This document shows positions 1 to 64,000 of a stretch of 64,000 nt of DNA, piece after piece. Below the pieces are notes generated by a model. That model was not told where the DNA came from and did not search any database. It saw nothing but the letters and a program-made list of their open reading frames with translations. The number at the start of each line of letters is the position of its first letter. Positions within the stretch are counted from its first letter, which is position 1. Source of the DNA: Massilia sp. 9I (GTDB lineage: Bacteria > Pseudomonadota > Gammaproteobacteria > Burkholderiales > Burkholderiaceae_D); contig NZ_LR733275.1 in assembly GCF_902506415.1 (NCBI RefSeq), positions 2,457,795 through 2,521,794 of the forward strand, written 5' to 3'. Made by a program: the position numbers and the translations under genes.

Positions 1-524
1 TGGCGGTAGATGTCGGCGATCTGCTGCGCTTCGCCGCCCAGCAGGGCCTTGGTGCCGCACATCTCGGCGCAGGCCGGCAGCTTGCCTTCGGCGATGCGGT
101 TGCGGCCGTACTTCTTGAATTCCGCTTCCGACGTATCCGGTTCCGGGCCGCCGGCGCAGAAGGTGCACTTGTCCATCTTGCCGCGGTGATTGAAGATGCC
201 GGTCTCCGGGAACTGCGGCGCCCCGAACGGGCAGGCGTAGTAGCAGTAGCCGCAGCCGATGCACTGGTCCTTGCTGTGCAGGACGATGCCGTCCTCGGTG
301 TGGTAGATGCAGTTGGTCGGGCACACCGCCAGGCAGGGGGCGTCGGTGCAGTGCATGCAGGCCACCGACACCGAGCGCTCGCCCGGGATGCCGTCGTTGA
401 TCGTCACCACGCGGCGCCGGTTGATGCCCCAGGCCAGTTCGTGCTCGTTCTTGCATGCGGTTACGCAGCCGTTGCAGTCGATGCAGCGCTCTGTATCGCA
501 AATAAATTTCATCCTCGCAGCCAT
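1..524 (-). CDS. fdhB: Formate dehydrogenase iron-sulfur (beta) subunit, 3' end cut by window
   Basis: Electron-transfer subunit carrying electrons from the catalytic subunit to the membrane cytochrome b or quinone pool. The visible N-terminal 174 residues read as a four-cluster ferredoxin: a C-x2-C-x2-C-x3-C set near residues 14-24 (CIDCNGCVTAC), a second set (CMHCTDAPCLAVCP), a third (CIGCGYCYYACPFGAP), and further Cys in CTFC and CAEMC. This is the DMSO reductase-type Fe-S subunit layout. The ATG at 524 has a GAGGAGGG Shine-Dalgarno just upstream. It lies 32 nt downstream of fdhA on the same strand. A short MAAR extension precedes MKFICD; the inner ATG is also possible but has no better ribosome site. 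The C-terminus and the expected gamma subunit lie outside the window. Confidence 0.93.
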   Translation of the reverse strand, partial: MAARMKFICDTERCIDCNGCVTACKNEHELAWGINRRRVVTINDGIPGERSVSVACMHCTDAPCLAVCPTNCIYHTEDGIVLHSKDQCIGCGYCYYACPFGAPQFPETGIFNHRGKMDKCTFCAGGPEPDTSEAEFKKYGRNRIAEGKLPACAEMCGTKALLGGEAQQIADIYR

Positions 525-556
525 GCCACCCTCCTCTGCTGTTTTCTATGTGTGCC

Positions 557-3376
557 TCAGGCCTTGACGACCCGGCACAGCGATACCTTGGTTTCCTGCA
601 TCATCGTCACGGCGTCGTAGCCGTAGGTCCAGCCCGTGTTGATGGCTTCGCCGCGCACCGTCGGCGCCCCGCCTTCGGGGTAGTGGCGCTCGAGGTCTTC
701 GCCCATCCACCAGCCGCCGAAGTGGAAAGGCGCCCAGACCAGTCCGATCGGCACCCGCTCGGTGACCATCGCCATCATCTTCATGCGCGCGCCGGTCGGG
801 GTTTCGACCCATACGTAGTCGCCGACCTTTGCATGGATCTGGGCCGCGTCGCGCGGATTGATCTCGACGAACATGTTCTGCTGCAGCTCGGCCAGCCAGG
901 GGTTCGAGCGGGTCTCTTCGCCGCCGCCCTCGTACTCGACCAGGCGTCCGGAGGTCATGATCAGCGGAAAATCCTTCGAGTAGTCGACTTCCTGCACCGA
1001 CTTGTACAGGGTCGGCAGGCGCCAGAAGTTGGCCTTGTCGTCGTAGGTCGGGTACTTGGCGACCAGGTCGCGCCGCGGCGAGGCCAGCGGTTCGCGGTGG
1101 GTCGGCACCGGATCCGGGAAGTTCCAGACGTTGCAGCGCGCCCGCGCATTCCCGTAGGGCGCGCAGCCGTGGGCGATAACGACGCGGATGATGCCGCCCG
1201 ACAAATCGGTCTTCCAGTTCTTGCCCTCGGCCATGGCTTGCTCTTGGGGCGTGAGTTCCGCCCACCAGCCCAGCTTCTTGAGGAAGACGTGGTCGAATTC
1301 CGGGTAGCCGGTGTCGAGCTGGCTGTCCTTGTTGGTCGAGCCGTCGGCCGCCAGCAGCGACACCCCGTCGTGCTCGACGCCCCAGTTGGCGCGGAACGGC
1401 AGTCCGCCCTCGGCCACCGACTTGTTGAGGTCGTACAGGATCGGCGTGCCCGGGTGCTTGAGTTCCGGCGTGCCCCAGCACGGCCACGGCAGGCCGTAGT
1501 AGTCGCCCTTGCAGGGACCGTCGTCGGCGCGCATGGTGGTCGGGTTGAAGGTGTGCTTGTTCTCCATGTGGAGCTTCAGGCGCTCCGGCGAACAGCCCGT
1601 GTAGCCGATGGTCCAGCACGAGCGGTTAATCTCGCGCAGGATGTCCTCGACCACCGGTTCGTTCATCACCACCTTGATGTTCTTGCACAGTTCGTTGTGG
1701 AAGCCGAACTTCTTGGCGAACAGGTACATGATCTCGTGGTCGGTCTTGCACTCGAACAGCGGCATGATGACCCGTTCGCGCCACTGGATGCTTCGGTTGG
1801 ACGCCGTGCACGAGCCCGAGGTCTCGAACTGGGATGCGGCCGGCAGCAGGTAGACGCCATCGGTGCGGCCGTGCATCGAGGCCGTCATGCTCGGATAGGG
1901 GTCGATCACCACCAGCATGTCGAGCTTCTGCATCGCCGCCTTCATGTCCGGCAGGCGCACCTGGCTGTTCGGCGCGTGGCCCCAGTAGAACACGGCGCGC
2001 AGGTTGCTCGGCTGGTCGACGTACTTGTTCTCTTCGTTGACCGCGTCGAACCAGCGCGACACCGTGATGCCGGGCTTTTCCATCAGCTCCTTGGAGCCGA
2101 AGCGCGACTTGATCCATTCGTAATCCACGCCCCAGACGTTGGCGAAGTGCTTCCAGGCGCCCTCGGCGATGCCGTAGTAGCCCGGCAGCGAGTCGCCGTT
2201 GGGACCGACGTCGGTCGCGCCCTGCACGTTGTCGTGGCCGCGGTAGATGTTGGCGCCGCCGCCCGGGACGCCGATGTTGCCCAGCGCCAGCTGCAGGATC
2301 GACAGCGCACGCACGTTGGCGGTGCCGACGTGGTGCTGGGTGATGCCCATGCACCAGACCACCGAGGACGGCTTGTTCTTGGCCAGCATCTCGGCAGCCA
2401 TTTTCACCGAGGCTTCCGGCACGCCGGTGATGTCCGAGACGATATCCGGCGTCCATTTCGCGACTTCCTTGCGCACGTCGTCCATGCCGTAGGTGCGCGC
2501 CGCGATGTATTCCTTGTCTTCCCAGCCGTTCTGGAAGATGTGCCACAGGATGCCCCACACCAGCGGGATGTCGGTGCCCGGGCGCACGCGCACGTAGTGG
2601 TGGGCGAAGCGCGCGGTGCGGGTGAAGCGCGGGTCGATGACGATCATCTTCGCGCCCAGTTCCTTGGCGTGCAGGAAGTGCAGCATCGAGATCGGGTGCG
2701 CCTCGGCCGGGTTGGAGCCGATGAACATCACCGCCTTGCTGTGGTGCAAGTCGTTGAAGGAGTTCGTCATGGCACCGTAGCCGAAGGTCTGGGCCACGCC
2801 AGCGACCGTGGTCGAGTGGCAGATGCGCGCCTGGTGGTCGCAGTTGTTGGAGCCCCAGAACGAGACGAATTTGCGCAGCAGGTAGGCCTGCTCGTTGTTG
2901 TGCTTGGAGCTGCCGATCACCATCAGGGCGTCGGGGCCGGACTTCTGGCGCAGCTCGATCAGCTTGTCGCCGATCTCGTTGATGGCCTGGTCCCAGGAGA
3001 TGCGCTGGTACTTCCCGCCCACCAGCTTCATCGGGTAGCGCAGGCGGTGCTCGCCGAAGGCGTGCTCGCGCACCGAGGCGCCCTTGGCGCAGTGCGCACC
3101 CATGTTGATGGGCGAATCGAAGGCGGCTTCCTGGCGCACCCAGACGCCATTGGCCACCACCGCGTCGACCGAGCAGCCCACCGAGCAGTGGCTGCAGACG
3201 GTGCGCTTGATCTCCGTCGGCACCGGGGCGCCGGGCGCCTGGTCGGCTTTCGCCGGTTCGATCACGTTCAGCGGCAGCTGCCGGGCCAGGGCGCCGGCGC
3301 CGGCGGCGACGCCCGCGCCGACCAGGAAGCGGCGCCGTTTCAGTCCGCTGTCACGGACGGTCTTCACAAGGGACAT
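557..3376 (-). CDS. fdhA: Formate dehydrogenase catalytic (alpha) subunit, molybdopterin/W type, Cys variant
   Basis: Oxidises formate to CO2 at a bis-pterin Mo/W centre. The 939-aa length fits respiratory FdhA/FdnG. A Tat leader sits at residues 14-30 (KRRRFLVGAG then a hydrophobic stretch), so the enzyme should be exported folded. The [4Fe-4S] cluster ligands are Cys61, Cys64, Cys68 and Cys96. The metal ligand is Cys186 in DHQARICHS, where E. coli FdnG/FdhF have selenocysteine, so no Sec machinery is needed. Molybdopterin-binding signatures follow (GSNPAEAHP, WCMGITQHHVG, a C-terminal molydop-binding domain). ATG at 3376. It sits between a Tat microprotein (upstream) and fdhB (downstream), as in other epsilon/betaproteobacterial fdh loci. 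The downstream quinone link is inferred from the cluster, not seen. Confidence 0.96.
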   Translation of the reverse strand: MSLVKTVRDSGLKRRRFLVGAGVAAGAGALARQLPLNVIEPAKADQAPGAPVPTEIKRTVCSHCSVGCSVDAVVANGVWVRQEAAFDSPINMGAHCAKGASVREHAFGEHRLRYPMKLVGGKYQRISWDQAINEIGDKLIELRQKSGPDALMVIGSSKHNNEQAYLLRKFVSFWGSNNCDHQARICHSTTVAGVAQTFGYGAMTNSFNDLHHSKAVMFIGSNPAEAHPISMLHFLHAKELGAKMIVIDPRFTRTARFAHHYVRVRPGTDIPLVWGILWHIFQNGWEDKEYIAARTYGMDDVRKEVAKWTPDIVSDITGVPEASVKMAAEMLAKNKPSSVVWCMGITQHHVGTANVRALSILQLALGNIGVPGGGANIYRGHDNVQGATDVGPNGDSLPGYYGIAEGAWKHFANVWGVDYEWIKSRFGSKELMEKPGITVSRWFDAVNEENKYVDQPSNLRAVFYWGHAPNSQVRLPDMKAAMQKLDMLVVIDPYPSMTASMHGRTDGVYLLPAASQFETSGSCTASNRSIQWRERVIMPLFECKTDHEIMYLFAKKFGFHNELCKNIKVVMNEPVVEDILREINRSCWTIGYTGCSPERLKLHMENKHTFNPTTMRADDGPCKGDYYGLPWPCWGTPELKHPGTPILYDLNKSVAEGGLPFRANWGVEHDGVSLLAADGSTNKDSQLDTGYPEFDHVFLKKLGWWAELTPQEQAMAEGKNWKTDLSGGIIRVVIAHGCAPYGNARARCNVWNFPDPVPTHREPLASPRRDLVAKYPTYDDKANFWRLPTLYKSVQEVDYSKDFPLIMTSGRLVEYEGGGEETRSNPWLAELQQNMFVEINPRDAAQIHAKVGDYVWVETPTGARMKMMAMVTERVPIGLVWAPFHFGGWWMGEDLERHYPEGGAPTVRGEAINTGWTYGYDAVTMMQETKVSLCRVVKA

Positions 3377-3406
3377 GCTGTGTCTCCGGTTGCGCTCTTC
3401 CTGGTG

Positions 3407-3634
3407 TTACCAGTAGGCGGCGGTCTGGTAGTAACGACGGATGTGCTCGGTCTCGTGGTAGCCGCGCTTGGCCTCGGGCGCGGGCGCCGGTGCGGGGGCC
3501 GGCGCTTCCTCGGCCGTAGCGCTGCCGGCGACGACGGCAAGTGCGCCCAGCGGCGCGGCTTTCAGGAAGCTGCGCCGGGTCCGGTCCGGTGCGCTTTCCT
3601 GAGCTGTTTGATTCCCTTGCGGTAGCTGTTCCAT
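3407..3634 (-). CDS. Formate dehydrogenase region Tat-signal microprotein
   Basis: A 75-aa protein with a Tat motif (RTRRSFLKAA, residues 18-27), a short hydrophobic h-region, an Ala-Pro-rich linker (alternating AP, residues 44-54) and a conserved-looking tail (YHETEHIRRYYQTAAYW). This matches the small twin-arginine proteins that precede fdhA in many formate dehydrogenase operons. Their exact role is unknown; assembly or export is usually assumed. ATG at 3634. It is 30 nt upstream of fdhA and 16 nt downstream of the TorD-like gene on the same strand, so it is very probably cotranscribed. Longer in-frame readings through the chaperone gene are overlaps without support. Confidence 0.88.
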   Translation of the reverse strand: MEQLPQGNQTAQESAPDRTRRSFLKAAPLGALAVVAGSATAEEAPAPAPAPAPEAKRGYHETEHIRRYYQTAAYW

Positions 3635-3650
3635 GCCTGTGCCTCTATGG

Positions 3651-4340
3651 TTAAACGGGTGTTCCGTCGAGCGCTTCCCCGACCACGAAGGCTTGCGCTT
3701 CGATGTCGAGGAAGGCGCCGGCCAGCCGGGCGACCAGCCGGTAGTAATTCGATCCCTCCGCCGCCGCGATGTCGGCCAGGCAGCGCTCGTACCAGGGAGC
3801 GATGTGGACCTCGAAGAAGGCTTGCTGCTGCTCCAGCGGCTGGCGCGCAATGCCGGGGGCGCCGGTGATCAGGACGCGCATGGTCTCGCACAGGGCGCCC
3901 AGGTGGTCTTCGAACTCGGCGACGCCGCGCACGCGGCCAATGCCGAAGCGCGCCAGGTCGGCGCGCAGCTCCGCCAGCGGGGTGTCGTTCAGGAAGCCGG
4001 ACAGGTAGCGCGAGCCGTAGGGGTTGACCGGCGGCGTGCCGACGCTGATGAAGAGTGTGTCGAATTCGTTTGCTACCGCATCCGGATCCATGACGCTGGA
4101 CGCAACCGTCAGGGCCTCCCAGCTTTGCTCCAGCGCCGGGTCGCCCCCTTCGGAGAGGATGGGGTCGGCATGCGCCAGCGCGCCAAGCAAGGCAGCGTCC
4201 GGCGCCGCCAGCAGCAGGCGCGACAGCAGTGCGTACAGGTCGGCGCGCGCCTGGTCCTCCCCGGACAGCGGACGGGAAATGTGGATATGCGCAGTGGGTA
4301 CGGCGGGACGGTCGATCGGCGGCGCGTCGGAAAGGGACAC
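3651..4340 (-). CDS. TorD/DmsD-family chaperone for the formate dehydrogenase
   Basis: All-helical cytoplasmic chaperone that protects Mo-enzyme apoproteins and their Tat leaders before cofactor insertion. The 229 aa include the family signature: an E-F-x-x-L-F segment followed by GTPPVNPYGS (about residues 92-109), and a C-terminal helical bundle with YERCLAD. The start is GTG at 4340 with AGGAGAG 8 nt upstream; no better ATG exists in frame. A TATAAG -10-like hexamer lies at 4365-4370 (minus), so the fdh genes may have their own promoter apart from cydABX. It is the first gene of the fdh unit. The partner is inferred to be FdhA because that is the only Tat molybdoenzyme nearby. Confidence 0.88.
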   Translation of the reverse strand: MSLSDAPPIDRPAVPTAHIHISRPLSGEDQARADLYALLSRLLLAAPDAALLGALAHADPILSEGGDPALEQSWEALTVASSVMDPDAVANEFDTLFISVGTPPVNPYGSRYLSGFLNDTPLAELRADLARFGIGRVRGVAEFEDHLGALCETMRVLITGAPGIARQPLEQQQAFFEVHIAPWYERCLADIAAAEGSNYYRLVARLAGAFLDIEAQAFVVGEALDGTPV

Positions 4341-4427
4341 GGTGCTGCTCTCCTGTTAACAAAGCTTATAAGAAGTGTATTCCTCCATAGCGGCAAGCCG
4401 CGCACGGTTGGTCTTTTCGCGCCAAGG

Positions 4428-4556
4428 CTAGCGCATGCCCAGCGCCTGCATCAGGACCCGGATCACATAGGCCACCGCTGCCAGCGTAAACACGCCGCCC
4501 AGCCAGAGCGCCGCCATCCAGCCAAAACGCTGCATCCACTCCCGCCGCGTCGCCAT
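4428..4556 (-). CDS. DUF2474-type single-TM subunit of cyanide-insensitive bd oxidase (CydX-like)
   Basis: A 42-aa microprotein with one predicted transmembrane helix (about residues 12-36) and a basic N-terminus, beginning MATRREWMQRFGWMAALW. The W-x-x-R-x-GW...L-W pattern and its place directly after cydB match DUF2474 proteins encoded with CIO-type cytochrome bd. They are thought to act like CydX, stabilising the oxidase complex. Its ATG follows the cydB TAG with no gap (TAGATG), implying translational coupling. It was found by reading the gap after cydB. Confidence 0.85.
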   Translation of the reverse strand: MATRREWMQRFGWMAALWLGGVFTLAAVAYVIRVLMQALGMR

Positions 4557-5564
4557 CTAGTGGTACCCCGCATCGGCCTTGACCTTGCCGCGGAACACCC
4601 AGTACGACCAGCCGGTGTACATCAGGATGATGGGCAGGATGAACAGGGTGCCGACCAGCGCGAAGCCCTGGCTGCTGGGTGGCGAGGCGGCCTCCCAGAT
4701 CGAGATCGCGGGCGGCACGATGTGCGGCCAGATGCTGATCGCCATGCCGCTGTAGCCGAGGAAGATCAGGGCCAGCGCCGCCACGAAAGGAACGCGGTGG
4801 GGATCCCGCGTGAGCGAGCGCAGCAGCAGGACGATGAAGACCAGCACCAGCACCGGCACCGGGGCCAGGAACACGATGTTCGGGAAGCTGAACCAGCGCT
4901 GGGCCACCGCCGGGTCGCGCCAGGGCGTCCAGATACTGATGATGACGATCGCGGCCAGCAGCATCAGGGCGAAGGGACGCGCCACCTGCACCATGCGCGC
5001 ATGCAGCTCGCCCTCGGTCTTCATCACCAGCCAGGTGGCGCCCAGCAGGGTGTAGGCGATCATCACGCCGACGCCGGCCAGCAGCGGGAAAGGCGCGAGC
5101 CAGTCGAGCGGCCCGCCGGCATAGCTGCGGCCCGAGACCGTGATGCCGTCGAGGAAGGCGCCCAGCGCCACCCCCTGGAAGAAGGAAGCGACGACGGAAC
5201 CGCCGATGAAGGCCTTGTCCCACAGGTGCCGCTCGTGTTCCTTGGCCTTGAAGCGGAATTCGAAGGCCACGCCGCGGAACACCAGGCCGACCAGCATGAA
5301 GATCAGCGGCAGGTAGAGCCCCGACAGGATGATCGAATAGGCCACCGGGAAGGCGGCCAGCAGCCCTTCCCCGCCCAGCACCAGCCAGGTTTCGTTGCCG
5401 TCCCAGACCGGCGCCACGGTGTTCATCATGGCGTCGCGGTCGCGCTTTTTCGGCGTGAAGGGAAACAGCAGGCCGATCCCCAGGTCAAAGCCGTCCAGCA
5501 GCACGTACATGAAGACGGCGAAGAAGATGATGACCGCCCAGATGACTGAAGTATCGATGCCCAT
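4557..5564 (-). CDS. cydB: Cytochrome bd (CIO-type) ubiquinol oxidase subunit II
   Basis: Membrane subunit partnering CydA in quinol oxidation and O2 reduction to water. The 335 aa contain the typical N-terminus (WAVIIFFAVFMYVLLDGFDLG), the PVWDGNETWLVLGG loop near residues 52-65, and about eight hydrophobic helices. The family's length and the GFDLG and WDGNE signatures are intact. ATG at 5564. It lies 2 nt after cydA and abuts the DUF2474 microprotein, so the three form one operon. Confidence 0.96.
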   Translation of the reverse strand: MGIDTSVIWAVIIFFAVFMYVLLDGFDLGIGLLFPFTPKKRDRDAMMNTVAPVWDGNETWLVLGGEGLLAAFPVAYSIILSGLYLPLIFMLVGLVFRGVAFEFRFKAKEHERHLWDKAFIGGSVVASFFQGVALGAFLDGITVSGRSYAGGPLDWLAPFPLLAGVGVMIAYTLLGATWLVMKTEGELHARMVQVARPFALMLLAAIVIISIWTPWRDPAVAQRWFSFPNIVFLAPVPVLVLVFIVLLLRSLTRDPHRVPFVAALALIFLGYSGMAISIWPHIVPPAISIWEAASPPSSQGFALVGTLFILPIILMYTGWSYWVFRGKVKADAGYH

Positions 5565-5566
5565 GC

Positions 5567-7033
5567 TCAGGTCTCCCGCCGCTCGTCCTTGGACTGGCTT
5601 TCCGGTCCCGGATCATCATCGTTGCCGACATCCGCCGCCGACAGCGGCCGCATCGGCGTGCGCTCCTCGCCCGGCCCACCCTGCGGCGGCCGGTTCAGTT
5701 CGAAGCGCTGCGGACCCTTGCGGATCATGCGCAGCAGGTACACCGTGCCGGTGCCGAACACGAAAAAGTAGGCGACTACGAACAGGGCCAGGGTCAAGGC
5801 CAGCGAAGCGGCCCCGTGCGGCGACACCGCGTCGGCCGTGCGCAGCACCCCGTACACCACCCAGGGCTGGCGCCCGACTTCGGTGGTGGTCCAGCCCGCG
5901 AGGATGGCGATCAGCCCGGCCGGCCCCATCCACAGCGCGAAGCGCAGGAACAGGCGCTGCGACCACATGCGCGCTTCCCCTCCCCGCTTGCGCCGCAGCC
6001 ACAGGCTCCAGGCGCCCAGCGCGATCATGAGCAGGCCCAGGCCCACCATCAGGCGGAAGCTCCAGAACACGATCAGGGAATTCGGCCGGTTCTCGCGCGG
6101 GAACTCCTTCAGGCCGGGGATCTGGCCGCCCCAGGTGTGGGTGAGGATGAGGCTGCCCAGGCGCGGTATGCCGACGGCATACTTGGTGCGTTCCTCTTCC
6201 ATGTCCGGCACGCCGAACAGCAACAGCGGGATCGCGCGGTCGCCTTCGTTCTGCCAGTGCCCTTCCATCGCCGCGATCTTGGCCGGCTGGTGCTTGAGCG
6301 TGTTCAGGCCGTGGAAGTCGCCGACGATGGCCTGGATCGGCGCCACGATCAGCACCATCCACATCGCCATCGACAGCATCTTGCGCACCGCCGGGTTGTC
6401 GCGCCCCTTGAGGAGCTGCCAGGCGCCGGCCGCGCCGACGATCAGCGCGGTGGTGAGATAGGCGGCGATCACCATGTGCACCAGCCGGTAGGGAAAGGAA
6501 GGGTTGAACACGATCGCCAGCCAGTCGGCGGGAACCATGCGCCCGCCCTCGATGGCATAGCCCTGCGGGGTCTGCATCCAGCTGTTGGCGGCCAGGATCC
6601 AGGTGGCCGAGATCAGGGTGCCGACCGCCACCGCGCAGGTGGCGGCGAAATGCAGGCCGGGGCCGACCCGGGTCCAGCCGAACAGCATTACCCCTAGGAA
6701 GCCCGCCTCCAGGAAGAAGGCGGTCAGCACCTCGTAGGACAGGATCGGTCCCATGATGCTGCCCGCGAACTCGGACAGGTAGCTCCAGTTGGTGCCGATC
6801 TGGTAGGCCATCACGATGCCGGACACCACCCCCATGCCGAAGGTGACGGCGAAGATCTTGAGCCAGTAGTGGTACAGGTCGACGTAGACCTGGCGCTTGG
6901 TGCGCAGCCAGCACAGCTCGAGCACGGCGAGATAGCTCGCCATGCCGATAGTGATGGCCGGGAACAGGATGTGGAAAGACATCGTGAACGCGAATTGCAC
7001 GCGCGCCAGATCCAGTGCGGACAAACCGAACAT
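5567..7033 (-). CDS. cydA: Cytochrome bd (CIO-type) ubiquinol oxidase subunit I
   Basis: Heme-bearing subunit of the cyanide-insensitive terminal oxidase. The 488 aa carry the conserved ligands at the canonical positions: His21 (high-spin heme), Glu101 and Glu109 (proton and heme channel), His186 (YRLVHM, heme b558), Met329 (FRLMVG), and the GWTTTEVGRQPW signature around 380-391. The Q-loop is short, as expected for CIO/bd-S rather than the long E. coli form. The ATG at 7033 has AGGAG about 6 nt upstream. The C-terminal 45 residues are hydrophilic, acidic and Pro-rich. It is first of cydA-cydB-DUF2474, with the fdh genes downstream on the same strand. No FNR box is visible upstream. Confidence 0.97.
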   Translation of the reverse strand: MFGLSALDLARVQFAFTMSFHILFPAITIGMASYLAVLELCWLRTKRQVYVDLYHYWLKIFAVTFGMGVVSGIVMAYQIGTNWSYLSEFAGSIMGPILSYEVLTAFFLEAGFLGVMLFGWTRVGPGLHFAATCAVAVGTLISATWILAANSWMQTPQGYAIEGGRMVPADWLAIVFNPSFPYRLVHMVIAAYLTTALIVGAAGAWQLLKGRDNPAVRKMLSMAMWMVLIVAPIQAIVGDFHGLNTLKHQPAKIAAMEGHWQNEGDRAIPLLLFGVPDMEEERTKYAVGIPRLGSLILTHTWGGQIPGLKEFPRENRPNSLIVFWSFRLMVGLGLLMIALGAWSLWLRRKRGGEARMWSQRLFLRFALWMGPAGLIAILAGWTTTEVGRQPWVVYGVLRTADAVSPHGAASLALTLALFVVAYFFVFGTGTVYLLRMIRKGPQRFELNRPPQGGPGEERTPMRPLSAADVGNDDDPGPESQSKDERRET

Positions 7034-7411
7034 TGACGCTCCTTTTTCTTGGTCGTTCTTCGTTGGCGTGTCCGGAATCTAGCATGCACAATGGGTGCGC
7101 ACGCTTGGCGAGGGCGATTAAATCGCCCTCCTGTGAGGCTGCGAAACCCATCTGTTTCACTTCCAAAATCTTTCATGCTGTCAGAAAACCGGCGGCCACT
7201 GATCCAAATTAATGACCTGTCAGATCGCCCTTAGCGCACCGATGGGCTCGTCTATATTGGCTGACGATTCGAGCCCGGCAGGCGTCAAACCACCCGACGC
7301 GCAAGCTTGCCGGCTCGCTATCCGGCGACCCACCCTCTCCCGATCCATGTAGCGCCGGGCACGGCGGCTGGGCCAACCATCGTTCCACGATGTGATGTGA
7401 AAGGAATTGCC
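7034..7411. promoter_or_regulatory. Divergent intergenic region between cydA and the plus-strand domain/protease pair
   Basis: This 378-nt stretch holds no convincing gene. It must contain the cydA promoter (minus) and the promoter for the 7412 gene (plus). The clearest elements are a 9-bp inverted repeat at 7110-7130 and a TATATT hexamer at 7253-7258 preceded 16 nt earlier by TTAGCG (7231-7236), a weak plus-strand promoter candidate. No TTGAT-N4-ATCAA site was found. Confidence 0.4.
7110..7130. promoter_or_regulatory. 9-bp inverted repeat upstream of cydA
   Basis: Perfect dyad GAGGGCGAT-TAA-ATCGCCCTC, 77 nt upstream of the cydA start. There is no T-tract on either side, so it is more likely a regulator-binding site than a terminator. 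The binding protein is unknown. Confidence 0.45.
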
Positions 7412-7873
7412 ATGACAAACAAGCAGACCAACCAGGCCGCGACGCGCCTGGCGTCCGGGGCGCGCGCGGCGGAAACGCCCTACGCTTCCTCGGCGCCGAC
7501 GTCAGCCTTTGCCGAGATCCGGCAGGACGTCGACGCCGGCGCGGTGCGCCAGCTGCTGGGTCCCGCAGTGTCCGGCGGCGCCGTCGAACCCGAACTGGCC
7601 GGCACCGGCTCCATCTACCGCCACAACTGGGGCGCCCGGCGCGGCCAGTGGGTGCTGCGCCTCAACTGGTCGGCCATCAACGCGCGCTCGCGCGTGTTCG
7701 TGGCGATCGGCGAAGGCGCTGCGGGCGGACCGGACGGCGGCAAGTTCATCGGCTCGGCCCGCTACACCGTGCACAACGTCGCGCCGCGGGCCGGCGGCGT
7801 CGATATCTGGGTCAACATCGAATGGAGCAGCGACCTCCTGCTCTACGTCGACTACCTGATCGTCAACCCCTGA
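7412..7873 (+). CDS. Uncharacterised protein with a domain shared with the adjacent metzincin
   Basis: A 153-aa protein of unrecognised family. Residues 69-153 form a compact, probably all-beta domain (YRHNWG.RRGQW, VFVAIGEGAAGG, KFIGSARYTVHNVAPR, DIWVNIEWSS, YVDYLIVNP) that recurs almost unchanged at residues 59-143 of the next gene. The first 65 residues are low-complexity and Ala-rich. No N-terminal signal peptide or membrane helix is visible. The ATG at 7412 has AAGGA upstream; longer in-frame starts lack a ribosome site. It ends 17 nt before the protease gene, so the two are likely cotranscribed. It could be a carbohydrate- or membrane-binding module, or a partner of the protease; the sequence does not decide. 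Confidence 0.75.
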   Translation: MTNKQTNQAATRLASGARAAETPYASSAPTSAFAEIRQDVDAGAVRQLLGPAVSGGAVEPELAGTGSIYRHNWGARRGQWVLRLNWSAINARSRVFVAIGEGAAGGPDGGKFIGSARYTVHNVAPRAGGVDIWVNIEWSSDLLLYVDYLIVNP

Positions 7874-7890
7874 ACACAAAGGAGAGCATC

Positions 7891-9597
7891 ATGTCGCCAA
7901 ATGACCGTATTGACCGGGACGCAGCCTTGACCCTCGACCGTCCCTGGACCGCGGGCGAGCCCATCGGCTCTTCCGCCGCCACGGGTCCCTACAGCGAAGC
8001 CGAGGCCGACGCCGACGTCGGCGCAGGCAGCCTGCAGCCGGTGCTGCAGGGCAACGGCTTTACCTACCGCCACAACTGGGGCCTGCGGCGCGGCCAGTGG
8101 ATCCTGCGCCTGAACTGGAGCGAGATCGGCCCGCGTTCGCAGGTCTTCGTCGCCATCGGCGAAGGCGCCGCCGGCGGCCCGGACGCCGGCAAGTTCATCG
8201 GCTCGGCCCGCTACACCGTGCACAATGTGGCTCCGCGCGCCGGCGGCGTCGACATCTGGGTCAACATCGAGTGGAGCTCGGACATTGCGCTCTACGTCGA
8301 CTACCTGATCGTCAACCCGGCCGTCACCGGCAACCGCACGGTTTCGGTGACCGTGCACCGCCACAGCAGCGTGGCGTTGACGGAGGCCGACGCCGACCGC
8401 ATCCTGGCCGACATGGGCCGCATTCTGCAGGTCGACGACACCGGGCCGGACGTCGCCACCCCGGTGCAGTTCGTCCGCAACGGCGCGGTGCGCGTGCTGC
8501 CGGCGAACGTCCCCGGGACCATCCAGACCGCGGCCGACCTGAACGCGCTGCTCACCGCCGGCAGCGGGGTCAAAATCGTGCAGGCCATTCGCTGGTGCGG
8601 CGGCCCGGGCGACAACATCATCGGTTGCGCCCCGGTCGGCAGCGCCACGGTGAACGTGGCCGCGGTGCGCTTCACCGCCAACCAGGAGGGCCTGATCTGG
8701 GTGCACGAATATGGCCACAACTGCGGCCTGCCGCACCGCACCGACGATCCGCGCGCGGTGATGTACCCGTCGGTTGGCGTCGACCACAACGTGGTCAACG
8801 CGGCCGAATCGTCGGCATACCTGAGCGGGCCGCTGACCAAGGTCACCGGCAAGGTGCTGGCCGCCAGCGGCTGCAACTGCGGCACCGGCGACCTCAAGGC
8901 CCCGGCGGACGTGCGCGACTTCGTGTCCCAGCACTGGATCGAGGGCGTGCCCTACGAACTGGCCTCGCAGTACGGCGAGGCGGATGCGCGCAAGCTGCTC
9001 GACTGGCTGGTCAATGAGCCAGAGAAGCACGAGGAGTTCCTGCCTCAGATCGTGGCCACCCTCGGCTACATCGGCAGCGAGATCGCCGCCCAGCCGCTGA
9101 TCGACTTCGTGCAGAGCCAGCGTGCGGGACGCGCGGTGTTCAACGCCAAGAACGCCGCCCTGCTGCGCCTGGGCGACCTGGCCAACCGTTCCGGCAGCAA
9201 ACTGGCGCTGGATTTCCTGCGCAAGGTGGCGAGCGACATCGGCCTGGCCCGCAGCCTGGCCGCGCCGCAGGCGAGCGCCGAGCAACGCGAGGCTGCCCAG
9301 AGCGGCGTGACCGCGCCGCAGGCGAGCGCCGAGCAACGCGAGGCTGCCCAGAGCGGCGTGACCGCGCCGACCGCCGAGACCCTGGCGGCCGAGCTGGCGG
9401 TGTCCGCGACCTTCGGCCTAGCGCTGGCCGGCACGCCTGAGGCAAAGCGCACCGTCGACGCACTCAAGACCGATCCGAACGCTTTTGCTTCGGTCAACCA
9501 GGCTGCGACGGAGGCAGCGGAGATCGCGGAGAAAGTCGTCCAGCAGGGCCGCAACGAGTATTACCGGCTGAAGGCGGAACAGCGCCATCAGCTGTAA
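7891..9597 (+). CDS. Metzincin-type zinc metalloprotease with duplicated N-terminal domain and helical tail
   Basis: Predicted zinc peptidase of 568 aa. Residues 59-143 repeat the domain of the preceding gene. The catalytic core follows, with the full metzincin zinc site HEYGHNCGLPH at 272-282 (three His plus Glu273) and a Met-turn candidate at Met291 (AVMYP). Cys236, Cys246, Cys278, Cys328 and Cys330 could form disulfides, hinting at an extracytoplasmic site. Residues 345-568 are helical and Ala-rich, HEAT-like in places, with an exact 17-residue duplication at 458-491. No N-terminal signal peptide is seen, so export, if any, would use another route. The ATG at 7891 has AAAGGAGA 6 nt upstream. 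A terminator follows at 9617-9656. Confidence 0.82.
   Translation: MSPNDRIDRDAALTLDRPWTAGEPIGSSAATGPYSEAEADADVGAGSLQPVLQGNGFTYRHNWGLRRGQWILRLNWSEIGPRSQVFVAIGEGAAGGPDAGKFIGSARYTVHNVAPRAGGVDIWVNIEWSSDIALYVDYLIVNPAVTGNRTVSVTVHRHSSVALTEADADRILADMGRILQVDDTGPDVATPVQFVRNGAVRVLPANVPGTIQTAADLNALLTAGSGVKIVQAIRWCGGPGDNIIGCAPVGSATVNVAAVRFTANQEGLIWVHEYGHNCGLPHRTDDPRAVMYPSVGVDHNVVNAAESSAYLSGPLTKVTGKVLAASGCNCGTGDLKAPADVRDFVSQHWIEGVPYELASQYGEADARKLLDWLVNEPEKHEEFLPQIVATLGYIGSEIAAQPLIDFVQSQRAGRAVFNAKNAALLRLGDLANRSGSKLALDFLRKVASDIGLARSLAAPQASAEQREAAQSGVTAPQASAEQREAAQSGVTAPTAETLAAELAVSATFGLALAGTPEAKRTVDALKTDPNAFASVNQAATEAAEIAEKVVQQGRNEYYRLKAEQRHQL
9262..9363 (+). repeat. Exact 51-bp tandem duplication inside the metzincin gene
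   Basis: 9262-9312 and 9313-9363 are identical and encode APQASAEQREAAQSGVT twice (residues 458-491). It is in frame. Identity at the DNA level implies a recent slippage or duplication event. Confidence 0.95.
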
Positions 9598-9616
9598 TCT
9601 CCTTACGTAGGTAAAC

Positions 9617-9656
9617 GTGTAGGGTGGCGGCCTAGCCGTCACCCTACACTGCTTTT
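9617..9656 (+). terminator. Rho-independent terminator after the metzincin gene
   Basis: The 14-nt arms at 9617-9630 and 9636-9649 pair with one G-U, around the loop CCTAG. They are followed by TGCTTTT. It lies 20 nt after the protease stop and before fnr on the same strand, so it separates the two units. Confidence 0.85.
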
Positions 9657-9689
9657 GGAAAATGAAATACCGGGAACTGTACAGCCGTC

Positions 9690-9695
9690 TATAAT
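9690..9695 (+). promoter_or_regulatory. -10 hexamer of fnr
   Basis: Consensus TATAAT 28 nt upstream of the chosen fnr ATG (9724). No good -35 is visible at 17 nt. A start near 9702 would exclude the upstream in-frame starts at 9655 and 9694. Confidence 0.5.
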
Positions 9696-9723
9696 GGCCC
9701 GGTCAGTACTCCGTATTTCCGCC

Positions 9724-10488
9724 ATGAACCAACCCATGTCCATGCCGGGCGAATCGCCCCCCATTATCCAGGCCCTCAAGACCAGCTGCGGCGCCTGCAG
9801 CATGCACCAGCTGTGCCTGCCCATGGGGCTGGAGGATGCCGACATCAACCGTCTTGACCAGATCATCGGCCGCCGCCGGCGCCTGGTGCGCGACGAACGC
9901 CTGTACGCGATGGGCGAGCCCTTCCGCAACCTGTACGCGGTGCGCTTCGGCCATTTCAAGACCTACCAGGTGAACGCGGCCGGCGAAGCCCAGATCACCG
10001 GCTTCCAGATGGCCGGCGAACTGCTGGGCATGGACGCGATCAGCGGCACCCACCATTGCGACGCGGTGGCGCTCGAGGACAGCGAGGTATGCGAGATTCC
10101 GTTCTCGCGCCTGGAAGAGCTGTTCGGCCAGGTCCCTGCCCTGCTGCGCCACTTCCACCGCATCATGAGCCAGGAAATTACGCGCGAGCAGAACGTCATG
10201 CTCCTTCTCGGGAACATGCGCGCCGAGCAGCGCTTCGCGGTCTTCCTGGTCAACCTGTCGGCGCGCTATGCGACGCGCGGCTATTCGCCCAATCACTTCC
10301 AGCTGCGCATGTCGCGCGAAGACATCGGCAACTACCTCGGCCTGACCATCGAAAGCGTCAGCCGCCTGCTGTCGCGCTTCAAGAAGCAGGGCTGGCTGCA
10401 GGTCGACAAGCGCGAAGTGACCCTGCTCGACCCGGTCAAGCTCAAGGCGATGGCGGCCGGCCTCGATGCCTGCAGCCCGATGGGCTGA
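9724..10488 (+). CDS. fnr: FNR/Anr-family oxygen-sensing transcriptional regulator
   Basis: Global regulator of low-oxygen respiration that binds TTGAT-N4-ATCAA. The 254 aa hold the oxygen-labile [4Fe-4S] ligands: Cys22, Cys25 and Cys31 (CGACSMHQLCLPMGL) plus Cys112. A cyclic-nucleotide-fold domain (about 45-150), a dimerisation helix and a C-terminal helix-turn-helix follow; the recognition helix carries E-S-V-S-R, the FNR-type E-xx-SR contact set. The start at 9724 is favoured by the TATAAT at 9690-9695. It is transcribed separately from the upstream protease. The most likely targets in this window are the FNR-like boxes at 24550, 24649, 30088, 30583 and 32236. No box was found in its own promoter. 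Confidence 0.95.
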   Translation: MNQPMSMPGESPPIIQALKTSCGACSMHQLCLPMGLEDADINRLDQIIGRRRRLVRDERLYAMGEPFRNLYAVRFGHFKTYQVNAAGEAQITGFQMAGELLGMDAISGTHHCDAVALEDSEVCEIPFSRLEELFGQVPALLRHFHRIMSQEITREQNVMLLLGNMRAEQRFAVFLVNLSARYATRGYSPNHFQLRMSREDIGNYLGLTIESVSRLLSRFKKQGWLQVDKREVTLLDPVKLKAMAAGLDACSPMG

Positions 10489-10499
10489 GCAGCTCCGCC

Positions 10500-11258
10500 A
10501 TGGCATCCGAACCCCTGCTCGACCTGCACATCCGCAGCTACGGCGAGAACCGGGACGCGGACCGCCACAACTTTGCCCAGGTGGTGCTGCCGGTCAGCGG
10601 CGAGGTCGCGCTGGAGATCGAGGGACGCACCGGCCGCCTCGATCCCCTGCATGGGGCCTTCGTGGCGCCGGGCGCCTGGCATTCGCAGTACAGCCCGGTT
10701 GCCAACCGCTCGCTGATCCTCGACGTCGGCGCACCGAATTTCGAACAGGGGCCGTGGCAGCAGCTGCTCGAGCGTCCCTTCACTGCGATCGGACCGGCGG
10801 CGCGCAAGCTGGTCGAATTCATGGGCATCCTGGCCGCTGGCAGCGCCCCCGCCCCGTCCGTGCTGCAGCGCTGGACGCCGCTGCTGCTCGATACGCTCAC
10901 CCTCGGCGCGCCGCAGCCGGCTTCGCGCCTGGCCGCCCTGCTGGCGCGCATCGAGGCGGAGCCGGGCCTGGCCTGGTCCACCGACAGCATGGCGCGCACG
11001 GCGGGCGTGAGCGTGAGCCGCCTGCACACCCTGTTCCGCGACGAGCACGACACCACGCCGCACGACTGGCTGCTGCGCTGCCGCCTGCAGCGCGCCTGCG
11101 ACTGGCTGGCGGGGAGCGCCCGCCCGGTGGCCGAGATCGCGCTGGCGGCCGGCTTCTCGGAACAAAGCGCCCTGACACGGGCCATGCGCCGCGCGCTGGA
11201 TACCACGCCCGCAGCCTACCGCCGCGCACAGCGCGAGAAACGGTCAAAGACGCAGTAG
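10500..11258 (+). CDS. AraC-family transcriptional regulator with N-terminal cupin
   Basis: The 252-aa layout is an N-terminal cupin sensing domain (about 1-135, with HGAFVAPGAWHSQY) and a C-terminal double helix-turn-helix of AraC type (about 145-245, with AGVSVSRLHTLFRD and IALAAGFSEQSALTRAMRRA). The cupin probably senses a small ligand. The ATG at 10500 is 11 nt after the fnr stop and has no strong Shine-Dalgarno. The next gene downstream on the same strand is a DMT exporter, a common pairing in which the AraC protein controls the transporter; that link is inference. Confidence 0.88.
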   Translation: MASEPLLDLHIRSYGENRDADRHNFAQVVLPVSGEVALEIEGRTGRLDPLHGAFVAPGAWHSQYSPVANRSLILDVGAPNFEQGPWQQLLERPFTAIGPAARKLVEFMGILAAGSAPAPSVLQRWTPLLLDTLTLGAPQPASRLAALLARIEAEPGLAWSTDSMARTAGVSVSRLHTLFRDEHDTTPHDWLLRCRLQRACDWLAGSARPVAEIALAAGFSEQSALTRAMRRALDTTPAAYRRAQREKRSKTQ

Positions 11259-11318
11259 GCAGGGTCAAGAAAGTCGTCGCCAGCCGTCCGACAATCTCCG
11301 GTCAAAGGAGATTGCCCA

Positions 11319-12245
11319 ATGCTGTCGCAGATTCAAACCACATCCAGCCAGACCCAACTCGGCATCGGCGCCGGCATCATCGCCGGCGCGTTCTGGGGCC
11401 TGGTGTTCCTCGCGCCCGAACTCACGCCGGGCTTCACGCCGCTGCAACTGTCGGCCGGCCGCTACCTCGCCTACGGCCTGGTTGCCGCCGTGCTGGTCGC
11501 GCGCGCCTGGCCGCGCCTGAGGCGCACCCTGAGCTGGGCCGACTGGCGCGGCCTGGCCTGGCTCAGCCTCTTGGGCAACATCGTGTACTACCTGTTCGTG
11601 GCCCAGGCGGTGCAGTCGGGCGGCGTCGCCATGACCTCGATCGTGATCGGGCTGCTGCCGCTGGCCGTCACCCTGGCCGGCTTGCGCGAGCCGGGTGCTG
11701 TGCCGCTGCGGCGCCTGGCGCCTTCGCTGGTGCTGGGCGGTGCGGGGCTGGCCTGCATCAGCTGGGATGCCGCGGCGTCAAGCGAGGGCGGCTCGGTGCT
11801 CGGCCTGCTGTGCGCCCTCGGTGCGCTGGTGTCCTGGACCATCTACGCCGTCGTCAACCGGCGCTGGCTGGCGCGCCTGAAGGGCGTGTCCGGCCAGGAA
11901 TGGAGCCTCCTGGTAGGCGTGGTGACGGGCGCCCAGGCCCTGCTGCTGGCGTTGCCGGCTTTCCAGCCAGGAGGCGCCACGCACACCACCAGCGAATGGA
12001 TGCAGTTCCTCGGCGTGGTGACGGCCGTGGGGATCTTCTGCTCGGTGGTCGGCAACGCGCTGTGGAACTACGCCAGCCGCGCGCTGCCGATGGCGCTGAT
12101 GGGACAGATGATCGTGTTCGAGACTGTGTTCGCCTCGCTGTATGGTTTCCTGTGGGAGGCGCGCTGGCCCAACGCTTGGGAAGCGGCCGCGCTGGTGCTG
12201 CTGTTGGCCGGTGTGGCGTCCTGCGCCGCGGCCCATCGCAACTGA
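11319..12245 (+). CDS. DMT-superfamily (EamA) inner-membrane exporter
   Basis: A 308-aa integral membrane protein with two EamA repeats and about ten transmembrane helices (GAGIIAGAFWGLVFLAPE at the start of repeat 1, LGLLCALGALVSWTIYAVVNRRW at repeat 2). The family exports amino acids, nucleotides or drugs; the substrate cannot be read from sequence. The ATG at 11319 has AAAGGAGA upstream. Its TGA is immediately followed by a palindromic repeat (12246-12347) that probably ends transcription from both sides. Confidence 0.9.
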   Translation: MLSQIQTTSSQTQLGIGAGIIAGAFWGLVFLAPELTPGFTPLQLSAGRYLAYGLVAAVLVARAWPRLRRTLSWADWRGLAWLSLLGNIVYYLFVAQAVQSGGVAMTSIVIGLLPLAVTLAGLREPGAVPLRRLAPSLVLGGAGLACISWDAAASSEGGSVLGLLCALGALVSWTIYAVVNRRWLARLKGVSGQEWSLLVGVVTGAQALLLALPAFQPGGATHTTSEWMQFLGVVTAVGIFCSVVGNALWNYASRALPMALMGQMIVFETVFASLYGFLWEARWPNAWEAAALVLLLAGVASCAAAHRN

Positions 12246-12347
12246 GAGCGCCTAACAAAACCCCGAGGGCAAGGCGCACCGTCGAAGACAGTACGCTAGT
12301 ACGGCGAGACGGTGCAACGCAGCCATCGGGGGAATTGTTAGGCGCTC
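12246..12347. repeat. 102-bp palindromic repeat element between convergent genes
   Basis: Outer arms GAGCGCCTAACAA (12246-12258) and TTGTTAGGCGCTC (12335-12347) are perfect inverted copies, with C/G runs inside them. Nested inside is a second dyad, GCACCGTC...GACGGTGC, around a central GTAC-GCTA-GTAC. It starts right after the exporter's stop and its last base is the first base of the neighbour's TAG, filling the entire convergent gap. This is typical of a REP/MITE-like element or a bidirectional terminator. Confidence 0.8.
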
Positions 12348-13042
12348 TAAGACGCCAGGAAGGCGGTATATCCCAGGATGAAGGCAGTGCGCAGGCGCAG
12401 GAACTCTTCGATGTCCTTGAATTTCGATTGCCTCTGGACCAGCAGGTAGGCGGTGACGATGGTCTCGCGGCCGGGGACGAAGAACTGGATCTGGCTGATG
12501 GTGCCGCCGCCCATGCCGAGCACGTTGACGGTATAGCTGAGCACGTCGATGCCGTTCACCTGTTCGCGCTCGAACACCAGGGGCTCCCGGCCCGGCGCCG
12601 TGTGCGCCGCCATCTTGGCGGCAGCCTCCGGATCGGCCGCCAGGTGGGCGTCGAGGCGTCCGCGCAGGCGGCGGTAAGTATGTTCGAGGTGCTGGATGAC
12701 GAGCGACCTGTCCTTTTCGAACATGCCCGGCATGCTTTGCTCGACCTTGACGTTGGCGAAGTACTCGGTGTCGGGATAGGCGTACATGGCGGTGACGCCG
12801 TCCTGCACCGAGACCTGTTCCTTCCACGCCGGCGTGGCGGCATCCTTGCTGGCAAACTCCAGCACGCGCGATCGCGGGCAGCCCTGGCAGCGCGGCCGCA
12901 ACTCGACCAGACGCAAGCCGTCATCGAAGGCGGTGGGCACCAGGCGTTCGAAGGCCGGAGGCACCGCCGGTGCGGCTTGAACCAAGGCCGGAAACAGGCA
13001 CAGGGCCAGGATGGCGAGCAGGAAGCGAGAAACGAGGGTCAT
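12347..13042 (-). CDS. Secreted hypothetical protein
   Basis: A 231-aa protein I do not recognise. It begins with a clear Sec signal peptide (MTLVSRFLLAILALCLFPALVQA, residues 1-23, cleaved before APAVPP). The mature part has a C-x2-C-x2-C-like cluster (RCQGCPRSR, about residues 53-61), a mixed alpha/beta body and a glycine-rich GMGGG segment. The ATG at 13042 was chosen because it places the signal peptide at the N-terminus; the reading frame stays open upstream without a better start. It converges on the DMT exporter across the palindromic element. Confidence 0.75.
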   Translation of the reverse strand: MTLVSRFLLAILALCLFPALVQAAPAVPPAFERLVPTAFDDGLRLVELRPRCQGCPRSRVLEFASKDAATPAWKEQVSVQDGVTAMYAYPDTEYFANVKVEQSMPGMFEKDRSLVIQHLEHTYRRLRGRLDAHLAADPEAAAKMAAHTAPGREPLVFEREQVNGIDVLSYTVNVLGMGGGTISQIQFFVPGRETIVTAYLLVQRQSKFKDIEEFLRLRTAFILGYTAFLAS

Positions 13043-13157
13043 GGCGGACAGGTAGAAGTCGGAACCCTTCCATCCTGCCGCCCTGCCCTGCAAGCCGCCA
13101 GCCATATTGCCAAGGTAGCGCAAGGCGGCCTTGCCGGTAGCGTCCTGCGCTCCGCCT

Positions 13158-13991
13158 TTAGGCTTCGATCACGAGCTCCGGCCGGAAGGCTTCCTGCTCG
13201 CCCTTGCTGAGATAACCGAGCGGATTGGCGACGACGCGGCACGACCACGAGCGGCCGGCGTCGACGCCACTGACCACGTAGTCGTTGGCGCAGTGCAGGT
13301 GGCCGTGGATCCAGATATCGGCCTGGGGGAATAGCGCGTCCATGGCATTGCAGAAGCCGGCGGTGCCGGGCGTCAGGCCGTAGCGCGGGTCGGCGCTTTG
13401 CAGGCTGGGGGCGAAATGGGTCACCACGACCGTCCGGCCATCGAAAGGCGCCGCCAGCGCGCCGCGCAGCCAGTCCTGGCAGTCGAGCGACATGCTGCGG
13501 ATGCCCTCGGCCAGCACCTTCTCGCCATTCTTGAGGGTCGTGTTCTTCGACAGGTAGTAATTCGCGGCGCGGAAGGCCTTTTCGCGCCGCTGCAGCTGCT
13601 TGGTCAGATCCTGCTCCTGCACCGCCAGGGCATCGAAGTCGCTCCACAGGGTGGTGCCGATGAAGCGCACGCCGTCGATGACGAGGGTCTCGCGGTCCAG
13701 CCATTCGATGCCGAGCTGCGTACAGATGGCGCGCAGGCGCGCATAAGCCTCGTCATATTCGAGGCCGTCGAATTCGTGGTTGCCGGGGATGTAGAGCACC
13801 CGTGCGCTCGTCGCACCCGGACGCAGCGGCGAGAAGCGTCCGAGGCCGAAGTCCTCGCCCGTGAGGCGCGAGCCGGACTGGTAGGACCCAATGTCGCCCG
13901 CCAGGATGATGAGGTCGGTGTCTTCCCGTATTTCGGGGACGAAGTGCGGGTAGCGTTCGAGGTGCAGGTCGGAGAAAAGCTGGATACGCAT
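13158..13991 (-). CDS. Calcineurin-like metallophosphoesterase
   Basis: Predicted dinuclear metal phosphoesterase of 277 aa. The metal ligands are in place: Asp8 and His10 (SDLH), Asp33 (GDIG), Asn71 and His72 (GNHE), His192 (THFAP), His231 and His233 (GHLH). No signal peptide, so cytoplasmic. The substrate is unknown; the fold spans nucleotide and phosphodiester hydrolases. Monocistronic as far as spacing shows. ATG at 13991. Confidence 0.9.
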   Translation of the reverse strand: MRIQLFSDLHLERYPHFVPEIREDTDLIILAGDIGSYQSGSRLTGEDFGLGRFSPLRPGATSARVLYIPGNHEFDGLEYDEAYARLRAICTQLGIEWLDRETLVIDGVRFIGTTLWSDFDALAVQEQDLTKQLQRREKAFRAANYYLSKNTTLKNGEKVLAEGIRSMSLDCQDWLRGALAAPFDGRTVVVTHFAPSLQSADPRYGLTPGTAGFCNAMDALFPQADIWIHGHLHCANDYVVSGVDAGRSWSCRVVANPLGYLSKGEQEAFRPELVIEA

Positions 13992-14038
13992 GGTCGGCGC
14001 AGTATAGCGGCTTTCGGCCGCGGGCCGCGCCGCCCGCG

Positions 14039-14467
14039 CTAGAAGCTGATCCGCACGTAGGGCGCGCTCTGCTTCGCTTCGCCGTGGAAGACCGCCTCGA
14101 TATTGTTGCCGTCCGGGTCGAGCACGAAGGCGCCGTAATAGCCGGGATGGTAGGGGCGCTCGCCGGGGCGGCCGTTGTCCCTGCCGCCCGCGGCCAGCGC
14201 CGCGAAATAGAAGGCGTTCACCATCTTGCGGTCGCGCGCCTGGAAAGCCAGGTGGTGGCGCCCGGTGAGCCTTCCCTGCGCGGCGCGGCTGTCGCGGCTG
14301 GAGATGAACAGCTCGTCGGCCCAGAAATAGTCTTCGCCCGCGCCGCCGATCGGAATGCCGAGCACCTCGAACACGGCGCCGTAGAACCTGCGCGACGCGG
14401 CAAGGTCGCGTACCACCAGCTGGATGTGGTCGATCAGGCGGCCGCGGTAGATTTCCTGTGTTTCCAT
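14039..14467 (-). CDS. VOC (glyoxalase/bleomycin resistance) superfamily protein
   Basis: A 142-aa protein with the paired beta-alpha-beta-beta-beta modules of the VOC fold: DHIQLVVRDLAASRRFYGAVFEVLG at the N-terminus, a GRHHLAFQARD metal-site strand and a C-terminal DPDGNNIEAV strand. His and Glu in these strands could bind a divalent metal. Function may be isomerase, dioxygenase-like or resistance; it cannot be settled here. The ATG at 14467 has CAGGAGA upstream, which favours it over a start 24 codons earlier. Confidence 0.85.
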   Translation of the reverse strand: METQEIYRGRLIDHIQLVVRDLAASRRFYGAVFEVLGIPIGGAGEDYFWADELFISSRDSRAAQGRLTGRHHLAFQARDRKMVNAFYFAALAAGGRDNGRPGERPYHPGYYGAFVLDPDGNNIEAVFHGEAKQSAPYVRISF

Positions 14468-14542
14468 GCTGATCTCCTGGTGAGGTCCATCATGCGGATC
14501 CAAATGCTGCGCAAGCAGTGTAAAAGGAAATCGCGGCACGAG

Positions 14543-15208
14543 CTAGGGCGTGATGAGTTTCCACTTTCCTTCCGAGACCACCTCCACCCTGCCGTCGCGG
14601 ACCTTGAGCGCGCTCTGGTCGTCGATCAGGTAAGACGGCATTGGAAGCCCGGCCGCCAGCAGCTCGAGCGCCGCCGAGGTGTTGTCCGCGAAGCCGGGAT
14701 AGTCCAGGTGGGGATGGAGCGCACAGTCCAGCAGGCCGAGCGACTTGTCGGTCTCGGGCGGCAGGCAGTGACCGTGGTAGCTGGTCCCCCAGCGGGTCAT
14801 GATCATGCTGCCAGCACTCAGGCCCACGTAAACGGTCTTTTCCAGCAACGATGGCAGCAGCGCAGCCAGGCCGGACTGCTGCATCCAATAGGTCAGGTAC
14901 TGGCAGTCGCCGCCTCCCACCAGCAGGGCGTCGGCTCCCTCGATCATTGGCAACCAGCGTTCGCGCTTAATGGTCGGCAGTGCGGTGAGCTCGAGCACCC
15001 CCAGCGATCTCCAGCCCAGTTCGCAGAAGGGGTCGCCCAGTGCGCCCCGGATGACCTCGCGCGACAGATCGGGGCCATTTTCGATCGGGTAGATCGCGGT
15101 CGGGATGAACAGCGCGCGCGATTGCGCCACCGGTTTGCCCAGCAGCTCGACCAGCGCCGCCGCGATGCTGGCGTTGCTGATGCCGGCGGAAGTCAGGAGA
15201 AGTTTCAT
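14543..15208 (-). CDS. Peptidase S51 (PepE-like) / type 1 glutamine amidotransferase-fold protein
   Basis: A 221-aa cytoplasmic protein with the S51 signature GLSAGSM: nucleophile Ser131 at the strand-elbow, with a GADALLVGGGDCQYLTYW oxyanion region at about 91-108 and His165/His167 (LHPHLDYPG) as the likely base. PepE cleaves Asp-X dipeptides and related enzymes act on cyanophycin; the specificity here is unknown. It lies 12 nt after the serine hydrolase gene on the same strand, so it is probably in an operon with it and the DUF885 gene. ATG at 15208. Confidence 0.85.
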   Translation of the reverse strand: MKLLLTSAGISNASIAAALVELLGKPVAQSRALFIPTAIYPIENGPDLSREVIRGALGDPFCELGWRSLGVLELTALPTIKRERWLPMIEGADALLVGGGDCQYLTYWMQQSGLAALLPSLLEKTVYVGLSAGSMIMTRWGTSYHGHCLPPETDKSLGLLDCALHPHLDYPGFADNTSAALELLAAGLPMPSYLIDDQSALKVRDGRVEVVSEGKWKLITP

Positions 15209-15220
15209 GTTCGCCTTTCG

Positions 15221-16585
15221 TCAGGGTGTGGCCTTGATCGCGCCGCGGTACAAGGCGTCAGTGATGCGTTCCTGGAAGCGCGCCTCGGACGAGAAGCGCC
15301 CTGGCCGGGTGTCCGGATCCGCGCCGACGCCGCTGGCGGCATAGATCATGCCATTTTTCGTCTGCGGGTCGAACACGAAGAGCGCGTTCAGCCCCCAGGC
15401 CCAGCCGAGGTGCCCGACGCCCGTGAAACCGCCGCCCTCGACCAGGCGGTCGCCGCGCGCCCGCCCGTCCTTGAACGCGCTGGCGTCCACGAAGTGCTGG
15501 TTGCCCAGGCCCCAGGCCTGGTACAGGCCGTGATAGGTGCCGCCGTCGCCGCTGGCGCTGCCGTTGGCGCCCTCCTGGATCGTCCATTGGCGCGACAGCA
15601 TGGTCTTGACCGTCTCCGGCTTGAGGATCTGCTTCGCGCCGTGCCGCCCTTCGTTCATCAGCATCAGCATGATCTGCGCCAGTTCACCGGTCGAGATGCG
15701 CAGGCTGCCCTGGGGCCCGAACAGGGTGCCGTTGGTGCCGACGGCGTAAGCTTCCAGACCGCCCGGCGCCGTCGGGGGCTGGATGTGGAAGTCGTCGGAC
15801 TGAGCGATCCACGGCCCCTGCGGGTCCCAGCGCTCGGCGCCGTCCTTCTCGCGCTTGCGGTAGAGGGTCGCGACGTCATCGATGCGCGCGGGGGCGAAGT
15901 CGGCCAGGTAGAAGCCGGCATTGAGGCCCATCGGGTCGAAGACCAGGCGCCGCATCAGGCGGTCGAAGCGCTCGCGCGAGGCGGCTTCCATGACGGTTGC
16001 GACCAGCCCGTAGTTGAAGTTCACGTACTCGAACCAGCCACCCGGTGCGTGCGTGCTCGACCACATCGCGCCGCTGCCGTACAGGCGCCCGCCGGGTAGC
16101 AGCACTTCCTTCAGGCTGGCGCGAGGCTCGAACTTGAAGCCGCCCTCATCGCGCAGGGATGAAGTATGCGTGAGCAGCATGCGCAGGGTGATCGGCTGGT
16201 CCGGGAAATGCGGGTTGCGCAGTTTGTAGCCCAGGTAGTCGCTCACATCACGGTCCAGCGACAGCACGCCCTGCTCCACCAGCTTCATGGCGCCGATGCT
16301 CGTCACGAACTTCGAGATAGAGGCGATGCGGAACATCGTGTCCGCATCCATCGGAAGCGCAGTCGCCGTGGCGGTCGCTAGGCGCTTGACCCCGAACTGG
16401 CGGCTGTAGACGATCTCGCCACCGCGGATTGCCGCCACCGACAGGCCCGGCAGCGGCATGGCGGGATCGTCGACGACGGCCTGAAGCCGGTGGCTCAAGG
16501 CCTCGGCCTGCGCCGCCGCCAAGGGCGCGGCGCAGGCCGACTGGCTCAGGATCGCGAGGGAAGCCATCGCCAGCAGCGCCCGCAC
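15221..16585 (-). CDS. Secreted beta-lactamase-family serine hydrolase (class C/PBP4*-like)
   Basis: Predicted periplasmic serine hydrolase of 454 aa. A signal peptide covers about residues 1-19 (VRALLAMASLAILSQSACA). The catalytic motifs are S-x-x-K at Ser89-Lys92, Y-x-N at Tyr187-Asn189, and the family hallmark LLTHTSSL at 137-144. The third motif region (HLGWAWG) is atypical. The family includes esterases, D-aminopeptidases and beta-lactamases, so resistance should not be assumed. The start is GTG at 16585, 1 nt beyond the DUF885 stop; it puts a basic residue before the hydrophobic core. The ATG at codon 7 gives a truncated leader, and the longer frame would overlap DUF885. Confidence 0.85.
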   Translation of the reverse strand: MRALLAMASLAILSQSACAAPLAAAQAEALSHRLQAVVDDPAMPLPGLSVAAIRGGEIVYSRQFGVKRLATATATALPMDADTMFRIASISKFVTSIGAMKLVEQGVLSLDRDVSDYLGYKLRNPHFPDQPITLRMLLTHTSSLRDEGGFKFEPRASLKEVLLPGGRLYGSGAMWSSTHAPGGWFEYVNFNYGLVATVMEAASRERFDRLMRRLVFDPMGLNAGFYLADFAPARIDDVATLYRKREKDGAERWDPQGPWIAQSDDFHIQPPTAPGGLEAYAVGTNGTLFGPQGSLRISTGELAQIMLMLMNEGRHGAKQILKPETVKTMLSRQWTIQEGANGSASGDGGTYHGLYQAWGLGNQHFVDASAFKDGRARGDRLVEGGGFTGVGHLGWAWGLNALFVFDPQTKNGMIYAASGVGADPDTRPGRFSSEARFQERITDALYRGAIKATP

Positions 16586-16586
16586 T

Positions 16587-18419
16587 TCAAGCCTTCTTCT
16601 GCTTGGCGATCCAGCCGTCCACCAGCTCGCCCAGCACGTCGAGCGGCACCGAGCCCGCACCCAGCACCAGGTCGTGGAAGGCCGGCAGCGAGAACTTGGA
16701 ACCCAGTTCCTTCTTCGCCTTCTCGCGCAGGTCGATGATGCGCAGCATGCCGATCATGTAGGCATTGGCCTGGCCCGGCCAGGCGACGTAGCGCTCGACT
16801 TCCTGCGCGCCGATGCCGTAGTCGATCGCCTGCTGGCGGGTCCAGCCCTTGGTGTGCAGGCCGGTGTCGACCACCAGGCGGCGCGCGCGGAACAGTTCCG
16901 AGCCGAGGGCGCCGAGCAGGCCCGGGACGTCGCCTTCGTACCAGCCCTGCTCGACCGCCAGGCGCTCGGTGTACAGCGCCCAGCCTTCCGAGTGGGCGCT
17001 GCCGCCGCTGAAGATGCGCTGGCTGCGGTATTTCGGGATGCCGGTCAGCTCCTGCTGGATCGCCAGCTGGAAGTGGTGGCCCGGCACCGCCTCGTGGTAG
17101 GACAGGCTGCGCATGCGGATCATGTCAAAAGTCGGGCCGCGCATCGGTACCCAGAAGATGCCCGGACGGGTCCCGTCCGGCGCCGGCAGCGTGTAGTGGG
17201 CGGCGGCGGACGGCTCTGTCAGTGGAGGTTCGCGGCGCACTTCGACCGGGGCGCGCGGCTTCAGGTTGAACAGCGCGGCGCTCCTGCGCTCGGCGTCCTT
17301 CACCATTTCCGCGTAGCTGGCCAGGATCGCCGGGCGTGGGTCGCCCTCGCCCTTCGGCTGGAAGCGCGCGTCGAGCTGCTTCATGCGTTCTTCGATATTG
17401 CCTTCGACAAGGCCGAGCGAGCGCAGGTGCTTGTCCATCTCGCCTTCGATGCGCGCCACTTCGCGCAGGCCGATCTCGTGGATCTCGTTCGGGGTCAGCT
17501 TGGTGCTGGTGAAGTTCTCGACCGCGCGCGCGTAGGCTGCCGCGCCGTTCGGCAGGCGCGAGATGCCGGCCACGTCGCCGGTGCGCGGCTGCAGTTCCAC
17601 CATGAAGTCTTGCACCCGCTTGTACGACGGGCGAATGCGTTCTTCGACGATGCGGGCGGCGCGCGCCAGCGCGGCGTTGCGGGCATCGACGCTCAGGCCT
17701 TCCATCTTCTCGGTGCGCTGCGCCAGGGAGGTGACCAGCACGTTCTCATTGGCGGCCGGCTTGAGGAAGCTGTCGACCTGGAACTTGGCGCGCTCGAGGA
17801 TGAAGCGCGGCGGGATCAGCGACTTGGCCGCGGCTTCGCGCGCACGCACCAGTGCTTCATCCATGCGGGTGCCGATTTGATCGAGGCGCGCCAGGTAGCT
17901 GTCGACGTCCTGCGGATTGCGCAGCGGGTGCGTGGTGGTCATGAAGTTGACCAGGCCGACCTGTACCCCGCTGAACTGCGAGAAGATAAAGGAATGGTCC
18001 TCGAAGGGCTCGTTGGCGATCACGTTCTGCAGCGACCAGCGCATGACGGACGCCGAGATACGCTGGTTCTCGTCGAGCGGGCCGGCGCTCCACTTGTCCA
18101 GGCGCGCGAGGCCGGTTTGCGCCAGTGCGCGCATCTTGGCGCGCTGGGCTTTGGTCAACGGAGTCAGCTCGCGATCCAGGCGCGCCTGCTCGGCGCCGCT
18201 GAAGTACTGGGTCGAGGTGGCCAGTTGCGGATTCATGCGCACCCAGTCCTCTGCGAACTTCTCGGCCCAGGTGTCGAAGGCCTTGTTCGGCTTGGCGGCT
18301 GCCGCCTTCGCTGCCGGCGCCGCACTCGCCGCGGTCGGCAGGATGGCAAGGCCGATGGCGGCGGGGAGGAACAGTGCGCCGATGGCGGCGCGCAGGCTGC
18401 GCTGGCGGAGGGATGGCAT
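16587..18419 (-). CDS. DUF885 family secreted metallopeptidase-like protein
   Basis: A 610-aa protein with a Sec leader (MPSLRQRS then a hydrophobic stretch to AASA, about residue 33). It carries the DUF885 zinc-site motif HEAVPGHHF (HExxPGHH) and a downstream GGSAHSEGWALYTERL helix supplying the third ligand. Members are largely helical, M32/M3-like peptidases whose substrates are poorly known. The ATG at 18419 has AAGGAAG about 10 nt upstream; the longer in-frame start would bury the leader. It heads the minus-strand set DUF885, serine hydrolase, S51 peptidase, which may cooperate in peptide turnover. Confidence 0.88.
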   Translation of the reverse strand: MPSLRQRSLRAAIGALFLPAAIGLAILPTAASAAPAAKAAAAKPNKAFDTWAEKFAEDWVRMNPQLATSTQYFSGAEQARLDRELTPLTKAQRAKMRALAQTGLARLDKWSAGPLDENQRISASVMRWSLQNVIANEPFEDHSFIFSQFSGVQVGLVNFMTTTHPLRNPQDVDSYLARLDQIGTRMDEALVRAREAAAKSLIPPRFILERAKFQVDSFLKPAANENVLVTSLAQRTEKMEGLSVDARNAALARAARIVEERIRPSYKRVQDFMVELQPRTGDVAGISRLPNGAAAYARAVENFTSTKLTPNEIHEIGLREVARIEGEMDKHLRSLGLVEGNIEERMKQLDARFQPKGEGDPRPAILASYAEMVKDAERRSAALFNLKPRAPVEVRREPPLTEPSAAAHYTLPAPDGTRPGIFWVPMRGPTFDMIRMRSLSYHEAVPGHHFQLAIQQELTGIPKYRSQRIFSGGSAHSEGWALYTERLAVEQGWYEGDVPGLLGALGSELFRARRLVVDTGLHTKGWTRQQAIDYGIGAQEVERYVAWPGQANAYMIGMLRIIDLREKAKKELGSKFSLPAFHDLVLGAGSVPLDVLGELVDGWIAKQKKA

Positions 18420-18587
18420 CGTGGTCTCGCTTCCTTTTCGTAGTTGGTCGTCGGCGTCATGCGTCGTGCTTGCCGCGGAGGAATCTAACATGGAAAAGGT
18501 CGAAACAACAATCTGTACACGGGCTGCTCGGCAGGCGGCGAAAGCTGGACTATGATGGGCCGCTGCAAGATCATCTCAACATTTTTA

Positions 18588-18604
18588 TTGAAATAATATT
18601 TCAA
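18588..18604. promoter_or_regulatory. Inverted repeat upstream of the ThuA-like gene
   Basis: Perfect 7-3-7 dyad TTGAAAT-AAT-ATTTCAA ending 13 nt before the start codon, in an unusually AT-rich stretch. It occupies the place of the ribosome site, so it fits a repressor operator or leader structure. The cognate regulator is unknown. Confidence 0.5.
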
Positions 18605-18617
18605 AAATCGTCCATTT

Positions 18618-19391
18618 ATGAAATCTTCTTTCACGATTTCCGTACTGCTGGTCAGTTCCATGCTACTGGCCCTGCCCGCCCAGGCCGAGCAGTTCAAGGT
18701 CCTGCTGTTCACCAAGACCGCCGGCTGGCATCACGACGCCGTGCATGAAGGCGTGAGCGCCGTGCAGGAACTGGGCAAGCTGCACGACTTCGGCGTGTTC
18801 TGGACGGCCGATGCCGGCCGGGTGATGAACGACGCCGAACTGTCGAAGTACCAGGCCGTGATCTTCCTGTTGACCACCGGCGACGTGCTGGACGACGCCC
18901 AGCAGGCTGCCTTCGAGCGCTACATCCGCAAGGGCGGCGGTTTCGTCGGCGTGCACAGCGCCTCGGACACCGAGTATGGCTGGCCGTGGTACACGAAAAT
19001 GGTCGGGCACATGTTCAAGGTGCACCCGGCGGTGCAGACCGCCGTGCTGCAGGTCCGCGAGCGCAACTTCCCCGGCATGGAGCGCTTCGCGCCGCGCACC
19101 CTGTTCACCGACGAGTGGTACGAATTCGGCCCGGCGACTTCAAGCAAGCTGACCTACCTGCTCACGGTCGACGAGAGCACCTACAAGCCCGAAACGACAT
19201 GGCCGGACCGCCAGGGCAAGGGCATGGGCGCCTTCCACCCGATCAGCTGGTACCAGCCCTACGAGGGCGGGCGCGCTTTCTACACGGCGCTGGGCCACCA
19301 GGCGGCGACCTACCGCGATCCGGTCTTCATGCACCACCTGTACGGCGGCATCTACTGGGCCGCGACCGGACGCGGCTTCCGGGCCGAATGA
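18618..19391 (+). CDS. Secreted ThuA-like domain protein
   Basis: A 257-aa protein with a signal peptide (residues 1-23, ending PAQA) and a ThuA (trehalose-utilisation/GATase1-like) fold: KVLLFTKTAGWHHDAV, a GGGFVGVHSASDTEYGWPWY central loop, HPAVQTAV and a closing PISWYQPYEGGRAFYTALGH. These often occur in carbohydrate degradation contexts, but no sugar genes are adjacent here, so the role is open. ATG at 18618; no Shine-Dalgarno is visible and the leader contains a dyad at 18588-18604. It converges 3 nt from fixH. Confidence 0.85.
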   Translation: MKSSFTISVLLVSSMLLALPAQAEQFKVLLFTKTAGWHHDAVHEGVSAVQELGKLHDFGVFWTADAGRVMNDAELSKYQAVIFLLTTGDVLDDAQQAAFERYIRKGGGFVGVHSASDTEYGWPWYTKMVGHMFKVHPAVQTAVLQVRERNFPGMERFAPRTLFTDEWYEFGPATSSKLTYLLTVDESTYKPETTWPDRQGKGMGAFHPISWYQPYEGGRAFYTALGHQAATYRDPVFMHHLYGGIYWAATGRGFRAE

Positions 19392-19394
19392 ACA

Positions 19395-19931
19395 TCACTG
19401 CGCGTCAGCGACGATCGCGAGCACCGGCTCCTTCGACCAGCTCCAGCTGCGCGCCAGCCGCCAGTCGCGCGCGCCCCCTTCGACCACGACCTGCCAGTGG
19501 GTCGCGGCCAAGCCGGGCGCTTCGGCGCTGAAGCGTCCCCGCGCATCCGGCAGCGCTTCGAGCACGCGGTCGCGTTCCGGCTGGGTCGGGTGCGCCAGGC
19601 GGATGTGGAACGGCGCCCGTACCGGTTCGCCATGGGTGCGCAGGCTCCCGGTGATGCGGCCTGCCTGCGCGTCATACGCTGCTTCGAACGCCAGTCCCAG
19701 CCTGCTGGCCGCGCGGTCGCGGCGCAGCTCCTGGTTGATGGCCTTGCCCTGCTTGTAGTAGTCGCCCACCACCATCGCATCCGGGCGGCTGATCGCCAGC
19801 CAGGTGGTGATCGCGCCGGCCACCAGCACCAGCACCGGCCCGACCATCAGCAGCCACGGCCAGCGGTGCCGGTACCAGGGCGTGGCGGCTGCAATACTCA
19901 AATTGGCTTGCATAGGCTTCTCTTCCATCAT
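19395..19931 (-). CDS. fixH: FixH/CcoH, cbb3 oxidase assembly protein
   Basis: Single-span membrane protein needed for assembly or stability of cbb3 oxidase. The 178 aa have a short cytoplasmic N-terminus, one transmembrane helix (about residues 24-47, WPWLLMVGPVLVLVAGAITTW), the family motif MVVGDYYKQGKAIN just after it, and a periplasmic beta domain. The ATG at 19931 overlaps the ccoG stop as ATGA, indicating translational coupling; a second ATG six codons in is possible. It is last in the ccoNOQPG-fixH set. Confidence 0.92.
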   Translation of the reverse strand: MMEEKPMQANLSIAAATPWYRHRWPWLLMVGPVLVLVAGAITTWLAISRPDAMVVGDYYKQGKAINQELRRDRAASRLGLAFEAAYDAQAGRITGSLRTHGEPVRAPFHIRLAHPTQPERDRVLEALPDARGRFSAEAPGLAATHWQVVVEGGARDWRLARSWSWSKEPVLAIVADAQ

Positions 19932-21307
19932 TTGGGGACGATGAACACGGCGTCTTCCGTCACCTGCAGCGAGCTGCGCTCGCTCGATGCGAGGGTGAAG
20001 GCGATGTGGTTCGATCCGGGCTTGCCGTCGCCGCCGGCGATGCGCACCCGCACCGGCAGCATGCGCGTGGTGGCGGCGTCGATCTCCACCATGTCCTCGT
20101 CTGCTATCTTGGCCGTGGCGATACCTTCCACCGTGATGCGTAGCCGCTGCGGTTCTTCAAGCGTATTCATCAGCTGCAGGCGATAGACGTTCTCGATCAT
20201 GCCGTCCTCCACTTCGCGGCCCATCGAGCCGCGGTCGCGGATCACATCCAGCTTGAGCGGATTGCGCAGTGCAATCGAGGCGACCATGGCGGTGCCGAAG
20301 ATGGCCAGCACGGTGGTGTAGATCAGTACGCGGGGCCGCAATACGCGTTGCCGTACCTCGCTTGGGCTCAAGTTGCCCGCCAGTGCGTTCTCGGTGGCGT
20401 AGCGAATCAGGCCGCGCGGGCGCTGGACCTTGTCCATCACGCTGTTGCAGGCGTCCACGCAAGCGGCGCAGCCGATGCATTCATACTGCAGGCCCTTGCG
20501 GATGTCGATCCCGGTCGGGCATACCTGCACGCACATGCTGCAGTCGATGCAGTCGCCCGCACCCTTGCTGCCCATGCGCGGGCTGCGCGGCTCGCCGCGG
20601 CCCGCGTCGTAGGTCACGATCAGGGTGTCCTTGTCGAACATCGCACTCTGGAAGCGCGCGTACGGGCACATGTACTTGCAGACCTGCTCGCGCAGCCAGC
20701 CGGCATTGCCGTAGGTCGCGAGCGCATAGAACAGCACCCAGAACGCTTCCCACGGCCCCAGGCCGAACGAGGCAATGCCGGAACCGAGCGAACGCACCGG
20801 CGCGAAGTAGCCGACGAAGGTAAAGCCGGTCCACAGCGCCACCAGCCCCCAGGCGGCATGCTTGCCGCCCTTGCGCGCGATCTTCTCCAAGGTCCAGGGC
20901 TGGCGGTCGAGGCGGATGCGGGCGCTCCTCGCTCCTTCGAACTTGCGCTCGATCCAGAGGAAGATTTCGGTGTACACCGTCTGCGGGCAGGCGAAGCCGC
21001 ACCACACCCGCCCCGCCACCGCAGTCACCAGGAACAGCCCGTAGGCGCACAGGATCAGCAGCGCGGCCAGGTAGATGAAGTCCTGCGGCCACAGCACCAG
21101 TCCGAACAGGTAGAACTTGCGGCTGGCCAGGTCGAACAGGACCGCCTGGCGGCCATGCATCTGGATCCAGGGCAGGCCGTAGAACAGCAGCTGGGTGAGC
21201 CAGACGCAGGCCCAGCGCAGCGAGGCGTAGCGGCCCTTGACTTCGCGCGGGTAGATTTCTTCGCGCGCGGCGTACATGCGGATCACGGCCTCCTTCGGCG
21301 CGTTCAT
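19928..21307 (-). CDS. ccoG: CcoG/RdxA-type cytochrome c oxidase accessory protein (polyferredoxin, copper handling)
   Basis: A 459-aa membrane polyferredoxin thought to reduce Cu(II) to Cu(I) for cbb3 assembly. It has several transmembrane helices, a C-x3-C motif in a helix (VWCGFACP, Cys103/Cys107), a second (QVCKYMCP, Cys210/Cys214), and two ferredoxin clusters with Cys253/256/259/263 and Cys277/280/283/287. A C-terminal Ig-like FixG domain follows (about 345-459). The ATG at 21307 overlaps the ccoP TGA as ATGA. Length and domain order are normal for the family. Confidence 0.95.
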   Translation of the reverse strand: MNAPKEAVIRMYAAREEIYPREVKGRYASLRWACVWLTQLLFYGLPWIQMHGRQAVLFDLASRKFYLFGLVLWPQDFIYLAALLILCAYGLFLVTAVAGRVWCGFACPQTVYTEIFLWIERKFEGARSARIRLDRQPWTLEKIARKGGKHAAWGLVALWTGFTFVGYFAPVRSLGSGIASFGLGPWEAFWVLFYALATYGNAGWLREQVCKYMCPYARFQSAMFDKDTLIVTYDAGRGEPRSPRMGSKGAGDCIDCSMCVQVCPTGIDIRKGLQYECIGCAACVDACNSVMDKVQRPRGLIRYATENALAGNLSPSEVRQRVLRPRVLIYTTVLAIFGTAMVASIALRNPLKLDVIRDRGSMGREVEDGMIENVYRLQLMNTLEEPQRLRITVEGIATAKIADEDMVEIDAATTRMLPVRVRIAGGDGKPGSNHIAFTLASSERSSLQVTEDAVFIVPK

Positions 21308-22239
21308 TTTGCTTGCGCCATCACGGTGGGTTCATTGGACAGGCTCCACACATAGGCCGCCAGCACGTGCACCTTCTCTTCGCCGAGGAACTCGCCGAAG
21401 GCCGGCATGGTATTGGTGCGGCCCTTGCGGATGGTTTCCATCACGGTCTCCTGGCTGCCGCCGTAGAGCCAGGTCTTGTCCGCCAGGTTCGGGGCGCCAA
21501 GCAGGGGGTTGCCCTTGCCCTCGACGCCGTGGCAGGCCACGCAGGCGGCGAACTTCGGTTTGCCGAAGGCGACCTTGATCGGGTCCGCGGTGAGGCCGGA
21601 CAAGTTGCGCACGTAATGCGCCACGCTCTCGATGTCCTTGTCCGAGCCGAGCGCCGCGCCCATCGGCGGCATGGCGCCCACGCGGCCGTGCATGATGGTC
21701 TGCTTGATCACCGAGGGTTCGCCGCCGTGCAGCCAGTCGCGATCCGCCAGGTTCGGGAAGCCTTTGCTGCCGCGCGCATCCGAACCGTGGCACTGGGCGC
21801 AGTAGGTCAGGAACAGGCGCTCGCCGATGGCGTGGGCCTGCGGGTCGGCGGCCACCGCCTTCAGGTCCTGGGTGGCGTACTTGGCGAACAGGGGGCCATA
21901 GTCGGCCTTGGCCTGCTTCAGCTCCGCCTTGTATTCGCCCGTGGAGTTCCACCCGAGCCTTCCAGCGTAGCTGCCCAGGCCCGGATACAGCGCCAGGTAG
22001 GCGAAGCCGAATGCGATGGTGAGCCAGAACAGCACGATCCACCAGCGGGGCATCGGCGTATTCAGTTCGGTCAAGTCTTCGTCCCAGACATGGCCGGTGG
22101 TTTTCTCGGGCTTGCCGTCGGCGCCCAGCTTCACGCGGTAGGTGGACTGCGACCACAGCAGGATGCCGCAGCCCAGGATCGACAGCACCGTGATGATGGC
22201 GACGTACCAGTGCCAGAACGTGTTGAAGAAATCAGCCAC
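21304..22239 (-). CDS. ccoP: cbb3-type cytochrome c oxidase subunit III (diheme c)
   Basis: Membrane-anchored diheme cytochrome c feeding electrons to CcoO/CcoN. The 311 aa have an N-terminal helix, the WW-containing second helix (MPRWWIVLFWLTIAFGFAYL, about 63-82), and heme sites CAQCH (147-151) and CVACH (233-237) with downstream Met ligands. The GTG at 22239 was chosen because GAGGAGAG sits 6 nt upstream and the protein then begins VADFFNTFWH like other CcoP. The ATG five codons earlier would contain the ribosome site itself. The GTG overlaps the ccoQ stop by 8 nt. Confidence 0.95.
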   Translation of the reverse strand: MADFFNTFWHWYVAIITVLSILGCGILLWSQSTYRVKLGADGKPEKTTGHVWDEDLTELNTPMPRWWIVLFWLTIAFGFAYLALYPGLGSYAGRLGWNSTGEYKAELKQAKADYGPLFAKYATQDLKAVAADPQAHAIGERLFLTYCAQCHGSDARGSKGFPNLADRDWLHGGEPSVIKQTIMHGRVGAMPPMGAALGSDKDIESVAHYVRNLSGLTADPIKVAFGKPKFAACVACHGVEGKGNPLLGAPNLADKTWLYGGSQETVMETIRKGRTNTMPAFGEFLGEEKVHVLAAYVWSLSNEPTVMAQAK

Positions 22240-22396
22240 GGTCGCTCTCCTCATCCGCGAACGGCAGGCGTGCAGCGGTATCGAAATCGCTGCGCTTGCG
22301 TACTACGTAGGTCCAGCCGACGATGCCGAGGAAGGTCGCGAAGCTGACGACCGTCATGACGCTGCTCGCGTTGTCAAAAATGTGTTGGAGTGCCAT
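22232..22396 (-). CDS. ccoQ: cbb3-type cytochrome oxidase subunit IV (CcoQ/FixQ)
   Basis: A 54-aa single-span protein that stabilises the cbb3 complex. It begins MALQHIFDNASSVMTVVS, then a helix running to about residue 32, then a charged tail (RKRSDFDTAARLPFADEE) typical of CcoQ. ATG at 22396, 1 nt after the ccoO stop; its TGA lies inside the start region of ccoP. It was found by reading the gap between ccoO and ccoP. Confidence 0.92.
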   Translation of the reverse strand: MALQHIFDNASSVMTVVSFATFLGIVGWTYVVRKRSDFDTAARLPFADEESDRG

Positions 22397-22397
22397 G

Positions 22398-23012
22398 TCA
22401 GTTCCTCGTCTTGATCTGGGTGCCCAGGCCCTGCAGGTAGGCGATCAGGGCGTCCTGCTCGGTCTTGCCGCTCACCTCTTCCGGCGCCGCTGCGATCTCG
22501 GCTTCGCTATAGGGCACGCCAATGCGGCGCATTGCGCGCATCTTGGGCATGATCTCGGCCGGGTTCAGCTTCGCCTTGGCCAGCCACGGATAGCCCGGCA
22601 TGTTCGACTCCGGCACCACGTCGCGCGGGTTGTCGAGGTGGGTGCGGTGCCATTCGTCGCTGTAGCGGCCGCCCACGCGCGCCAGGTCCGGGCCGGTGCG
22701 CTTGGAACCCCACTGGAACGGGTGGTCGTAGACGAATTCGCCGGCCACCGAGTAGTGGCCGTAGCGCTCGGTCTCGGCGCGGAACGGACGGATCATCTGC
22801 GAGTGGCAGTTGTAGCAGCCTTCGCGGATGTAGACGTCGCGGCCCGCCAGGCGCAGCGGCGAATAGGGTTTCAGGCCCGCCACCGGTTCGGTGGTGGACT
22901 TCTGGAAGAACAGCGGCACGATCTCGACCAGGCCGCCGAAGGAGATCACGAGCAGCACCAGGCCAATCAGGAGCCAGGGGTTCTTCTCGATCCATTCATG
23001 TGTAAATTTCAT
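22398..23012 (-). CDS. ccoO: cbb3-type cytochrome c oxidase subunit II (monoheme c)
   Basis: Membrane-anchored monoheme cytochrome c. The 204 aa have an N-terminal anchor (about 13-35, [19 protein letters not shown]) and the heme site CYNCH at 66-70 in the family context [17 protein letters not shown], with Met in [10 protein letters not shown] as axial ligand. ATG at 23012, 15 nt after ccoN. The length is standard. Confidence 0.97.
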
Positions 23013-23027
23013 TGTGTGCTCCGGTGT

Positions 23028-24482
23028 TCAGGCGTGCGCAGGGTCGAGCTGCGCGCTATTCATGTGCGGCTTCGCGGACGGGATGCGGGCATCCACACTC
23101 TTGGTGCCGCTCAGCGTCTTCCAGGTGTTGAAGGCCATCAGCGCCATGCCAGACAGGTAAAGGAAGCCGCCGGTGAAGCGGATCGCGTAGCAGGGGTAGG
23201 TCGCCTTGACGCTCTCGGCGAAGGTGTAGGTCAGGGTGCCGTCCGCGTTCACCGCGCGCCACATCAGGCCCTGCATCACGCCGGCGATCCACATCGAGGC
23301 GATGTACAGCACGATGCCGATGGTGGCCACCCAAAAGTGCGTGTCGACCAAGGCCATGCTCCACATCTGCTTTCTGCCCGCCAGGCGCGGAATCAAATAG
23401 TAGATCGACCCCATCGTGATGAAGCCGACCCAGCCCAGGGCGCCGGCGTGAACGTGGGCGACGGTCCAGTCGGTGTAGTGCGACAGCGAGTTGATGGTCT
23501 TGATCGACATCATCGGGCCCTCGAAGGTGGCCATGCCGTAGAAGGAGAGCGAGACGATCAGGAACTTGAGGATCGGGTCCGAGCGCAGCTTGTGCCAGGC
23601 GCCGGCCAGGGTCATCATCCCGTTGATCATGCCGCCCCACGAAGGCGCCAGCAGGATCAGCGAGAACACCATGCCGATCGACTGGGTCCAGTCGGGCAGC
23701 GCGGTGTAGTGCAGGTGGTGCGGGCCGGCCCACATGTAGGTGAAGATCAGGGCCCAGAAGTGCACGATCGACAGGCGGTACGAATACACGGGGCGCTCGG
23801 CCTGCTTCGGGATGAAGTAATACACCATGCCCAGGTAGCCCGCGGTGAGGATGAAGCCGACCGCGTTATGGCCGTACCACCACTGGATCATCGCGTCCTG
23901 CACGCCGGCATAGACGGAATAGGACTTCATGGCCGACACCGGCACCACCGCGCCGTTCACCACGTGCAGGATGGCGACCGCCAGGATGTAGGCGCCGAAG
24001 AACCAGTTGGCGACGTAGATGTGCTGCACGCGGCGCTTGATGATGGTGCCGAAGAAGACCACGGCGTAGGCCACCCACACGACGGTGATCAAGAGCGCGA
24101 TCGGCCATTCCAGCTCGGCGTATTCCTTGCCGCGGGTGAAGCCCATGGGCAGCGAAATGGCGGCCGAGACCAGCACCGCCTGCCAGCCCCAGAAGGTGAA
24201 GCTGGCCAGGCGGTCCGAGAACAGGCGCACCTGGCAGGTCCGCTGCACCACGTAGTAGGAAGTGGCGAACAGGCCGCAGATGCCGAAGGCGAAGATGACC
24301 GCATTGGTGTGCAGCGGACGCAGACGTCCATAGCTGAGCCACGCGATGTCGAAATTGAGCGCGGGCCAGGCCAACTGGGCCGCGATGAAGACGCCTGCGG
24401 CCATGCCGATCACGCCCCACACGACGGTCGCGATGGCAAACTGGCGCACGATCTTGTAGTTATAGTTTAGACTGCTGTCCAA
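23028..24482 (-). CDS. ccoN: cbb3-type cytochrome c oxidase subunit I
   Basis: Catalytic heme-copper subunit with 12 transmembrane helices, reducing O2 at high affinity. It shows [13 protein letters not shown] (low-spin heme His), [11 protein letters not shown] (Cu_B His and the cross-linked Tyr region), WAGPHHLHY and [13 protein letters not shown] (heme ligands). The start is a TTG at 24482 with AGGAGAG 6 nt upstream, giving [16 protein letters not shown], which matches CcoN N-termini and a 484-aa length. In-frame ATGs further up have no ribosome site and would run across the FNR box. An FNR promoter is at 24522-24563. Confidence 0.95.
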
Positions 24483-24521
24483 GATGCTCTCCTGAAAATA
24501 CCTTGATGGATGACAATCAGG

Positions 24522-24563
24522 AGTGTCGTTTTTCGCGCTGTAAATTTCCTTGATGTGAATCAA
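24522..24563 (-). promoter_or_regulatory. FNR-dependent promoter of ccoNOQP
   Basis: A perfect FNR site TTGAT-GTGA-ATCAA at 24550-24563 (plus-strand reading). The centre is 32 bp from a -10-like GACACT (24522-24527, minus strand), the class II (-41.5) geometry. The ccoN TTG start is about 40 nt downstream of the -10. Confidence 0.85.
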
Positions 24564-24648
24564 ATTGTTCAGCATCGGATGAGGTATGCGACAGTCTCTT
24601 GCGGCCCAGTGCGCGAGAAGCATTGACCGAAAAATCAAGGCTGCTACT

Positions 24649-24689
24649 TTGAGATGAATCAAGGTTAGACACAGACGGCCCGCCACACT
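24649..24689 (+). promoter_or_regulatory. Candidate FNR promoter of the DksA/TraR-like gene
   Basis: TTGAG-ATGA-ATCAA at 24649-24662 has one mismatch to the FNR site. A CACACT -10-like hexamer (24684-24689) is 31 bp downstream centre to centre, in the plus orientation. The gene starts at 24730. Confidence 0.5.
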
Positions 24690-24729
24690 CGGATGGGCTT
24701 TTCCTTATCGCCAATCAAGGAAAAACGCT

Positions 24730-25128
24730 ATGCCGCCTCTATCGCAATCCGTATCGGAAGAACTGAGCAAGCGCCTGCACCAGGCGCGCGAAGACCTGCT
24801 GGACACCGTGCGTTCCCGCACCGGCTCGCCGGACGACGAAGCGCCCGCGATCGGTCCCCTCTCCCACCAGGGCCAGAGCGACGACGGGCCACAGTCCGAA
24901 ATGCTGAGCCACAACGAGCAGCACCTGGCCGACCACGAGTCGAACCTGCTGCACGAGATCGACGTCGCCATCGGCAAGCTCGAATCGGGCGGCGCCGGCA
25001 TCTGCGAATCCTGCGGGCGCGACATCCCCGACGCGCGCCTGCTGGCCACGCCGACGGTGCGCCTGTGCATTCAGTGCCAGGAACAGCTCGAGAAGGACCA
25101 GCACACCGGCCGCGGCCCCTCGATGTGA
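24730..25128 (+). CDS. TraR/DksA-family zinc-finger protein
   Basis: A 132-aa protein with the DksA/TraR C4 zinc finger: Cys92, Cys95, Cys113 and Cys116 (CESCGRDIP, then RLCIQCQ), preceded by a helical stretch rich in His, Glu and Gln (about 55-85). These proteins act on RNA polymerase through its secondary channel. The coiled-coil tip Asp-Ala pair of true DksA is not obvious, so it may be a divergent paralogue. ATG at 24730. It is oriented against ccoN and ccoS, splitting a cluster that is usually continuous, and has its own candidate FNR site. Confidence 0.88.
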   Translation: MPPLSQSVSEELSKRLHQAREDLLDTVRSRTGSPDDEAPAIGPLSHQGQSDDGPQSEMLSHNEQHLADHESNLLHEIDVAIGKLESGGAGICESCGRDIPDARLLATPTVRLCIQCQEQLEKDQHTGRGPSM

Positions 25129-25146
25129 GCTGCCGCCTGCGCGTTC

Positions 25147-25305
25147 CTAGTCCGAGCCGCCCACGCGGTCGTCATCGACCAGGATCCGCATTCCCGGCCC
25201 CTCCAGGTCCTCGAACTGGCCGCTCTCCGCGGCCCCGAAGAAGATCCACAGCGCCAGCGCCACCAGGATCACGCTGAGGGGAATGAGCAGGTATAAGGCT
25301 TCCAT
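25147..25305 (-). CDS. ccoS: cbb3 oxidase maturation protein CcoS
   Basis: A 52-aa single-span protein required for heme/copper insertion into CcoN. It begins MEALYLLIPLSVILVALALW, followed by the family-typical acidic segment FEDLEGPGMRILVDDD. The ATG at 25305 lies 2 nt after the ccoI stop. Confidence 0.93.
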   Translation of the reverse strand: MEALYLLIPLSVILVALALWIFFGAAESGQFEDLEGPGMRILVDDDRVGGSD

Positions 25306-25307
25306 GA

Positions 25308-27752
25308 TCAGTCCTTTCGCAGGCGTAGTGCGTTCAGCACCACGAGGGCCGAGCTCGCGGCCATGCCGATGCCGGACAGCCAGGGATTCAGCAATCCGGT
25401 AGCGGCCGCCGGGATCGTGGCCAGGTTGTAGATCGATGCCCAAATGAGATTCTGGCGGATGATGGCGAGCGTGCGCCGCGCCGTGTCGGCGGCATCGGCC
25501 AGCGGCAGCAGGCTGTCGCCCAGCAGCACGCCGTCCGCATGGACCTGGGCCAGCTCGGTGCCGCAGCCCATCGCGAACGAGACGTCGGCCCCGCGCAGCA
25601 CCGGCGCGTCGTTGCTGCCGTCGCCGATCATCGCCACCACCGCGCCTTCGTGCTGCAGCTCGCGGACAAAGGCCAGCTTCTCGGCCGGCAGGCGGCCACC
25701 GAAGGCGCTGCCGATGCCGAGCTGGCGCGCCAACGCACTGGTCGCGGCCTGGTCGTCGCCGCTCAGCAGGATCACGGTCTTGCCGCCCTCCTGGAAGCGC
25801 CGCACCACCTCCGCGGCTTCCTCGCGTATCCCGTCGGACAGGTCGAAGCGCGCCAGCCACTGGCCCTCGCAGGCGAGCCACGCGCAGCTGGTGCCGGTCG
25901 GCGCCGCCGAACGCACCATGCCGCCCGCGATCCCCTGCACATACTCCGAGGTGCCGATCCGGTACACCACGCCGTCGATCGTGCCTTCGAAGCCGCGTCC
26001 GATCTCAACGCGCAGCTTGCGCGCCACCAGCCCATGCGACTGCATTGCAGAGCGGATCGCGATGCCGACCGGATGGGAATTCTCGGCCTGCAGCGCGGAA
26101 GCGATGCGCATGCACAGGTCGACGTCGAGCGATCCTACCGGCAGCACCTGGCGCAGCACCGGGCGGCCAAGGGTCAGGGTGCCGGTCTTGTCGAACACCA
26201 CGTGGGTGGCGCGCTCGAAAGTCTCCAGCGTGTGCGGGGCCACGGCCAGCACGCCGCGCCGCAGCAGGCGGTCGGTGGCGGCCGCGAGCGCGGTCGGGGT
26301 GGCGAGCGACAGCGCGCAGGGGCAGGACACGACCAGCACCGCGACCGCCGCATGCCAGGCGCGCTCCGGATCGACCGTGTGCCAGGCCAGGTAGACGACG
26401 GCGGTGAGCACCAGCAGGCCGAACACGAACCAGGCGGCGACCCTGTCGGCCCACAGGGACATCGCCGGTTTGCCCAGGCCCGCCCGCTCGACCAGCCGCA
26501 CCAGCATCGCCAGGGTGCTGTCGCGCGCCGCCGAGGTGACGCGCAGCACCACGCCCTGGCCGGCATTCACCGCGCCACCCGCCAGCGCGTCGCCCGGACC
26601 CATGCGCCGGGTGCGGCTTTCGCCGCTCAAGAGCGAATAATCGAGGTCGGTCACGCCTTCCACGATGGCGCCGTCGGCCGGCACCGCCTGTCCCGGCTTG
26701 ACCAGCACCAGGTCGCCCACCACGAGCTGCGCCGCCGGCACCAGTTCGGTATCGCGCAGGTCCGGGTCGCCGCGCAGGCGCAGCGCGGACGCCGGCATCC
26801 CGAGCCGCAGCGCGTCCAGGGCCTGGGTGGCGCGTCGGCGCGCGCCCAGTTCCAGGTAGCGGCTGCCGAGCAGCAGGAAGATGAACATCGTGATCGAATC
26901 GAAGTAGACGTCGCCCTGGCTTGATAGCAGCGAGACGCAGCTGTCGGCAAACGCCGCCACGATGCCCAGCGCCACCGGCACGTCCATGCCCGGCACCCCG
27001 CGCTTCAGGTCGCGCCAGGCGCCCTGGAAGAAGGGCAAGGCCGAGTAGCAGACGGCCGGCAGGGTCAGGGCGAACGAGGCCCAGCCCATCAGCGCCAGCA
27101 TGGCGGCGTCCATGGTACCGTCGTCGGCCAGGTAGACCGGCACCGCGTACATCATCACCTGCATCATCGCCAGGCCGGCGACGAACAGCTGGCGGAACAG
27201 GCGGCGCCGGGCGCGTTCCATGCCCTGGTCGTGTAGCTTGACGTCGTAGGGTGCGGCGCTGTAGCCGATGGCGCGCAGCGCGCGCAGGATCGCGCTCGGG
27301 CGGCACAGGCTCGGGTCCCAGCGCACGAACACGCGGCCGGTGGCGACGTTCAGCGAGACTTCCTGCACGCCGTCCAGCTGGCCCAGGCGGCGCTCGACTA
27401 GCCAGACGCAGGCGCCGCAGCGCACGCCCTCGATCGAGAAGCTGCCCTCGCCCTCCATGCCCTGCAGGTCGGCCAGCGCCAGCTCGGGTTCTTCCTTGCC
27501 GTCGGCGACCACGGCGGCGTATTCGGTGCGCGCGTTGTAGTAGTCGGCGAAACCGCCGGCGACGATCGCTTCGGCCGCGGCGGCGCAGCCGGGGCAGCAC
27601 ATGCTGCGGGTGGCGCCGCCGACCCGCGCCTGCCAGCGCGTGCCGGCCGGGATCGGCGAGCCGCAATGGAAGCATCCGCTCGCGGACGGACCTTCGGCGG
27701 CATCAGCAAGCGGAGCGCTTGGCGCCATGACCTCGGCCAGCACCACGCTCAT
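25308..27752 (-). CDS. ccoI: Copper-exporting P-type ATPase CcoI/FixI for cbb3 assembly
   Basis: P1B-type ATPase delivering copper for cbb3 maturation. The 814 aa have an N-terminal Cys-rich segment (CFHCGSPIP...CCPGCAAAAE) typical of FixI, a metal-binding HMA domain with GVRCGACVW, membrane helices with the CPC motif (VVSCPCALSLATP), the phosphorylation site DKTGTLTLG, and the nucleotide-domain motifs HPVG and GDGSNDAPVL. The ATG at 27752 overlaps the upstream gene's TGA as ATGA; the frame stays open above it, but that part overlaps the TauE-like gene. Confidence 0.95.
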   Translation of the reverse strand: MSVVLAEVMAPSAPLADAAEGPSASGCFHCGSPIPAGTRWQARVGGATRSMCCPGCAAAAEAIVAGGFADYYNARTEYAAVVADGKEEPELALADLQGMEGEGSFSIEGVRCGACVWLVERRLGQLDGVQEVSLNVATGRVFVRWDPSLCRPSAILRALRAIGYSAAPYDVKLHDQGMERARRRLFRQLFVAGLAMMQVMMYAVPVYLADDGTMDAAMLALMGWASFALTLPAVCYSALPFFQGAWRDLKRGVPGMDVPVALGIVAAFADSCVSLLSSQGDVYFDSITMFIFLLLGSRYLELGARRRATQALDALRLGMPASALRLRGDPDLRDTELVPAAQLVVGDLVLVKPGQAVPADGAIVEGVTDLDYSLLSGESRTRRMGPGDALAGGAVNAGQGVVLRVTSAARDSTLAMLVRLVERAGLGKPAMSLWADRVAAWFVFGLLVLTAVVYLAWHTVDPERAWHAAVAVLVVSCPCALSLATPTALAAATDRLLRRGVLAVAPHTLETFERATHVVFDKTGTLTLGRPVLRQVLPVGSLDVDLCMRIASALQAENSHPVGIAIRSAMQSHGLVARKLRVEIGRGFEGTIDGVVYRIGTSEYVQGIAGGMVRSAAPTGTSCAWLACEGQWLARFDLSDGIREEAAEVVRRFQEGGKTVILLSGDDQAATSALARQLGIGSAFGGRLPAEKLAFVRELQHEGAVVAMIGDGSNDAPVLRGADVSFAMGCGTELAQVHADGVLLGDSLLPLADAADTARRTLAIIRQNLIWASIYNLATIPAAATGLLNPWLSGIGMAASSALVVLNALRLRKD

Positions 27753-28528
27753 GCCTCGGCTCCGGGGGCCGCGCACAGGACGTCGATCCAATGCTGCGGC
27801 AGTCCGCCGATGGCCACCATGCCGAAGCCGCCGGCGGCGCGCCAAAGGCCGAGCAGGCCGAAGACCAATACCAGCAGGCCGCAGGCCAGGCGCACCTGGC
27901 GCCGCTGGAATTGCGCGCGCAGGCGCAGCCCGGCCAGGCCGATCGCGGCCAGCATCGGCAGCGTGCCCAGGCCAAAGGCCAGCATCAACGCAGCGCCATC
28001 CGCGGCGGAGCCGCTCAGCATGGCGGTCACCAGCATGCTGTAGACCATGCCGCAAGGCAGCCAGCCCCACAGCGCACCGGCCGCGAACATGCGTCCCGGC
28101 GTCGCGGCCGGGCCGATCCTGCGCAGCAGCGGCGCCAGCTGCCGCCACAGCAGCTGCCCGCCCTGCTCGAGCAGGGCCAGGCCGCGCCAGGCGTCCATCA
28201 GGTACAGGCCGAGCGCCACCAGCATCAGGTTGGCTGCCACGTAGGCGCCGCTCTGCAGCGCCGGCAGGCCGAGATGCGCCGCTCCGCCGGCCAGGCCGCC
28301 CGCGAGCGCGCCCGCCGCCATATAGCTGGCGATGCGCCCCAGGTTATAGGCCGCGACGTGGACCACGGCCGGTGTCAATGTGGGCACCGTCACCGTGCGC
28401 ACCGGCACCGGAAACGCTGGGCGAGCCGGAACCGACATGGCCCCGACGATACCGCCGCACATGCCGGCGCAATGCACGCTGCCGGCCAGGCCGACCAGGA
28501 ACACGGGAAACAGGCTGACGGCGCTCAT
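27749..28528 (-). CDS. TauE/SafE-family membrane protein of the cbb3 biogenesis cluster
   Basis: A 259-aa polytopic protein (about six helices). It opens with a signature seen in the CcoI-linked subset of this family: FLVGLAGSVHCAGMCGGIVGAM, with paired Cys/His that could hold copper. A second G-W-x-P-C-G-M-V-Y motif (LWGWLPCGMVYSML) lies mid-protein. Despite the 'sulfite exporter' family name, its place between hemN and ccoI points to copper or oxidase assembly. ATG at 28528, 5 nt after hemN; the stop overlaps ccoI. Confidence 0.88.
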   Translation of the reverse strand: MSAVSLFPVFLVGLAGSVHCAGMCGGIVGAMSVPARPAFPVPVRTVTVPTLTPAVVHVAAYNLGRIASYMAAGALAGGLAGGAAHLGLPALQSGAYVAANLMLVALGLYLMDAWRGLALLEQGGQLLWRQLAPLLRRIGPAATPGRMFAAGALWGWLPCGMVYSMLVTAMLSGSAADGAALMLAFGLGTLPMLAAIGLAGLRLRAQFQRRQVRLACGLLVLVFGLLGLWRAAGGFGMVAIGGLPQHWIDVLCAAPGAEA

Positions 28529-28533
28529 CGGCG

Positions 28534-30000
28534 TCACACGGTCTGCGAGTGGCGCTGACCCTCCTGGCGCGCGGCCAGGTAGCGGTCGAACACCATGCAC
28601 ACGTTGCGGATCAGGAGGCGTCCCTTCATGGTGACGCTGAGCCAGTCCGGACCGACCTGCACCAGGCCGTCCGCTTCCATCTGGCGCAGCTGCACCAGCT
28701 CGTCGGCGAAGTAATCCCTGAACACGATCGGGAAGGCCTGCTCCAGCGCCGGGATCGACACCTCGAACTGGCACATCAGCTTCTGGATCAGGCTGCGGCG
28801 CAGCGCGTCGTCCATGCCGAGGCGAATGCCGCGCGCCACCGGCAGCTCGTTCTGATCGAGCAGGTCGTAATACTCGTCGAGCGTCTTGACGTTCTGGCTA
28901 TAGGTCGCACCGACCGCGCCGATGGCCGACACGCCGCAGGCCACCAGGTCGGTGTCGGCATGGGTCGAATAGCCCTGGAAGTTGCGGTGCAGGCGGCCCT
29001 GGCGCTGTGCCACGGCGAGGTCGTCGCCCGGCTTGGCGAAATGGTCCATCCCGATGTAGACGTAGCCTGCCGCGCCCAGGCGCTCGATGCACAGCTGGAG
29101 CATCTGCAGCTTGGTGTCGCTCGAGGGCATCTCGGCTTCCACGATGCGGCGCTGCGGCTTGAACAGCTGCGGCATGTGGGCGTAGTGGTAGACGGCGATC
29201 CGGTCGGGATTGGCGGCGATCACCTTGTCGATGGTCTGGCGCATGCTGTCCAGGGTCTGCTTCGGCAGGCCGTAGATCAGGTCGATGCTCACCGAGCGAA
29301 AACCCGCGGCGCGGGCGGCGTCGATCACGGCGCGCGTTTCTTCCTCGGGCTGGACCCGGTTGACGGCGCGCTGCACGGCGGGATCGAAGTCCTGCACGCC
29401 CAGGCTGATGCGGTTGAAGCCCTGGCGGCGCAGGGTATGCACACGCTCGGCCGAGACGGTGCGCGGGTCGACTTCGATCGAGTATTCGCCCTGCTCGTCC
29501 GGCGCGAAGCGGAAGCTCCGGCGCAGGTGCCCCATCAGCTCGTCCATCTGGGCGTCCGTGAGATAGGTCGGCGTGCCGCCGCCGAAGTGCAGCTGCTCGA
29601 CCTCGTTCATGCCGGCGAACAGGGCCGCCTGCATGGCGATCTCGCGCTTCAGGTAGGACAGATAGGTGGCGGCCTTCTCGCGCTTTTTGGTGACGATCTT
29701 GTTGCAGGCGCAGTAGTAGCAGACCGTGTCACAGAACGGGATGTGCAGGTAGAGCGACAGCGGGCGGGCTGAGCCGCGGGTGCGCAGGCCGGCGACGGCG
29801 TGCAGGTAGTCGCGGTAGCCGAACTCGGCGCCGAAGCGGTCGGCGGTCGGGTAGGAAGTGTAGCGCGGGCCGTTCTTGCCCAGGCGTTTGAGCAGCCCGG
29901 CGTCGAAGTCGACCGTTGGATAGGCTGCCTCGGGAGCGCGCGAAATAGGGGTGATGGCGGTCGCGGGCTGGCCCGTGGCGGGAAACGCTGTTGCTTGCAT
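28534..30000 (-). CDS. hemN: Oxygen-independent coproporphyrinogen III dehydrogenase
   Basis: Radical-SAM enzyme converting coproporphyrinogen III to protoporphyrinogen IX without O2, supplying heme under low oxygen. The 488 aa contain the cluster motif CDTVCYYCAC (Cys90, Cys94, Cys97, Cys99), preceded by YLHIPF, then the GGGTPT motif and the HemN C-terminal domain. The N-terminus has a PRYTSYPTADRF segment typical of true HemN rather than HemW. ATG at 30000. An FNR-type promoter lies at 30060-30101, inside the 3' end of the upstream broken gene. It leads the run hemN-TauE-ccoI-ccoS. Confidence 0.96.
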   Translation of the reverse strand: MQATAFPATGQPATAITPISRAPEAAYPTVDFDAGLLKRLGKNGPRYTSYPTADRFGAEFGYRDYLHAVAGLRTRGSARPLSLYLHIPFCDTVCYYCACNKIVTKKREKAATYLSYLKREIAMQAALFAGMNEVEQLHFGGGTPTYLTDAQMDELMGHLRRSFRFAPDEQGEYSIEVDPRTVSAERVHTLRRQGFNRISLGVQDFDPAVQRAVNRVQPEEETRAVIDAARAAGFRSVSIDLIYGLPKQTLDSMRQTIDKVIAANPDRIAVYHYAHMPQLFKPQRRIVEAEMPSSDTKLQMLQLCIERLGAAGYVYIGMDHFAKPGDDLAVAQRQGRLHRNFQGYSTHADTDLVACGVSAIGAVGATYSQNVKTLDEYYDLLDQNELPVARGIRLGMDDALRRSLIQKLMCQFEVSIPALEQAFPIVFRDYFADELVQLRQMEADGLVQVGPDWLSVTMKGRLLIRNVCMVFDRYLAARQEGQRHSQTV

Positions 30001-30059
30001 GTCAAAGAACTCCTGCTGCTGCCGGTTTGCGGAAATGCAAATCGACTCGAATAGCAGGC

Positions 30060-30101
30060 AGTTTATTGATCAGCGTCTTGGAAATCCTTGACTTGCATCA
30101 A
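30060..30101 (-). promoter_or_regulatory. FNR-dependent promoter of hemN
   Basis: On the minus strand TTGAT-GCAA-GTCAA (30088-30101), one mismatch, is centred 32 bp upstream of TAAACT (30060-30065). The predicted start is near 30053, about 53 nt before the hemN ATG. Confidence 0.8.
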
Positions 30102-30529
30102 ATACGGTTGAGTCTGTGCAGCACGGATGGCGGGCGCGATCCAGCCGCCCTGCGCCACCGGCACCTGCTTGCTGTCCAGGCGAGCATCGTAGTCGTGAAG
30201 GGGCGCGACATTCTGCCAGCGTAGCGTGCCGAAATCTCCGTGCGCCGCAAGGCCACAGCCTACCAGGTGGGTGCCGGGCAGCTGCGGCTGGCCGCACCTG
30301 GCGTGCGGTGCGTGCGCGCGAAGGCGCCCGGACATCCGGGCAGCAGCGCGAAGCGGTCCGGCCCGACGCAGGTATAGTCGGCCATGTCGAGGCGGTCGCT
30401 GCCCAGCTGCTGCATGCGCTGGGCGACGCCGCCGGCCGGGATATCGGCCACGCCCAGGCGGGCGGCGGCGTGACCGTCGAAGGCGAGCTGGCGCACCGTG
30501 CACATGCCGGTCATGAGCACCGCGTGCAT
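30063..30529 (-). pseudogene. Frameshifted hypothetical gene with an intact FNR-type promoter
   Basis: The N-terminal half reads in one frame from the ATG at 30529 (MHAVLMTGMCTVRQLAFDGH...TCVGPDRFALLPGCPG) and stops at 30260. The C-terminal half continues in a frame shifted by one base (QLPGTHLVGCGLAAHGDFG... to YLMQVKDFQDADQ, TAA at 30063). The switch falls in the GC-rich stretch around 30290-30320. Joined, they give about 155 aa of no family I recognise. Either a real 1-nt indel or a sequencing error. The coding-like composition of both halves and the upstream -10 plus FNR box argue that it was a gene until recently. Confidence 0.6.
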
Positions 30530-30554
30530 GGCCGATTCGCGTGCCGGCGCACGC

Positions 30555-30596
30555 AGTCTAGGGACAGATTCCTCGATCGAGCCTGATCAATATCAA
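30555..30596 (-). promoter_or_regulatory. FNR-type promoter of the frameshifted gene
   Basis: On the minus strand TTGAT-ATTG-ATCAG (30583-30596), one mismatch, is centred 32 bp from TAGACT (30555-30560). The start would fall near 30548, 19 nt before the gene's ATG. Confidence 0.7.
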
Positions 30597-30600
30597 ACCG

Positions 30601-32166
30601 TCAACGGCGGACCAGGGCGCGATCGTCGAGCTTGAACACCGACAGCGCCTGCACCAGCTGGCTGGCCTCGTCCGCCACGCTGGCAGAGGCGTTCGCCGAT
30701 TCCTCGACCAGGGCGGCGTTTTCGCGGGTGATCTGGTCGAGCTGGGCCATGGCTGCGTTGACCTGCTCGATGCCGCTGCCCTGTTCGCGGCTGGCGCCCA
30801 GGATGCCGCCCATGATCGCGGTGGCCTGGCGCACCGCATCCACCACCTCGCGCATGGTCTGGCCGGCGTCGCCGACCAGCACATTGCCTTCGCCGACCTG
30901 GTGCACCGAGGCTTCGATCAGGGCCTTGATCTCCTTGGCCGCGGCGGCCGAGCGCTGCGCCAGGCTGCGCACCTCGCCCGCAACCACGGCGAAGCCGCGT
31001 CCCTGTTCGCCGGCCCTGGCCGCTTCGACCGCGGCGTTCAGGGCCAGGATATTGGTCTGGAAGGCGATCCCGTCGATCAGGCCGATGATGTCGACGATGC
31101 GGGTGGCCGAGGCGCTGATGCGTCCCATGGTGTCGCCCACGCGCCCCACGGCCTCGCCACCGCGTCCGGCCACGCCGGAGGCGGCCACCACCAGTGCGTC
31201 GGCGCGCACCGCGCTGTCGGTGTTGTGGCCGGCCGCGGCGGCGATCTGCGCCAGGCTGCTGGCGGTCTGCTCCAGGCTGGCCGCCTGGGATTCGGTGCGG
31301 CTGGCCAAGTCGCCATTGCCGGCAGCGATCTCGCGGGTGGCGTGCTCGATCGAGGCGACGTTGCGGCGCACGTCGCCGACAATGGCCTGCAGGTTGACGT
31401 TCAGCTGGCGCAGCGCCAGCTGCAGGCGGCCGATCTCGTCGTTGCGCCCGGCTTCGCAGGGATGCGACAGATCGCCCCCGGCCAGGGCGTAGACGGCGGC
31501 GGTTGCGGCGCGCAGCGGGCCGGCGATGCTGCGCTGCAGTTCGGCCCAGGCCGCCAGGGTGCCGATGACGCCGGCGCCCGCCAGCGTTTTCCACATGAGG
31601 CCGTCGGCGGCCAGGCCCAGTCCCGCGATCAGGAGCGCCTGGGCGCCCATCATGATGCCTAGGCGGCGCGACAGCGGCAGCGCGCGCAGTGCGGCCACGC
31701 GGGCGCGCCAGCCGAGCCGGACAGGGACACCGCGGCGGATCGCCAGCCCCTTTGCCTCGCCGGCGCGGAATTTGCGGTACAGCTCGCTCGCCGCCTTGAC
31801 CTGTTCGCGGCTGGGCGCGGTGCGCACCGACATGTAGCCGGTTACGCGTCCGCCCTCCTTGACCGGCACCACGTTCGCCACCACCCAATAGAAGTCGCCG
31901 TTCTTGCGGCGGTTCTTGACCAGGCCGGTCCACGGTTCGCCGGCTTGCAGCGTAGTCCACAGGTCGGCAAAGGCCTCCGACGGCATGTCCGGGTGGCGCA
32001 CGATGTTGTGGGCCTTGCCCAGCAGTTCGTCGGCGCTGAAGCCGCTCACTTCGATAAAACTCGAGTTGATATAGGTGATGCGGCCCTTGGTGTCGGTCTT
32101 CGAGACGATCGACTGGCCTTCTTTCATCAGGTATTCGATGCCGGTCACCGGCAGATTGCTACGCAC
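30601..32166 (-). CDS. Aer-type PAS methyl-accepting chemotaxis (aerotaxis) receptor
   Basis: A 521-aa energy or oxygen taxis receptor. An N-terminal Aer-like PAS domain (about 10-115) has [21 protein letters not shown] and [17 protein letters not shown], the family's FAD-pocket context. Hydrophobic anchoring segments (about 160-205) and a HAMP-like linker follow, then the MCP signalling domain with hairpin tip around [26 protein letters not shown]. The start is GTG at 32166 with AAGGAGAAG upstream, giving [12 protein letters not shown], which matches Aer N-termini. Its promoter has an FNR box. It lacks the CheR-tethering C-terminal pentapeptide. Confidence 0.92.
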
Positions 32167-32208
32167 GACGCTTCTCCTTGTTGCCCACGGGCAAAATTTC
32201 AGCGCACG

Positions 32209-32249
32209 ATTCTAGCAATCCGTTTTCAAATTTTTTTGACCTGGATCAA
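32209..32249 (-). promoter_or_regulatory. FNR-dependent promoter of the aerotaxis receptor
   Basis: On the minus strand TTGAT-CCAG-GTCAA (32236-32249) is centred 31 bp from TAGAAT (32209-32214), placing the start near 32202. That puts the box at -41.5. The GTG start is 36 nt downstream. Confidence 0.8.
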
Positions 32250-32329
32250 ATTTGGCCGAGTCCGCAGGCCATGCAAGCTACATAAGCGTTGATTTACGCC
32301 AAATGTTGCCATTGGTGTAAGCTGGCGCG

Positions 32330-33550
32330 ATGGATAACATCACCCATTCGCTGGTCGGCCTGGCCCTTGGAGAACTGGTCGAGCGCGCCCTGCCCGCGCC
32401 TCTTGACCCGGCCCGGGGCCGCACCCGGCGCCGCGCCCTGCTGCTCACCGGCCTGCTGGCCAGTAATTTTCCCGACCTGGACCTGGTGCTGACGCCGCTG
32501 CTGCCGGCGCCGCTCGGCTACCTGATCCACCACCGCGGCCATACCCACACCCTGCTCTATGCGCTGCCCCAGGTGGCCCTGCTGCTGGCGCTGACCTGGC
32601 TGCTGTGGCCCGGCGCGCGCCGGCTGCTGCGCGAAGACCGCGGAGCACGCCGGGCGATCATCGGCACCGCCCTGCTCGGCATGGTGCTGCACCTGTCTTT
32701 CGACGCCCTGAACGTGTACGGGGTCCATCCCTTCGCGCCATTCGACGCGCGCTGGCTGTACGGCGACCTGGTGTTCATCGTGGAGCCGGTGTTCTGGACC
32801 GCGCTCGGCTTCGCGCTGGCGCCGCTCGCGCGCAGCCGAGCGCTGCGCTGGCTTGGTCTGGGCTTTTTTGCGGTGATGCCGGTGCTGTTCACCTGGCTCG
32901 GCTTCCTGCAGTGGGGCACACTCGCCGGCCTGGCCGCGGTGGCGCTGGCGGTGAGCGCGGCCGGGCGCCGGCTGGGCGCGCGTGCCGGCTTGGCGGCGGC
33001 CCTGCTGGCCTGCGCCGGCTTTGTCGGCATCCAGGCCGTGGCCGGCCACGTCGCCCGCGGCGAGATCCGGGCCGCGCTGGCCCAGGCCGCGCCCGGCAGC
33101 AGCGTGCTCGACATTCCCTTGTCTTCCTTCCCGGCCAATCCACTGTGCTGGTCCTTCGCCACCGTCAGTACCGGCCCGGCCGCGGACAGCTACAGCGTGC
33201 GCATTGGCGTGCTCAGCCTGGCGCCCGGCCTGACGCCGGTCTCGAGCTGCCCGGCCCGCTTCGGCGGCGAGCCCGGCAACCCGGCAAGGGCGCTGGCATG
33301 GAAATATGCCGAAACCCGCAGCCTGGCGGCTTTGCGAGAGCTGCAGCGCAGCAACTGCAGTGTCGATGCTTGGCTGCGCTTTGCGCGCGTGCCGTCATTG
33401 TCAGACGGCGTGGCCACTGACCTGCGCTTCGGCGCACCCGGCCAGCCGAACTTCTCGACCCTGCCGTATGCGGCGCGCGCGCTCGCGCCCTGCCCGGCGC
33501 CGCTGGCGGCCTGGGGCTATCCACGCGCCGACCTGCTGGGCTGGAAATAG
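32330..33550 (+). CDS. Membrane-bound metal-dependent hydrolase (YdjM/DUF457 family)
   Basis: A 406-aa polytopic protein beginning MDNITHSLVGLALGE, the hallmark of the LexA-regulated YdjM-like family. Metal ligands are in THS, NFPDLDLVL, HHRGHTH (about 65-71) and LHLSFDALNVYG. Helices fill the first 240 residues; the C-terminal 150 are soluble and include a C-x(n)-C pair. The substrate is unknown; membrane lipids are sometimes suggested for the family. ATG at 32330 with no clear ribosome site, 163 nt from the divergent Aer gene. Confidence 0.85.
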   Translation: MDNITHSLVGLALGELVERALPAPLDPARGRTRRRALLLTGLLASNFPDLDLVLTPLLPAPLGYLIHHRGHTHTLLYALPQVALLLALTWLLWPGARRLLREDRGARRAIIGTALLGMVLHLSFDALNVYGVHPFAPFDARWLYGDLVFIVEPVFWTALGFALAPLARSRALRWLGLGFFAVMPVLFTWLGFLQWGTLAGLAAVALAVSAAGRRLGARAGLAAALLACAGFVGIQAVAGHVARGEIRAALAQAAPGSSVLDIPLSSFPANPLCWSFATVSTGPAADSYSVRIGVLSLAPGLTPVSSCPARFGGEPGNPARALAWKYAETRSLAALRELQRSNCSVDAWLRFARVPSLSDGVATDLRFGAPGQPNFSTLPYAARALAPCPAPLAAWGYPRADLLGWK

Positions 33551-33563
33551 CCGCCCACAAGCG

Positions 33564-35441
33564 CTAGGGTACGCGCCGCGCCGGTGGCCGCATCGGCTTG
33601 CCGCAGCCGGCGATGACGCGTTCGAAGAAGTCCACCAGCGCCGGCACGTGCAGGTCGAAGCAGAACCCGTCGCGCACCTGCCACACCCGTTCGCGCAGCG
33701 CCGCCATGTGCTCGACGTCGTGCAGCTGCTGCGCGAGGCCGTCGATGCTGTCGAAGAACAGCCCGATGCCGAGGCGCCGCGCCAGCGCCTGCGCCGCCAC
33801 GATGGCGCCACGGTTATCGAACTGGATCATCGGCAGCCCCGCCGCGGCCAGGGTCGCGACGCGCGCCGGCAGGTTCAGGTCGTCCCAGTCGGCGCGCCGG
33901 ATGTCGCCGCCATTGCCGCTTCTGAACACGTGCAGCCAGCCGGCGTCGTACTGGGAGAATTCCTGCACCCAGCGGTCCGGATCGACGTTGGGGTGCAGGT
34001 GCAGGTGCTCGGGCGCGAGGATGCGCACCTTGTCTATCCATTCGCGCCATTGTCCCTGCGTGAAGTCGCCATAGAAATGCAGGTGAATGCCATGGCGCGC
34101 CAGTTCGGCCACCATGGGCGGATGCAGCCCGATCGGGCGTCCCGGCACCACCGTGTGCACCTGCCCGGTGGCGGCGGACAGCAGCGGCGCGCGCTCGCGC
34201 AGGAACCAGGCGCGGCGCGGCAGGTCGCCATCGAGCACGTGTTCCAGCCGAGTGGCCGGCATGCCCGGCAGCGCCGTCGCGAACCAGTCGCGCGCTTCCC
34301 GACTGCTATAGATGCAGCCGTCGGCCAGCCGCACCAGCTCGGCCAGTTGCGGCCAGCTGCCCTTCTCGATGCAGATGAAGGGGCCTTCCTTGAAATGCCA
34401 GACGAAGGGGATGTCCGGGGCCTGGGTCATCACCTCATGCGCGAAGGGCACCGCTTGCCAGTTGAGCTGGGCATAGATCAGGTCGGGCTCGATACGGGCC
34501 AGCGCTGCGCGCCAGCCCTGGCGCGGCAGGTCTTCGACGTGCCCGAAGGGCAGCGGGCCGACCGTGTTGAACCAGGCCGGGGTGGGCGTCCACAGCCCGT
34601 ACAGCCGGTGCCCCGCGGCTTCCAGCGCCAGCACGCGGTCGGCGTTGTAGGCCAGCTCGCCGGCCAGCACGATCTTCAGTCCGCGCCCTGCATCCCGGGC
34701 CGCGGCCGGGATGGTGGCACCCGCATACAGCCGCTCCTCGTCGATCGCGTTGCCGGTGGTGGTGTGGAAGCGCAGCGGCCCGCTCACCCGGTAGTGCTGG
34801 CGGAAAGGGTTGATGCCGCCGGCGGGCTCGCGCATGCGCTTGTGGCGCTGGGCCGGATGGTCGACCCACTCGCAACTGACCACGCCCGTTTCAACGAAGG
34901 CGCCGCGCTCGCGCAGCGCGCCCCAGAACAGCCGTTCGAGGTCGTCGCTTTCGAGTTCCGCGCGCTCGCGCCAGCGCAGGTCGACGCGCCGGTGCAGGCA
35001 CTGGACCAGTTGCAGGCACTCGCCCGGGATGAGGCCGGACGCGCTGCGATTGTAGTGGTAGCGCACGCCGGCGTAGGCCAGCACCGCGCTTGGGTGCCGG
35101 TCGAGGCAGTCGACCAGCCGCGCCAGGTGCCCGGCGAACCACAAGTCGTCGCTCGGCAGGTAGGCCACCAGTTCGCCGCGCGCCGCATCCAGTCCGGCAT
35201 TGATGGCGCGGCCCAGGCCGCCATTGCTGTCGAAGCGCAGGTAGCGCACGCGCGGATCGACCAGCCAGGGCGCCAGCACGGCGGCGCTGCCGTCGCGCGA
35301 GCCGTCGTCGACGATGACGAGTTCCCAATCGCCATAGTCCTGCGTGCGCAGGCTGTCGAGGGCGCGCCCGATGAAGGCGGCCTGCTCGAAGGTGGGCATC
35401 ACCACGCTGACGCGCGGCGCCGGGGGAGACTGGCTGGACAT
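33564..35441 (-). CDS. Two-domain glycosyltransferase: GT2 N-terminus fused to a GT4/GT-B-like C-terminus
   Basis: A 625-aa protein. Residues about 9-205 are a GT-A family 2 domain (RVSVVMPTFEQAAFIGRAL, VIVDDGSRDGS, YLPSDDLW). From about 255 a second, Rossmann-like domain starts (KIVLAGELAYNADRVLALEAAG) and runs to the end with GT-B traits (RADWDDLNLPARVATLAAAGLPMIQFDN). It probably adds two sugars, or one sugar with a structural partner domain, to an envelope glycan. No other glycan genes flank it except the acyltransferase at 39368. ATG at 35441. Confidence 0.82.
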   Translation of the reverse strand: MSSQSPPAPRVSVVMPTFEQAAFIGRALDSLRTQDYGDWELVIVDDGSRDGSAAVLAPWLVDPRVRYLRFDSNGGLGRAINAGLDAARGELVAYLPSDDLWFAGHLARLVDCLDRHPSAVLAYAGVRYHYNRSASGLIPGECLQLVQCLHRRVDLRWRERAELESDDLERLFWGALRERGAFVETGVVSCEWVDHPAQRHKRMREPAGGINPFRQHYRVSGPLRFHTTTGNAIDEERLYAGATIPAAARDAGRGLKIVLAGELAYNADRVLALEAAGHRLYGLWTPTPAWFNTVGPLPFGHVEDLPRQGWRAALARIEPDLIYAQLNWQAVPFAHEVMTQAPDIPFVWHFKEGPFICIEKGSWPQLAELVRLADGCIYSSREARDWFATALPGMPATRLEHVLDGDLPRRAWFLRERAPLLSAATGQVHTVVPGRPIGLHPPMVAELARHGIHLHFYGDFTQGQWREWIDKVRILAPEHLHLHPNVDPDRWVQEFSQYDAGWLHVFRSGNGGDIRRADWDDLNLPARVATLAAAGLPMIQFDNRGAIVAAQALARRLGIGLFFDSIDGLAQQLHDVEHMAALRERVWQVRDGFCFDLHVPALVDFFERVIAGCGKPMRPPARRVP

Positions 35442-35567
35442 GATGGCGGCGCTCTGGTACTCGATGCGGCCAGCTTAAAAGCTGGCGCCGCCGCGGGTTT
35501 GCGGCAGCTCATGAGTGCGTGGGCGTATGATGCCGTGACCAAGCAAACGAACTCGAGGAGAGCACGC

Positions 35568-35963
35568 ATGACGACCGAACTGACGATACTCGGCTGGACC
35601 CTGGTGCTGGCGCTGGTGCAGATCCTGCTGCCGGCCATGTTCCGCAACCAGGAAACCGGCATCGCCTACAACATGAGCGCGCGCGACGGCGCAGCACCGC
35701 CGCCGCGTCCGGTGACTGCGCGCCTGCAGCGGGCGCAAGCCAATCTGTTCGAGACCCTGCCGCTGTTCGCCGCCGGCGTGCTGGTCGCCCACGTGGCCGG
35801 GCGCGACGGCGCGCTGACGCTGTGGGGCGCCTGGCTGTACCTGGGCGCGCGCATCGTCTACCTGCCGCTGTATGCGGCCGGGATCCCGGTGGTGCGCAGC
35901 CTCGTATGGACGGTCTCGCTGGTGGGGCTGGGGCTGGTGCTGGCGGCGATCCTGCTGCCCTGA
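35568..35963 (+). CDS. MAPEG-family membrane protein
   Basis: A 131-aa, four-helix membrane protein of the MAPEG (eicosanoid/glutathione metabolism) family. It has the conserved loop R-x-x-R-A-x-x-N-x-x-E-T-L-P-L (RLQRAQANLFETLPLF, about 47-62) and a GARIVYLPLYAAGIP motif. Bacterial members are often glutathione-linked but mostly uncharacterised. The ATG at 35568 is preceded by GAGGAGAG. Confidence 0.88.
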   Translation: MTTELTILGWTLVLALVQILLPAMFRNQETGIAYNMSARDGAAPPPRPVTARLQRAQANLFETLPLFAAGVLVAHVAGRDGALTLWGAWLYLGARIVYLPLYAAGIPVVRSLVWTVSLVGLGLVLAAILLP

Positions 35964-35992
35964 GCGCGCGAGCGGCAGGCGGCGGCGCAGGC

Positions 35993-35998
35993 TATACT
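35993..35998 (+). promoter_or_regulatory. -10 element implying a leaderless MarR transcript
   Basis: TATACT ends 7 nt before the ATG at 36005, so transcription would begin at or next to the start codon. No Shine-Dalgarno is present. The -35 is poor. Confidence 0.5.
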
Positions 35999-36004
35999 CG
36001 CGAC

Positions 36005-36460
36005 ATGGAATCCGACCTGCCCCTCCCCGACACCGCCTGCTACTGCTCGTCGCTGCGCCAGGCCTCGCGCTATGTCACCTCCTTCTATGACCAGATGCTG
36101 TCCGGCTCCGGCCTGCGCGTGACCCAGTTCGCGATCCTGAGCCGCCTGAAGCCGCGCGCCGCCACCGTCACCCAGCTGGCGCAGAGCATGGTGATGGACC
36201 GCACCACGCTGGCGCGCAACCTGCAGCCGCTGGTGCGCGAGCAGCTGGTCCAGGTCCGTCCCAGCGAGCAGGACCGGCGCGAGCGCGTGATCGAGCTCAC
36301 GGACGCCGGCAGCGCCAAGGTCGAAGCCATCCTCCCGGCCTGGCGCCGCGCCCAGGCCGCATTCGACCAGCAGTTCGGCGCCGAACGCGGAGCCCAGCTG
36401 CTGGCCACGATGCGCGCAGTGGTCGCCAGCGGCCTGCACGACGCCGGCGACGCGTCGTGA
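36005..36460 (+). CDS. MarR-family transcriptional regulator
   Basis: A 151-aa winged-helix dimer. Residues about 30-115 form the wHTH (GLRVTQFAILSRL, ATVTQLAQSMVMDRTTLARNLQPLV, wing QDRRERVIELTDAG). Cys12 and Cys14 at the N-terminus (TACYCSSLRQ) could be redox sensors, as in some MarR/OhrR proteins. Targets are unknown; the upstream MAPEG gene on the same strand is a candidate. ATG at 36005, probably leaderless. Confidence 0.9.
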   Translation: MESDLPLPDTACYCSSLRQASRYVTSFYDQMLSGSGLRVTQFAILSRLKPRAATVTQLAQSMVMDRTTLARNLQPLVREQLVQVRPSEQDRRERVIELTDAGSAKVEAILPAWRRAQAAFDQQFGAERGAQLLATMRAVVASGLHDAGDAS

Positions 36461-36536
36461 CCCCGCACGGGCACGGCACAGCGCGCACGCTTGTGTTTTT
36501 CAGTAGAATCGGCGGTTTCGCCCTGCCTGGACCGCC

Positions 36537-39367
<2,831 letters not shown>

Positions 39368-39371
<4 letters not shown>

Positions 39372-40501
39372 ACGACGTCCGCACTTCGTCGTACGTGTAC
39401 GGGCTGGACCTGGTCCGCTTCCTGTGCACCCTGATGGTATGCGTGTTCCACCTGAGCTGGCATAACGCGGCGATGGTCACAAGCATGCCCTTCGGCTGGA
39501 TCGGGGTCCAGGTGTTCTTCGTGATTTCCGGCGTTGTCATCGCCAATTCCGCGGCGCAGGCGAAGCCGCTGCACTTCCTCAAAAGCCGCTTCCTGCGCCT
39601 GTACCCGGCAGCCTGGCTGGCGGCGCTGGTCAACTTCGGGCTGCTCCTGGCCCTGCCCCTCGGCGTGTTCGGCGCGGCCGGCGTCTGGGTCGATCCGACG
39701 CCGCGGGCGCTGTGGTTCTCCCTGGTTTTGGCCGGCACCACCTTCCTGACCAGCGCCTACTGGACCCTGCCGATCGAACTGGCCTTCTATGGCCTGATCC
39801 TGCTGGCCGTGATCGGCGGCGGCGTGCGGCGCTTCGCGCTGGTCGCGCGCCTGCTGGTGCTGGCCAGCGCGCCGTATTGCGTGCTGCTGTTCTGCTCCCG
39901 CATCGTCGGCTTCGAGCTGGGCTGGTTCGAGTTCGGCTACGGTCCGAAGAACATGTTCCTGCTGCGCCACGGGGTGTATTTCGCGATCGGCATGTATTTC
40001 TGGCTGCTGAACAGCCAGGGCCGGCTCGCCGGCGCCGACCGCGCGCTGCTGGCGCTGGCCTTCACCGGCGCCGGGCTGGAGATGTTCGCGCGCGCCTCGC
40101 AGATCGTCGGCAGCTACGCGCCCGGACCGCAGGGGCCGCTCGGCCTGGGCTTCCTGGTGAGCGGCGCGATGGCGATCTTCGCCGTGCTCGCCGGCGTCAT
40201 TTTCCTCTCACTGCGGCATGCGCGCGCGTGGGTACCGCCGGCCGGCGTCGCACGCTGGGTGCGCATCCTCGGGCTGGTCACCTACCCCTACTACCTGATC
40301 CACGAAATCCTCGGCGCCGCGGTGCTGCACGCGGCCGGGGTGCAGGGCCTGGGACCAGGGGCGAGCCTGCTGGCCGCCATGGTGCTCATCGGCCTGGTCG
40401 CCTTCCTGATCGCGCGCTACGGCGAACCGGCCCTGCGCCGCGCCATCGACCGGGCGCTCGCCCGGAAGCGTCCGGACGCCGCCGGCGCGAAGCAGGCCTA
40501 G
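39368..40501 (+). CDS. Acyltransferase family 3 (OatA/OafB-like) membrane protein
   Basis: A 377-aa integral membrane O-acyltransferase with about ten helices. The catalytic-type motifs are YVYGLDLVRFLCTLMVCVFHLSWH (R and H near residues 17 and 28), a GWIGVQVFFVISGVVI segment and a SRFLRLYPAAW segment. It probably acetylates a cell-surface glycan. The ATG at 39368 overlaps the hybrid kinase TGA as ATGA, which suggests coexpression. Confidence 0.92.
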
Positions 40502-40520
40502 GCGCTACATGCACCAGGCA

Positions 40521-40549
40521 TTGCCGCCGGCGGCGCGAGGCACTATGCT
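40521..40549 (+). promoter_or_regulatory. Candidate sigma-70 promoter of the ChaN-like gene
   Basis: TTGCCG (40521-40526), a 17-nt spacer, then TATGCT (40544-40549). Transcription would start near 40556, which rules out the ATGs at 40509 and 40545 and supports the GTG at 40590. Confidence 0.5.
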
Positions 40550-40589
40550 GGCGCTTCCGCCGGCTCGTCCGGCCCTACCTGGGATCTCC

Positions 40590-41417
40590 GTGCCGATTCA
40601 CCGCACCCTCGCTTCGCTGCTTGCCGCCACCCTGTTCGCCGCGCTGCCCGCCCAGGCAGCGCTTCCTGCCTGCACCGCCCTCGACGCCGTACCGGACGCC
40701 GTCAGCAAGGCTCCTTTGCTGGTGCTGGGCGACGTCCACGGCACCCGTGAAGTACCGGCCTTCGTCGCCGCCTACCTGTGCGCCGCCGCCCGGCAGCAGC
40801 GCCCCGTCACGCTGGCGCTCGAACTGCCATCGAAGGAGCAGGAAGCGTTGGATGCCTTCCTGGCGAGCCAGGGCACGCCGCAAGACCTCGCACGCCTCAC
40901 CGCCGGCGCCATGTGGACGCGCGAGCGGCAGGACGGCCGCACCAGCATCGACATGCTGCGCATGATCGGGCAGGTGCGCGCCCTGCGCGCGGGCGGCGCC
41001 GACATCCGCCTGGTGGCGATCGACGCCGAGACGGCGCCGGCGCGGCGCGACGCCGCCATGGCCGAACGCCTGCGCGCCGAACTGCGCCAGGGAGCGGGCC
41101 GCCAACTGGTGGTCCTGGTCGGCGCCCTGCATGCGGTGCGCACCCGGGGCAACCGCTTCAACCCACACTACGAGTCGACGGTCTACCTGCTGGCTGACCA
41201 GCGCCCGCTCAGCCTCACCGTGGGGACGGCCGGCGGCAGCGCCTGGGTGTGCCGCGGCGGCGCGCCGGCCTCCTGCGGCGCCACTGCCTGGGACATCAAT
41301 CGCGTCGATCCGGCGCCGGCCGCTGCCTTCTCGCTGGCCCCGCCCTCGCCGCAGTTCGACGGCGTGTTCTACGTCGGCGCCACCACTGCCTCGCCGCCGG
41401 CGCTGGCTGGAGAGTAA
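40590..41417 (+). CDS. Secreted ChaN/Tiki-superfamily-like protein, copy 1
   Basis: About 275 aa. From the GTG at 40590 there is a signal peptide (VPIHRTLASLLAATLFAALPAQA) and then a domain with LLVLGDVHGTREVPAF and RPVTLALELPSKEQ, the G-[DE]-x-H-G and E-x-P signatures of the ChaN/EreA/Tiki-like fold. A G-A-L-H-A-V near the C-terminal third gives another His. The family includes heme-binding lipoproteins and possible metalloproteases; the function here is unknown. It is a clear paralogue of the protein at 47135-47992. A small membrane protein follows 4 nt after its stop. Confidence 0.72.
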   Translation: MPIHRTLASLLAATLFAALPAQAALPACTALDAVPDAVSKAPLLVLGDVHGTREVPAFVAAYLCAAARQQRPVTLALELPSKEQEALDAFLASQGTPQDLARLTAGAMWTRERQDGRTSIDMLRMIGQVRALRAGGADIRLVAIDAETAPARRDAAMAERLRAELRQGAGRQLVVLVGALHAVRTRGNRFNPHYESTVYLLADQRPLSLTVGTAGGSAWVCRGGAPASCGATAWDINRVDPAPAAAFSLAPPSPQFDGVFYVGATTASPPALAGE

Positions 41418-41421
41418 GCCC

Positions 41422-41835
41422 ATGTACGGATTACTGATCTTCGTGGCCTCGTGGCTGATGCTCGCGACCTTCATGGCGCGCGCCGCCGGCGTCGGCATCC
41501 CGGCCGTGCGCCAGGCGCCGGCGCGGTTCCCGGCAGTCATCGCCCTGCTGGCCGGGGCCATCCTCATTAACCTTGCGGCGATGACGCTGACCTTCTCGCT
41601 GGCCTCGCTGCAGCCGGTGCACCCGTTCGTGCTGCTGCTTGCCCAGTTCCTCGGCAGCGCCGCGCTGGCCGTTGTCGCCGGCCAGGCATGCAGCAAACGT
41701 TACTTCGCGCGCGCTCAGCCCTGGTATGGCATTGCGGCGGCTGCCATTTTCCTGGCGGCCGCCTTCGTCCCGGTTGCATGGTTCGTTCTCGGGAACGCGC
41801 TCGAACGGCTGTTCGGGGTCCACTGGATCTATTGA
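41422..41835 (+). CDS. Hypothetical four-helix membrane protein
   Basis: A 137-aa, very hydrophobic protein of no recognised family, with four predicted helices (start MYGLLIFVASWLMLATFMA, then segments near 38-60, 70-90 and 105-130). The ATG at 41422 follows AGAGTAAG only weakly like a ribosome site. It lies 4 nt after the ChaN-like gene, so it is probably cotranscribed. Confidence 0.7.
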   Translation: MYGLLIFVASWLMLATFMARAAGVGIPAVRQAPARFPAVIALLAGAILINLAAMTLTFSLASLQPVHPFVLLLAQFLGSAALAVVAGQACSKRYFARAQPWYGIAAAAIFLAAAFVPVAWFVLGNALERLFGVHWIY

Positions 41836-41854
41836 GGGAAGCCGGCCGCCCCGC

Positions 41855-42253
41855 TCACGCCTGGGGCGCCGTCCAGACCAGGTTCCACAGGTGGCCGTCG
41901 AGGTCCTCGAAACCCTGGTCGTACATGAAGCCGTGGTCTTCGGGCGGGTGCGGGATGCGCGCGCCGGCGGCGGTCGCCTTCGCGATCAGGCTGTCCACTT
42001 CCTCGCGGCTCTCGCAGCTCAGGCAGATGATGGCCTCGTTGGCTTCTTTCGCCTGCACCACCGGCTTGCCGGTGAGCGAGCGGAAAAAGTCCTCGGTCAT
42101 CAGCATCACATGGATGCTGCCCTCGACGACGTCCATGAAGGCGGCCTGCTCGTTGCTGTATTGCGGATTGCTGCGAAAGCCCAGCGCGCTGAAGAAGGCT
42201 TTGGATTTCTCCAGGTCCTTGACGGCCAGGTTGAAGATGATCTGCTTGTTCAT
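41855..42253 (-). CDS. VOC-family (PhnB/YaeR-like) protein
   Basis: A 132-aa protein with the DUF-type VOC pattern IFNLAVKDLEKSKAFFSALGF, IHVMLMTEDFF and DLDGHLWNLVW. These 'extradiol dioxygenase-like' proteins bind small substrates; no catalysis is known for this subgroup. The ATG at 42253 has GAGGACTTC upstream. It sits downstream of the large hybrid kinase on the same strand. Confidence 0.85.
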   Translation of the reverse strand: MNKQIIFNLAVKDLEKSKAFFSALGFRSNPQYSNEQAAFMDVVEGSIHVMLMTEDFFRSLTGKPVVQAKEANEAIICLSCESREEVDSLIAKATAAGARIPHPPEDHGFMYDQGFEDLDGHLWNLVWTAPQA

Positions 42254-42342
42254 GAAGTCCTCATGTCGGAAGGGGGTGGATTGACAGGTGCTGCATCCCC
42301 ACGACGAACGCGGCCCCGTGAATTCGACATTCCACAAAAAAA

Positions 42343-45300
42343 CTAAGGCACCAGCCGTCCCAGCAGCGCATCGATCTCGTCCAGGCCCGCCGGCTTGGTG
42401 AGGTGGGCGTCGAAACCGGCCGCGTGCGCCTCGCTGCGGTCATGCTCCGCGCCCCAGCCGGTGTGGGCCGCCAGCAGCGCCTTGTCCAGGTGCGGCAGCT
42501 TGCGCACTTCGCGCGCCAGCTCGTAGCCGGACAGGCCCGGCATGCCGACGTCCAGGATCAGGAGCTCGAAATTCCCCTGCTCCGCCAGCGCCAGCGCGGC
42601 GCGTCCGTCATGCGCCAGGGTCACCCGGTGGCCGCGTGCGTCGAGCACGGCGGCCAGCATGGTGGCGGCATCGACGTTGTCGTCCGCCACCAGGATGCGC
42701 AAGCCCGCCGCCGGGCCGGCCGCCGCCGGAGCCTCGGCCGGCGCCGCGGCATCGTCGCCCTGCCGCGCCGCCAGCGGCAGGCGCAGGGTGAAGGTGCTGC
42801 CCAGCCCGACCCCGCTACTTGCGGCCACGATCGATCCGCCGTGCATCTGCACCAGGCTCCGCACCAGCGCCAGGCCGATCCCGAGCCCGCCCTGGGCGCG
42901 CCCGATGTTCTGCGACACCTGGCTGAACATGTCGAACACGCTTTCCAGCGCATCGGGTGGAATGCCCATGCCGGTGTCGCGCACCGCCACCAGCACCTCG
43001 CCGGCTTCCACGCTGCCCGACAAGCTCACCACGCCACCGGGCGGCGTGTACTTGCAGGCGTTGGTGAGCAGATTGGTCAGCACCTGCGCCAGCCGGGTCG
43101 GATCGGCCTCCAGCCAGATGGTCTCGTCGGGCACCTCGACCTCGAGCCGGTGCTTGGCCGCTTCCATCATCGGCATCATGCCTTCGATGGCGATGGTGAC
43201 CACCTGCCGCAGCGTCACCCGCTCGCGCTTGAGTTCGATCTTGCCGCTGTCGATGCGGGCGATGTCCATCAGGTCGTCGATCAGGTGCACCATCTGGCGC
43301 AGCTGGCGATCCATCATCGTGCGCGCCCGCTCCAGGACCTGCGGGCTGCTGCCCGGCAGCTGCATCAGGTCGAGGCCGGTGCGCAGCGGCGCCAGCGGGT
43401 TGCGCAGCTCATGCGCCAGCGTGGCGAGGAAGCGGGTCTTGCGGTTGTTCGCATCGCTGAGCTCCACCGTGGCCTGGCGCAGGCGCTCCTCGGCCAGCTT
43501 GCGCTCGGTGATGTTGCGGCTGACCGTGGCATAGCCTTCCACTTCACCGTGCTGGTCGCGGATCACGTAGACGGTATAGATCATCCAGATGGCGTCGCCC
43601 GTGCGGAAGTGCCGCATCCGCACTTCGGTCTCGCTATGGCCGTCGCGCGCGACGCGCGGCAGGAACTCGTCGCGGATGAATGCGCGGTCTTCGGGGAAGA
43701 AGAAATCTGCCACCGGCGTGCCCAGGGCTTCTTCCAGCGAGCTTGCGCCGACCATGCGCACCGCGGCCGGATTCAGGAAGAAGACTTTCAGGTCGAGCCC
43801 GGCCATGCCGATGAAGTCTTCGCTGCGCTCGGCCAGCGTCACGAAGCGCTGGCGTTCCAGCTCGGCCTGGCGGCGGTCGTGGACGTCGGTGGTGGTGCCG
43901 ACCCATTCGCGCACCGCGCCATCCTGGCCGACGATCGGCACCGCGCGCGCCACGTTCCAGCGGTACTGGCCGTCCGCCCGGCGCAGGCGCTGCTCGTGCT
44001 CGTAGGGCTGGCGCTCGGCGACGCAGTGCTCCCAGTGGGCCAGCACGGCCGCGCGGTCGTCCGGATGGATGGCGTCGGCCCAGCCGAAGTCCTTCCATTC
44101 CTCGAAGGTCTGCCCGGTGTAGGCGCGCCAGGTGGGGGAGTCGGTTTGCATCGCGCCGTCCGGTCCGCAGTGCCAGACCATTTGGGTGGTGGCGACGATC
44201 AGCGAACGGAAGCGTTCCTCGTTTTCGCGGATCGCCTGTTCCGACTGCACGCGTTCGGTGATGTCGCGCGTGGTGCCGGCCACCGCCTCGACCTCGCCGT
44301 CCGGCCCGATCACGGGCACGAAGATGTATTCGTACATGCGCCGGCCGAAGGCCCCGTTGAAGGGCACCACGCCCTTGATCGGCGCCCGGGTCGCCTTGAC
44401 CTCCTCGATCTCGCGGCCATGCATCTCGGCGTGCCAGGGCTCGTAGCCCAGTTCCAGGCAGGTCTTGCCGATCGCGTCTTCCCAGCTGCGGCCCCACATC
44501 CGCAGCAGGACCTCGTTGGCGTAGGTGAAGCGGTGCTGCCGGTCGAACACATAGGCCAGGTCGGGCGTGTTCGAAAGGAAGGTCTCGTAGAGACGGCGGC
44601 GCTGCTCGGACCGGCGGCCGAGTTCCAGCAGCTCGCGCTCGGTCTCGCGCTGCTGGGTAATGTCGCGGTACAGCACGGCCACGCCCTCGTCGTAGGGATA
44701 GGCGTGCACGCTGAACCAGCGCTGGTGGCCCTGGTGTTCGTAGGCCAGCGGCATGCTGGCCGCGACGCGCTCGCGCATCACGCGCTGGTACAGGCGGCCG
44801 GCTTCCTGTTGTTCGGACCCGGGCCAGGCGTCCCAGTGGATGCGGCCGACGATCTCGCTGGCCGGCCGCCCTTCCATGGCCAGGCCCGCGGCATTGATCT
44901 GCAGAACGCGGAAATCGCGGTCCATCAGCAGGAAGCCATCCTGCAGGGTCTGCAGGATGTGGTGGCTGCGTTCCTGCTCCAGGCGCAGGCGCGCCTGGGT
45001 GCGTTCGCGCTCGACCAGCGGCGCGATCTGGCGCGCGCAGATGTCGGTGAGCTGGATCTCGCGCTCGTCCGGCACGCGACGCTCGCCGAAATACACGCTG
45101 ATCACGCCCAGCACAGCGCCATCGCTGCTGAAGAAGGGGGTGCTGTACAGCGACCTGATTCCGTGCGCCTGCGCGAAATCGCGGTAGCCGGCATACAGGG
45201 GATCGGTGGCGGTATCGGCGACCACGACGCGGCGCCTTTCGGCGAACGCCGTACCGCAGGCGCCTGCGCCGGGCGGCACGCAGCTCAGCGCGGCCAGGCC

Positions 45301-46131
45301 TGTCTCGCCGATGCCCTGGCTGGCCTGGGTCTTCAGGCCGCCGGCGGCGGCGTCGAACAGCGAAATCACACCCTGCGGGCAGCCGTGCAGGCTGGTGATG
45401 GTGCGCAGCACGATGTCGAACTGCTCGGGCAGCCCCTGCGCTTCGAGCAGGCGCTCGCTCATCGCGTGCAGCTGCTGCCAGTCGCCGAGCTGGCGCTCGA
45501 GCTGGTGTTCGGAAACGGCCAGCGCCACGTCGCTGCGCATCTTGGCGGCGGCCAGCTCGGACTGGGCGTGGCGGCGATGCGCGACTTCTTCCTCGAGCGA
45601 CCGGTTCAGGGCCCGCAGCGCGCTGCGGTTGCGGTGTTCTTCCGTCACGTCGTTGCACAGGACCAGCACGCCGCGTACGCCGCTTTCGTCCTCGATCGGG
45701 CTGAAGCCATAGGTCCACCAGGCGTCGCTCAGCACCCCGTCGCGCACCAGCGGCACCAGGTGGTGCTCGTGCCAGGTCGCGCCTTCACCGCGCATCACTT
45801 GCTCGATTTGCGGCCCGATGATCGGCCAGGTGTCGCGCCAGCACTCGCGCCCGCACTGTCCCAGCGCCGCCGGGTGGCGCTGCGCGTCCATCGTGGCGCG
45901 ATAGGCGTCGTTGTAGAACTGGATGAGTTCCGGGCCCCACCAGATGAACATCGGATGGTTCGAGGTCAGGAGCAGGCGCAGCGTGGTCTTGAGGGCGGTC
46001 GGCCAGCCCGCCGGCTCGCCCAGCGGCGTGGTGCGCCAGTCATGGGCGCGCATCAGCGTGCCCATCTCGCCGCCGCCTGAAAGGAAGGCTGCCGGGACGG
46101 ACATCAACTTGTCGCAATCGGCAGATAGCAT
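42343..46131 (-). CDS. GAF/PAS multi-sensor hybrid histidine kinase with C-terminal receiver
   Basis: About 1262 aa, no transmembrane helices. Order: an N-terminal PAS-like domain shared with the kinase at 36537 (AFLSGGG, AHDWRTTPLG), a coiled stretch, GAF (about 215-375, PEQFDIVLRTITSLHGC), four PAS domains (about 385-880), HisKA with His907 ([11 protein letters not shown]), HATPase (NLLTNACKY, DTGMGIP, GGLGIGL), receiver Asp1194 (LILDVGMPG). The start at 46131 is taken with the -10 at 46162-46167; the ATG at 46104 is equally possible and aligns better with the paralogue. It probably senses a cytosolic signal; its partner regulator is unknown. Confidence 0.88.
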   Translation of the reverse strand: MLSADCDKLMSVPAAFLSGGGEMGTLMRAHDWRTTPLGEPAGWPTALKTTLRLLLTSNHPMFIWWGPELIQFYNDAYRATMDAQRHPAALGQCGRECWRDTWPIIGPQIEQVMRGEGATWHEHHLVPLVRDGVLSDAWWTYGFSPIEDESGVRGVLVLCNDVTEEHRNRSALRALNRSLEEEVAHRRHAQSELAAAKMRSDVALAVSEHQLERQLGDWQQLHAMSERLLEAQGLPEQFDIVLRTITSLHGCPQGVISLFDAAAGGLKTQASQGIGETGLAALSCVPPGAGACGTAFAERRRVVVADTATDPLYAGYRDFAQAHGIRSLYSTPFFSSDGAVLGVISVYFGERRVPDEREIQLTDICARQIAPLVERERTQARLRLEQERSHHILQTLQDGFLLMDRDFRVLQINAAGLAMEGRPASEIVGRIHWDAWPGSEQQEAGRLYQRVMRERVAASMPLAYEHQGHQRWFSVHAYPYDEGVAVLYRDITQQRETERELLELGRRSEQRRRLYETFLSNTPDLAYVFDRQHRFTYANEVLLRMWGRSWEDAIGKTCLELGYEPWHAEMHGREIEEVKATRAPIKGVVPFNGAFGRRMYEYIFVPVIGPDGEVEAVAGTTRDITERVQSEQAIRENEERFRSLIVATTQMVWHCGPDGAMQTDSPTWRAYTGQTFEEWKDFGWADAIHPDDRAAVLAHWEHCVAERQPYEHEQRLRRADGQYRWNVARAVPIVGQDGAVREWVGTTTDVHDRRQAELERQRFVTLAERSEDFIGMAGLDLKVFFLNPAAVRMVGASSLEEALGTPVADFFFPEDRAFIRDEFLPRVARDGHSETEVRMRHFRTGDAIWMIYTVYVIRDQHGEVEGYATVSRNITERKLAEERLRQATVELSDANNRKTRFLATLAHELRNPLAPLRTGLDLMQLPGSSPQVLERARTMMDRQLRQMVHLIDDLMDIARIDSGKIELKRERVTLRQVVTIAIEGMMPMMEAAKHRLEVEVPDETIWLEADPTRLAQVLTNLLTNACKYTPPGGVVSLSGSVEAGEVLVAVRDTGMGIPPDALESVFDMFSQVSQNIGRAQGGLGIGLALVRSLVQMHGGSIVAASSGVGLGSTFTLRLPLAARQGDDAAAPAEAPAAAGPAAGLRILVADDNVDAATMLAAVLDARGHRVTLAHDGRAALALAEQGNFELLILDVGMPGLSGYELAREVRKLPHLDKALLAAHTGWGAEHDRSEAHAAGFDAHLTKPAGLDEIDALLGRLVP

Positions 46132-46161
46132 GGCCTTGCTCGTTCGGGTTGAGTGGCGGAC

Positions 46162-46167
46162 AGTATA
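46162..46167 (-). promoter_or_regulatory. -10 element upstream of the GAF/PAS kinase
   Basis: TATACT on the minus strand, 31 nt upstream of the ATG at 46131. The -35 is weak. Confidence 0.4.
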
Positions 46168-46290
46168 GCCCAGGCAAGGATTTAACAAAATGAAAGCTTA
46201 GCTGTGACAACAGGAAACGAAAGTTTCGTCCGTTACGGTTTGGAACAATTTCGAATCGTGCAGTCGCTCAGCCGGGATTAGCATTTGCAC

Positions 46291-46677
46291 ATGAACTTCA
46301 GCTTTTCTACTCCATCCTGCGGCGACTGCCTGGTCAAGCTCTGGGCCAGCGGACGCTACGGCTTTTCGCTGCCGAAGAAAGTCGAGATCACCGGGCCGGA
46401 CGGCGCGACGGCCACTTACCTGTATCACAGCCGGAAAGTAGGCCTGTCCGCCGAACTCACCAACCGTACGCTTGTCAGAATCGCGATTGCCCACTATCTG
46501 GCAGGGGACGTGAAGGAAGACGGACGGGAGATCGACGACACGGTGCCGCCCTTCTCCGGCCCCCTGACCCAGATCCGGCCGTTCGCCCCGCCCCCGCCGC
46601 CGCCGCGGGTACGGCCGTCGCGCATCATGCCCAGGCACGCATCCGCCGCGCTCGCCTGCGCCAAGGAGGCGGCATGA
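46291..46677 (+). CDS. Uncharacterised small protein with a proline run
   Basis: 128 aa of no recognised family. The N-terminus has two close cysteines (CGDC, residues 10-13) and a beta-rich start (GRYGFSLPKKVEITGPDG). A run of six prolines in a P/R-rich stretch follows at about residues 100-115. No leader or membrane segment. ATG at 46291; an in-frame TTG two codons earlier is possible. It is followed 27 nt later by another uncharacterised gene on the same strand, so the two may form one unit. Coding status is inferred from codon texture and spacing only. Confidence 0.55.
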   Translation: MNFSFSTPSCGDCLVKLWASGRYGFSLPKKVEITGPDGATATYLYHSRKVGLSAELTNRTLVRIAIAHYLAGDVKEDGREIDDTVPPFSGPLTQIRPFAPPPPPPRVRPSRIMPRHASAALACAKEAA

Positions 46678-46704
46678 CAACATCACGGAAGACGAGGTAG
46701 ACGC

Positions 46705-47073
46705 ATGCGCATCACGTTCACATCCGGCCAGGTCGCCATGCTCATCGGCAGGGCCGAACGCCAGCTCGAACAGATCGTCGCCGACTCCATACGCGAGCCC
46801 GGCAATGGACGCAACATCACACGCGCCGCGCAGCACGTGCTGCACGAAACGGTGGTCACGCTGATCCGCCTGTACCGCGAACAGGTGCCGGGCGGCGCGC
46901 CGGTCGCGACGCGCATCGCGCGCGCCTATGCCAAGGGGGCCGATGCCCAGTCCGGCGTGCCGACCCTGGCCTGCGTGCGCACCATCCTGACGGTGATGCG
47001 CGATGCGCGCGAACTGGTCGCGGCGGCGCCACCGGAGGTCCCGCAAGCAGCGTCGAACATGACAATCGGATAG
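46705..47073 (+). CDS. Uncharacterised small helical protein
   Basis: 122 aa, predicted mainly helical (FTSGQVAMLIGRAERQLEQIV, then AAQHVLHETVVTLIRLYREQV and LACVRTILTVMRDARELV). No family recognised. The ATG at 46705 has GAGG about 12 nt upstream. It follows the proline-run protein on the same strand. The proteins are unlike in composition but probably linked by transcription. Confidence 0.55.
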   Translation: MRITFTSGQVAMLIGRAERQLEQIVADSIREPGNGRNITRAAQHVLHETVVTLIRLYREQVPGGAPVATRIARAYAKGADAQSGVPTLACVRTILTVMRDARELVAAAPPEVPQAASNMTIG

Positions 47074-47134
47074 ATTTTCGCTCAGCTGTCGCGCTACACT
47101 TCCCTTCCGATCATCACGTCACGAGGGAGGATGT

Positions 47135-47992
47135 ATGCGCAGATTCCTGAACCTGTGGAGCGGCCTGCTCATCGGCCTGGCGCCGCTGGGCGCCACGGCG
47201 GCCGTGCCGGACGGCTGCGGAGCGCTGAACGACCCGCAAGGGCTGGCGCGCAGCGCGCGCATCATCCTGGTCGGAGAAATCCATGGCACCCGCGAGTATC
47301 CGGCGCTGGTCGCGCGCCTGGCCTGCGCAGCGCTCGACGGCGGCCGGCCGGTGACGCTGGCGCTCGAAATTCCCCAAGACGAGCAGGCGCGCCTGACGGC
47401 CTACATGGCCTCGCTTGGCAACGACGCCGCGCGCAGTGCTCTCACCTCCGGTTCGCGCTTCTGGGAAAAGGTACGCGACGGCCGCTCGAGCATTGCGGTG
47501 CTGGCCCTGATCGAACAGGCGCGCCGCTGGCGCATTCAGGGATTGCCGCTGGAACTGATCGCGATCGACAAGCCGCAAGGCGCGGCGGGCACCCGCGACG
47601 AACACATGGCGGCCCGCATCCGCAGCGCCTCGATGACGGCGCCGGAAATGGTGGTGATCGCGCTGGCCGGGAACGGACACACCCGCCTGGCGCCGCTCTC
47701 GCCCGGGCACCTGGCCGGCCTGCCCAAGGGCGTGGACACGCCGATGGGCATGCTGCTGCGCGACCTCGGTCCGGCCTCGATCGGCAGCCCGCTGTCGCGT
47801 GGCGCCTTCTTCGGCTGCGCGCCCGACTGCCGGGTGCATGACGGCGACATCGAAGGGCCGACGGTCGCGGTGCCCGTCATCTCGCGCACCCGTGACCGGG
47901 GACGCGGCCCCTACACCCACGTCGTCGAACTCGGCACCACGACGCCGGCCCTGCCGGCGCTCGGCATCCCTGCTACGCCGCCTGGCCCTTGA
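47135..47992 (+). CDS. Secreted ChaN/Tiki-superfamily-like protein, copy 2
   Basis: A 285-aa protein with a signal peptide (MRRFLNLWSGLLIGLAPLGATAA, about 1-23) and the same core as the 40590 protein: IILVGEIHGTREYPAL, RPVTLALEIPQDEQARL. The later His motif differs: GNGHTRL replaces the first copy's GALHAV. The C-terminal 60 residues are extra. ATG at 47135 with GAGGGAGG just upstream; a TACACT -10 lies at 47095-47100. Its 3' end overlaps the convergent MFS gene by 20 bp. Function unknown. Confidence 0.75.
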   Translation: MRRFLNLWSGLLIGLAPLGATAAVPDGCGALNDPQGLARSARIILVGEIHGTREYPALVARLACAALDGGRPVTLALEIPQDEQARLTAYMASLGNDAARSALTSGSRFWEKVRDGRSSIAVLALIEQARRWRIQGLPLELIAIDKPQGAAGTRDEHMAARIRSASMTAPEMVVIALAGNGHTRLAPLSPGHLAGLPKGVDTPMGMLLRDLGPASIGSPLSRGAFFGCAPDCRVHDGDIEGPTVAVPVISRTRDRGRGPYTHVVELGTTTPALPALGIPATPPGP

Positions 47993-49196
47993 TACCGGCC
48001 TGGCGCGCCCGGGTGCTGCCGCCCACGCCCACTGCGGTGGCAATCGCCAGCGCCTGGAACAGCGCTACGCCGGCAAATACCCAGCCGGGACGCCCCGCAT
48101 CCATCACCAGGCCGAACAGCAGCGGGCCGATCGCCAGCCCGCTGTCCAGGCCCGAATACACCACGCCGTACACGCGCCCGGTCGCGCCCTGCGGCGCGGC
48201 AGCGCGGATCATCAGGTCGCGCGACGGCCCGGCCACGCCCGAGCACAGGCCGATCAGGCCCATCAGTGGCAACGCCATCCACGATGGTCCGGCGCCCGCT
48301 GCCAGCACCAGCGCCAGCAGCGCCGCCGCCGAGAAGGCCAGGGCCACGGTGCGGTCGTGGTGCTTCGATCCGGCGCCGAGGAAACCGCCCGCCACCATGC
48401 CCAGCGCCGAGGCCAGCATGTAGGCGGTATAGGAACTGGTGGCCAGCGCATGCGAGATCCCGTACAGCGACTCCAGGCTGATCGTGGCGAAGCTCTGGAT
48501 CGCGCCCAGCGCCACCGCGGTCAGGAGGAAGAAGCCGAAACACAGCCAGACCGCACGCAGTTTCAGGAAAGCCAGGGTGTTGCCCTGCGCGCCGGCGGCC
48601 TGGCGCAGCGGCGGATCCGGATACAGGACGTGGCGGTTCAGCGCCAAGAGCGCCAGCACCGCCACCGGCAGGGCCGCAGCGCACAGTAGCGCGGTGCGCC
48701 AGCCGTGGGCGGCGGCGATCGTGGTCAGGAAGATCGGCGACGCGGCCCAGCCGATGTTGCCGCTGATGCCGTGCACCGAGAAGCCGTGCGCCAGCCGCTC
48801 GCGCGAGACGCGCTGGTTCAGCAGCGTGTAGTCGGCCGGATGGAACACCGCATTGCCGACGCCTGCCAGCAGCGCGCCCAGCACCAGTCCCCCGTAGCTG
48901 CCGGCGCCGGAGAGCACCAGTGCCGACACGCCCAGCATCGCGATCCCGGAAAACAGCACGGTGCGCGCGCCGAAGCGGTCGACCACGAAGCCGGCCAGGG
49001 CCTGGCCCACGCCGGAGACCACGAAAAAGACGGTCATCAGGAGACCGAGCTCGGTATAGCTCAGGCCGAAGGCCGGCTTCAGCCAGGGGATCAGGGCCGC
49101 CAGGATCAGGTGGTAGAAGTGCGAGGTGCCGTGCGCCAGGCCGACCAGGCCGATCACCCGCGCATCGCGCTTGAAGCTGTTGTTCTCTGTGTCCAT
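47973..49196 (-). CDS. MFS transporter, fosmidomycin-resistance-like (Fsr) type
   Basis: A 407-aa, 12-helix major facilitator with the loop 2-3 motif (GFVVDRFGARTVLFSG, a G-x3-D-R-x-G-x-R variant) and an N-terminus (GLAHGTSHFYHLILAALIPWL) like the Fsr/MFS_1 subgroup. It probably exports a small toxic compound; the substrate is not readable. ATG at 49196. It is divergent from an AraC-family gene 87 bp away, which probably regulates it. Confidence 0.9.
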   Translation of the reverse strand: MDTENNSFKRDARVIGLVGLAHGTSHFYHLILAALIPWLKPAFGLSYTELGLLMTVFFVVSGVGQALAGFVVDRFGARTVLFSGIAMLGVSALVLSGAGSYGGLVLGALLAGVGNAVFHPADYTLLNQRVSRERLAHGFSVHGISGNIGWAASPIFLTTIAAAHGWRTALLCAAALPVAVLALLALNRHVLYPDPPLRQAAGAQGNTLAFLKLRAVWLCFGFFLLTAVALGAIQSFATISLESLYGISHALATSSYTAYMLASALGMVAGGFLGAGSKHHDRTVALAFSAAALLALVLAAGAGPSWMALPLMGLIGLCSGVAGPSRDLMIRAAAPQGATGRVYGVVYSGLDSGLAIGPLLFGLVMDAGRPGWVFAGVALFQALAIATAVGVGGSTRARQAGIKGQAA

Positions 49197-49283
49197 CCCG
49201 TTGTCCTTATCGAAAAAGCCAGTGTAAGCAAAGTTGCGGCGTCCGATTTAAGATAGAGCGTCAAGATTTGTCGAGAACCTGCC

Positions 49284-50093
49284 ATGCACGCACTACGCGC
49301 CGTCCTTCCGCCTACCCAGGGCCCCGGCCCCACCGGCGAGCGCCCGGTGAGCATCTGGTCGCGCGACCTGCCGGCCGACGTCTCGGTGGGCGCCCACAGC
49401 CATGAATGGGGCCAGCTGACCTACACCCACAACGGCATGATGCGGGTCAGCGCGGAAGACAGCAGCTGGATCGTGCCGCCGCAGCGCGCGATCTGGATCG
49501 CGCCGCACGTGGTGCACGAGGTCACGATGCTGGAAGCGGCCAGCCTCAGTCCCCTGCGCATCCATGCTTCGCGCGACCCCTTCGGGGGCGAGCACTGCCG
49601 GGTGGTGGAAGTGAGCAGCCTGCTCCGCGAGCTGATCGCGGCCCTCGAACTGGGCGAACACCCGCGCGAACCGGGCCGCGCCGCCCTGCTGGGAGAACTG
49701 ATCCTGGACGAGCTGGCGCGCGCGCCTTCGCGTCCGATCCGCGTGGCGCTGCCGCTCGACAAGCGCCTGCGCGGCCTGTGCGAAGCGTTGATCGATGCCC
49801 CAGGCGCGACCCAGACCCTGGCCGACTGGGCGCGTGAAGCCGGGGCCTCGGAGCGCACGCTGGCGCGCCTGTTCGAGCGCGAGTTGGGCATGAGCTTCGG
49901 CCAGTGGCGCCAGCAGGTGCGCCTGGCCCATGGCGCTTCGCTGATCGCGCGCGGCCTGCCGCTGTGGCAGGTGGCCGAGCAGCTCGGCTACGCCAGCCAG
50001 TCGGCTTTCACCGCGATGTTCAGGAAGACCTTCGGCAGCACCCCATCCGCCTTCTTCGCAGGCGACCGTCGGCGCGGCGCCGCTAGAAACTGA
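49284..50093 (+). CDS. AraC-family regulator with cupin domain, divergent from MFS exporter
   Basis: 269 aa. An N-terminal cupin (about 25-100, VGAHSHEWGQLTYTHNG, HVVHEVTM) with His ligands is followed by an AraC DNA-binding domain (about 165-262, ASERTLARLFERELGMSFGQW, VAEQLGYASQSAFTAMFRKTFG). Likely controls the divergent MFS transporter from the shared 87-bp intergenic region. ATG at 49284. Its stop overlaps the convergent histidine kinase end by 11 bp. Confidence 0.9.
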   Translation: MHALRAVLPPTQGPGPTGERPVSIWSRDLPADVSVGAHSHEWGQLTYTHNGMMRVSAEDSSWIVPPQRAIWIAPHVVHEVTMLEAASLSPLRIHASRDPFGGEHCRVVEVSSLLRELIAALELGEHPREPGRAALLGELILDELARAPSRPIRVALPLDKRLRGLCEALIDAPGATQTLADWAREAGASERTLARLFERELGMSFGQWRQQVRLAHGASLIARGLPLWQVAEQLGYASQSAFTAMFRKTFGSTPSAFFAGDRRRGAARN

Positions 50094-51312
50094 TGACGAA
50101 GCGCGCGCCCGTCCCGAGCGGCCGCGCGTAGCGCACGGTGCCGCCGTTCTCGTGGACCAGGTGGCGCACCATGGCCAGGCCGATGCCGCCGCCCTGTTTT
50201 TTCGTCGTGAAGAAAGGCGTGAAGATGTGCGCCACCAGCTCGGGCGGCACGCCCGGCCCGTCGTCCGCCACCTCGATGCGCAGGCGCCCGCCGCGCACCA
50301 GGCGCGCACTCACACGCGCCCCGGCCCGCTCCACCCCGCTGCTCGCCTCGAAGGCGTTCTTGAGCAGATTGATCAGGGCCTGTTCCAGCTGTCCGGGGTC
50401 GGCCACCAGTTCCAGCGAGGCCGGCTCCACCGAGAACTGGACCTCGCCGCCGCGCGCCCGCCAGCCGGGACCGACCAGCGCGCGTACCCGCTCGAACAGT
50501 GCACTGACCTGTATCCGTTCCGGCCGCGCGGCGGGCACATTGGACAGGCTGCGGTAACTGGTGACGAAATCGGCCAGGCTGTCGGCGCGGCGGCTGATGG
50601 CGTCGAGCGCGGTCACCAGGTCATGTGCAATGTCCGGGGGCAGCGCAGCCCGGCACTCCTCCAGCATGTCGCGCGCCGTCCGCGACAGTGAAGCGACCGG
50701 CGTCAGCGAATTCATGATCTCGTGGGTCAGCACGTGCACCAGCTGGCGCCAGGCGTTCAGGGCCTCGGCTTCGAGCTCGCTCTCGACCGGCATCAGGGCC
50801 GCCAGGCGCTGCGCACTGCCCTGCAGCGCCAGCGTCGACACCGCCAGCAGCGCGCGCTCGACGCCGCGCTCGGTGTCGAACTGGATCATCGTGCGCCGAT
50901 CGCCCGGCTGCCCGGCCAGCTCGCGGTAGAGCGCGGCCGGATCGCTGGCGCGGCCCGGCGCCACCAGCTTGCGCGCATTGCCGTTGAGCGGCACGACCTT
51001 GCCTTCGGCGCCGTCGATGCGAAACAGTGCGATCGGCGCGTGTTCCAGGCTGGTTTCCAGGGCCAGCGCGCTGTCGACCAGATGCTGCTGTTCGATGGTG
51101 AGCACCGCCTTGGGTTCGGGCGGCTTCGGGTGGCGCAGCATGGCCAGGCGCTCGAGGCAGCGCCACAGGGTCCACAGGAGCGGCAGCGCCGTCAGGCCGC
51201 ACAGCACCACCAGGCGCGGCGCATCGTCGACCATGCCGGCGCCGTAGCCGAGGATGGCCATACCAAGCGCGCACAGCAGCGCTGCGGCCTTGAGCCGCCG
51301 CTCAGAATCCAT
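50083..51312 (-). CDS. NtrB/NtrY-like membrane sensor histidine kinase of the ABC efflux unit
   Basis: 409 aa. Two N-terminal helices (about 9-26 and 33-51) with almost no periplasmic loop, then a degenerate PAS-like segment (about 85-180), HisKA with His197 (HVLTHEIMNSLTP), and HATPase (LINLLKNAFEASSG, DDGPGVP, GGGIGLAMV). The tiny extracytoplasmic loop suggests membrane-embedded ('intramembrane') sensing, as in kinases guarding antimicrobial-peptide exporters. The ATG at 51312 lies inside the end of the response-regulator gene (11-nt overlap), so translation is coupled. Confidence 0.88.
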   Translation of the reverse strand: MDSERRLKAAALLCALGMAILGYGAGMVDDAPRLVVLCGLTALPLLWTLWRCLERLAMLRHPKPPEPKAVLTIEQQHLVDSALALETSLEHAPIALFRIDGAEGKVVPLNGNARKLVAPGRASDPAALYRELAGQPGDRRTMIQFDTERGVERALLAVSTLALQGSAQRLAALMPVESELEAEALNAWRQLVHVLTHEIMNSLTPVASLSRTARDMLEECRAALPPDIAHDLVTALDAISRRADSLADFVTSYRSLSNVPAARPERIQVSALFERVRALVGPGWRARGGEVQFSVEPASLELVADPGQLEQALINLLKNAFEASSGVERAGARVSARLVRGGRLRIEVADDGPGVPPELVAHIFTPFFTTKKQGGGIGLAMVRHLVHENGGTVRYARPLGTGARFVISF

Positions 51313-52648
51313 GCTTGCCCAGCTTGCGGTACAGGGCGGCGCGCGAGAGGCCCAGCATGCGCGCAGCCAGGCTGATGTTGCCCTTGGCCTTGTCGAGGGC
51401 GGCGGCAATGGTCTCGCGCTCGAGGGTGCCCAGGCTGAAGTCTTCCGGCGCGGCGGGCGCGAGCGGCTCCACCGGCGCGGGAGCCGGCGCGCTCAGCCCG
51501 AAGTCCTCGAAACGGTATTCCGGCTGCGCCGCCAGGATCGCGGCGCGTTCGCAGGCATGGCGCAGGGCGCGCACGTTGCCGGGCCAGGCCCAGGCGCACA
51601 GCTGCTCGAGCGTGCTCGGCGCCAGTTCACGCACCGGGCGGCCGTACTGGTTCTCGTACAGCGACAGGTAGTGGTGCAGCAGTTGCGGGATGTCGCCCTG
51701 GCGCTCGCGCAGCGGCGGCACGCGCAGCACGATGGTGTTCAGGCGAAACAGCAGGTCGGGCCGGAACACGGAGGGATCGAACAGACGCTCCTCGATCAGG
51801 TTGGTGGCGCTGACGATGCGCACGTCGATCGGCTCGGCGCGGTCGGCGCCCAGCGGCGTCACTTCGCGCCGCTCCAGCGCGGTGAGCAGCTTGGCCTGCG
51901 CGCCGAGCGGCATGTTGCCGATCTCGTCGAGGAACAGGCTGCCCCCGCGCGCCGCCTGGAAGCGCCCCAGGCGGTCGCTTCGCGCATCGGTGAAGGAGCC
52001 GCGCCGGTGGCCGAACAACTCGCTTTCGAAGGTGGATTCCGGCAGTGCACCCATGTCGACCGCCAAAAAGGTGCCGTCGGCACGCTTCGAGGCCGCGTGG
52101 ATGGCGCGCGCCACCAGTTCCTTGCCGACGCCGTTCTCGCCCAGCACCATCACGTTCGCTTCGGTCGGGGCAACCGCCGCGATCATGGCGCGCAGCTCGC
52201 GCATCGGGTTCGACTCCCCCATCAGCATCGACGCCGTGGCGCTGGCGGGCGCCGCGGCGGCCCGGCGCGCCAGCGCGCCCTCGACCGCCGCCGCCAGGCG
52301 CGCATTGTCCCAGGGCTTGGTGATGAAGTCGCTGGCGCCGCGCTTGAGCGCTTCCACCGCCAGCGGAATGTCGGCGTAGGCGGTCAGCGCGATCACGCCG
52401 GGCGGCTGCGGCAAGGCGCGCAGCCGGTCGAGCACCGCCAGTCCTTCGGCGCCGTCGATGCGGCCCGGGGCGAAGTTCAGGTCGAGCAGCACCAGATCCG
52501 GCATGCCGCCGGCGAGCAGCGCATCCAGCCCGCGCGGGTCGCCCAGCGTCGCAACCCGGCCATGGCGCCGGCGCAGCAGCATCTGCGCCGCGCAGGCGAC
52601 ATCCTCGTCGTCGTCGAGGATCAGGATGGAGGCGTTCGATGGGGACAT
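51302..52648 (-). CDS. NtrC-family sigma-54 response regulator
   Basis: 448 aa. Receiver (about 6-125; Asp56, Lys111), AAA+ domain (Walker A GENGVGKE at 170-177; Walker B SLFLDEIG at 237-244), and a Fis-type HTH at the C-terminus (GNISLAARMLGLSRAALYRKL). The sigma-54 contact loop reads GSFTDA (217-222) instead of GAFTGA: the Phe-Thr pair is kept, the following Gly is Asp. The ATG at 52648 fits the receiver start. It is divergent from the adaptor gene, across an intergenic region with a sigma-54 promoter and dyad repeats it most likely binds. Confidence 0.92.
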   Translation of the reverse strand: MSPSNASILILDDDEDVACAAQMLLRRRHGRVATLGDPRGLDALLAGGMPDLVLLDLNFAPGRIDGAEGLAVLDRLRALPQPPGVIALTAYADIPLAVEALKRGASDFITKPWDNARLAAAVEGALARRAAAAPASATASMLMGESNPMRELRAMIAAVAPTEANVMVLGENGVGKELVARAIHAASKRADGTFLAVDMGALPESTFESELFGHRRGSFTDARSDRLGRFQAARGGSLFLDEIGNMPLGAQAKLLTALERREVTPLGADRAEPIDVRIVSATNLIEERLFDPSVFRPDLLFRLNTIVLRVPPLRERQGDIPQLLHHYLSLYENQYGRPVRELAPSTLEQLCAWAWPGNVRALRHACERAAILAAQPEYRFEDFGLSAPAPAPVEPLAPAAPEDFSLGTLERETIAAALDKAKGNISLAARMLGLSRAALYRKLGKHGF

Positions 52649-52727
52649 GCGGGTAGTGCCTGCTTGATGACAGAATCGCATTCTATCAGCGGAGGTCAAG
52701 CGCGCCTACGCCCCGCCGCCAGGGCCC

Positions 52728-52798
52728 CGGACACCTGTCCGCCTGCGAACATGCATACCTGTCCGGATCCGGACACTTTTGGCGGACAAGCTGTCCGC
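52728..52798. promoter_or_regulatory. Cluster of TGTCCG/CGGACA dyads, likely upstream activating sites
   Basis: Three dyads: CGGACA-CC-TGTCCG (52728-52741), the perfect 16-bp palindrome TGTCCGGATCCGGACA (52760-52775), and GCGGACA-AGC-TGTCCGC (52782-52798). Six half-sites in 71 bp, starting about 90 bp upstream of the sigma-54 -24 element. The last dyad ends 18 bp from it. This is the expected layout for NtrC-type enhancer sites. Confidence 0.8.
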
Positions 52799-52816
52799 AA
52801 GCGGCGAAAACGCAGG

Positions 52817-52831
52817 TGGCACGGAAGTTGC
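52817..52831 (+). promoter_or_regulatory. Sigma-54 (-24/-12) promoter of the efflux operon
   Basis: TGGCAC-GGAAG-TTGC: the -24 GG (52818-52819) and -12 GC (52830-52831) are correctly spaced. Transcription should start near 52843, about 31 nt before the chosen adaptor ATG. Confidence 0.9.
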
Positions 52832-52874
52832 GAAGACTGGTGCATTCGTCAACCACGCAGCAACGCACACCCTT

Positions 52875-54155
52875 ATGGACCGATTACCTCCCCACGCCGT
52901 CACCGGCGCCGCCATGGATGCGGTGGTGCCCAGGCGCCGCAGCAAACTCCATGTGCGCGCCGGCCTTACCGTCGCCCTGCTGGTCGCCTTCGGCGCCGGC
53001 GCCTGGCACTTCATGCCGCACGGCCTGCAGGTGGCCAGCGCCGATGTGCGCGTCGCCAGCGCCGCCAACGGCATCTTCCGCGACGACATCGTGGTGCGCG
53101 CCAGCGCCCAGCCGCTCAACTCCATCATGCTCGACTCGGTCGAATCCGGCCGCGTCGAGGAAGTGCTGGTCGAGGACGGCCAGACCGTCAGCAAGGGCCA
53201 GCTGCTGTTCCGCCTGTCCAACCCGCAGCGCAACCTGGCCTTGCTGGAACGCCAGGCCGAACATGCGCAGCAGATCTCCAACCTGGCGACCCTGCGCGTG
53301 GCGCAGGAAGCGGGCCGCAGCGAACACCGGCGCCGCTTCTCCGATCTCCAGTTCGCCATGCAGCAGGCCGAGAAGCAGCATGCGCGCAATACCCGCCTGG
53401 CCCAGCAGGGCTTCATCTCCGCCGTGGCGCTCGAAGAGTCGAGCGACAAGCTGGCGCAGCAGCGCCGCGCGCTCGAGGACGAACGGCGCAGCATCGACAC
53501 CGAAGAACAGGTGCGCCAGCGCGGCCTGAAGCAGATGGAGACCGCGATCGACGGCCTGCAGTCCGGCCTGCAACTGGTCAGCGCCACGGTCGACGCGCTC
53601 GCGGTGCGCGCACCCGCCGACGGCATGCTGACCGATTTCCGCCTGCAGGTGGGCCAGACCGTGCAGCCCAACCAGAACATCGGCCGCATCGACGATCCCA
53701 AGCGCTTCAAGCTGAAGGTCGAGATCGACGAGTTCTACCTGAGCCGCGTCACCCGCGGCCTGCTTGGCAGCGTGACGCAGGACGGCAAGACCTATCCGCT
53801 CAAGGTCAGCGCCGTGTTCCCGCAGATCCGCGAAGGCCGCTTCACCGCCGAGATGGTGTTCACCAGGGACCAGCCGGCCGTGATCAGCCCGGGCCAGAGC
53901 CTGGACGCGCAGCTGACCCTCGGCCGCTCGGCCCAGGCCCTGCTGCTGCCGACGGGCGCTTTCGTCAACGACACCGGCGGCACCTGGGTGTTCGTGGTCG
54001 ACCAATCCAGCGGCCGCGCCGAGAAGCGCGCCGTGCGCCTCGGCCGGCGCAACAACAGCCAGGTCGAGGTCCTGTCAGGCCTCGCCCCCGGCGAACACGT
54101 CATCACCTCCAGCTACGGGCCGTTCGGCAAAGCCGAGCAGCTCCAATTGAATTAA
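52875..54155 (+). CDS. HlyD/MacA-like periplasmic adaptor of an ABC efflux system
   Basis: 426 aa. A short cytoplasmic N-terminus and one anchor helix (about residues 28-44, LTVALLVAFGAGAWHF), then a lipoyl half (ESGRVEEVLVEDGQTVSKGQLLF), a long coiled-coil hairpin (about 115-225, Gln/Glu/Arg-rich), the second lipoyl half (VRAPADGMLTDFRLQVGQTV) and a beta-barrel end. It would bridge the inner-membrane permease to an outer-membrane channel, which is not encoded here. ATG at 52875 chosen since the sigma-54 start is near 52843; the ATG at 52914 is an alternative. Confidence 0.9.
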   Translation: MDRLPPHAVTGAAMDAVVPRRRSKLHVRAGLTVALLVAFGAGAWHFMPHGLQVASADVRVASAANGIFRDDIVVRASAQPLNSIMLDSVESGRVEEVLVEDGQTVSKGQLLFRLSNPQRNLALLERQAEHAQQISNLATLRVAQEAGRSEHRRRFSDLQFAMQQAEKQHARNTRLAQQGFISAVALEESSDKLAQQRRALEDERRSIDTEEQVRQRGLKQMETAIDGLQSGLQLVSATVDALAVRAPADGMLTDFRLQVGQTVQPNQNIGRIDDPKRFKLKVEIDEFYLSRVTRGLLGSVTQDGKTYPLKVSAVFPQIREGRFTAEMVFTRDQPAVISPGQSLDAQLTLGRSAQALLLPTGAFVNDTGGTWVFVVDQSSGRAEKRAVRLGRRNNSQVEVLSGLAPGEHVITSSYGPFGKAEQLQLN

Positions 54156-54172
54156 ACAAGAAAGGAAGCACC

Positions 54173-54853
54173 ATGCTGAAACTCAGGGGCGTCTCCAAGA
54201 TCCACCAGGCGGGCGAAGTCCAGACCCGCGCCCTCGACCGCGTCGACCTCGACATCGCGGCCGGCGAATACGTCGCCATCACCGGGCCGTCCGGCTGCGG
54301 CAAGTCCACCCTGCTCTCGGTGCTCGGCCTGCTCGACGTGCCAAACGAGGGCGAGTACCTGTTCGAAGGCCAGAACGTGGCCGGCTGGAGCGAGGCGCGC
54401 CTGAACGCGCTGCGCCGCGGCCGGGTCGGTTTCATCTTCCAAAGCTTCAACCTGATCGAGGAACTGAGTGTCTTCGAAAACGTCGAGCTGGCGCTGGAAT
54501 ACACCGGTACCCCGGCCGGCGAGAGGCGCCGCAAGGTGGAAGCCATGCTGGAGCGCCTGGGCGTGGCGCACCGTGCGCGCCACCGTCCTTCGCAGCTGTC
54601 GGGCGGCCAGCAGCAGCGCGTGGCGATCGCACGCGCCCTGGTGGCCGAACCGGCGATGCTGCTGGCCGACGAACCGACCGGCAACCTGGATACCGCCCAC
54701 GGCGACGAAGTGATGCGCCTGCTGCGCAACATCAACGCCGAGGGCACGACGGTGGTGATGGTGACGCACTCGCCGGCGCACGCGGCCCAGGCCTCGCGCA
54801 CCCTGCACCTGGTCGACGGCCGCGTGGTGGTCGACGCCCTGCAGGCAGCATGA
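54173..54853 (+). CDS. ABC transporter ATP-binding protein (MacB/LolD-like)
   Basis: 226 aa. Walker A GPSGCGKST (38-46), Q-loop at Gln90 (IFQSFNLIEEL), signature LSGGQQQR (142-149), Walker B MLLADEPTG (162-170), H-loop His199. This is the short stand-alone ATPase type that pairs with FtsX-fold permeases rather than full import ABCs. The ATG at 54173 has AAAGGAAG upstream. It lies 17 nt after the adaptor stop and 10 nt before the permease, in one operon. Confidence 0.95.
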   Translation: MLKLRGVSKIHQAGEVQTRALDRVDLDIAAGEYVAITGPSGCGKSTLLSVLGLLDVPNEGEYLFEGQNVAGWSEARLNALRRGRVGFIFQSFNLIEELSVFENVELALEYTGTPAGERRRKVEAMLERLGVAHRARHRPSQLSGGQQQRVAIARALVAEPAMLLADEPTGNLDTAHGDEVMRLLRNINAEGTTVVMVTHSPAHAAQASRTLHLVDGRVVVDALQAA

Positions 54854-54863
54854 GGAGCCATCG

Positions 54864-57287
54864 ATGATCCTGCGCTTCTTACGCGACTTCCGCATCGGCT
54901 GGCGCCTGCTGGTCAAGGAACCCGCCTACTCCGCCGTCGTGGTGCTGGGCCTGGCCGTCGGCTTCGCCGCCTGCTTCCTGCTGCTCGGCTACGTGGCCCA
55001 CTCGCTGTCCTACGACCGCCACGTGCCGCAGCGCGAGCAGATCTACCGTCTCATGCAGAAGTGGAACACCTCCAACGCGAGCGGCAACTGGAACGATTCG
55101 TCCAGCCTGCCCGCGCGCGATGCCATCGTCGCCAGCGGCACGCCGCTGCTGGCGAGCAGCTTCATCGAACGCGACATCGACGTCCGTGTGGGCAGCCAGG
55201 TGCAGACCATCAGCCTGACCGTGGTCGACCCGGCCTTCCGCCAGATCTTCCAGCCCAAGGTCCTGGCGGGCGACCTGACCGACGCGCTGGCCCGTCCCGA
55301 TACCCTGGCCTTGAGCCGTGAGACCGCCACCAAGCTGTTCGGCAGCCTTGATGTCGTCGGCAAGACCGTGCAGGTAGAGGGCCAGCCCTACCGCGTGGCC
55401 GCACTGCTCGAAGACCAGCCGGCCGCCACCACCCTGCCCTTTGCCTCGCTGGCAGGCAGCAAGACCGCGATCTGGAAGCCGGAATACCGCCAGCTGGTGA
55501 CCACCAACTGGGGTTCCTCCCACGGCAACGTCTACGTCAAACTGCTGCCGGGCGCCAGCCAGCAGACGGCGCTCGATGCGGTGCGGCGCGCCATGCTGGC
55601 CTCGAGCTTCTACCAGAACATGAGTCCCGAGCAGGTCGCCTCACTCAACGGCCGCGACCTGATCGACTTCCGCCTCGGCCCCCTGAGCGAGGCCTACCTC
55701 GACCCGCTGATCAAGGACCAGTCCCAGACCCACGCCGACAGCAAGACCGTGTTCGGCCTGGCTGCGGTGGGCGTGCTGATCCTGGTGCTGGCCGCTACCA
55801 ACTATGTCAACCTGGCCACCGTGCGCACCGTGCGGCGCCAGCGCGAAATCGCCGTGCGCAAGGTACTGGGCGCGTCCACCGGCGCGGTCAGCCGCCACTT
55901 CCTGGCCGAATCGGTGCTGGTGTGCCTGATCGCCACCGCGATCGGCCTGCTGCTGGCCTGGCTGCTGCTGCCGGTGTTCTCCGACCTGGTGCAGCGTAAG
56001 CTCGACCGCATGTTCACCCCGGCCTCGCTCGCCCTGAGCCTGCTGATGGGCGTCGTCGTCGGCCTGCTGGCCGGCGCCTACCCGGCCTGGTCGGCGATCA
56101 AGGTGCGCCCGACCGCGGCCCTGGCAGGCCGCGGCAACAGCGAGACCGTGGGCGGGCTGCGCCTGCGCCGCGTCCTTACCGTGCTGCAGTTCGCCACCGC
56201 GATGGGCCTGACCGGCCTGACCCTGGCCGTGGCCTGGCAGACGCGCTACGCCAGCAGCCTCGATCCGGGCTTCGACCCGGCCCCGCTCCTGATCGTGAAG
56301 ACCGGCGACGACATGCGCAACGCCGAGGTGCGCGCCTTCCGCGACGCCCTCGCGCGGATTCCGGGCGTGAACGGCGTGGCCGTCAGCGATGCGCCGGTGA
56401 CCATCAACTTCAACAGCACCGCGCTCCAGCGTGACGGCGGCAGCCCGATCGAGATCAACTATAGCCGGGTGAGCCCCGAGTTCTTCGGGGTGTATGGCCT
56501 CAAGCCGGCCGCGGGGCGCCTGTACGACCCGGCGCGCGACAAGCCGACCGACGAAAAGAAGCTCGTCATCAACGAGGCCGGAGCGCGCAAGTTCGGCTTC
56601 GCCAGCGCCCAGGACGCGGTCGGCAAATATATCCGCTCGCCGCTGCGCGGGGAGGATAGCGAGGGAGCGATGCAGGTCATCGGCGTGGTGCCGGACATCC
56701 GCCACCGCTCGGCGCACCAGGAAATGCAGGCCACCATCTACTTCCTGAGCGAACGCACCGGGGTATTCACGGTGCGCAGCGAAGGCGACCAGGCGGCGGT
56801 ACAGCGCGCGATCGAAGAACTGTGGCCGCGCTACTTCCCGAACGCCGTGCTGGAGGTCCAGCGCATGGGATCCATGTTCGCGCTCAGCTATGCCGACGAC
56901 CTGCGCATGGCCAAGCTGCTGGCCGCTTCGAGCGTGATCGCCACCGCGATCGCCGCTTTCGGCATCTATGTGCTGGCCGCCTACAGCGTGCAGCGCAAGG
57001 CGCGCGAAATCGTGCTGCGCAAGCTGTACGGCGCCGGCCGCTCGGCCATCGGCCGTTTGGTGGCGCGCGAGTTCGTGGTCTTGATCGGCATTGGCGCCCT
57101 GCTCGGTCTGCCGATCGCCTTCGTGGCCGTGCAGCGCTACCTGGCCGGCTTCACCGAACGGGCGCCGGTGGGCGCCTGGACCCTGGGCGCCGCGCTGGTA
57201 GTGGCCGCCCTGGTGGCGATGGGTTCGACCGCGCGCCATGCGGTGGCGGCGATGCAGATTCGTCCGGCGCAGGCGCTGCGCGAGTAA
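54864..57287 (+). CDS. FtsX-like ABC transporter permease, fused duplicate type
   Basis: 807 aa with an N-terminal helix, a periplasmic MacB_PCD-like domain (about 45-275), an FtsX core (about 285-420: VGVLILVLAATNYVNLATV with RQREIAVRKVLGA), a second helix and periplasmic domain, and a second FtsX core (about 680-800: REIVLRKLYGAGRSAIGRLV). Such eight-helix permeases move antibiotics, peptides or lipoproteins by mechanotransmission; the substrate here is unknown. ATG at 54864, GAGGAGCC upstream. Last gene of the sigma-54 operon. Confidence 0.93.
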   Translation: MILRFLRDFRIGWRLLVKEPAYSAVVVLGLAVGFAACFLLLGYVAHSLSYDRHVPQREQIYRLMQKWNTSNASGNWNDSSSLPARDAIVASGTPLLASSFIERDIDVRVGSQVQTISLTVVDPAFRQIFQPKVLAGDLTDALARPDTLALSRETATKLFGSLDVVGKTVQVEGQPYRVAALLEDQPAATTLPFASLAGSKTAIWKPEYRQLVTTNWGSSHGNVYVKLLPGASQQTALDAVRRAMLASSFYQNMSPEQVASLNGRDLIDFRLGPLSEAYLDPLIKDQSQTHADSKTVFGLAAVGVLILVLAATNYVNLATVRTVRRQREIAVRKVLGASTGAVSRHFLAESVLVCLIATAIGLLLAWLLLPVFSDLVQRKLDRMFTPASLALSLLMGVVVGLLAGAYPAWSAIKVRPTAALAGRGNSETVGGLRLRRVLTVLQFATAMGLTGLTLAVAWQTRYASSLDPGFDPAPLLIVKTGDDMRNAEVRAFRDALARIPGVNGVAVSDAPVTINFNSTALQRDGGSPIEINYSRVSPEFFGVYGLKPAAGRLYDPARDKPTDEKKLVINEAGARKFGFASAQDAVGKYIRSPLRGEDSEGAMQVIGVVPDIRHRSAHQEMQATIYFLSERTGVFTVRSEGDQAAVQRAIEELWPRYFPNAVLEVQRMGSMFALSYADDLRMAKLLAASSVIATAIAAFGIYVLAAYSVQRKAREIVLRKLYGAGRSAIGRLVAREFVVLIGIGALLGLPIAFVAVQRYLAGFTERAPVGAWTLGAALVVAALVAMGSTARHAVAAMQIRPAQALRE

Positions 57288-57310
57288 GCGGGCCAGGTTT
57301 TTCGGACTGC

Positions 57311-57337
57311 GGCGGCGCGCCAGGCAGGTGCGCCGCC
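57311..57337 (+). terminator. Possible transcription terminator of the ABC operon
   Basis: Perfect 8-bp stem GGCGGCGC / GCGCCGCC with an 11-nt loop, 23 nt past the permease stop. No continuous T-tract follows (TCTCTCAGCTTT), so termination would be weak or factor-assisted. Confidence 0.4.
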
Positions 57338-57521
57338 TCTCTCAGCTTTGGCCGCTGAACTGACGATTCTGGCGCAGACTGGCCATTTCCTAACGGTAAT
57401 TTAACATCGCACTTTCATTCCGGTAGTTCTCTACGGCAAATTCGGCATTTTCCGCGTTGCAAATCCCTTACAACTTCAACAATCTTCTTGATAAAAAATA
57501 ATTATCGTGAGAACATCCTGA

Positions 57522-57582
57522 CTCACATGGTGCAAAAAAGAAACGATCGTTGCTAGGGGAGCAACATTGTTCACCATGTGAG
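57522..57582. promoter_or_regulatory. Nested inverted repeat upstream of the PEP-CTERM gene
   Basis: The outer perfect 11-bp arms CTCACATGGTG (57522-57532) and CACCATGTGAG (57572-57582) enclose an inner GTTGCT-AGGGG-AGCAAC hairpin (57549-57565). It ends 31 nt before the ATG, so it may be an operator pair or a structured leader. Confidence 0.6.
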
Positions 57583-57613
57583 GTATGTCCGATAACGAAA
57601 ACAAGGGAAGAAG

Positions 57614-57799
57614 ATGAAAAACTTTGCGAAACACCTGATCGTGGCGGGCGCTCCGCTCCTGCTCCTCATCGGCGATGCCGCCGCTGAAACCTGCGGCGGC
57701 CGCTTCGGCCCCTGCCAGGTGCCTGAACCTAGCACTCCCGCCCTCTTCATCGGCGCACTCGGCGTGATCGCCCTGGTCGCCAAGTTCCGGAAGAAGTAA
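57614..57799 (+). CDS. Minimal PEP-CTERM sorting-signal protein
   Basis: 61 aa: a signal peptide (MKNFAKHLIVAGAPLLLLIG, cut near AAA), about 12 residues with two cysteines (ETCGGRFGPC), then a full PEP-CTERM signal (VPEPSTPALFIGALGVIALV, ending FRKK). Such signals are processed by exosortase (EpsH/XrtA-type) and are typical of biofilm-forming bacteria. Almost nothing remains between the two signals, so the mature product would be a short peptide. ATG at 57614 with AAGGGAAG upstream. A strong terminator follows, so it is a single-gene unit. Confidence 0.85.
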   Translation: MKNFAKHLIVAGAPLLLLIGDAAAETCGGRFGPCQVPEPSTPALFIGALGVIALVAKFRKK

Positions 57800-57808
57800 T
57801 CCGGAACC

Positions 57809-57841
57809 GCATTGCGCGCCGGCGGCGCGCAATGCCTTTTT
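57809..57841 (+). terminator. Rho-independent terminator after the PEP-CTERM gene
   Basis: 12-bp perfect stem GCATTGCGCGCC / GGCGCGCAATGC, loop GGC, then CTTTTT. It separates the tiny gene from the giant repeat gene. Confidence 0.92.
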
Positions 57842-57949
57842 CCTGAAAGAGTGAACCCGGCGCTGGCCCGCAATGGCCCGCATGGGCACCTGTTTGCCAA
57901 AAATTTGGCGATGTTCCCATTCCAATAAAAATATCTGTCAAGGACCACC

Positions 57950-60900
57950 ATGTCAGCCACGCCGCGCGTCATCACCTTCGTCGCAGAATACGGAAATCCC
58001 GACCACTACTGGCTGGTCGGCCTCTATATCAAGGGCATCACCCCGCTCAATCCGGGCAATGCGGTGGGCGGCACGCTGTACGACCCCTGGTGCCTGGTGC
58101 GCGACATTTCGCTTCCCATCGAAGCGACATATACCGCCAACATCTATTCGTCCTACGAGTTGGCCAACCTGCAGGCCGTTCCCGGCCTCGCCAACCGGAT
58201 CCAGCTGCAAAACCTCGACAACATCAACTGGCTGCTGAATAACTACAAGCGCCTGAATGCGACCGACGGCGACGTGCAGGGTGCGATCTGGAAGATGATG
58301 GGCAGTAATCCGATGAGCCCCTACATCGGCCCGCAGAACGCCGCCAATATCGACGCCCTGATCGCGCAAGCGCTGCAGCACGATGGCTACGTGCCGGGCA
58401 TCGGCGACACCATCGGCGTGATCGTCGACCCGATGGCAGGCAGCACCCACTACCAGCCGCTGATCGTCGAGATGAAGGCGGCTTCCCTGGGCGACCGCGT
58501 GTGGCACGATGCGAACGCCAACGGCATCCAGGACGCGGGCGAAGAAGGCATTGCCGGCGCCATCGTGAACCTGGTTCGCGACCAGAACGAGGACGGCGAC
58601 TTCAATGACGCCGGCGAGCAGCTGGGCACGACCACGACCGACGCCAGCGGCAACTACGTCTTCAAGGGCCTGACCCCGAGCCTGAATTACCAGGTGACGT
58701 TCTCGCTGCCGGCCGGCTACGATCGCGTCAGCCCGCGCCAGGCCGACGGCATTGCCGGTTCGGGCCTCAACAGCGACGCTGCGGTCTCCAGCGTGGTCGT
58801 GCTGGCGCCGGGCGAAAACAACACCAGCATCGACGCCGGCTTCTTCAAGAGCGCCAGCCTGGGTGACCGCGTCTGGCTGGACGCCAACGCCAACGGCCAG
58901 CAGGACGCGGGCGAAACCGGCGTCGCCGGCGTGAAGGTGAGCCTGATCGGCGGCGGTGCCGACGGGAAGCTGTCGACCACCGCCGACAACACGCTGGTGA
59001 GCACCACCACCGACGCCAACGGCAACTACGCCTTCACCAAGCTGACCCCGGGCGTCGAATACCAGGTCCAGTTCGACAAGCCGGCCGGCAGCGTTTTCAC
59101 GCGCCAGGACAGCGGCCTTGACGCCAGCGACTCCGACGCGGGTGCGAATGGCCTGAGCCAGGTCGTCACCCTTGCATCGGGCGAGAACAACACCACCATC
59201 GACGCCGGCATCTACCTGCCGGCCAGCCTGGGCGACCGCGTCTGGCTCGACGCCAACGGTAACGGCCGCCAGGACGCGGGCGAGGCCGGCGTGGCGGGTG
59301 CGAAAGTCACCCTCATCGGCGGCGGCGCCGATGGCCTGATCGCCACCACCGGCGACAACACCATCGTCGAGACCCTGACGGACGCCAACGGCAACTACAA
59401 GTTCGAAGGCCTGACTCCGGGTACGGAATACCAGGTGCAGTTCACCGCGCCCGACGGCCGCGTATTCACCCGCGCCAACGTGGGCGAGGACGCCGGCGAC
59501 AGCGACGCGGCAAGCAGCGGCCTGTCCCAGGTCGTCAAGCTGGCCTCCGGCGAGAACAACACCACCATCGACGCCGGCGTCTACGCGCCGGCCAGCCTGG
59601 GCGACCGCGTCTGGCTCGATGCGAATGCCAACGGTCTGCAGGACAAGGGCGAAACCAGCCTCGCGAACATCAAGCTGACGCTGCACGGCGGCGGCGCCGA
59701 CGGCCTGCTGTCGACCACGGCCGACAACACCGTGGCGACCACTACCACCGGCGCCAATGGTGAATATGCGTTCACCGGCCTCGCGGCAGGCGTCGAATAC
59801 CAGATCGAATTCGACATGCCGGCCGGTAGCGTCCTGACGCGCCGCGACGCTGGCGACGACGAGACCGACTCGGACGCCGACGGCGCCAACACCAGCCAGG
59901 TGGTGGTCCTCACCTCCGGCGAATACAACAAGAGCATCGACGGCGGCGTCTACATGCCGGCCAGCCTGGGCGACCGCGTCTGGCATGACGCCAACGCCAA
60001 CGGCCAGCAGGATGCAGGCGAAACCGGCATCGCCGGCGTCAAGGTGAGCCTGGTCGGCGGCGGCGCCGACGGCCAGCTTGCGACCACCGCCGACAACACC
60101 GTGGTGAGCACGTTCACCGACGCCGACGGCAAGTACCGCTTCGACGGCCTGATCCCGGCCACCGAGTACCAGGTGCAGTTCGCGACGCCGGACGGCATGC
60201 TCGCCACCAAACAGGATAGCGGCAACGACGCCGGCGATTCCGACGCCGGCACCGGCGGCCTGTCGCAGGTCGTCACCCTCGCCTCCGGCGAAAACAACAC
60301 CACCGTCGACGCCGGCTTCTACCGCACGGCCAGCCTGGGCGACCGCGTCTGGCTGGACGCCAATGGCAACGGCCAGCAGGATGCCGGCGAAGCCGGTGTG
60401 GAAGGCGCGAAAGTCACCCTGATCGGCGGCGGCCTGGATGGCAAGCTGTCGACCACGGCGGACAACACCAGCGTCGAGACCACGACCGACGCCAACGGCA
60501 ATTACCGATTCGACGGCCTGACGCCCGGCGTCGAATACCAGGTGCAGTTCACTGCACCGGCAGGCAGCGTCTTCACCCGTGCCGACCAGGGCAATGATGC
60601 CAGCGATTCGGATGCGGGCGCGAATGGCCTGAGCCAGGTCGTCACCCTCAGCTCGGGCGAGAACAATACCACCATCGACGCCGGCGTCTACGTACCGGCC
60701 AGCCTGGGCGACCGCGTCTGGCTGGATGCCAACGCCAACGGCCAGCAGGACGACGGCGAGACCGGGGTGGCAGGCGTGAAGGTCACCCTGCTCGGCGGCG
60801 GAACCGATGGCCTGCTGTCGACCAGCGGCGACAACACCAGCATCGAGACCAGCACCGACGCCAACGGCAACTACAAGTTCGACGGGCTGACGCCGGGTGT

Positions 60901-63900
60901 CGAATACCAGGTGCAGTTCAGCGCACCGGCCGGCCAGGTCTTCACCAAGGCCGACAGCGGCAACGACGCCAGCGATTCGGACGCAGGCGCCAACGGCAAG
61001 AGCCAGGTCGTCAAGCTGGCCTCCGGCGAGAACAACACCACGATCGACGCCGGCCTGTATGCGACTGCCAGCCTGGGCGACCGCGTCTGGGTCGACGCCA
61101 ATGGCAACGGCCGCCAGGATGCGGGCGAATTCGGGGTGGCCGGCGCCAAGGTGACCTTGATCGGCGGCGGCGCCGATGGGCAGGTAGCGACCACCGGCGA
61201 CAACACCCGTGTCAGCACCACCACCGACGCCAACGGCAACTACCGCTTCGACGGCCTGACTCCAGGAATGGAATACCAGGTCAAGTTCGAGCAGCCGGCC
61301 GGCAGCGTGTTCACCGGCCAGGACAAGGGCGCGGATGACACCGATTCCGATGCCGACGCGAACGGCCTGTCGCAGATCGTCAAGCTGGCATCCGGCGAGA
61401 ACAACACCACCATCGACGCCGGCGTCTACACCCCGGCCGCCCTGGGCGACCGCGTCTGGCTGGATGCCAACGCCAACGGCCAGCAGGACGATGGCGAAAC
61501 CGGCATCGCCGGCGTGAAGGTGACCCTGCTCGGCGGCGGCGCCGACGGCCTGTTGTCGACAACTAGCGACAACACCAGCGTCAGCGTCACCACCGACGCG
61601 GGTGGCAATTACAAATTCGAGGGCTTGACCGCGGGCGTGGAATACCAGGTCCAGTTCGACGCGCCGGCCGGCCATGTCGGCACCAGGCACAACGCCGGCA
61701 ACGACGCCAGCGATTCGGACGCCGATGCCGCGGGCCTGTCGCAGATCGTGACCCTCGCGTCTGGCGAGAACAACAAGACCATCGACGCCGGCTTCTACCA
61801 GAGCGCCAGCCTGGGCGACCGCGTGTGGCTCGATGCGAACGCCAACGGCCGCCAGGATGCGGGCGAAAACGGCGTGGCCGGCGTCAAGGTCACCCTGGTT
61901 AGCGGAGGCGCCGATGGCCTGATCTCGACCACGGCGGACAACACCAGCGCCGAGACTACCACCGACGCCAACGGCAACTACAAGTTCGAAGGTCTGGCCC
62001 CGGGCGTCGAATACCAGGTGCAGTTCGCCGCCCCGGCCGGCAGCGTGTTCACCCGTGCAGACCAGGGCGACGATGCCGGCGACAGCGATGCCGGCGCCAA
62101 CGGCAAATCGCAGATCGTCAAGCTGGCCTCCGGCGAAAACAACACCACCATCGACGCCGGCGTCTACACCCCGGCCAGCCTCGGCGACCGCGTCTGGATG
62201 GACGCGAATGCCAACGGCCAGCAGGATGCGGGCGAAACCGGTGTCGCGGGCGTCACCGTGACCCTGATCGGCGGCGGCGCCGATGGCCTGGTCTCGACCA
62301 CGGCCGACAACACCAGCGCCAGCACCACGACCGACGCCAACGGCAACTACAAGTTCGAAGGCCTGACGCCCGGCACCGAGTACCAGCTGCAATTCAGCGC
62401 ACCGGCCGGCAGCATCTTCACCGCTGCCGACAAGGGCGACGACGCCAGCGACAGCGATGCCGGCGCCAACGGCAAGTCGCAGATCGTCAAGCTGGCATCC
62501 GGCGAGAACAACACCAGCATCGACGCCGGCGTCTACAAGCCGGCCAGCCTGGGCGACCGCGTCTGGCTCGACGCCAACGGCAACGGCCAGCAGGACAGCG
62601 GCGAAACCGGCGTGGCCGGCGTGAAAGTCACCCTGATCGGCGGCGGCGCCGACGGCCAAGTCGCGACGACCGCCGACAATACTAGCGCCGAGACCACCAC
62701 CGACGTCAACGGCAACTACAAGTTCGACAACCTCGCGCCTGGCATGGAATACCAGGTCAAGTTCGATAAACCCACCGGTACCGTGTTCACCGCCCAGGAC
62801 AAGGGCGCAGACACCAGCGACTCGGACGCGAGCAGCGCCGGCATGTCCCAGGTCGTCAAGCTGGCCGCCGGCGAGAACAACACCACCATCGACGCCGGGG
62901 TCTACAAGACCGCCAGCCTGGGCGACCGCGTCTGGCACGACGTCAACGCCAACGGACAGCAGGATGCGGGCGAGACCGGCGTGGGCGGCGTGAGCGTGGT
63001 CCTGATCGGCGGCGGCGCCGATGGCCTGATCTCGACCACCGCCGACAATACCAGCGCGACCACCACGACGGACGCTAACGGGAACTACAAGTTCGAGGGC
63101 TTGACCCCGGGCATGGAATACCAGGTGCAGTTCGTCGCCCCGGCCGGCGCCGTCTTCAGCCCCGTCGACAAGGGCGACGATGCCAGCGACAGCGATGCAG
63201 GCAGCAACGGCAAGTCGCAGATCGTCAAGCTGGCCTCCGGCGAGCACAACTCGACCATCGACGCCGGCGGCTACATGACGGCCAGCATCGGCGACCGCAT
63301 CTGGGCCGACGCCAACGGCAACGGCATCCAGGACGCGGGCGAAGCCAGCGTCGCAGGTGTCGTCGTCAACCTGGTCAATGCGGCCGGCGCCACGGTCGCA
63401 ACCCGCACCACCGGTGCGGATGGCCTCTACCTGTTCGACAACCTGACGCCGGGCGACTATCGCGTCGACGTCAACCTCGCCAGCCTGCCGAGCGGTTATG
63501 TTGTCACGACCAGGAACGCGAGCGGCAGCACCGCGCTGAACGACAGCGACGCGGATCCGACCACCGGCCGCACCGCCTACACCACTCTCGAATCGGGCGA
63601 GTCCGACCGCAGCTGGGATATCGGCATCAAGGCGCGCTCGGTCGGCATCGACATCGAAAAGCTGGTGCATGTCGAATATACGACGCCGGCCGCAAGCGCC
63701 CCGGCAGAAGGCTTGACCCCCGGCTTCTGGAAGAACCACACCGGCGCCGGCGGCGCTCCGCTGAGCGGCTGGCCGGAGACCGGCCTGTCGCCGAGCGCCA
63801 GCTACGAGGCCCTGTTCGGAGTCGACGTTCCGAACTCCGCGCCTACCCTGCTGCAGGCGCTCAGTGCCAATGGCGGCGGCGTCGAAGCGCTGCTGCGCCA

Positions 63901-64000
63901 CTCGGCCGCGGCGCTGCTCAATGCCGCCAACCCGTACATCAACTACCAGTACACCACGGCCCAGGTCATCTCCATGGTGAAGTCCGCATTCGCGAGCGGC
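57950..64000 (+). CDS. Giant SdrD-B-repeat surface protein with thioester-like N-terminal region (3' end beyond window)
   Basis: First 2017 codons of a gene still open at the window edge. Residues 1-177 form an N-terminal region with no signal peptide; Cys48 (DPWCLVRD) and Gln110 (INWLLNNY ... GDVQGAIW) match the Cys and Gln of Gram-positive thioester adhesin domains. SdrD-B-like units follow, each starting ASLGDRVW-[LH]DANANG and ending GENNTTIDAG: one of 124 aa, 12 of exactly 123 aa, one divergent. A region with LTPGFWKNHTG, common at the end of such proteins, is next. The ATG at 57950 has AAGGA upstream. Likely a calcium-binding surface or biofilm protein. The secretion route is unknown: T1SS C-terminal signal or PEP-CTERM would lie downstream. 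Confidence 0.9.
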   Translation, partial: MSATPRVITFVAEYGNPDHYWLVGLYIKGITPLNPGNAVGGTLYDPWCLVRDISLPIEATYTANIYSSYELANLQAVPGLANRIQLQNLDNINWLLNNYKRLNATDGDVQGAIWKMMGSNPMSPYIGPQNAANIDALIAQALQHDGYVPGIGDTIGVIVDPMAGSTHYQPLIVEMKAASLGDRVWHDANANGIQDAGEEGIAGAIVNLVRDQNEDGDFNDAGEQLGTTTTDASGNYVFKGLTPSLNYQVTFSLPAGYDRVSPRQADGIAGSGLNSDAAVSSVVVLAPGENNTSIDAGFFKSASLGDRVWLDANANGQQDAGETGVAGVKVSLIGGGADGKLSTTADNTLVSTTTDANGNYAFTKLTPGVEYQVQFDKPAGSVFTRQDSGLDASDSDAGANGLSQVVTLASGENNTTIDAGIYLPASLGDRVWLDANGNGRQDAGEAGVAGAKVTLIGGGADGLIATTGDNTIVETLTDANGNYKFEGLTPGTEYQVQFTAPDGRVFTRANVGEDAGDSDAASSGLSQVVKLASGENNTTIDAGVYAPASLGDRVWLDANANGLQDKGETSLANIKLTLHGGGADGLLSTTADNTVATTTTGANGEYAFTGLAAGVEYQIEFDMPAGSVLTRRDAGDDETDSDADGANTSQVVVLTSGEYNKSIDGGVYMPASLGDRVWHDANANGQQDAGETGIAGVKVSLVGGGADGQLATTADNTVVSTFTDADGKYRFDGLIPATEYQVQFATPDGMLATKQDSGNDAGDSDAGTGGLSQVVTLASGENNTTVDAGFYRTASLGDRVWLDANGNGQQDAGEAGVEGAKVTLIGGGLDGKLSTTADNTSVETTTDANGNYRFDGLTPGVEYQVQFTAPAGSVFTRADQGNDASDSDAGANGLSQVVTLSSGENNTTIDAGVYVPASLGDRVWLDANANGQQDDGETGVAGVKVTLLGGGTDGLLSTSGDNTSIETSTDANGNYKFDGLTPGVEYQVQFSAPAGQVFTKADSGNDASDSDAGANGKSQVVKLASGENNTTIDAGLYATASLGDRVWVDANGNGRQDAGEFGVAGAKVTLIGGGADGQVATTGDNTRVSTTTDANGNYRFDGLTPGMEYQVKFEQPAGSVFTGQDKGADDTDSDADANGLSQIVKLASGENNTTIDAGVYTPAALGDRVWLDANANGQQDDGETGIAGVKVTLLGGGADGLLSTTSDNTSVSVTTDAGGNYKFEGLTAGVEYQVQFDAPAGHVGTRHNAGNDASDSDADAAGLSQIVTLASGENNKTIDAGFYQSASLGDRVWLDANANGRQDAGENGVAGVKVTLVSGGADGLISTTADNTSAETTTDANGNYKFEGLAPGVEYQVQFAAPAGSVFTRADQGDDAGDSDAGANGKSQIVKLASGENNTTIDAGVYTPASLGDRVWMDANANGQQDAGETGVAGVTVTLIGGGADGLVSTTADNTSASTTTDANGNYKFEGLTPGTEYQLQFSAPAGSIFTAADKGDDASDSDAGANGKSQIVKLASGENNTSIDAGVYKPASLGDRVWLDANGNGQQDSGETGVAGVKVTLIGGGADGQVATTADNTSAETTTDVNGNYKFDNLAPGMEYQVKFDKPTGTVFTAQDKGADTSDSDASSAGMSQVVKLAAGENNTTIDAGVYKTASLGDRVWHDVNANGQQDAGETGVGGVSVVLIGGGADGLISTTADNTSATTTTDANGNYKFEGLTPGMEYQVQFVAPAGAVFSPVDKGDDASDSDAGSNGKSQIVKLASGEHNSTIDAGGYMTASIGDRIWADANGNGIQDAGEASVAGVVVNLVNAAGATVATRTTGADGLYLFDNLTPGDYRVDVNLASLPSGYVVTTRNASGSTALNDSDADPTTGRTAYTTLESGESDRSWDIGIKARSVGIDIEKLVHVEYTTPAASAPAEGLTPGFWKNHTGAGGAPLSGWPETGLSPSASYEALFGVDVPNSAPTLLQALSANGGGVEALLRHSAAALLNAANPYINYQYTTAQVISMVKSAFASG
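58853..63280 (+). repeat. Twelve tandem 369-bp in-frame units
   Basis: The GCC-AGC-CTG (Ala-Ser-Leu) unit start recurs every 369 bp: 58853, 59222, 59591, 59960, 60329, 60698, 61067, 61436, 61805, 62174, 62543, 62912, and the following unit at 63281. No unit differs in length. Sequence varies moderately, with near-identical blocks between units. A related 372-bp unit precedes them (58481-58852). Confidence 0.95.

Follow-up and report, generated by a model that had tools for sequence, protein, structure and literature searches.

A probable class-I-like thioester domain at the N-terminus of a giant SdrD_B-repeat protein of Massilia, encoded next to an exosortase-type mini-protein

The first 177 residues of a giant repeat protein of Massilia sp. 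9I very probably form a thioester domain (TED). Its gene was found in the window, the 64,000-nucleotide stretch of contig NZ_LR733275.1 analysed here, where the open reading frame starts with the ATG at 57950 on the forward strand and runs past the window end. The full gene encodes 2839 residues, with 2469 bases outside the window (L004, 2045-10564). We consider it likely that the domain is a class-I-like TED used for covalent attachment. We read the protein as a type-I-secreted, SdrD_B-stalked covalent attachment protein, a variation on the TED theme in Gram-negatives. Internal-thioester adhesins are described from Gram-positive bacteria (PMC4450167, PMC6194298), and further TED clusters exist in fibrillar adhesins according to PMC9210967. 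The titles and abstract beginnings covered by our literature search, with subscription journals mostly outside it, contained neither a proteobacterial TED nor a link between TEDs and exosortases. If the reading is correct, a TED on probably type-I-secreted SdrD_B fibres of a Gram-negative would extend covalent attachment to another cell envelope.

Table 1. Features of the locus in window coordinates
Feature	Position	Strand	Basis
61-residue PEP-CTERM mini-protein	57614..57799	+	Pfam PEP-CTERM 22.4 bits, cut-off 20.7
Terminator-like hairpin (12 pairs, loop 3, T tract) between mini-protein gene and giant gene	57809..57835	+	
Thioester-type domain, residues 1-177	57950..58480	+	Conserved residues, profile matches in relatives, fold searches
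Cys48, proposed thioester Cys	58091..58093	+	Invariant; sole Cys of the protein
Predicted helix 106-117 with QxxΦW motif	58265..58300	+	AF2 model, alignment
Gln110 of QxxΦW motif	58277-58279	+	Translation, invariant in alignment
Trp114 of QxxΦW motif	58289-58291	+	Translation
Gln169 (YQPLI), proposed thioester Gln	58454..58456	+	18/18 invariant; register with known thioester Gln
SdrD_B repeat stalk	58481..64000, gene continues beyond window	+	Pfam, repeat reading

Conservation across the family points to a Cys-Gln pair. Eighteen distinct domains were aligned, that of the window and 17 relatives, some of which share merely 25% identity with it. Five columns are invariant (C48, W94, Q110, A141, and Q169), and N97 and W114 are nearly so. 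Translation bears out the original prediction of one Cys, at position 48, in residues 1-177 and of NWLLNNY (residues 93-99) ahead of V-Q-G-A-I-W (109-114) with Gln110. The same single Cys is found when residues 1-183 or the whole protein of 2839 residues are counted. Gln169, one of eight Gln residues in the domain, was absent from the residue list of that prediction. The TED hallmark of a conserved Cys and a downstream Gln is present as C48 and Q169 in all 18 domains; in TEDs these are the sole fully conserved residues, according to PMC4450167. Against the TED patterns [YFL]C-phi-zeta and phi-Q-zeta-phi-phi, the window has W-C-L-V, which departs from the first, and Y-Q-P-L-I; the Cys motif reads YCLH (L044), YCIE (L055), and YCVS (L058, L061) in relatives.

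We propose an internal thioester between Cys48 and Gln169. A single Cys also occurs in four complete proteins (L034, 2051 residues; L035, 2542; L037, 2666; and L068, the surroundings of L044, 2232) and in the partial L036 protein. The remaining eight of the 14 proteins counted, relatives and own, have 4 to 22 Cys each, so the single-Cys state is not universal. A TED fold devoid of a thioester, acting in non-covalent binding or as a structural cap, would be compatible with the low confidence of both structure models described below, and a sequence cannot reveal a bond. We nevertheless regard it as unlikely, because Cys48 and Gln169 stay invariant over domains as distant as 25% identity and five complete giant proteins hold this Cys as their only one.

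From the sequences and the models, the expected partner of Cys48 is Gln169, not Gln110. The original prediction had placed the bond between Cys48 and Gln110, and the invariance of both residues in the 18 domains agrees with such a pair. However, Gln110 lies within helix 106-117 of the window AF2 model, at the place of the non-thioester QxxΦW Gln of TEDs, and its sequence VQGAIW matches the helical TQxxΦW motif; Gln169 immediately precedes strand 171-176. PMC4450167 places the QxxΦW Gln of TEDs in the central helix and assigns the thioester to another Gln; it also reports that mutagenesis of a Cpa TED found both the Gln and the Trp of TQxxΦW dispensable for the thioester. The register of the known thioester Gln is instead occupied by Gln169, as both models agree, and a Cys48-Gln110 bond is therefore very improbable. 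By end register in VIA, which presumes an ungapped alignment over the last 7-9 residues, Gln169 falls on Gln267 (5a0d, 5a0g), Gln261 (5a0l), and Gln247 (5a0n), and Gln175 of the L036 model lands on the same three residues. Gln575 of Cpa is presumably consistent with this register as well. PMC4450167 names Gln267, Gln261, and Gln247 as the residues that form the thioester in CpTIE, SfbI, and PnTIE, respectively. Gln110 and Trp114 would then form the helical QxxΦW motif beneath a Cys48-Gln169 thioester.

The spacing between Cys48 and Gln169, 121 residues, is near that of class I TEDs (129 in CpTIE, 152 in SfbI, and 153 in PnTIE, computed from the numbering in PMC4450167). It is unlike the 188 residues between Cys68 and Gln256 of the class II pLS20 protein (PMC8092201). 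Class II TEDs (BaTIE, pLS20 TIE) share with our protein the Cys-Gln thioester principle and the stalked adhesin layout, and they have an inserted beta-sandwich according to PMC6194298. An hhalign comparison of the 17-member profile with six class II TEDs yielded no match (probability 0.3, E 0.17, 20 columns, wrong register).

Comparison of the predicted structure of residues 1-177 with known TEDs, the check proposed for this domain, placed TED entries at the top of both the Foldseek and the VIA lists. Mean pLDDT is 57.5 for the AF2 model of the window domain, in which residues 1-51 lie below 50, and 59.2 for a second AF2 model, that of the 51% identical Azohydromonas relative L036. For the window model, VIA ranks 1-9 all contain TEDs (Z 5.9-4.0) and the next row is unrelated (2.4); these nine entries represent five distinct domains, since four are one Cpa protein and two are CpTIE. 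The top four Foldseek chains are CpTIE TEDs (E 0.11-0.19). For the L036 model, VIA ranks 1-11 contain TEDs (Z 5.6-3.6, next row 3.4), with rank 11 (5a0l, Z 3.6) level with rank 12, which is unrelated (3.4). On the Foldseek side, the first seven chains contain TEDs (E 0.022-0.065). The entry 5dcq (FNE), which bears the title of an adhesin, is taken by us to contain a TED. The class II entry 6fx6 appears in the L036 VIA list at rank 17 (Z 3.1) amid unrelated rows. Near the Cys, the VIA alignments of the window model are out of register: against 5a0d_A, residue 54 pairs with residue 102, well ahead of Cys138, in a part of the model that is unreliable. The predicted fold thus resembles a TED in low-confidence models, with Foldseek E values of 0.02-0.19 and Z of at most 5.9. 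These scores are middling, and what persuades us in the modelled structures is that TEDs head both lists.

Sequence profiles connect the window domain to known TEDs through its relatives. Among the isolated domains of the 17 relatives, L055 (25.9 bits), L058 (23.8), and L073 (23.4) exceed the 22-bit cut-off of the Pfam TED family, PF08341, and L060 (19.5), L061 (18.6), and L059 (15.4) match it below the cut-off. The L058 score falls to 20.3 bits in a whole-protein scan, and full-length L061, L060, and L059 have no TED listed by Pfam at the limits used. NCBIfam TQXA (TIGR03934) matches L059 with 12.6 bits, against a cut-off of 30.4. A profile of the window's relatives recovers L055 with E 7e-16, and the 17-member profile, built without L073, finds it with E 3e-27 when run on the frames of 14 loci. 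Since the window-relative profile finds L055, and L055, L058, and L073 pass PF08341, a chain of homology leads from the window domain to TEDs. The family call of the original prediction is thereby supported from two sides, by the three relatives over the Pfam cut-off and by the TEDs that lead both fold searches.

Direct searches with the window domain itself give no convincing match. The Pfam scan of the domain and of the 2016 in-window residues returned no PF08341 match, and the window domain and 12 family members gave chance-level matches or none against Pfam, NCBIfam, and PDB sequences. PF08341 detected the positive control pLS20; it matched neither the window's own genome nor the control genomes, and the own-genome negative consequently proves little. 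The lack of a direct profile match is what an unrelated alpha/beta domain, converging on a Cys and a Gln with another role, would also produce. Such convergence is scarcely credible in view of the homology chain to Pfam TEDs over the cut-off and the lead of TEDs in two fold searches.

After the TED, 13 consecutive repeats of 123-124 residues follow, and Pfam delimits 14 SdrD_B stretches in the window part of the protein and four in the remainder. The TED would cap a giant fibre of ~18 SdrD_B domains that is made without a signal peptide. Each of the 13 repeats opens with eight residues that read ASLGDRVW or nearly so and include no Lys. According to PMC12617251, a Lys-based isopeptide is predicted for some SdrD_B domains, and isopeptide domains, SdrD_B included, occur in Gram-negatives too. 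Because the first eight residues of the repeats hold no Lys, a Lys-based isopeptide may be absent here. In its place, the repeats bear DANANGxQD-like stretches.

By reading, the N-terminus MSATPRVITF is not a signal peptide, and the C-terminus PVAVVGQPLPVM completes a protein with neither the Sec signal nor the LPXTG anchor that define Gram-positive TIE proteins. We class the protein as the bearer of a TED-type domain and not as a TIE protein. For the giant fibre, type I secretion is the probable export route. The TED gene of the Thiobacillus locus L038 is followed by genes for a secretion ATPase of this type (TIGR03375, 784.9 bits against a cut-off of 693.1), an HlyD adaptor (TIGR01843, 381.7 bits against 208.65), and a TolC-like protein that the contig end truncates (102.1 bits, short of the 225.15 required). 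In the Rhodobacter locus L059, type I secretion ATPase and HlyD genes lie upstream of the TED gene. No type I secretion gene was seen in the surroundings of the window gene, and elsewhere in the same genome there is a gene for a PrtD-type ATPase (770.9 bits against a cut-off of 510.15). Downstream of the window gene are two genes for GH92 glycosidases. LapA-like adhesins are giant, type-I-secreted proteins. Our protein is like them in the absence of a signal peptide, the very long repeats, and the type I secretion genes at two loci, and unlike them in that its N-terminus is a TED-like domain. In the mechanism we propose, the fibre would leave by type I secretion and the TED would fold outside the cell; an amine on a target would open the thioester to give a lasting amide link, leaving the fibre covalently bound. 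The original prediction had envisaged, if the domain was real, a proteobacterial adhesin that binds covalently and sits on SdrD-B stalks. The architecture fits that description, and we infer the covalent bond and its target.

The TED gene is preceded, at a distance of 150 bp, by a gene for an exosortase-type mini-protein. By reading, the mini-protein consists of a signal peptide, ~11 residues (ETCGGRFGPCQ), and a PEP-CTERM sorting signal. The genome has two exosortase genes and 33 PEP-CTERM matches over the cut-off, 31 of which are at least 197 codons long; the short frames are that of the mini-protein (67 codons) and one of 41. The hairpin between the two genes is no more than a consensus match, since the stretch has two such sites against 1.0 expected by shuffling. 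It could yield more mini-protein than fibre.

The pairing of the two genes recurs across the family. Of the 18 loci, 15 have exactly one gene for such a mini-protein, of 47-74 residues, at most 500 bp from the TED gene and in the same orientation; none was found away from TED genes in the 290,596 bases scanned at the 18 loci. The scan rule was drafted after most examples were known, so it gauges specificity better than sensitivity, and it was widened to VPIP once a laxer scan revealed the mini-protein of L068, missed at first. For the mini-proteins of L041 and L059, the matched frame began at a start codon ahead of the more likely one. The mechanical scan found no mini-protein in L039, L069, and L070, the last two of which are cut by contig ends. 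In ten beta/gamma loci, classed by organism name or kinship, the mini-protein gene comes before the TED gene; in five alphaproteobacterial loci it comes after. The TED, in turn, is C-terminal in L055 and in five alphaproteobacterial plasmid proteins.

The five relatives on alphaproteobacterial plasmids are comparable to exosortase E/VPEID-CTERM systems (TIGR04161, TIGR04162): each encodes a mini-protein of the VPEI type, four of the five have xrtE after it, and the L073 mini-protein is annotated VPEID-CTERM in its record. In contrast to these systems, the four mini-proteins of L058-L061 score 29.5, 29.7, 30.6, and 32.0 bits, under the TIGR04161 cut-off of 33, and those of the beta/gamma loci are mostly PEP-type (9 of 10, with VPIP in L068). 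Two VPEID-CTERM genes over the cut-off (L074, L075), found in 385 genomes of the class of G790, have no TED within ~1.5 kb, and such mini-proteins are thus not always TED partners. The ectodomains of these two proteins are glycine-rich.

The mini-protein is probably a partner of the TED fibre, and may be its receptor, anchor, or export partner. In the proposed mechanism, the next-door exosortase-type membrane peptide would act in this partnership. Alternatively, the protein may be a classical adhesin whose thioester captures an amine of a foreign surface, with the mini-protein incidental or only regulatory. We give this reading, which is compatible with the thioester part of our explanation, an even chance. 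In its favour, the TED sits at a protein end, SfbI is linked to fibrinogen through its TED (PMC4450167), and the TED protein of pLS20 promotes conjugation (PMC8092201). On the other hand, the mini-protein gene adjoins in 15 of 18 loci and is absent elsewhere in the scanned DNA. This linkage persists though the TED switches ends between two groups and the gene order changes, which makes an incidental mini-protein hard to hold.

The partnership could also be more specific, with the thioester as an anchor, in place of or in addition to a harpoon, by which the TED of the fibre covalently joins the adjacent exosortase-processed peptide, for example via its N-terminal amine. We regard this as conceivable and rather doubtful; the fibre itself carries no exosortase signal. 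If true, it would describe a two-component Gram-negative system of covalent surface attachment in which type I secretion, sorting by exosortase, and thioester chemistry come together. More generally, since the mini-protein has nearly no ectodomain beyond its sorting signal, the pairing with a TED fibre offers a candidate function for 'empty' exosortase substrates, and it is testable in the environmental genus Massilia.

Compared with class I TEDs (PF08341: SfbI, Cpa, CpTIE, PnTIE), the window domain shares the Cys, the central helical QxxΦW, the C-terminal phi-Q motif, the predicted fold, and a terminal place in a stalked surface protein. It differs in its occurrence in Proteobacteria, the SdrD_B stalk, the absence of a visible Sec signal or LPXTG, a sequence below Pfam detection, the Cys motif W-C-L-V, and the adjacent exosortase-type gene.

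The distribution of the domain is rare and patchy. It was found in three of 61 near genomes, the window's own among them, and was kept in 5 of 294 genomes in a family search, 4 of 369 in a class search, 3 of 398 in a phylum search, and 1 of 289 (from two matches) in the class of G790; these counts include genomes found in earlier searches. The family search had matched 45 of the 294 genomes at E up to 1, and 40 were rejected (E 0.0165 or worse). In the class search, 11 of the 369 genomes had given matches at E up to 0.1, and seven were rejected (E 0.0045-0.069), including L045, L047, and L048, whose translations resemble unrelated enzymes. G1207, in the class of G790 (E 0.0046), was left out, and two Cetobacterium matches (E 0.1 and 0.3) were rejected. 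Viral scans found no relatives.

The 17 relatives come from named genomes (8), the class search (3), the phylum search (1), and plasmids (5), after removal of the duplicates L002 (L034), L003 (L037), L007 (L035), L008 (L041), L054 (L044), and L056 (L055). The eight named-genome loci belong to Massilia (3), Azohydromonas, a Thiobacillus MAG, Variovorax, a Methylobacter MAG, and Noviherbaspirillum. The plasmid searches gave Paracoccus, Rhodobacter, Limimaricola, Alloyangia, and Rhodobacteraceae SC52, all Alphaproteobacteria by record. L055 (G790) is nearest to these plasmid relatives and is probably alphaproteobacterial. By reading, one relative of 368 codons (L043/L070) has a signal peptide. 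It also has an additional N-terminal region, shows no stalk of SdrD_B repeats that we could see, and keeps the same Cys/Gln/Gln pattern. The L055, L058, L059, L060, L061, and L073 proteins end in a tail of the DCLC, DCVC, or DCLIL type.
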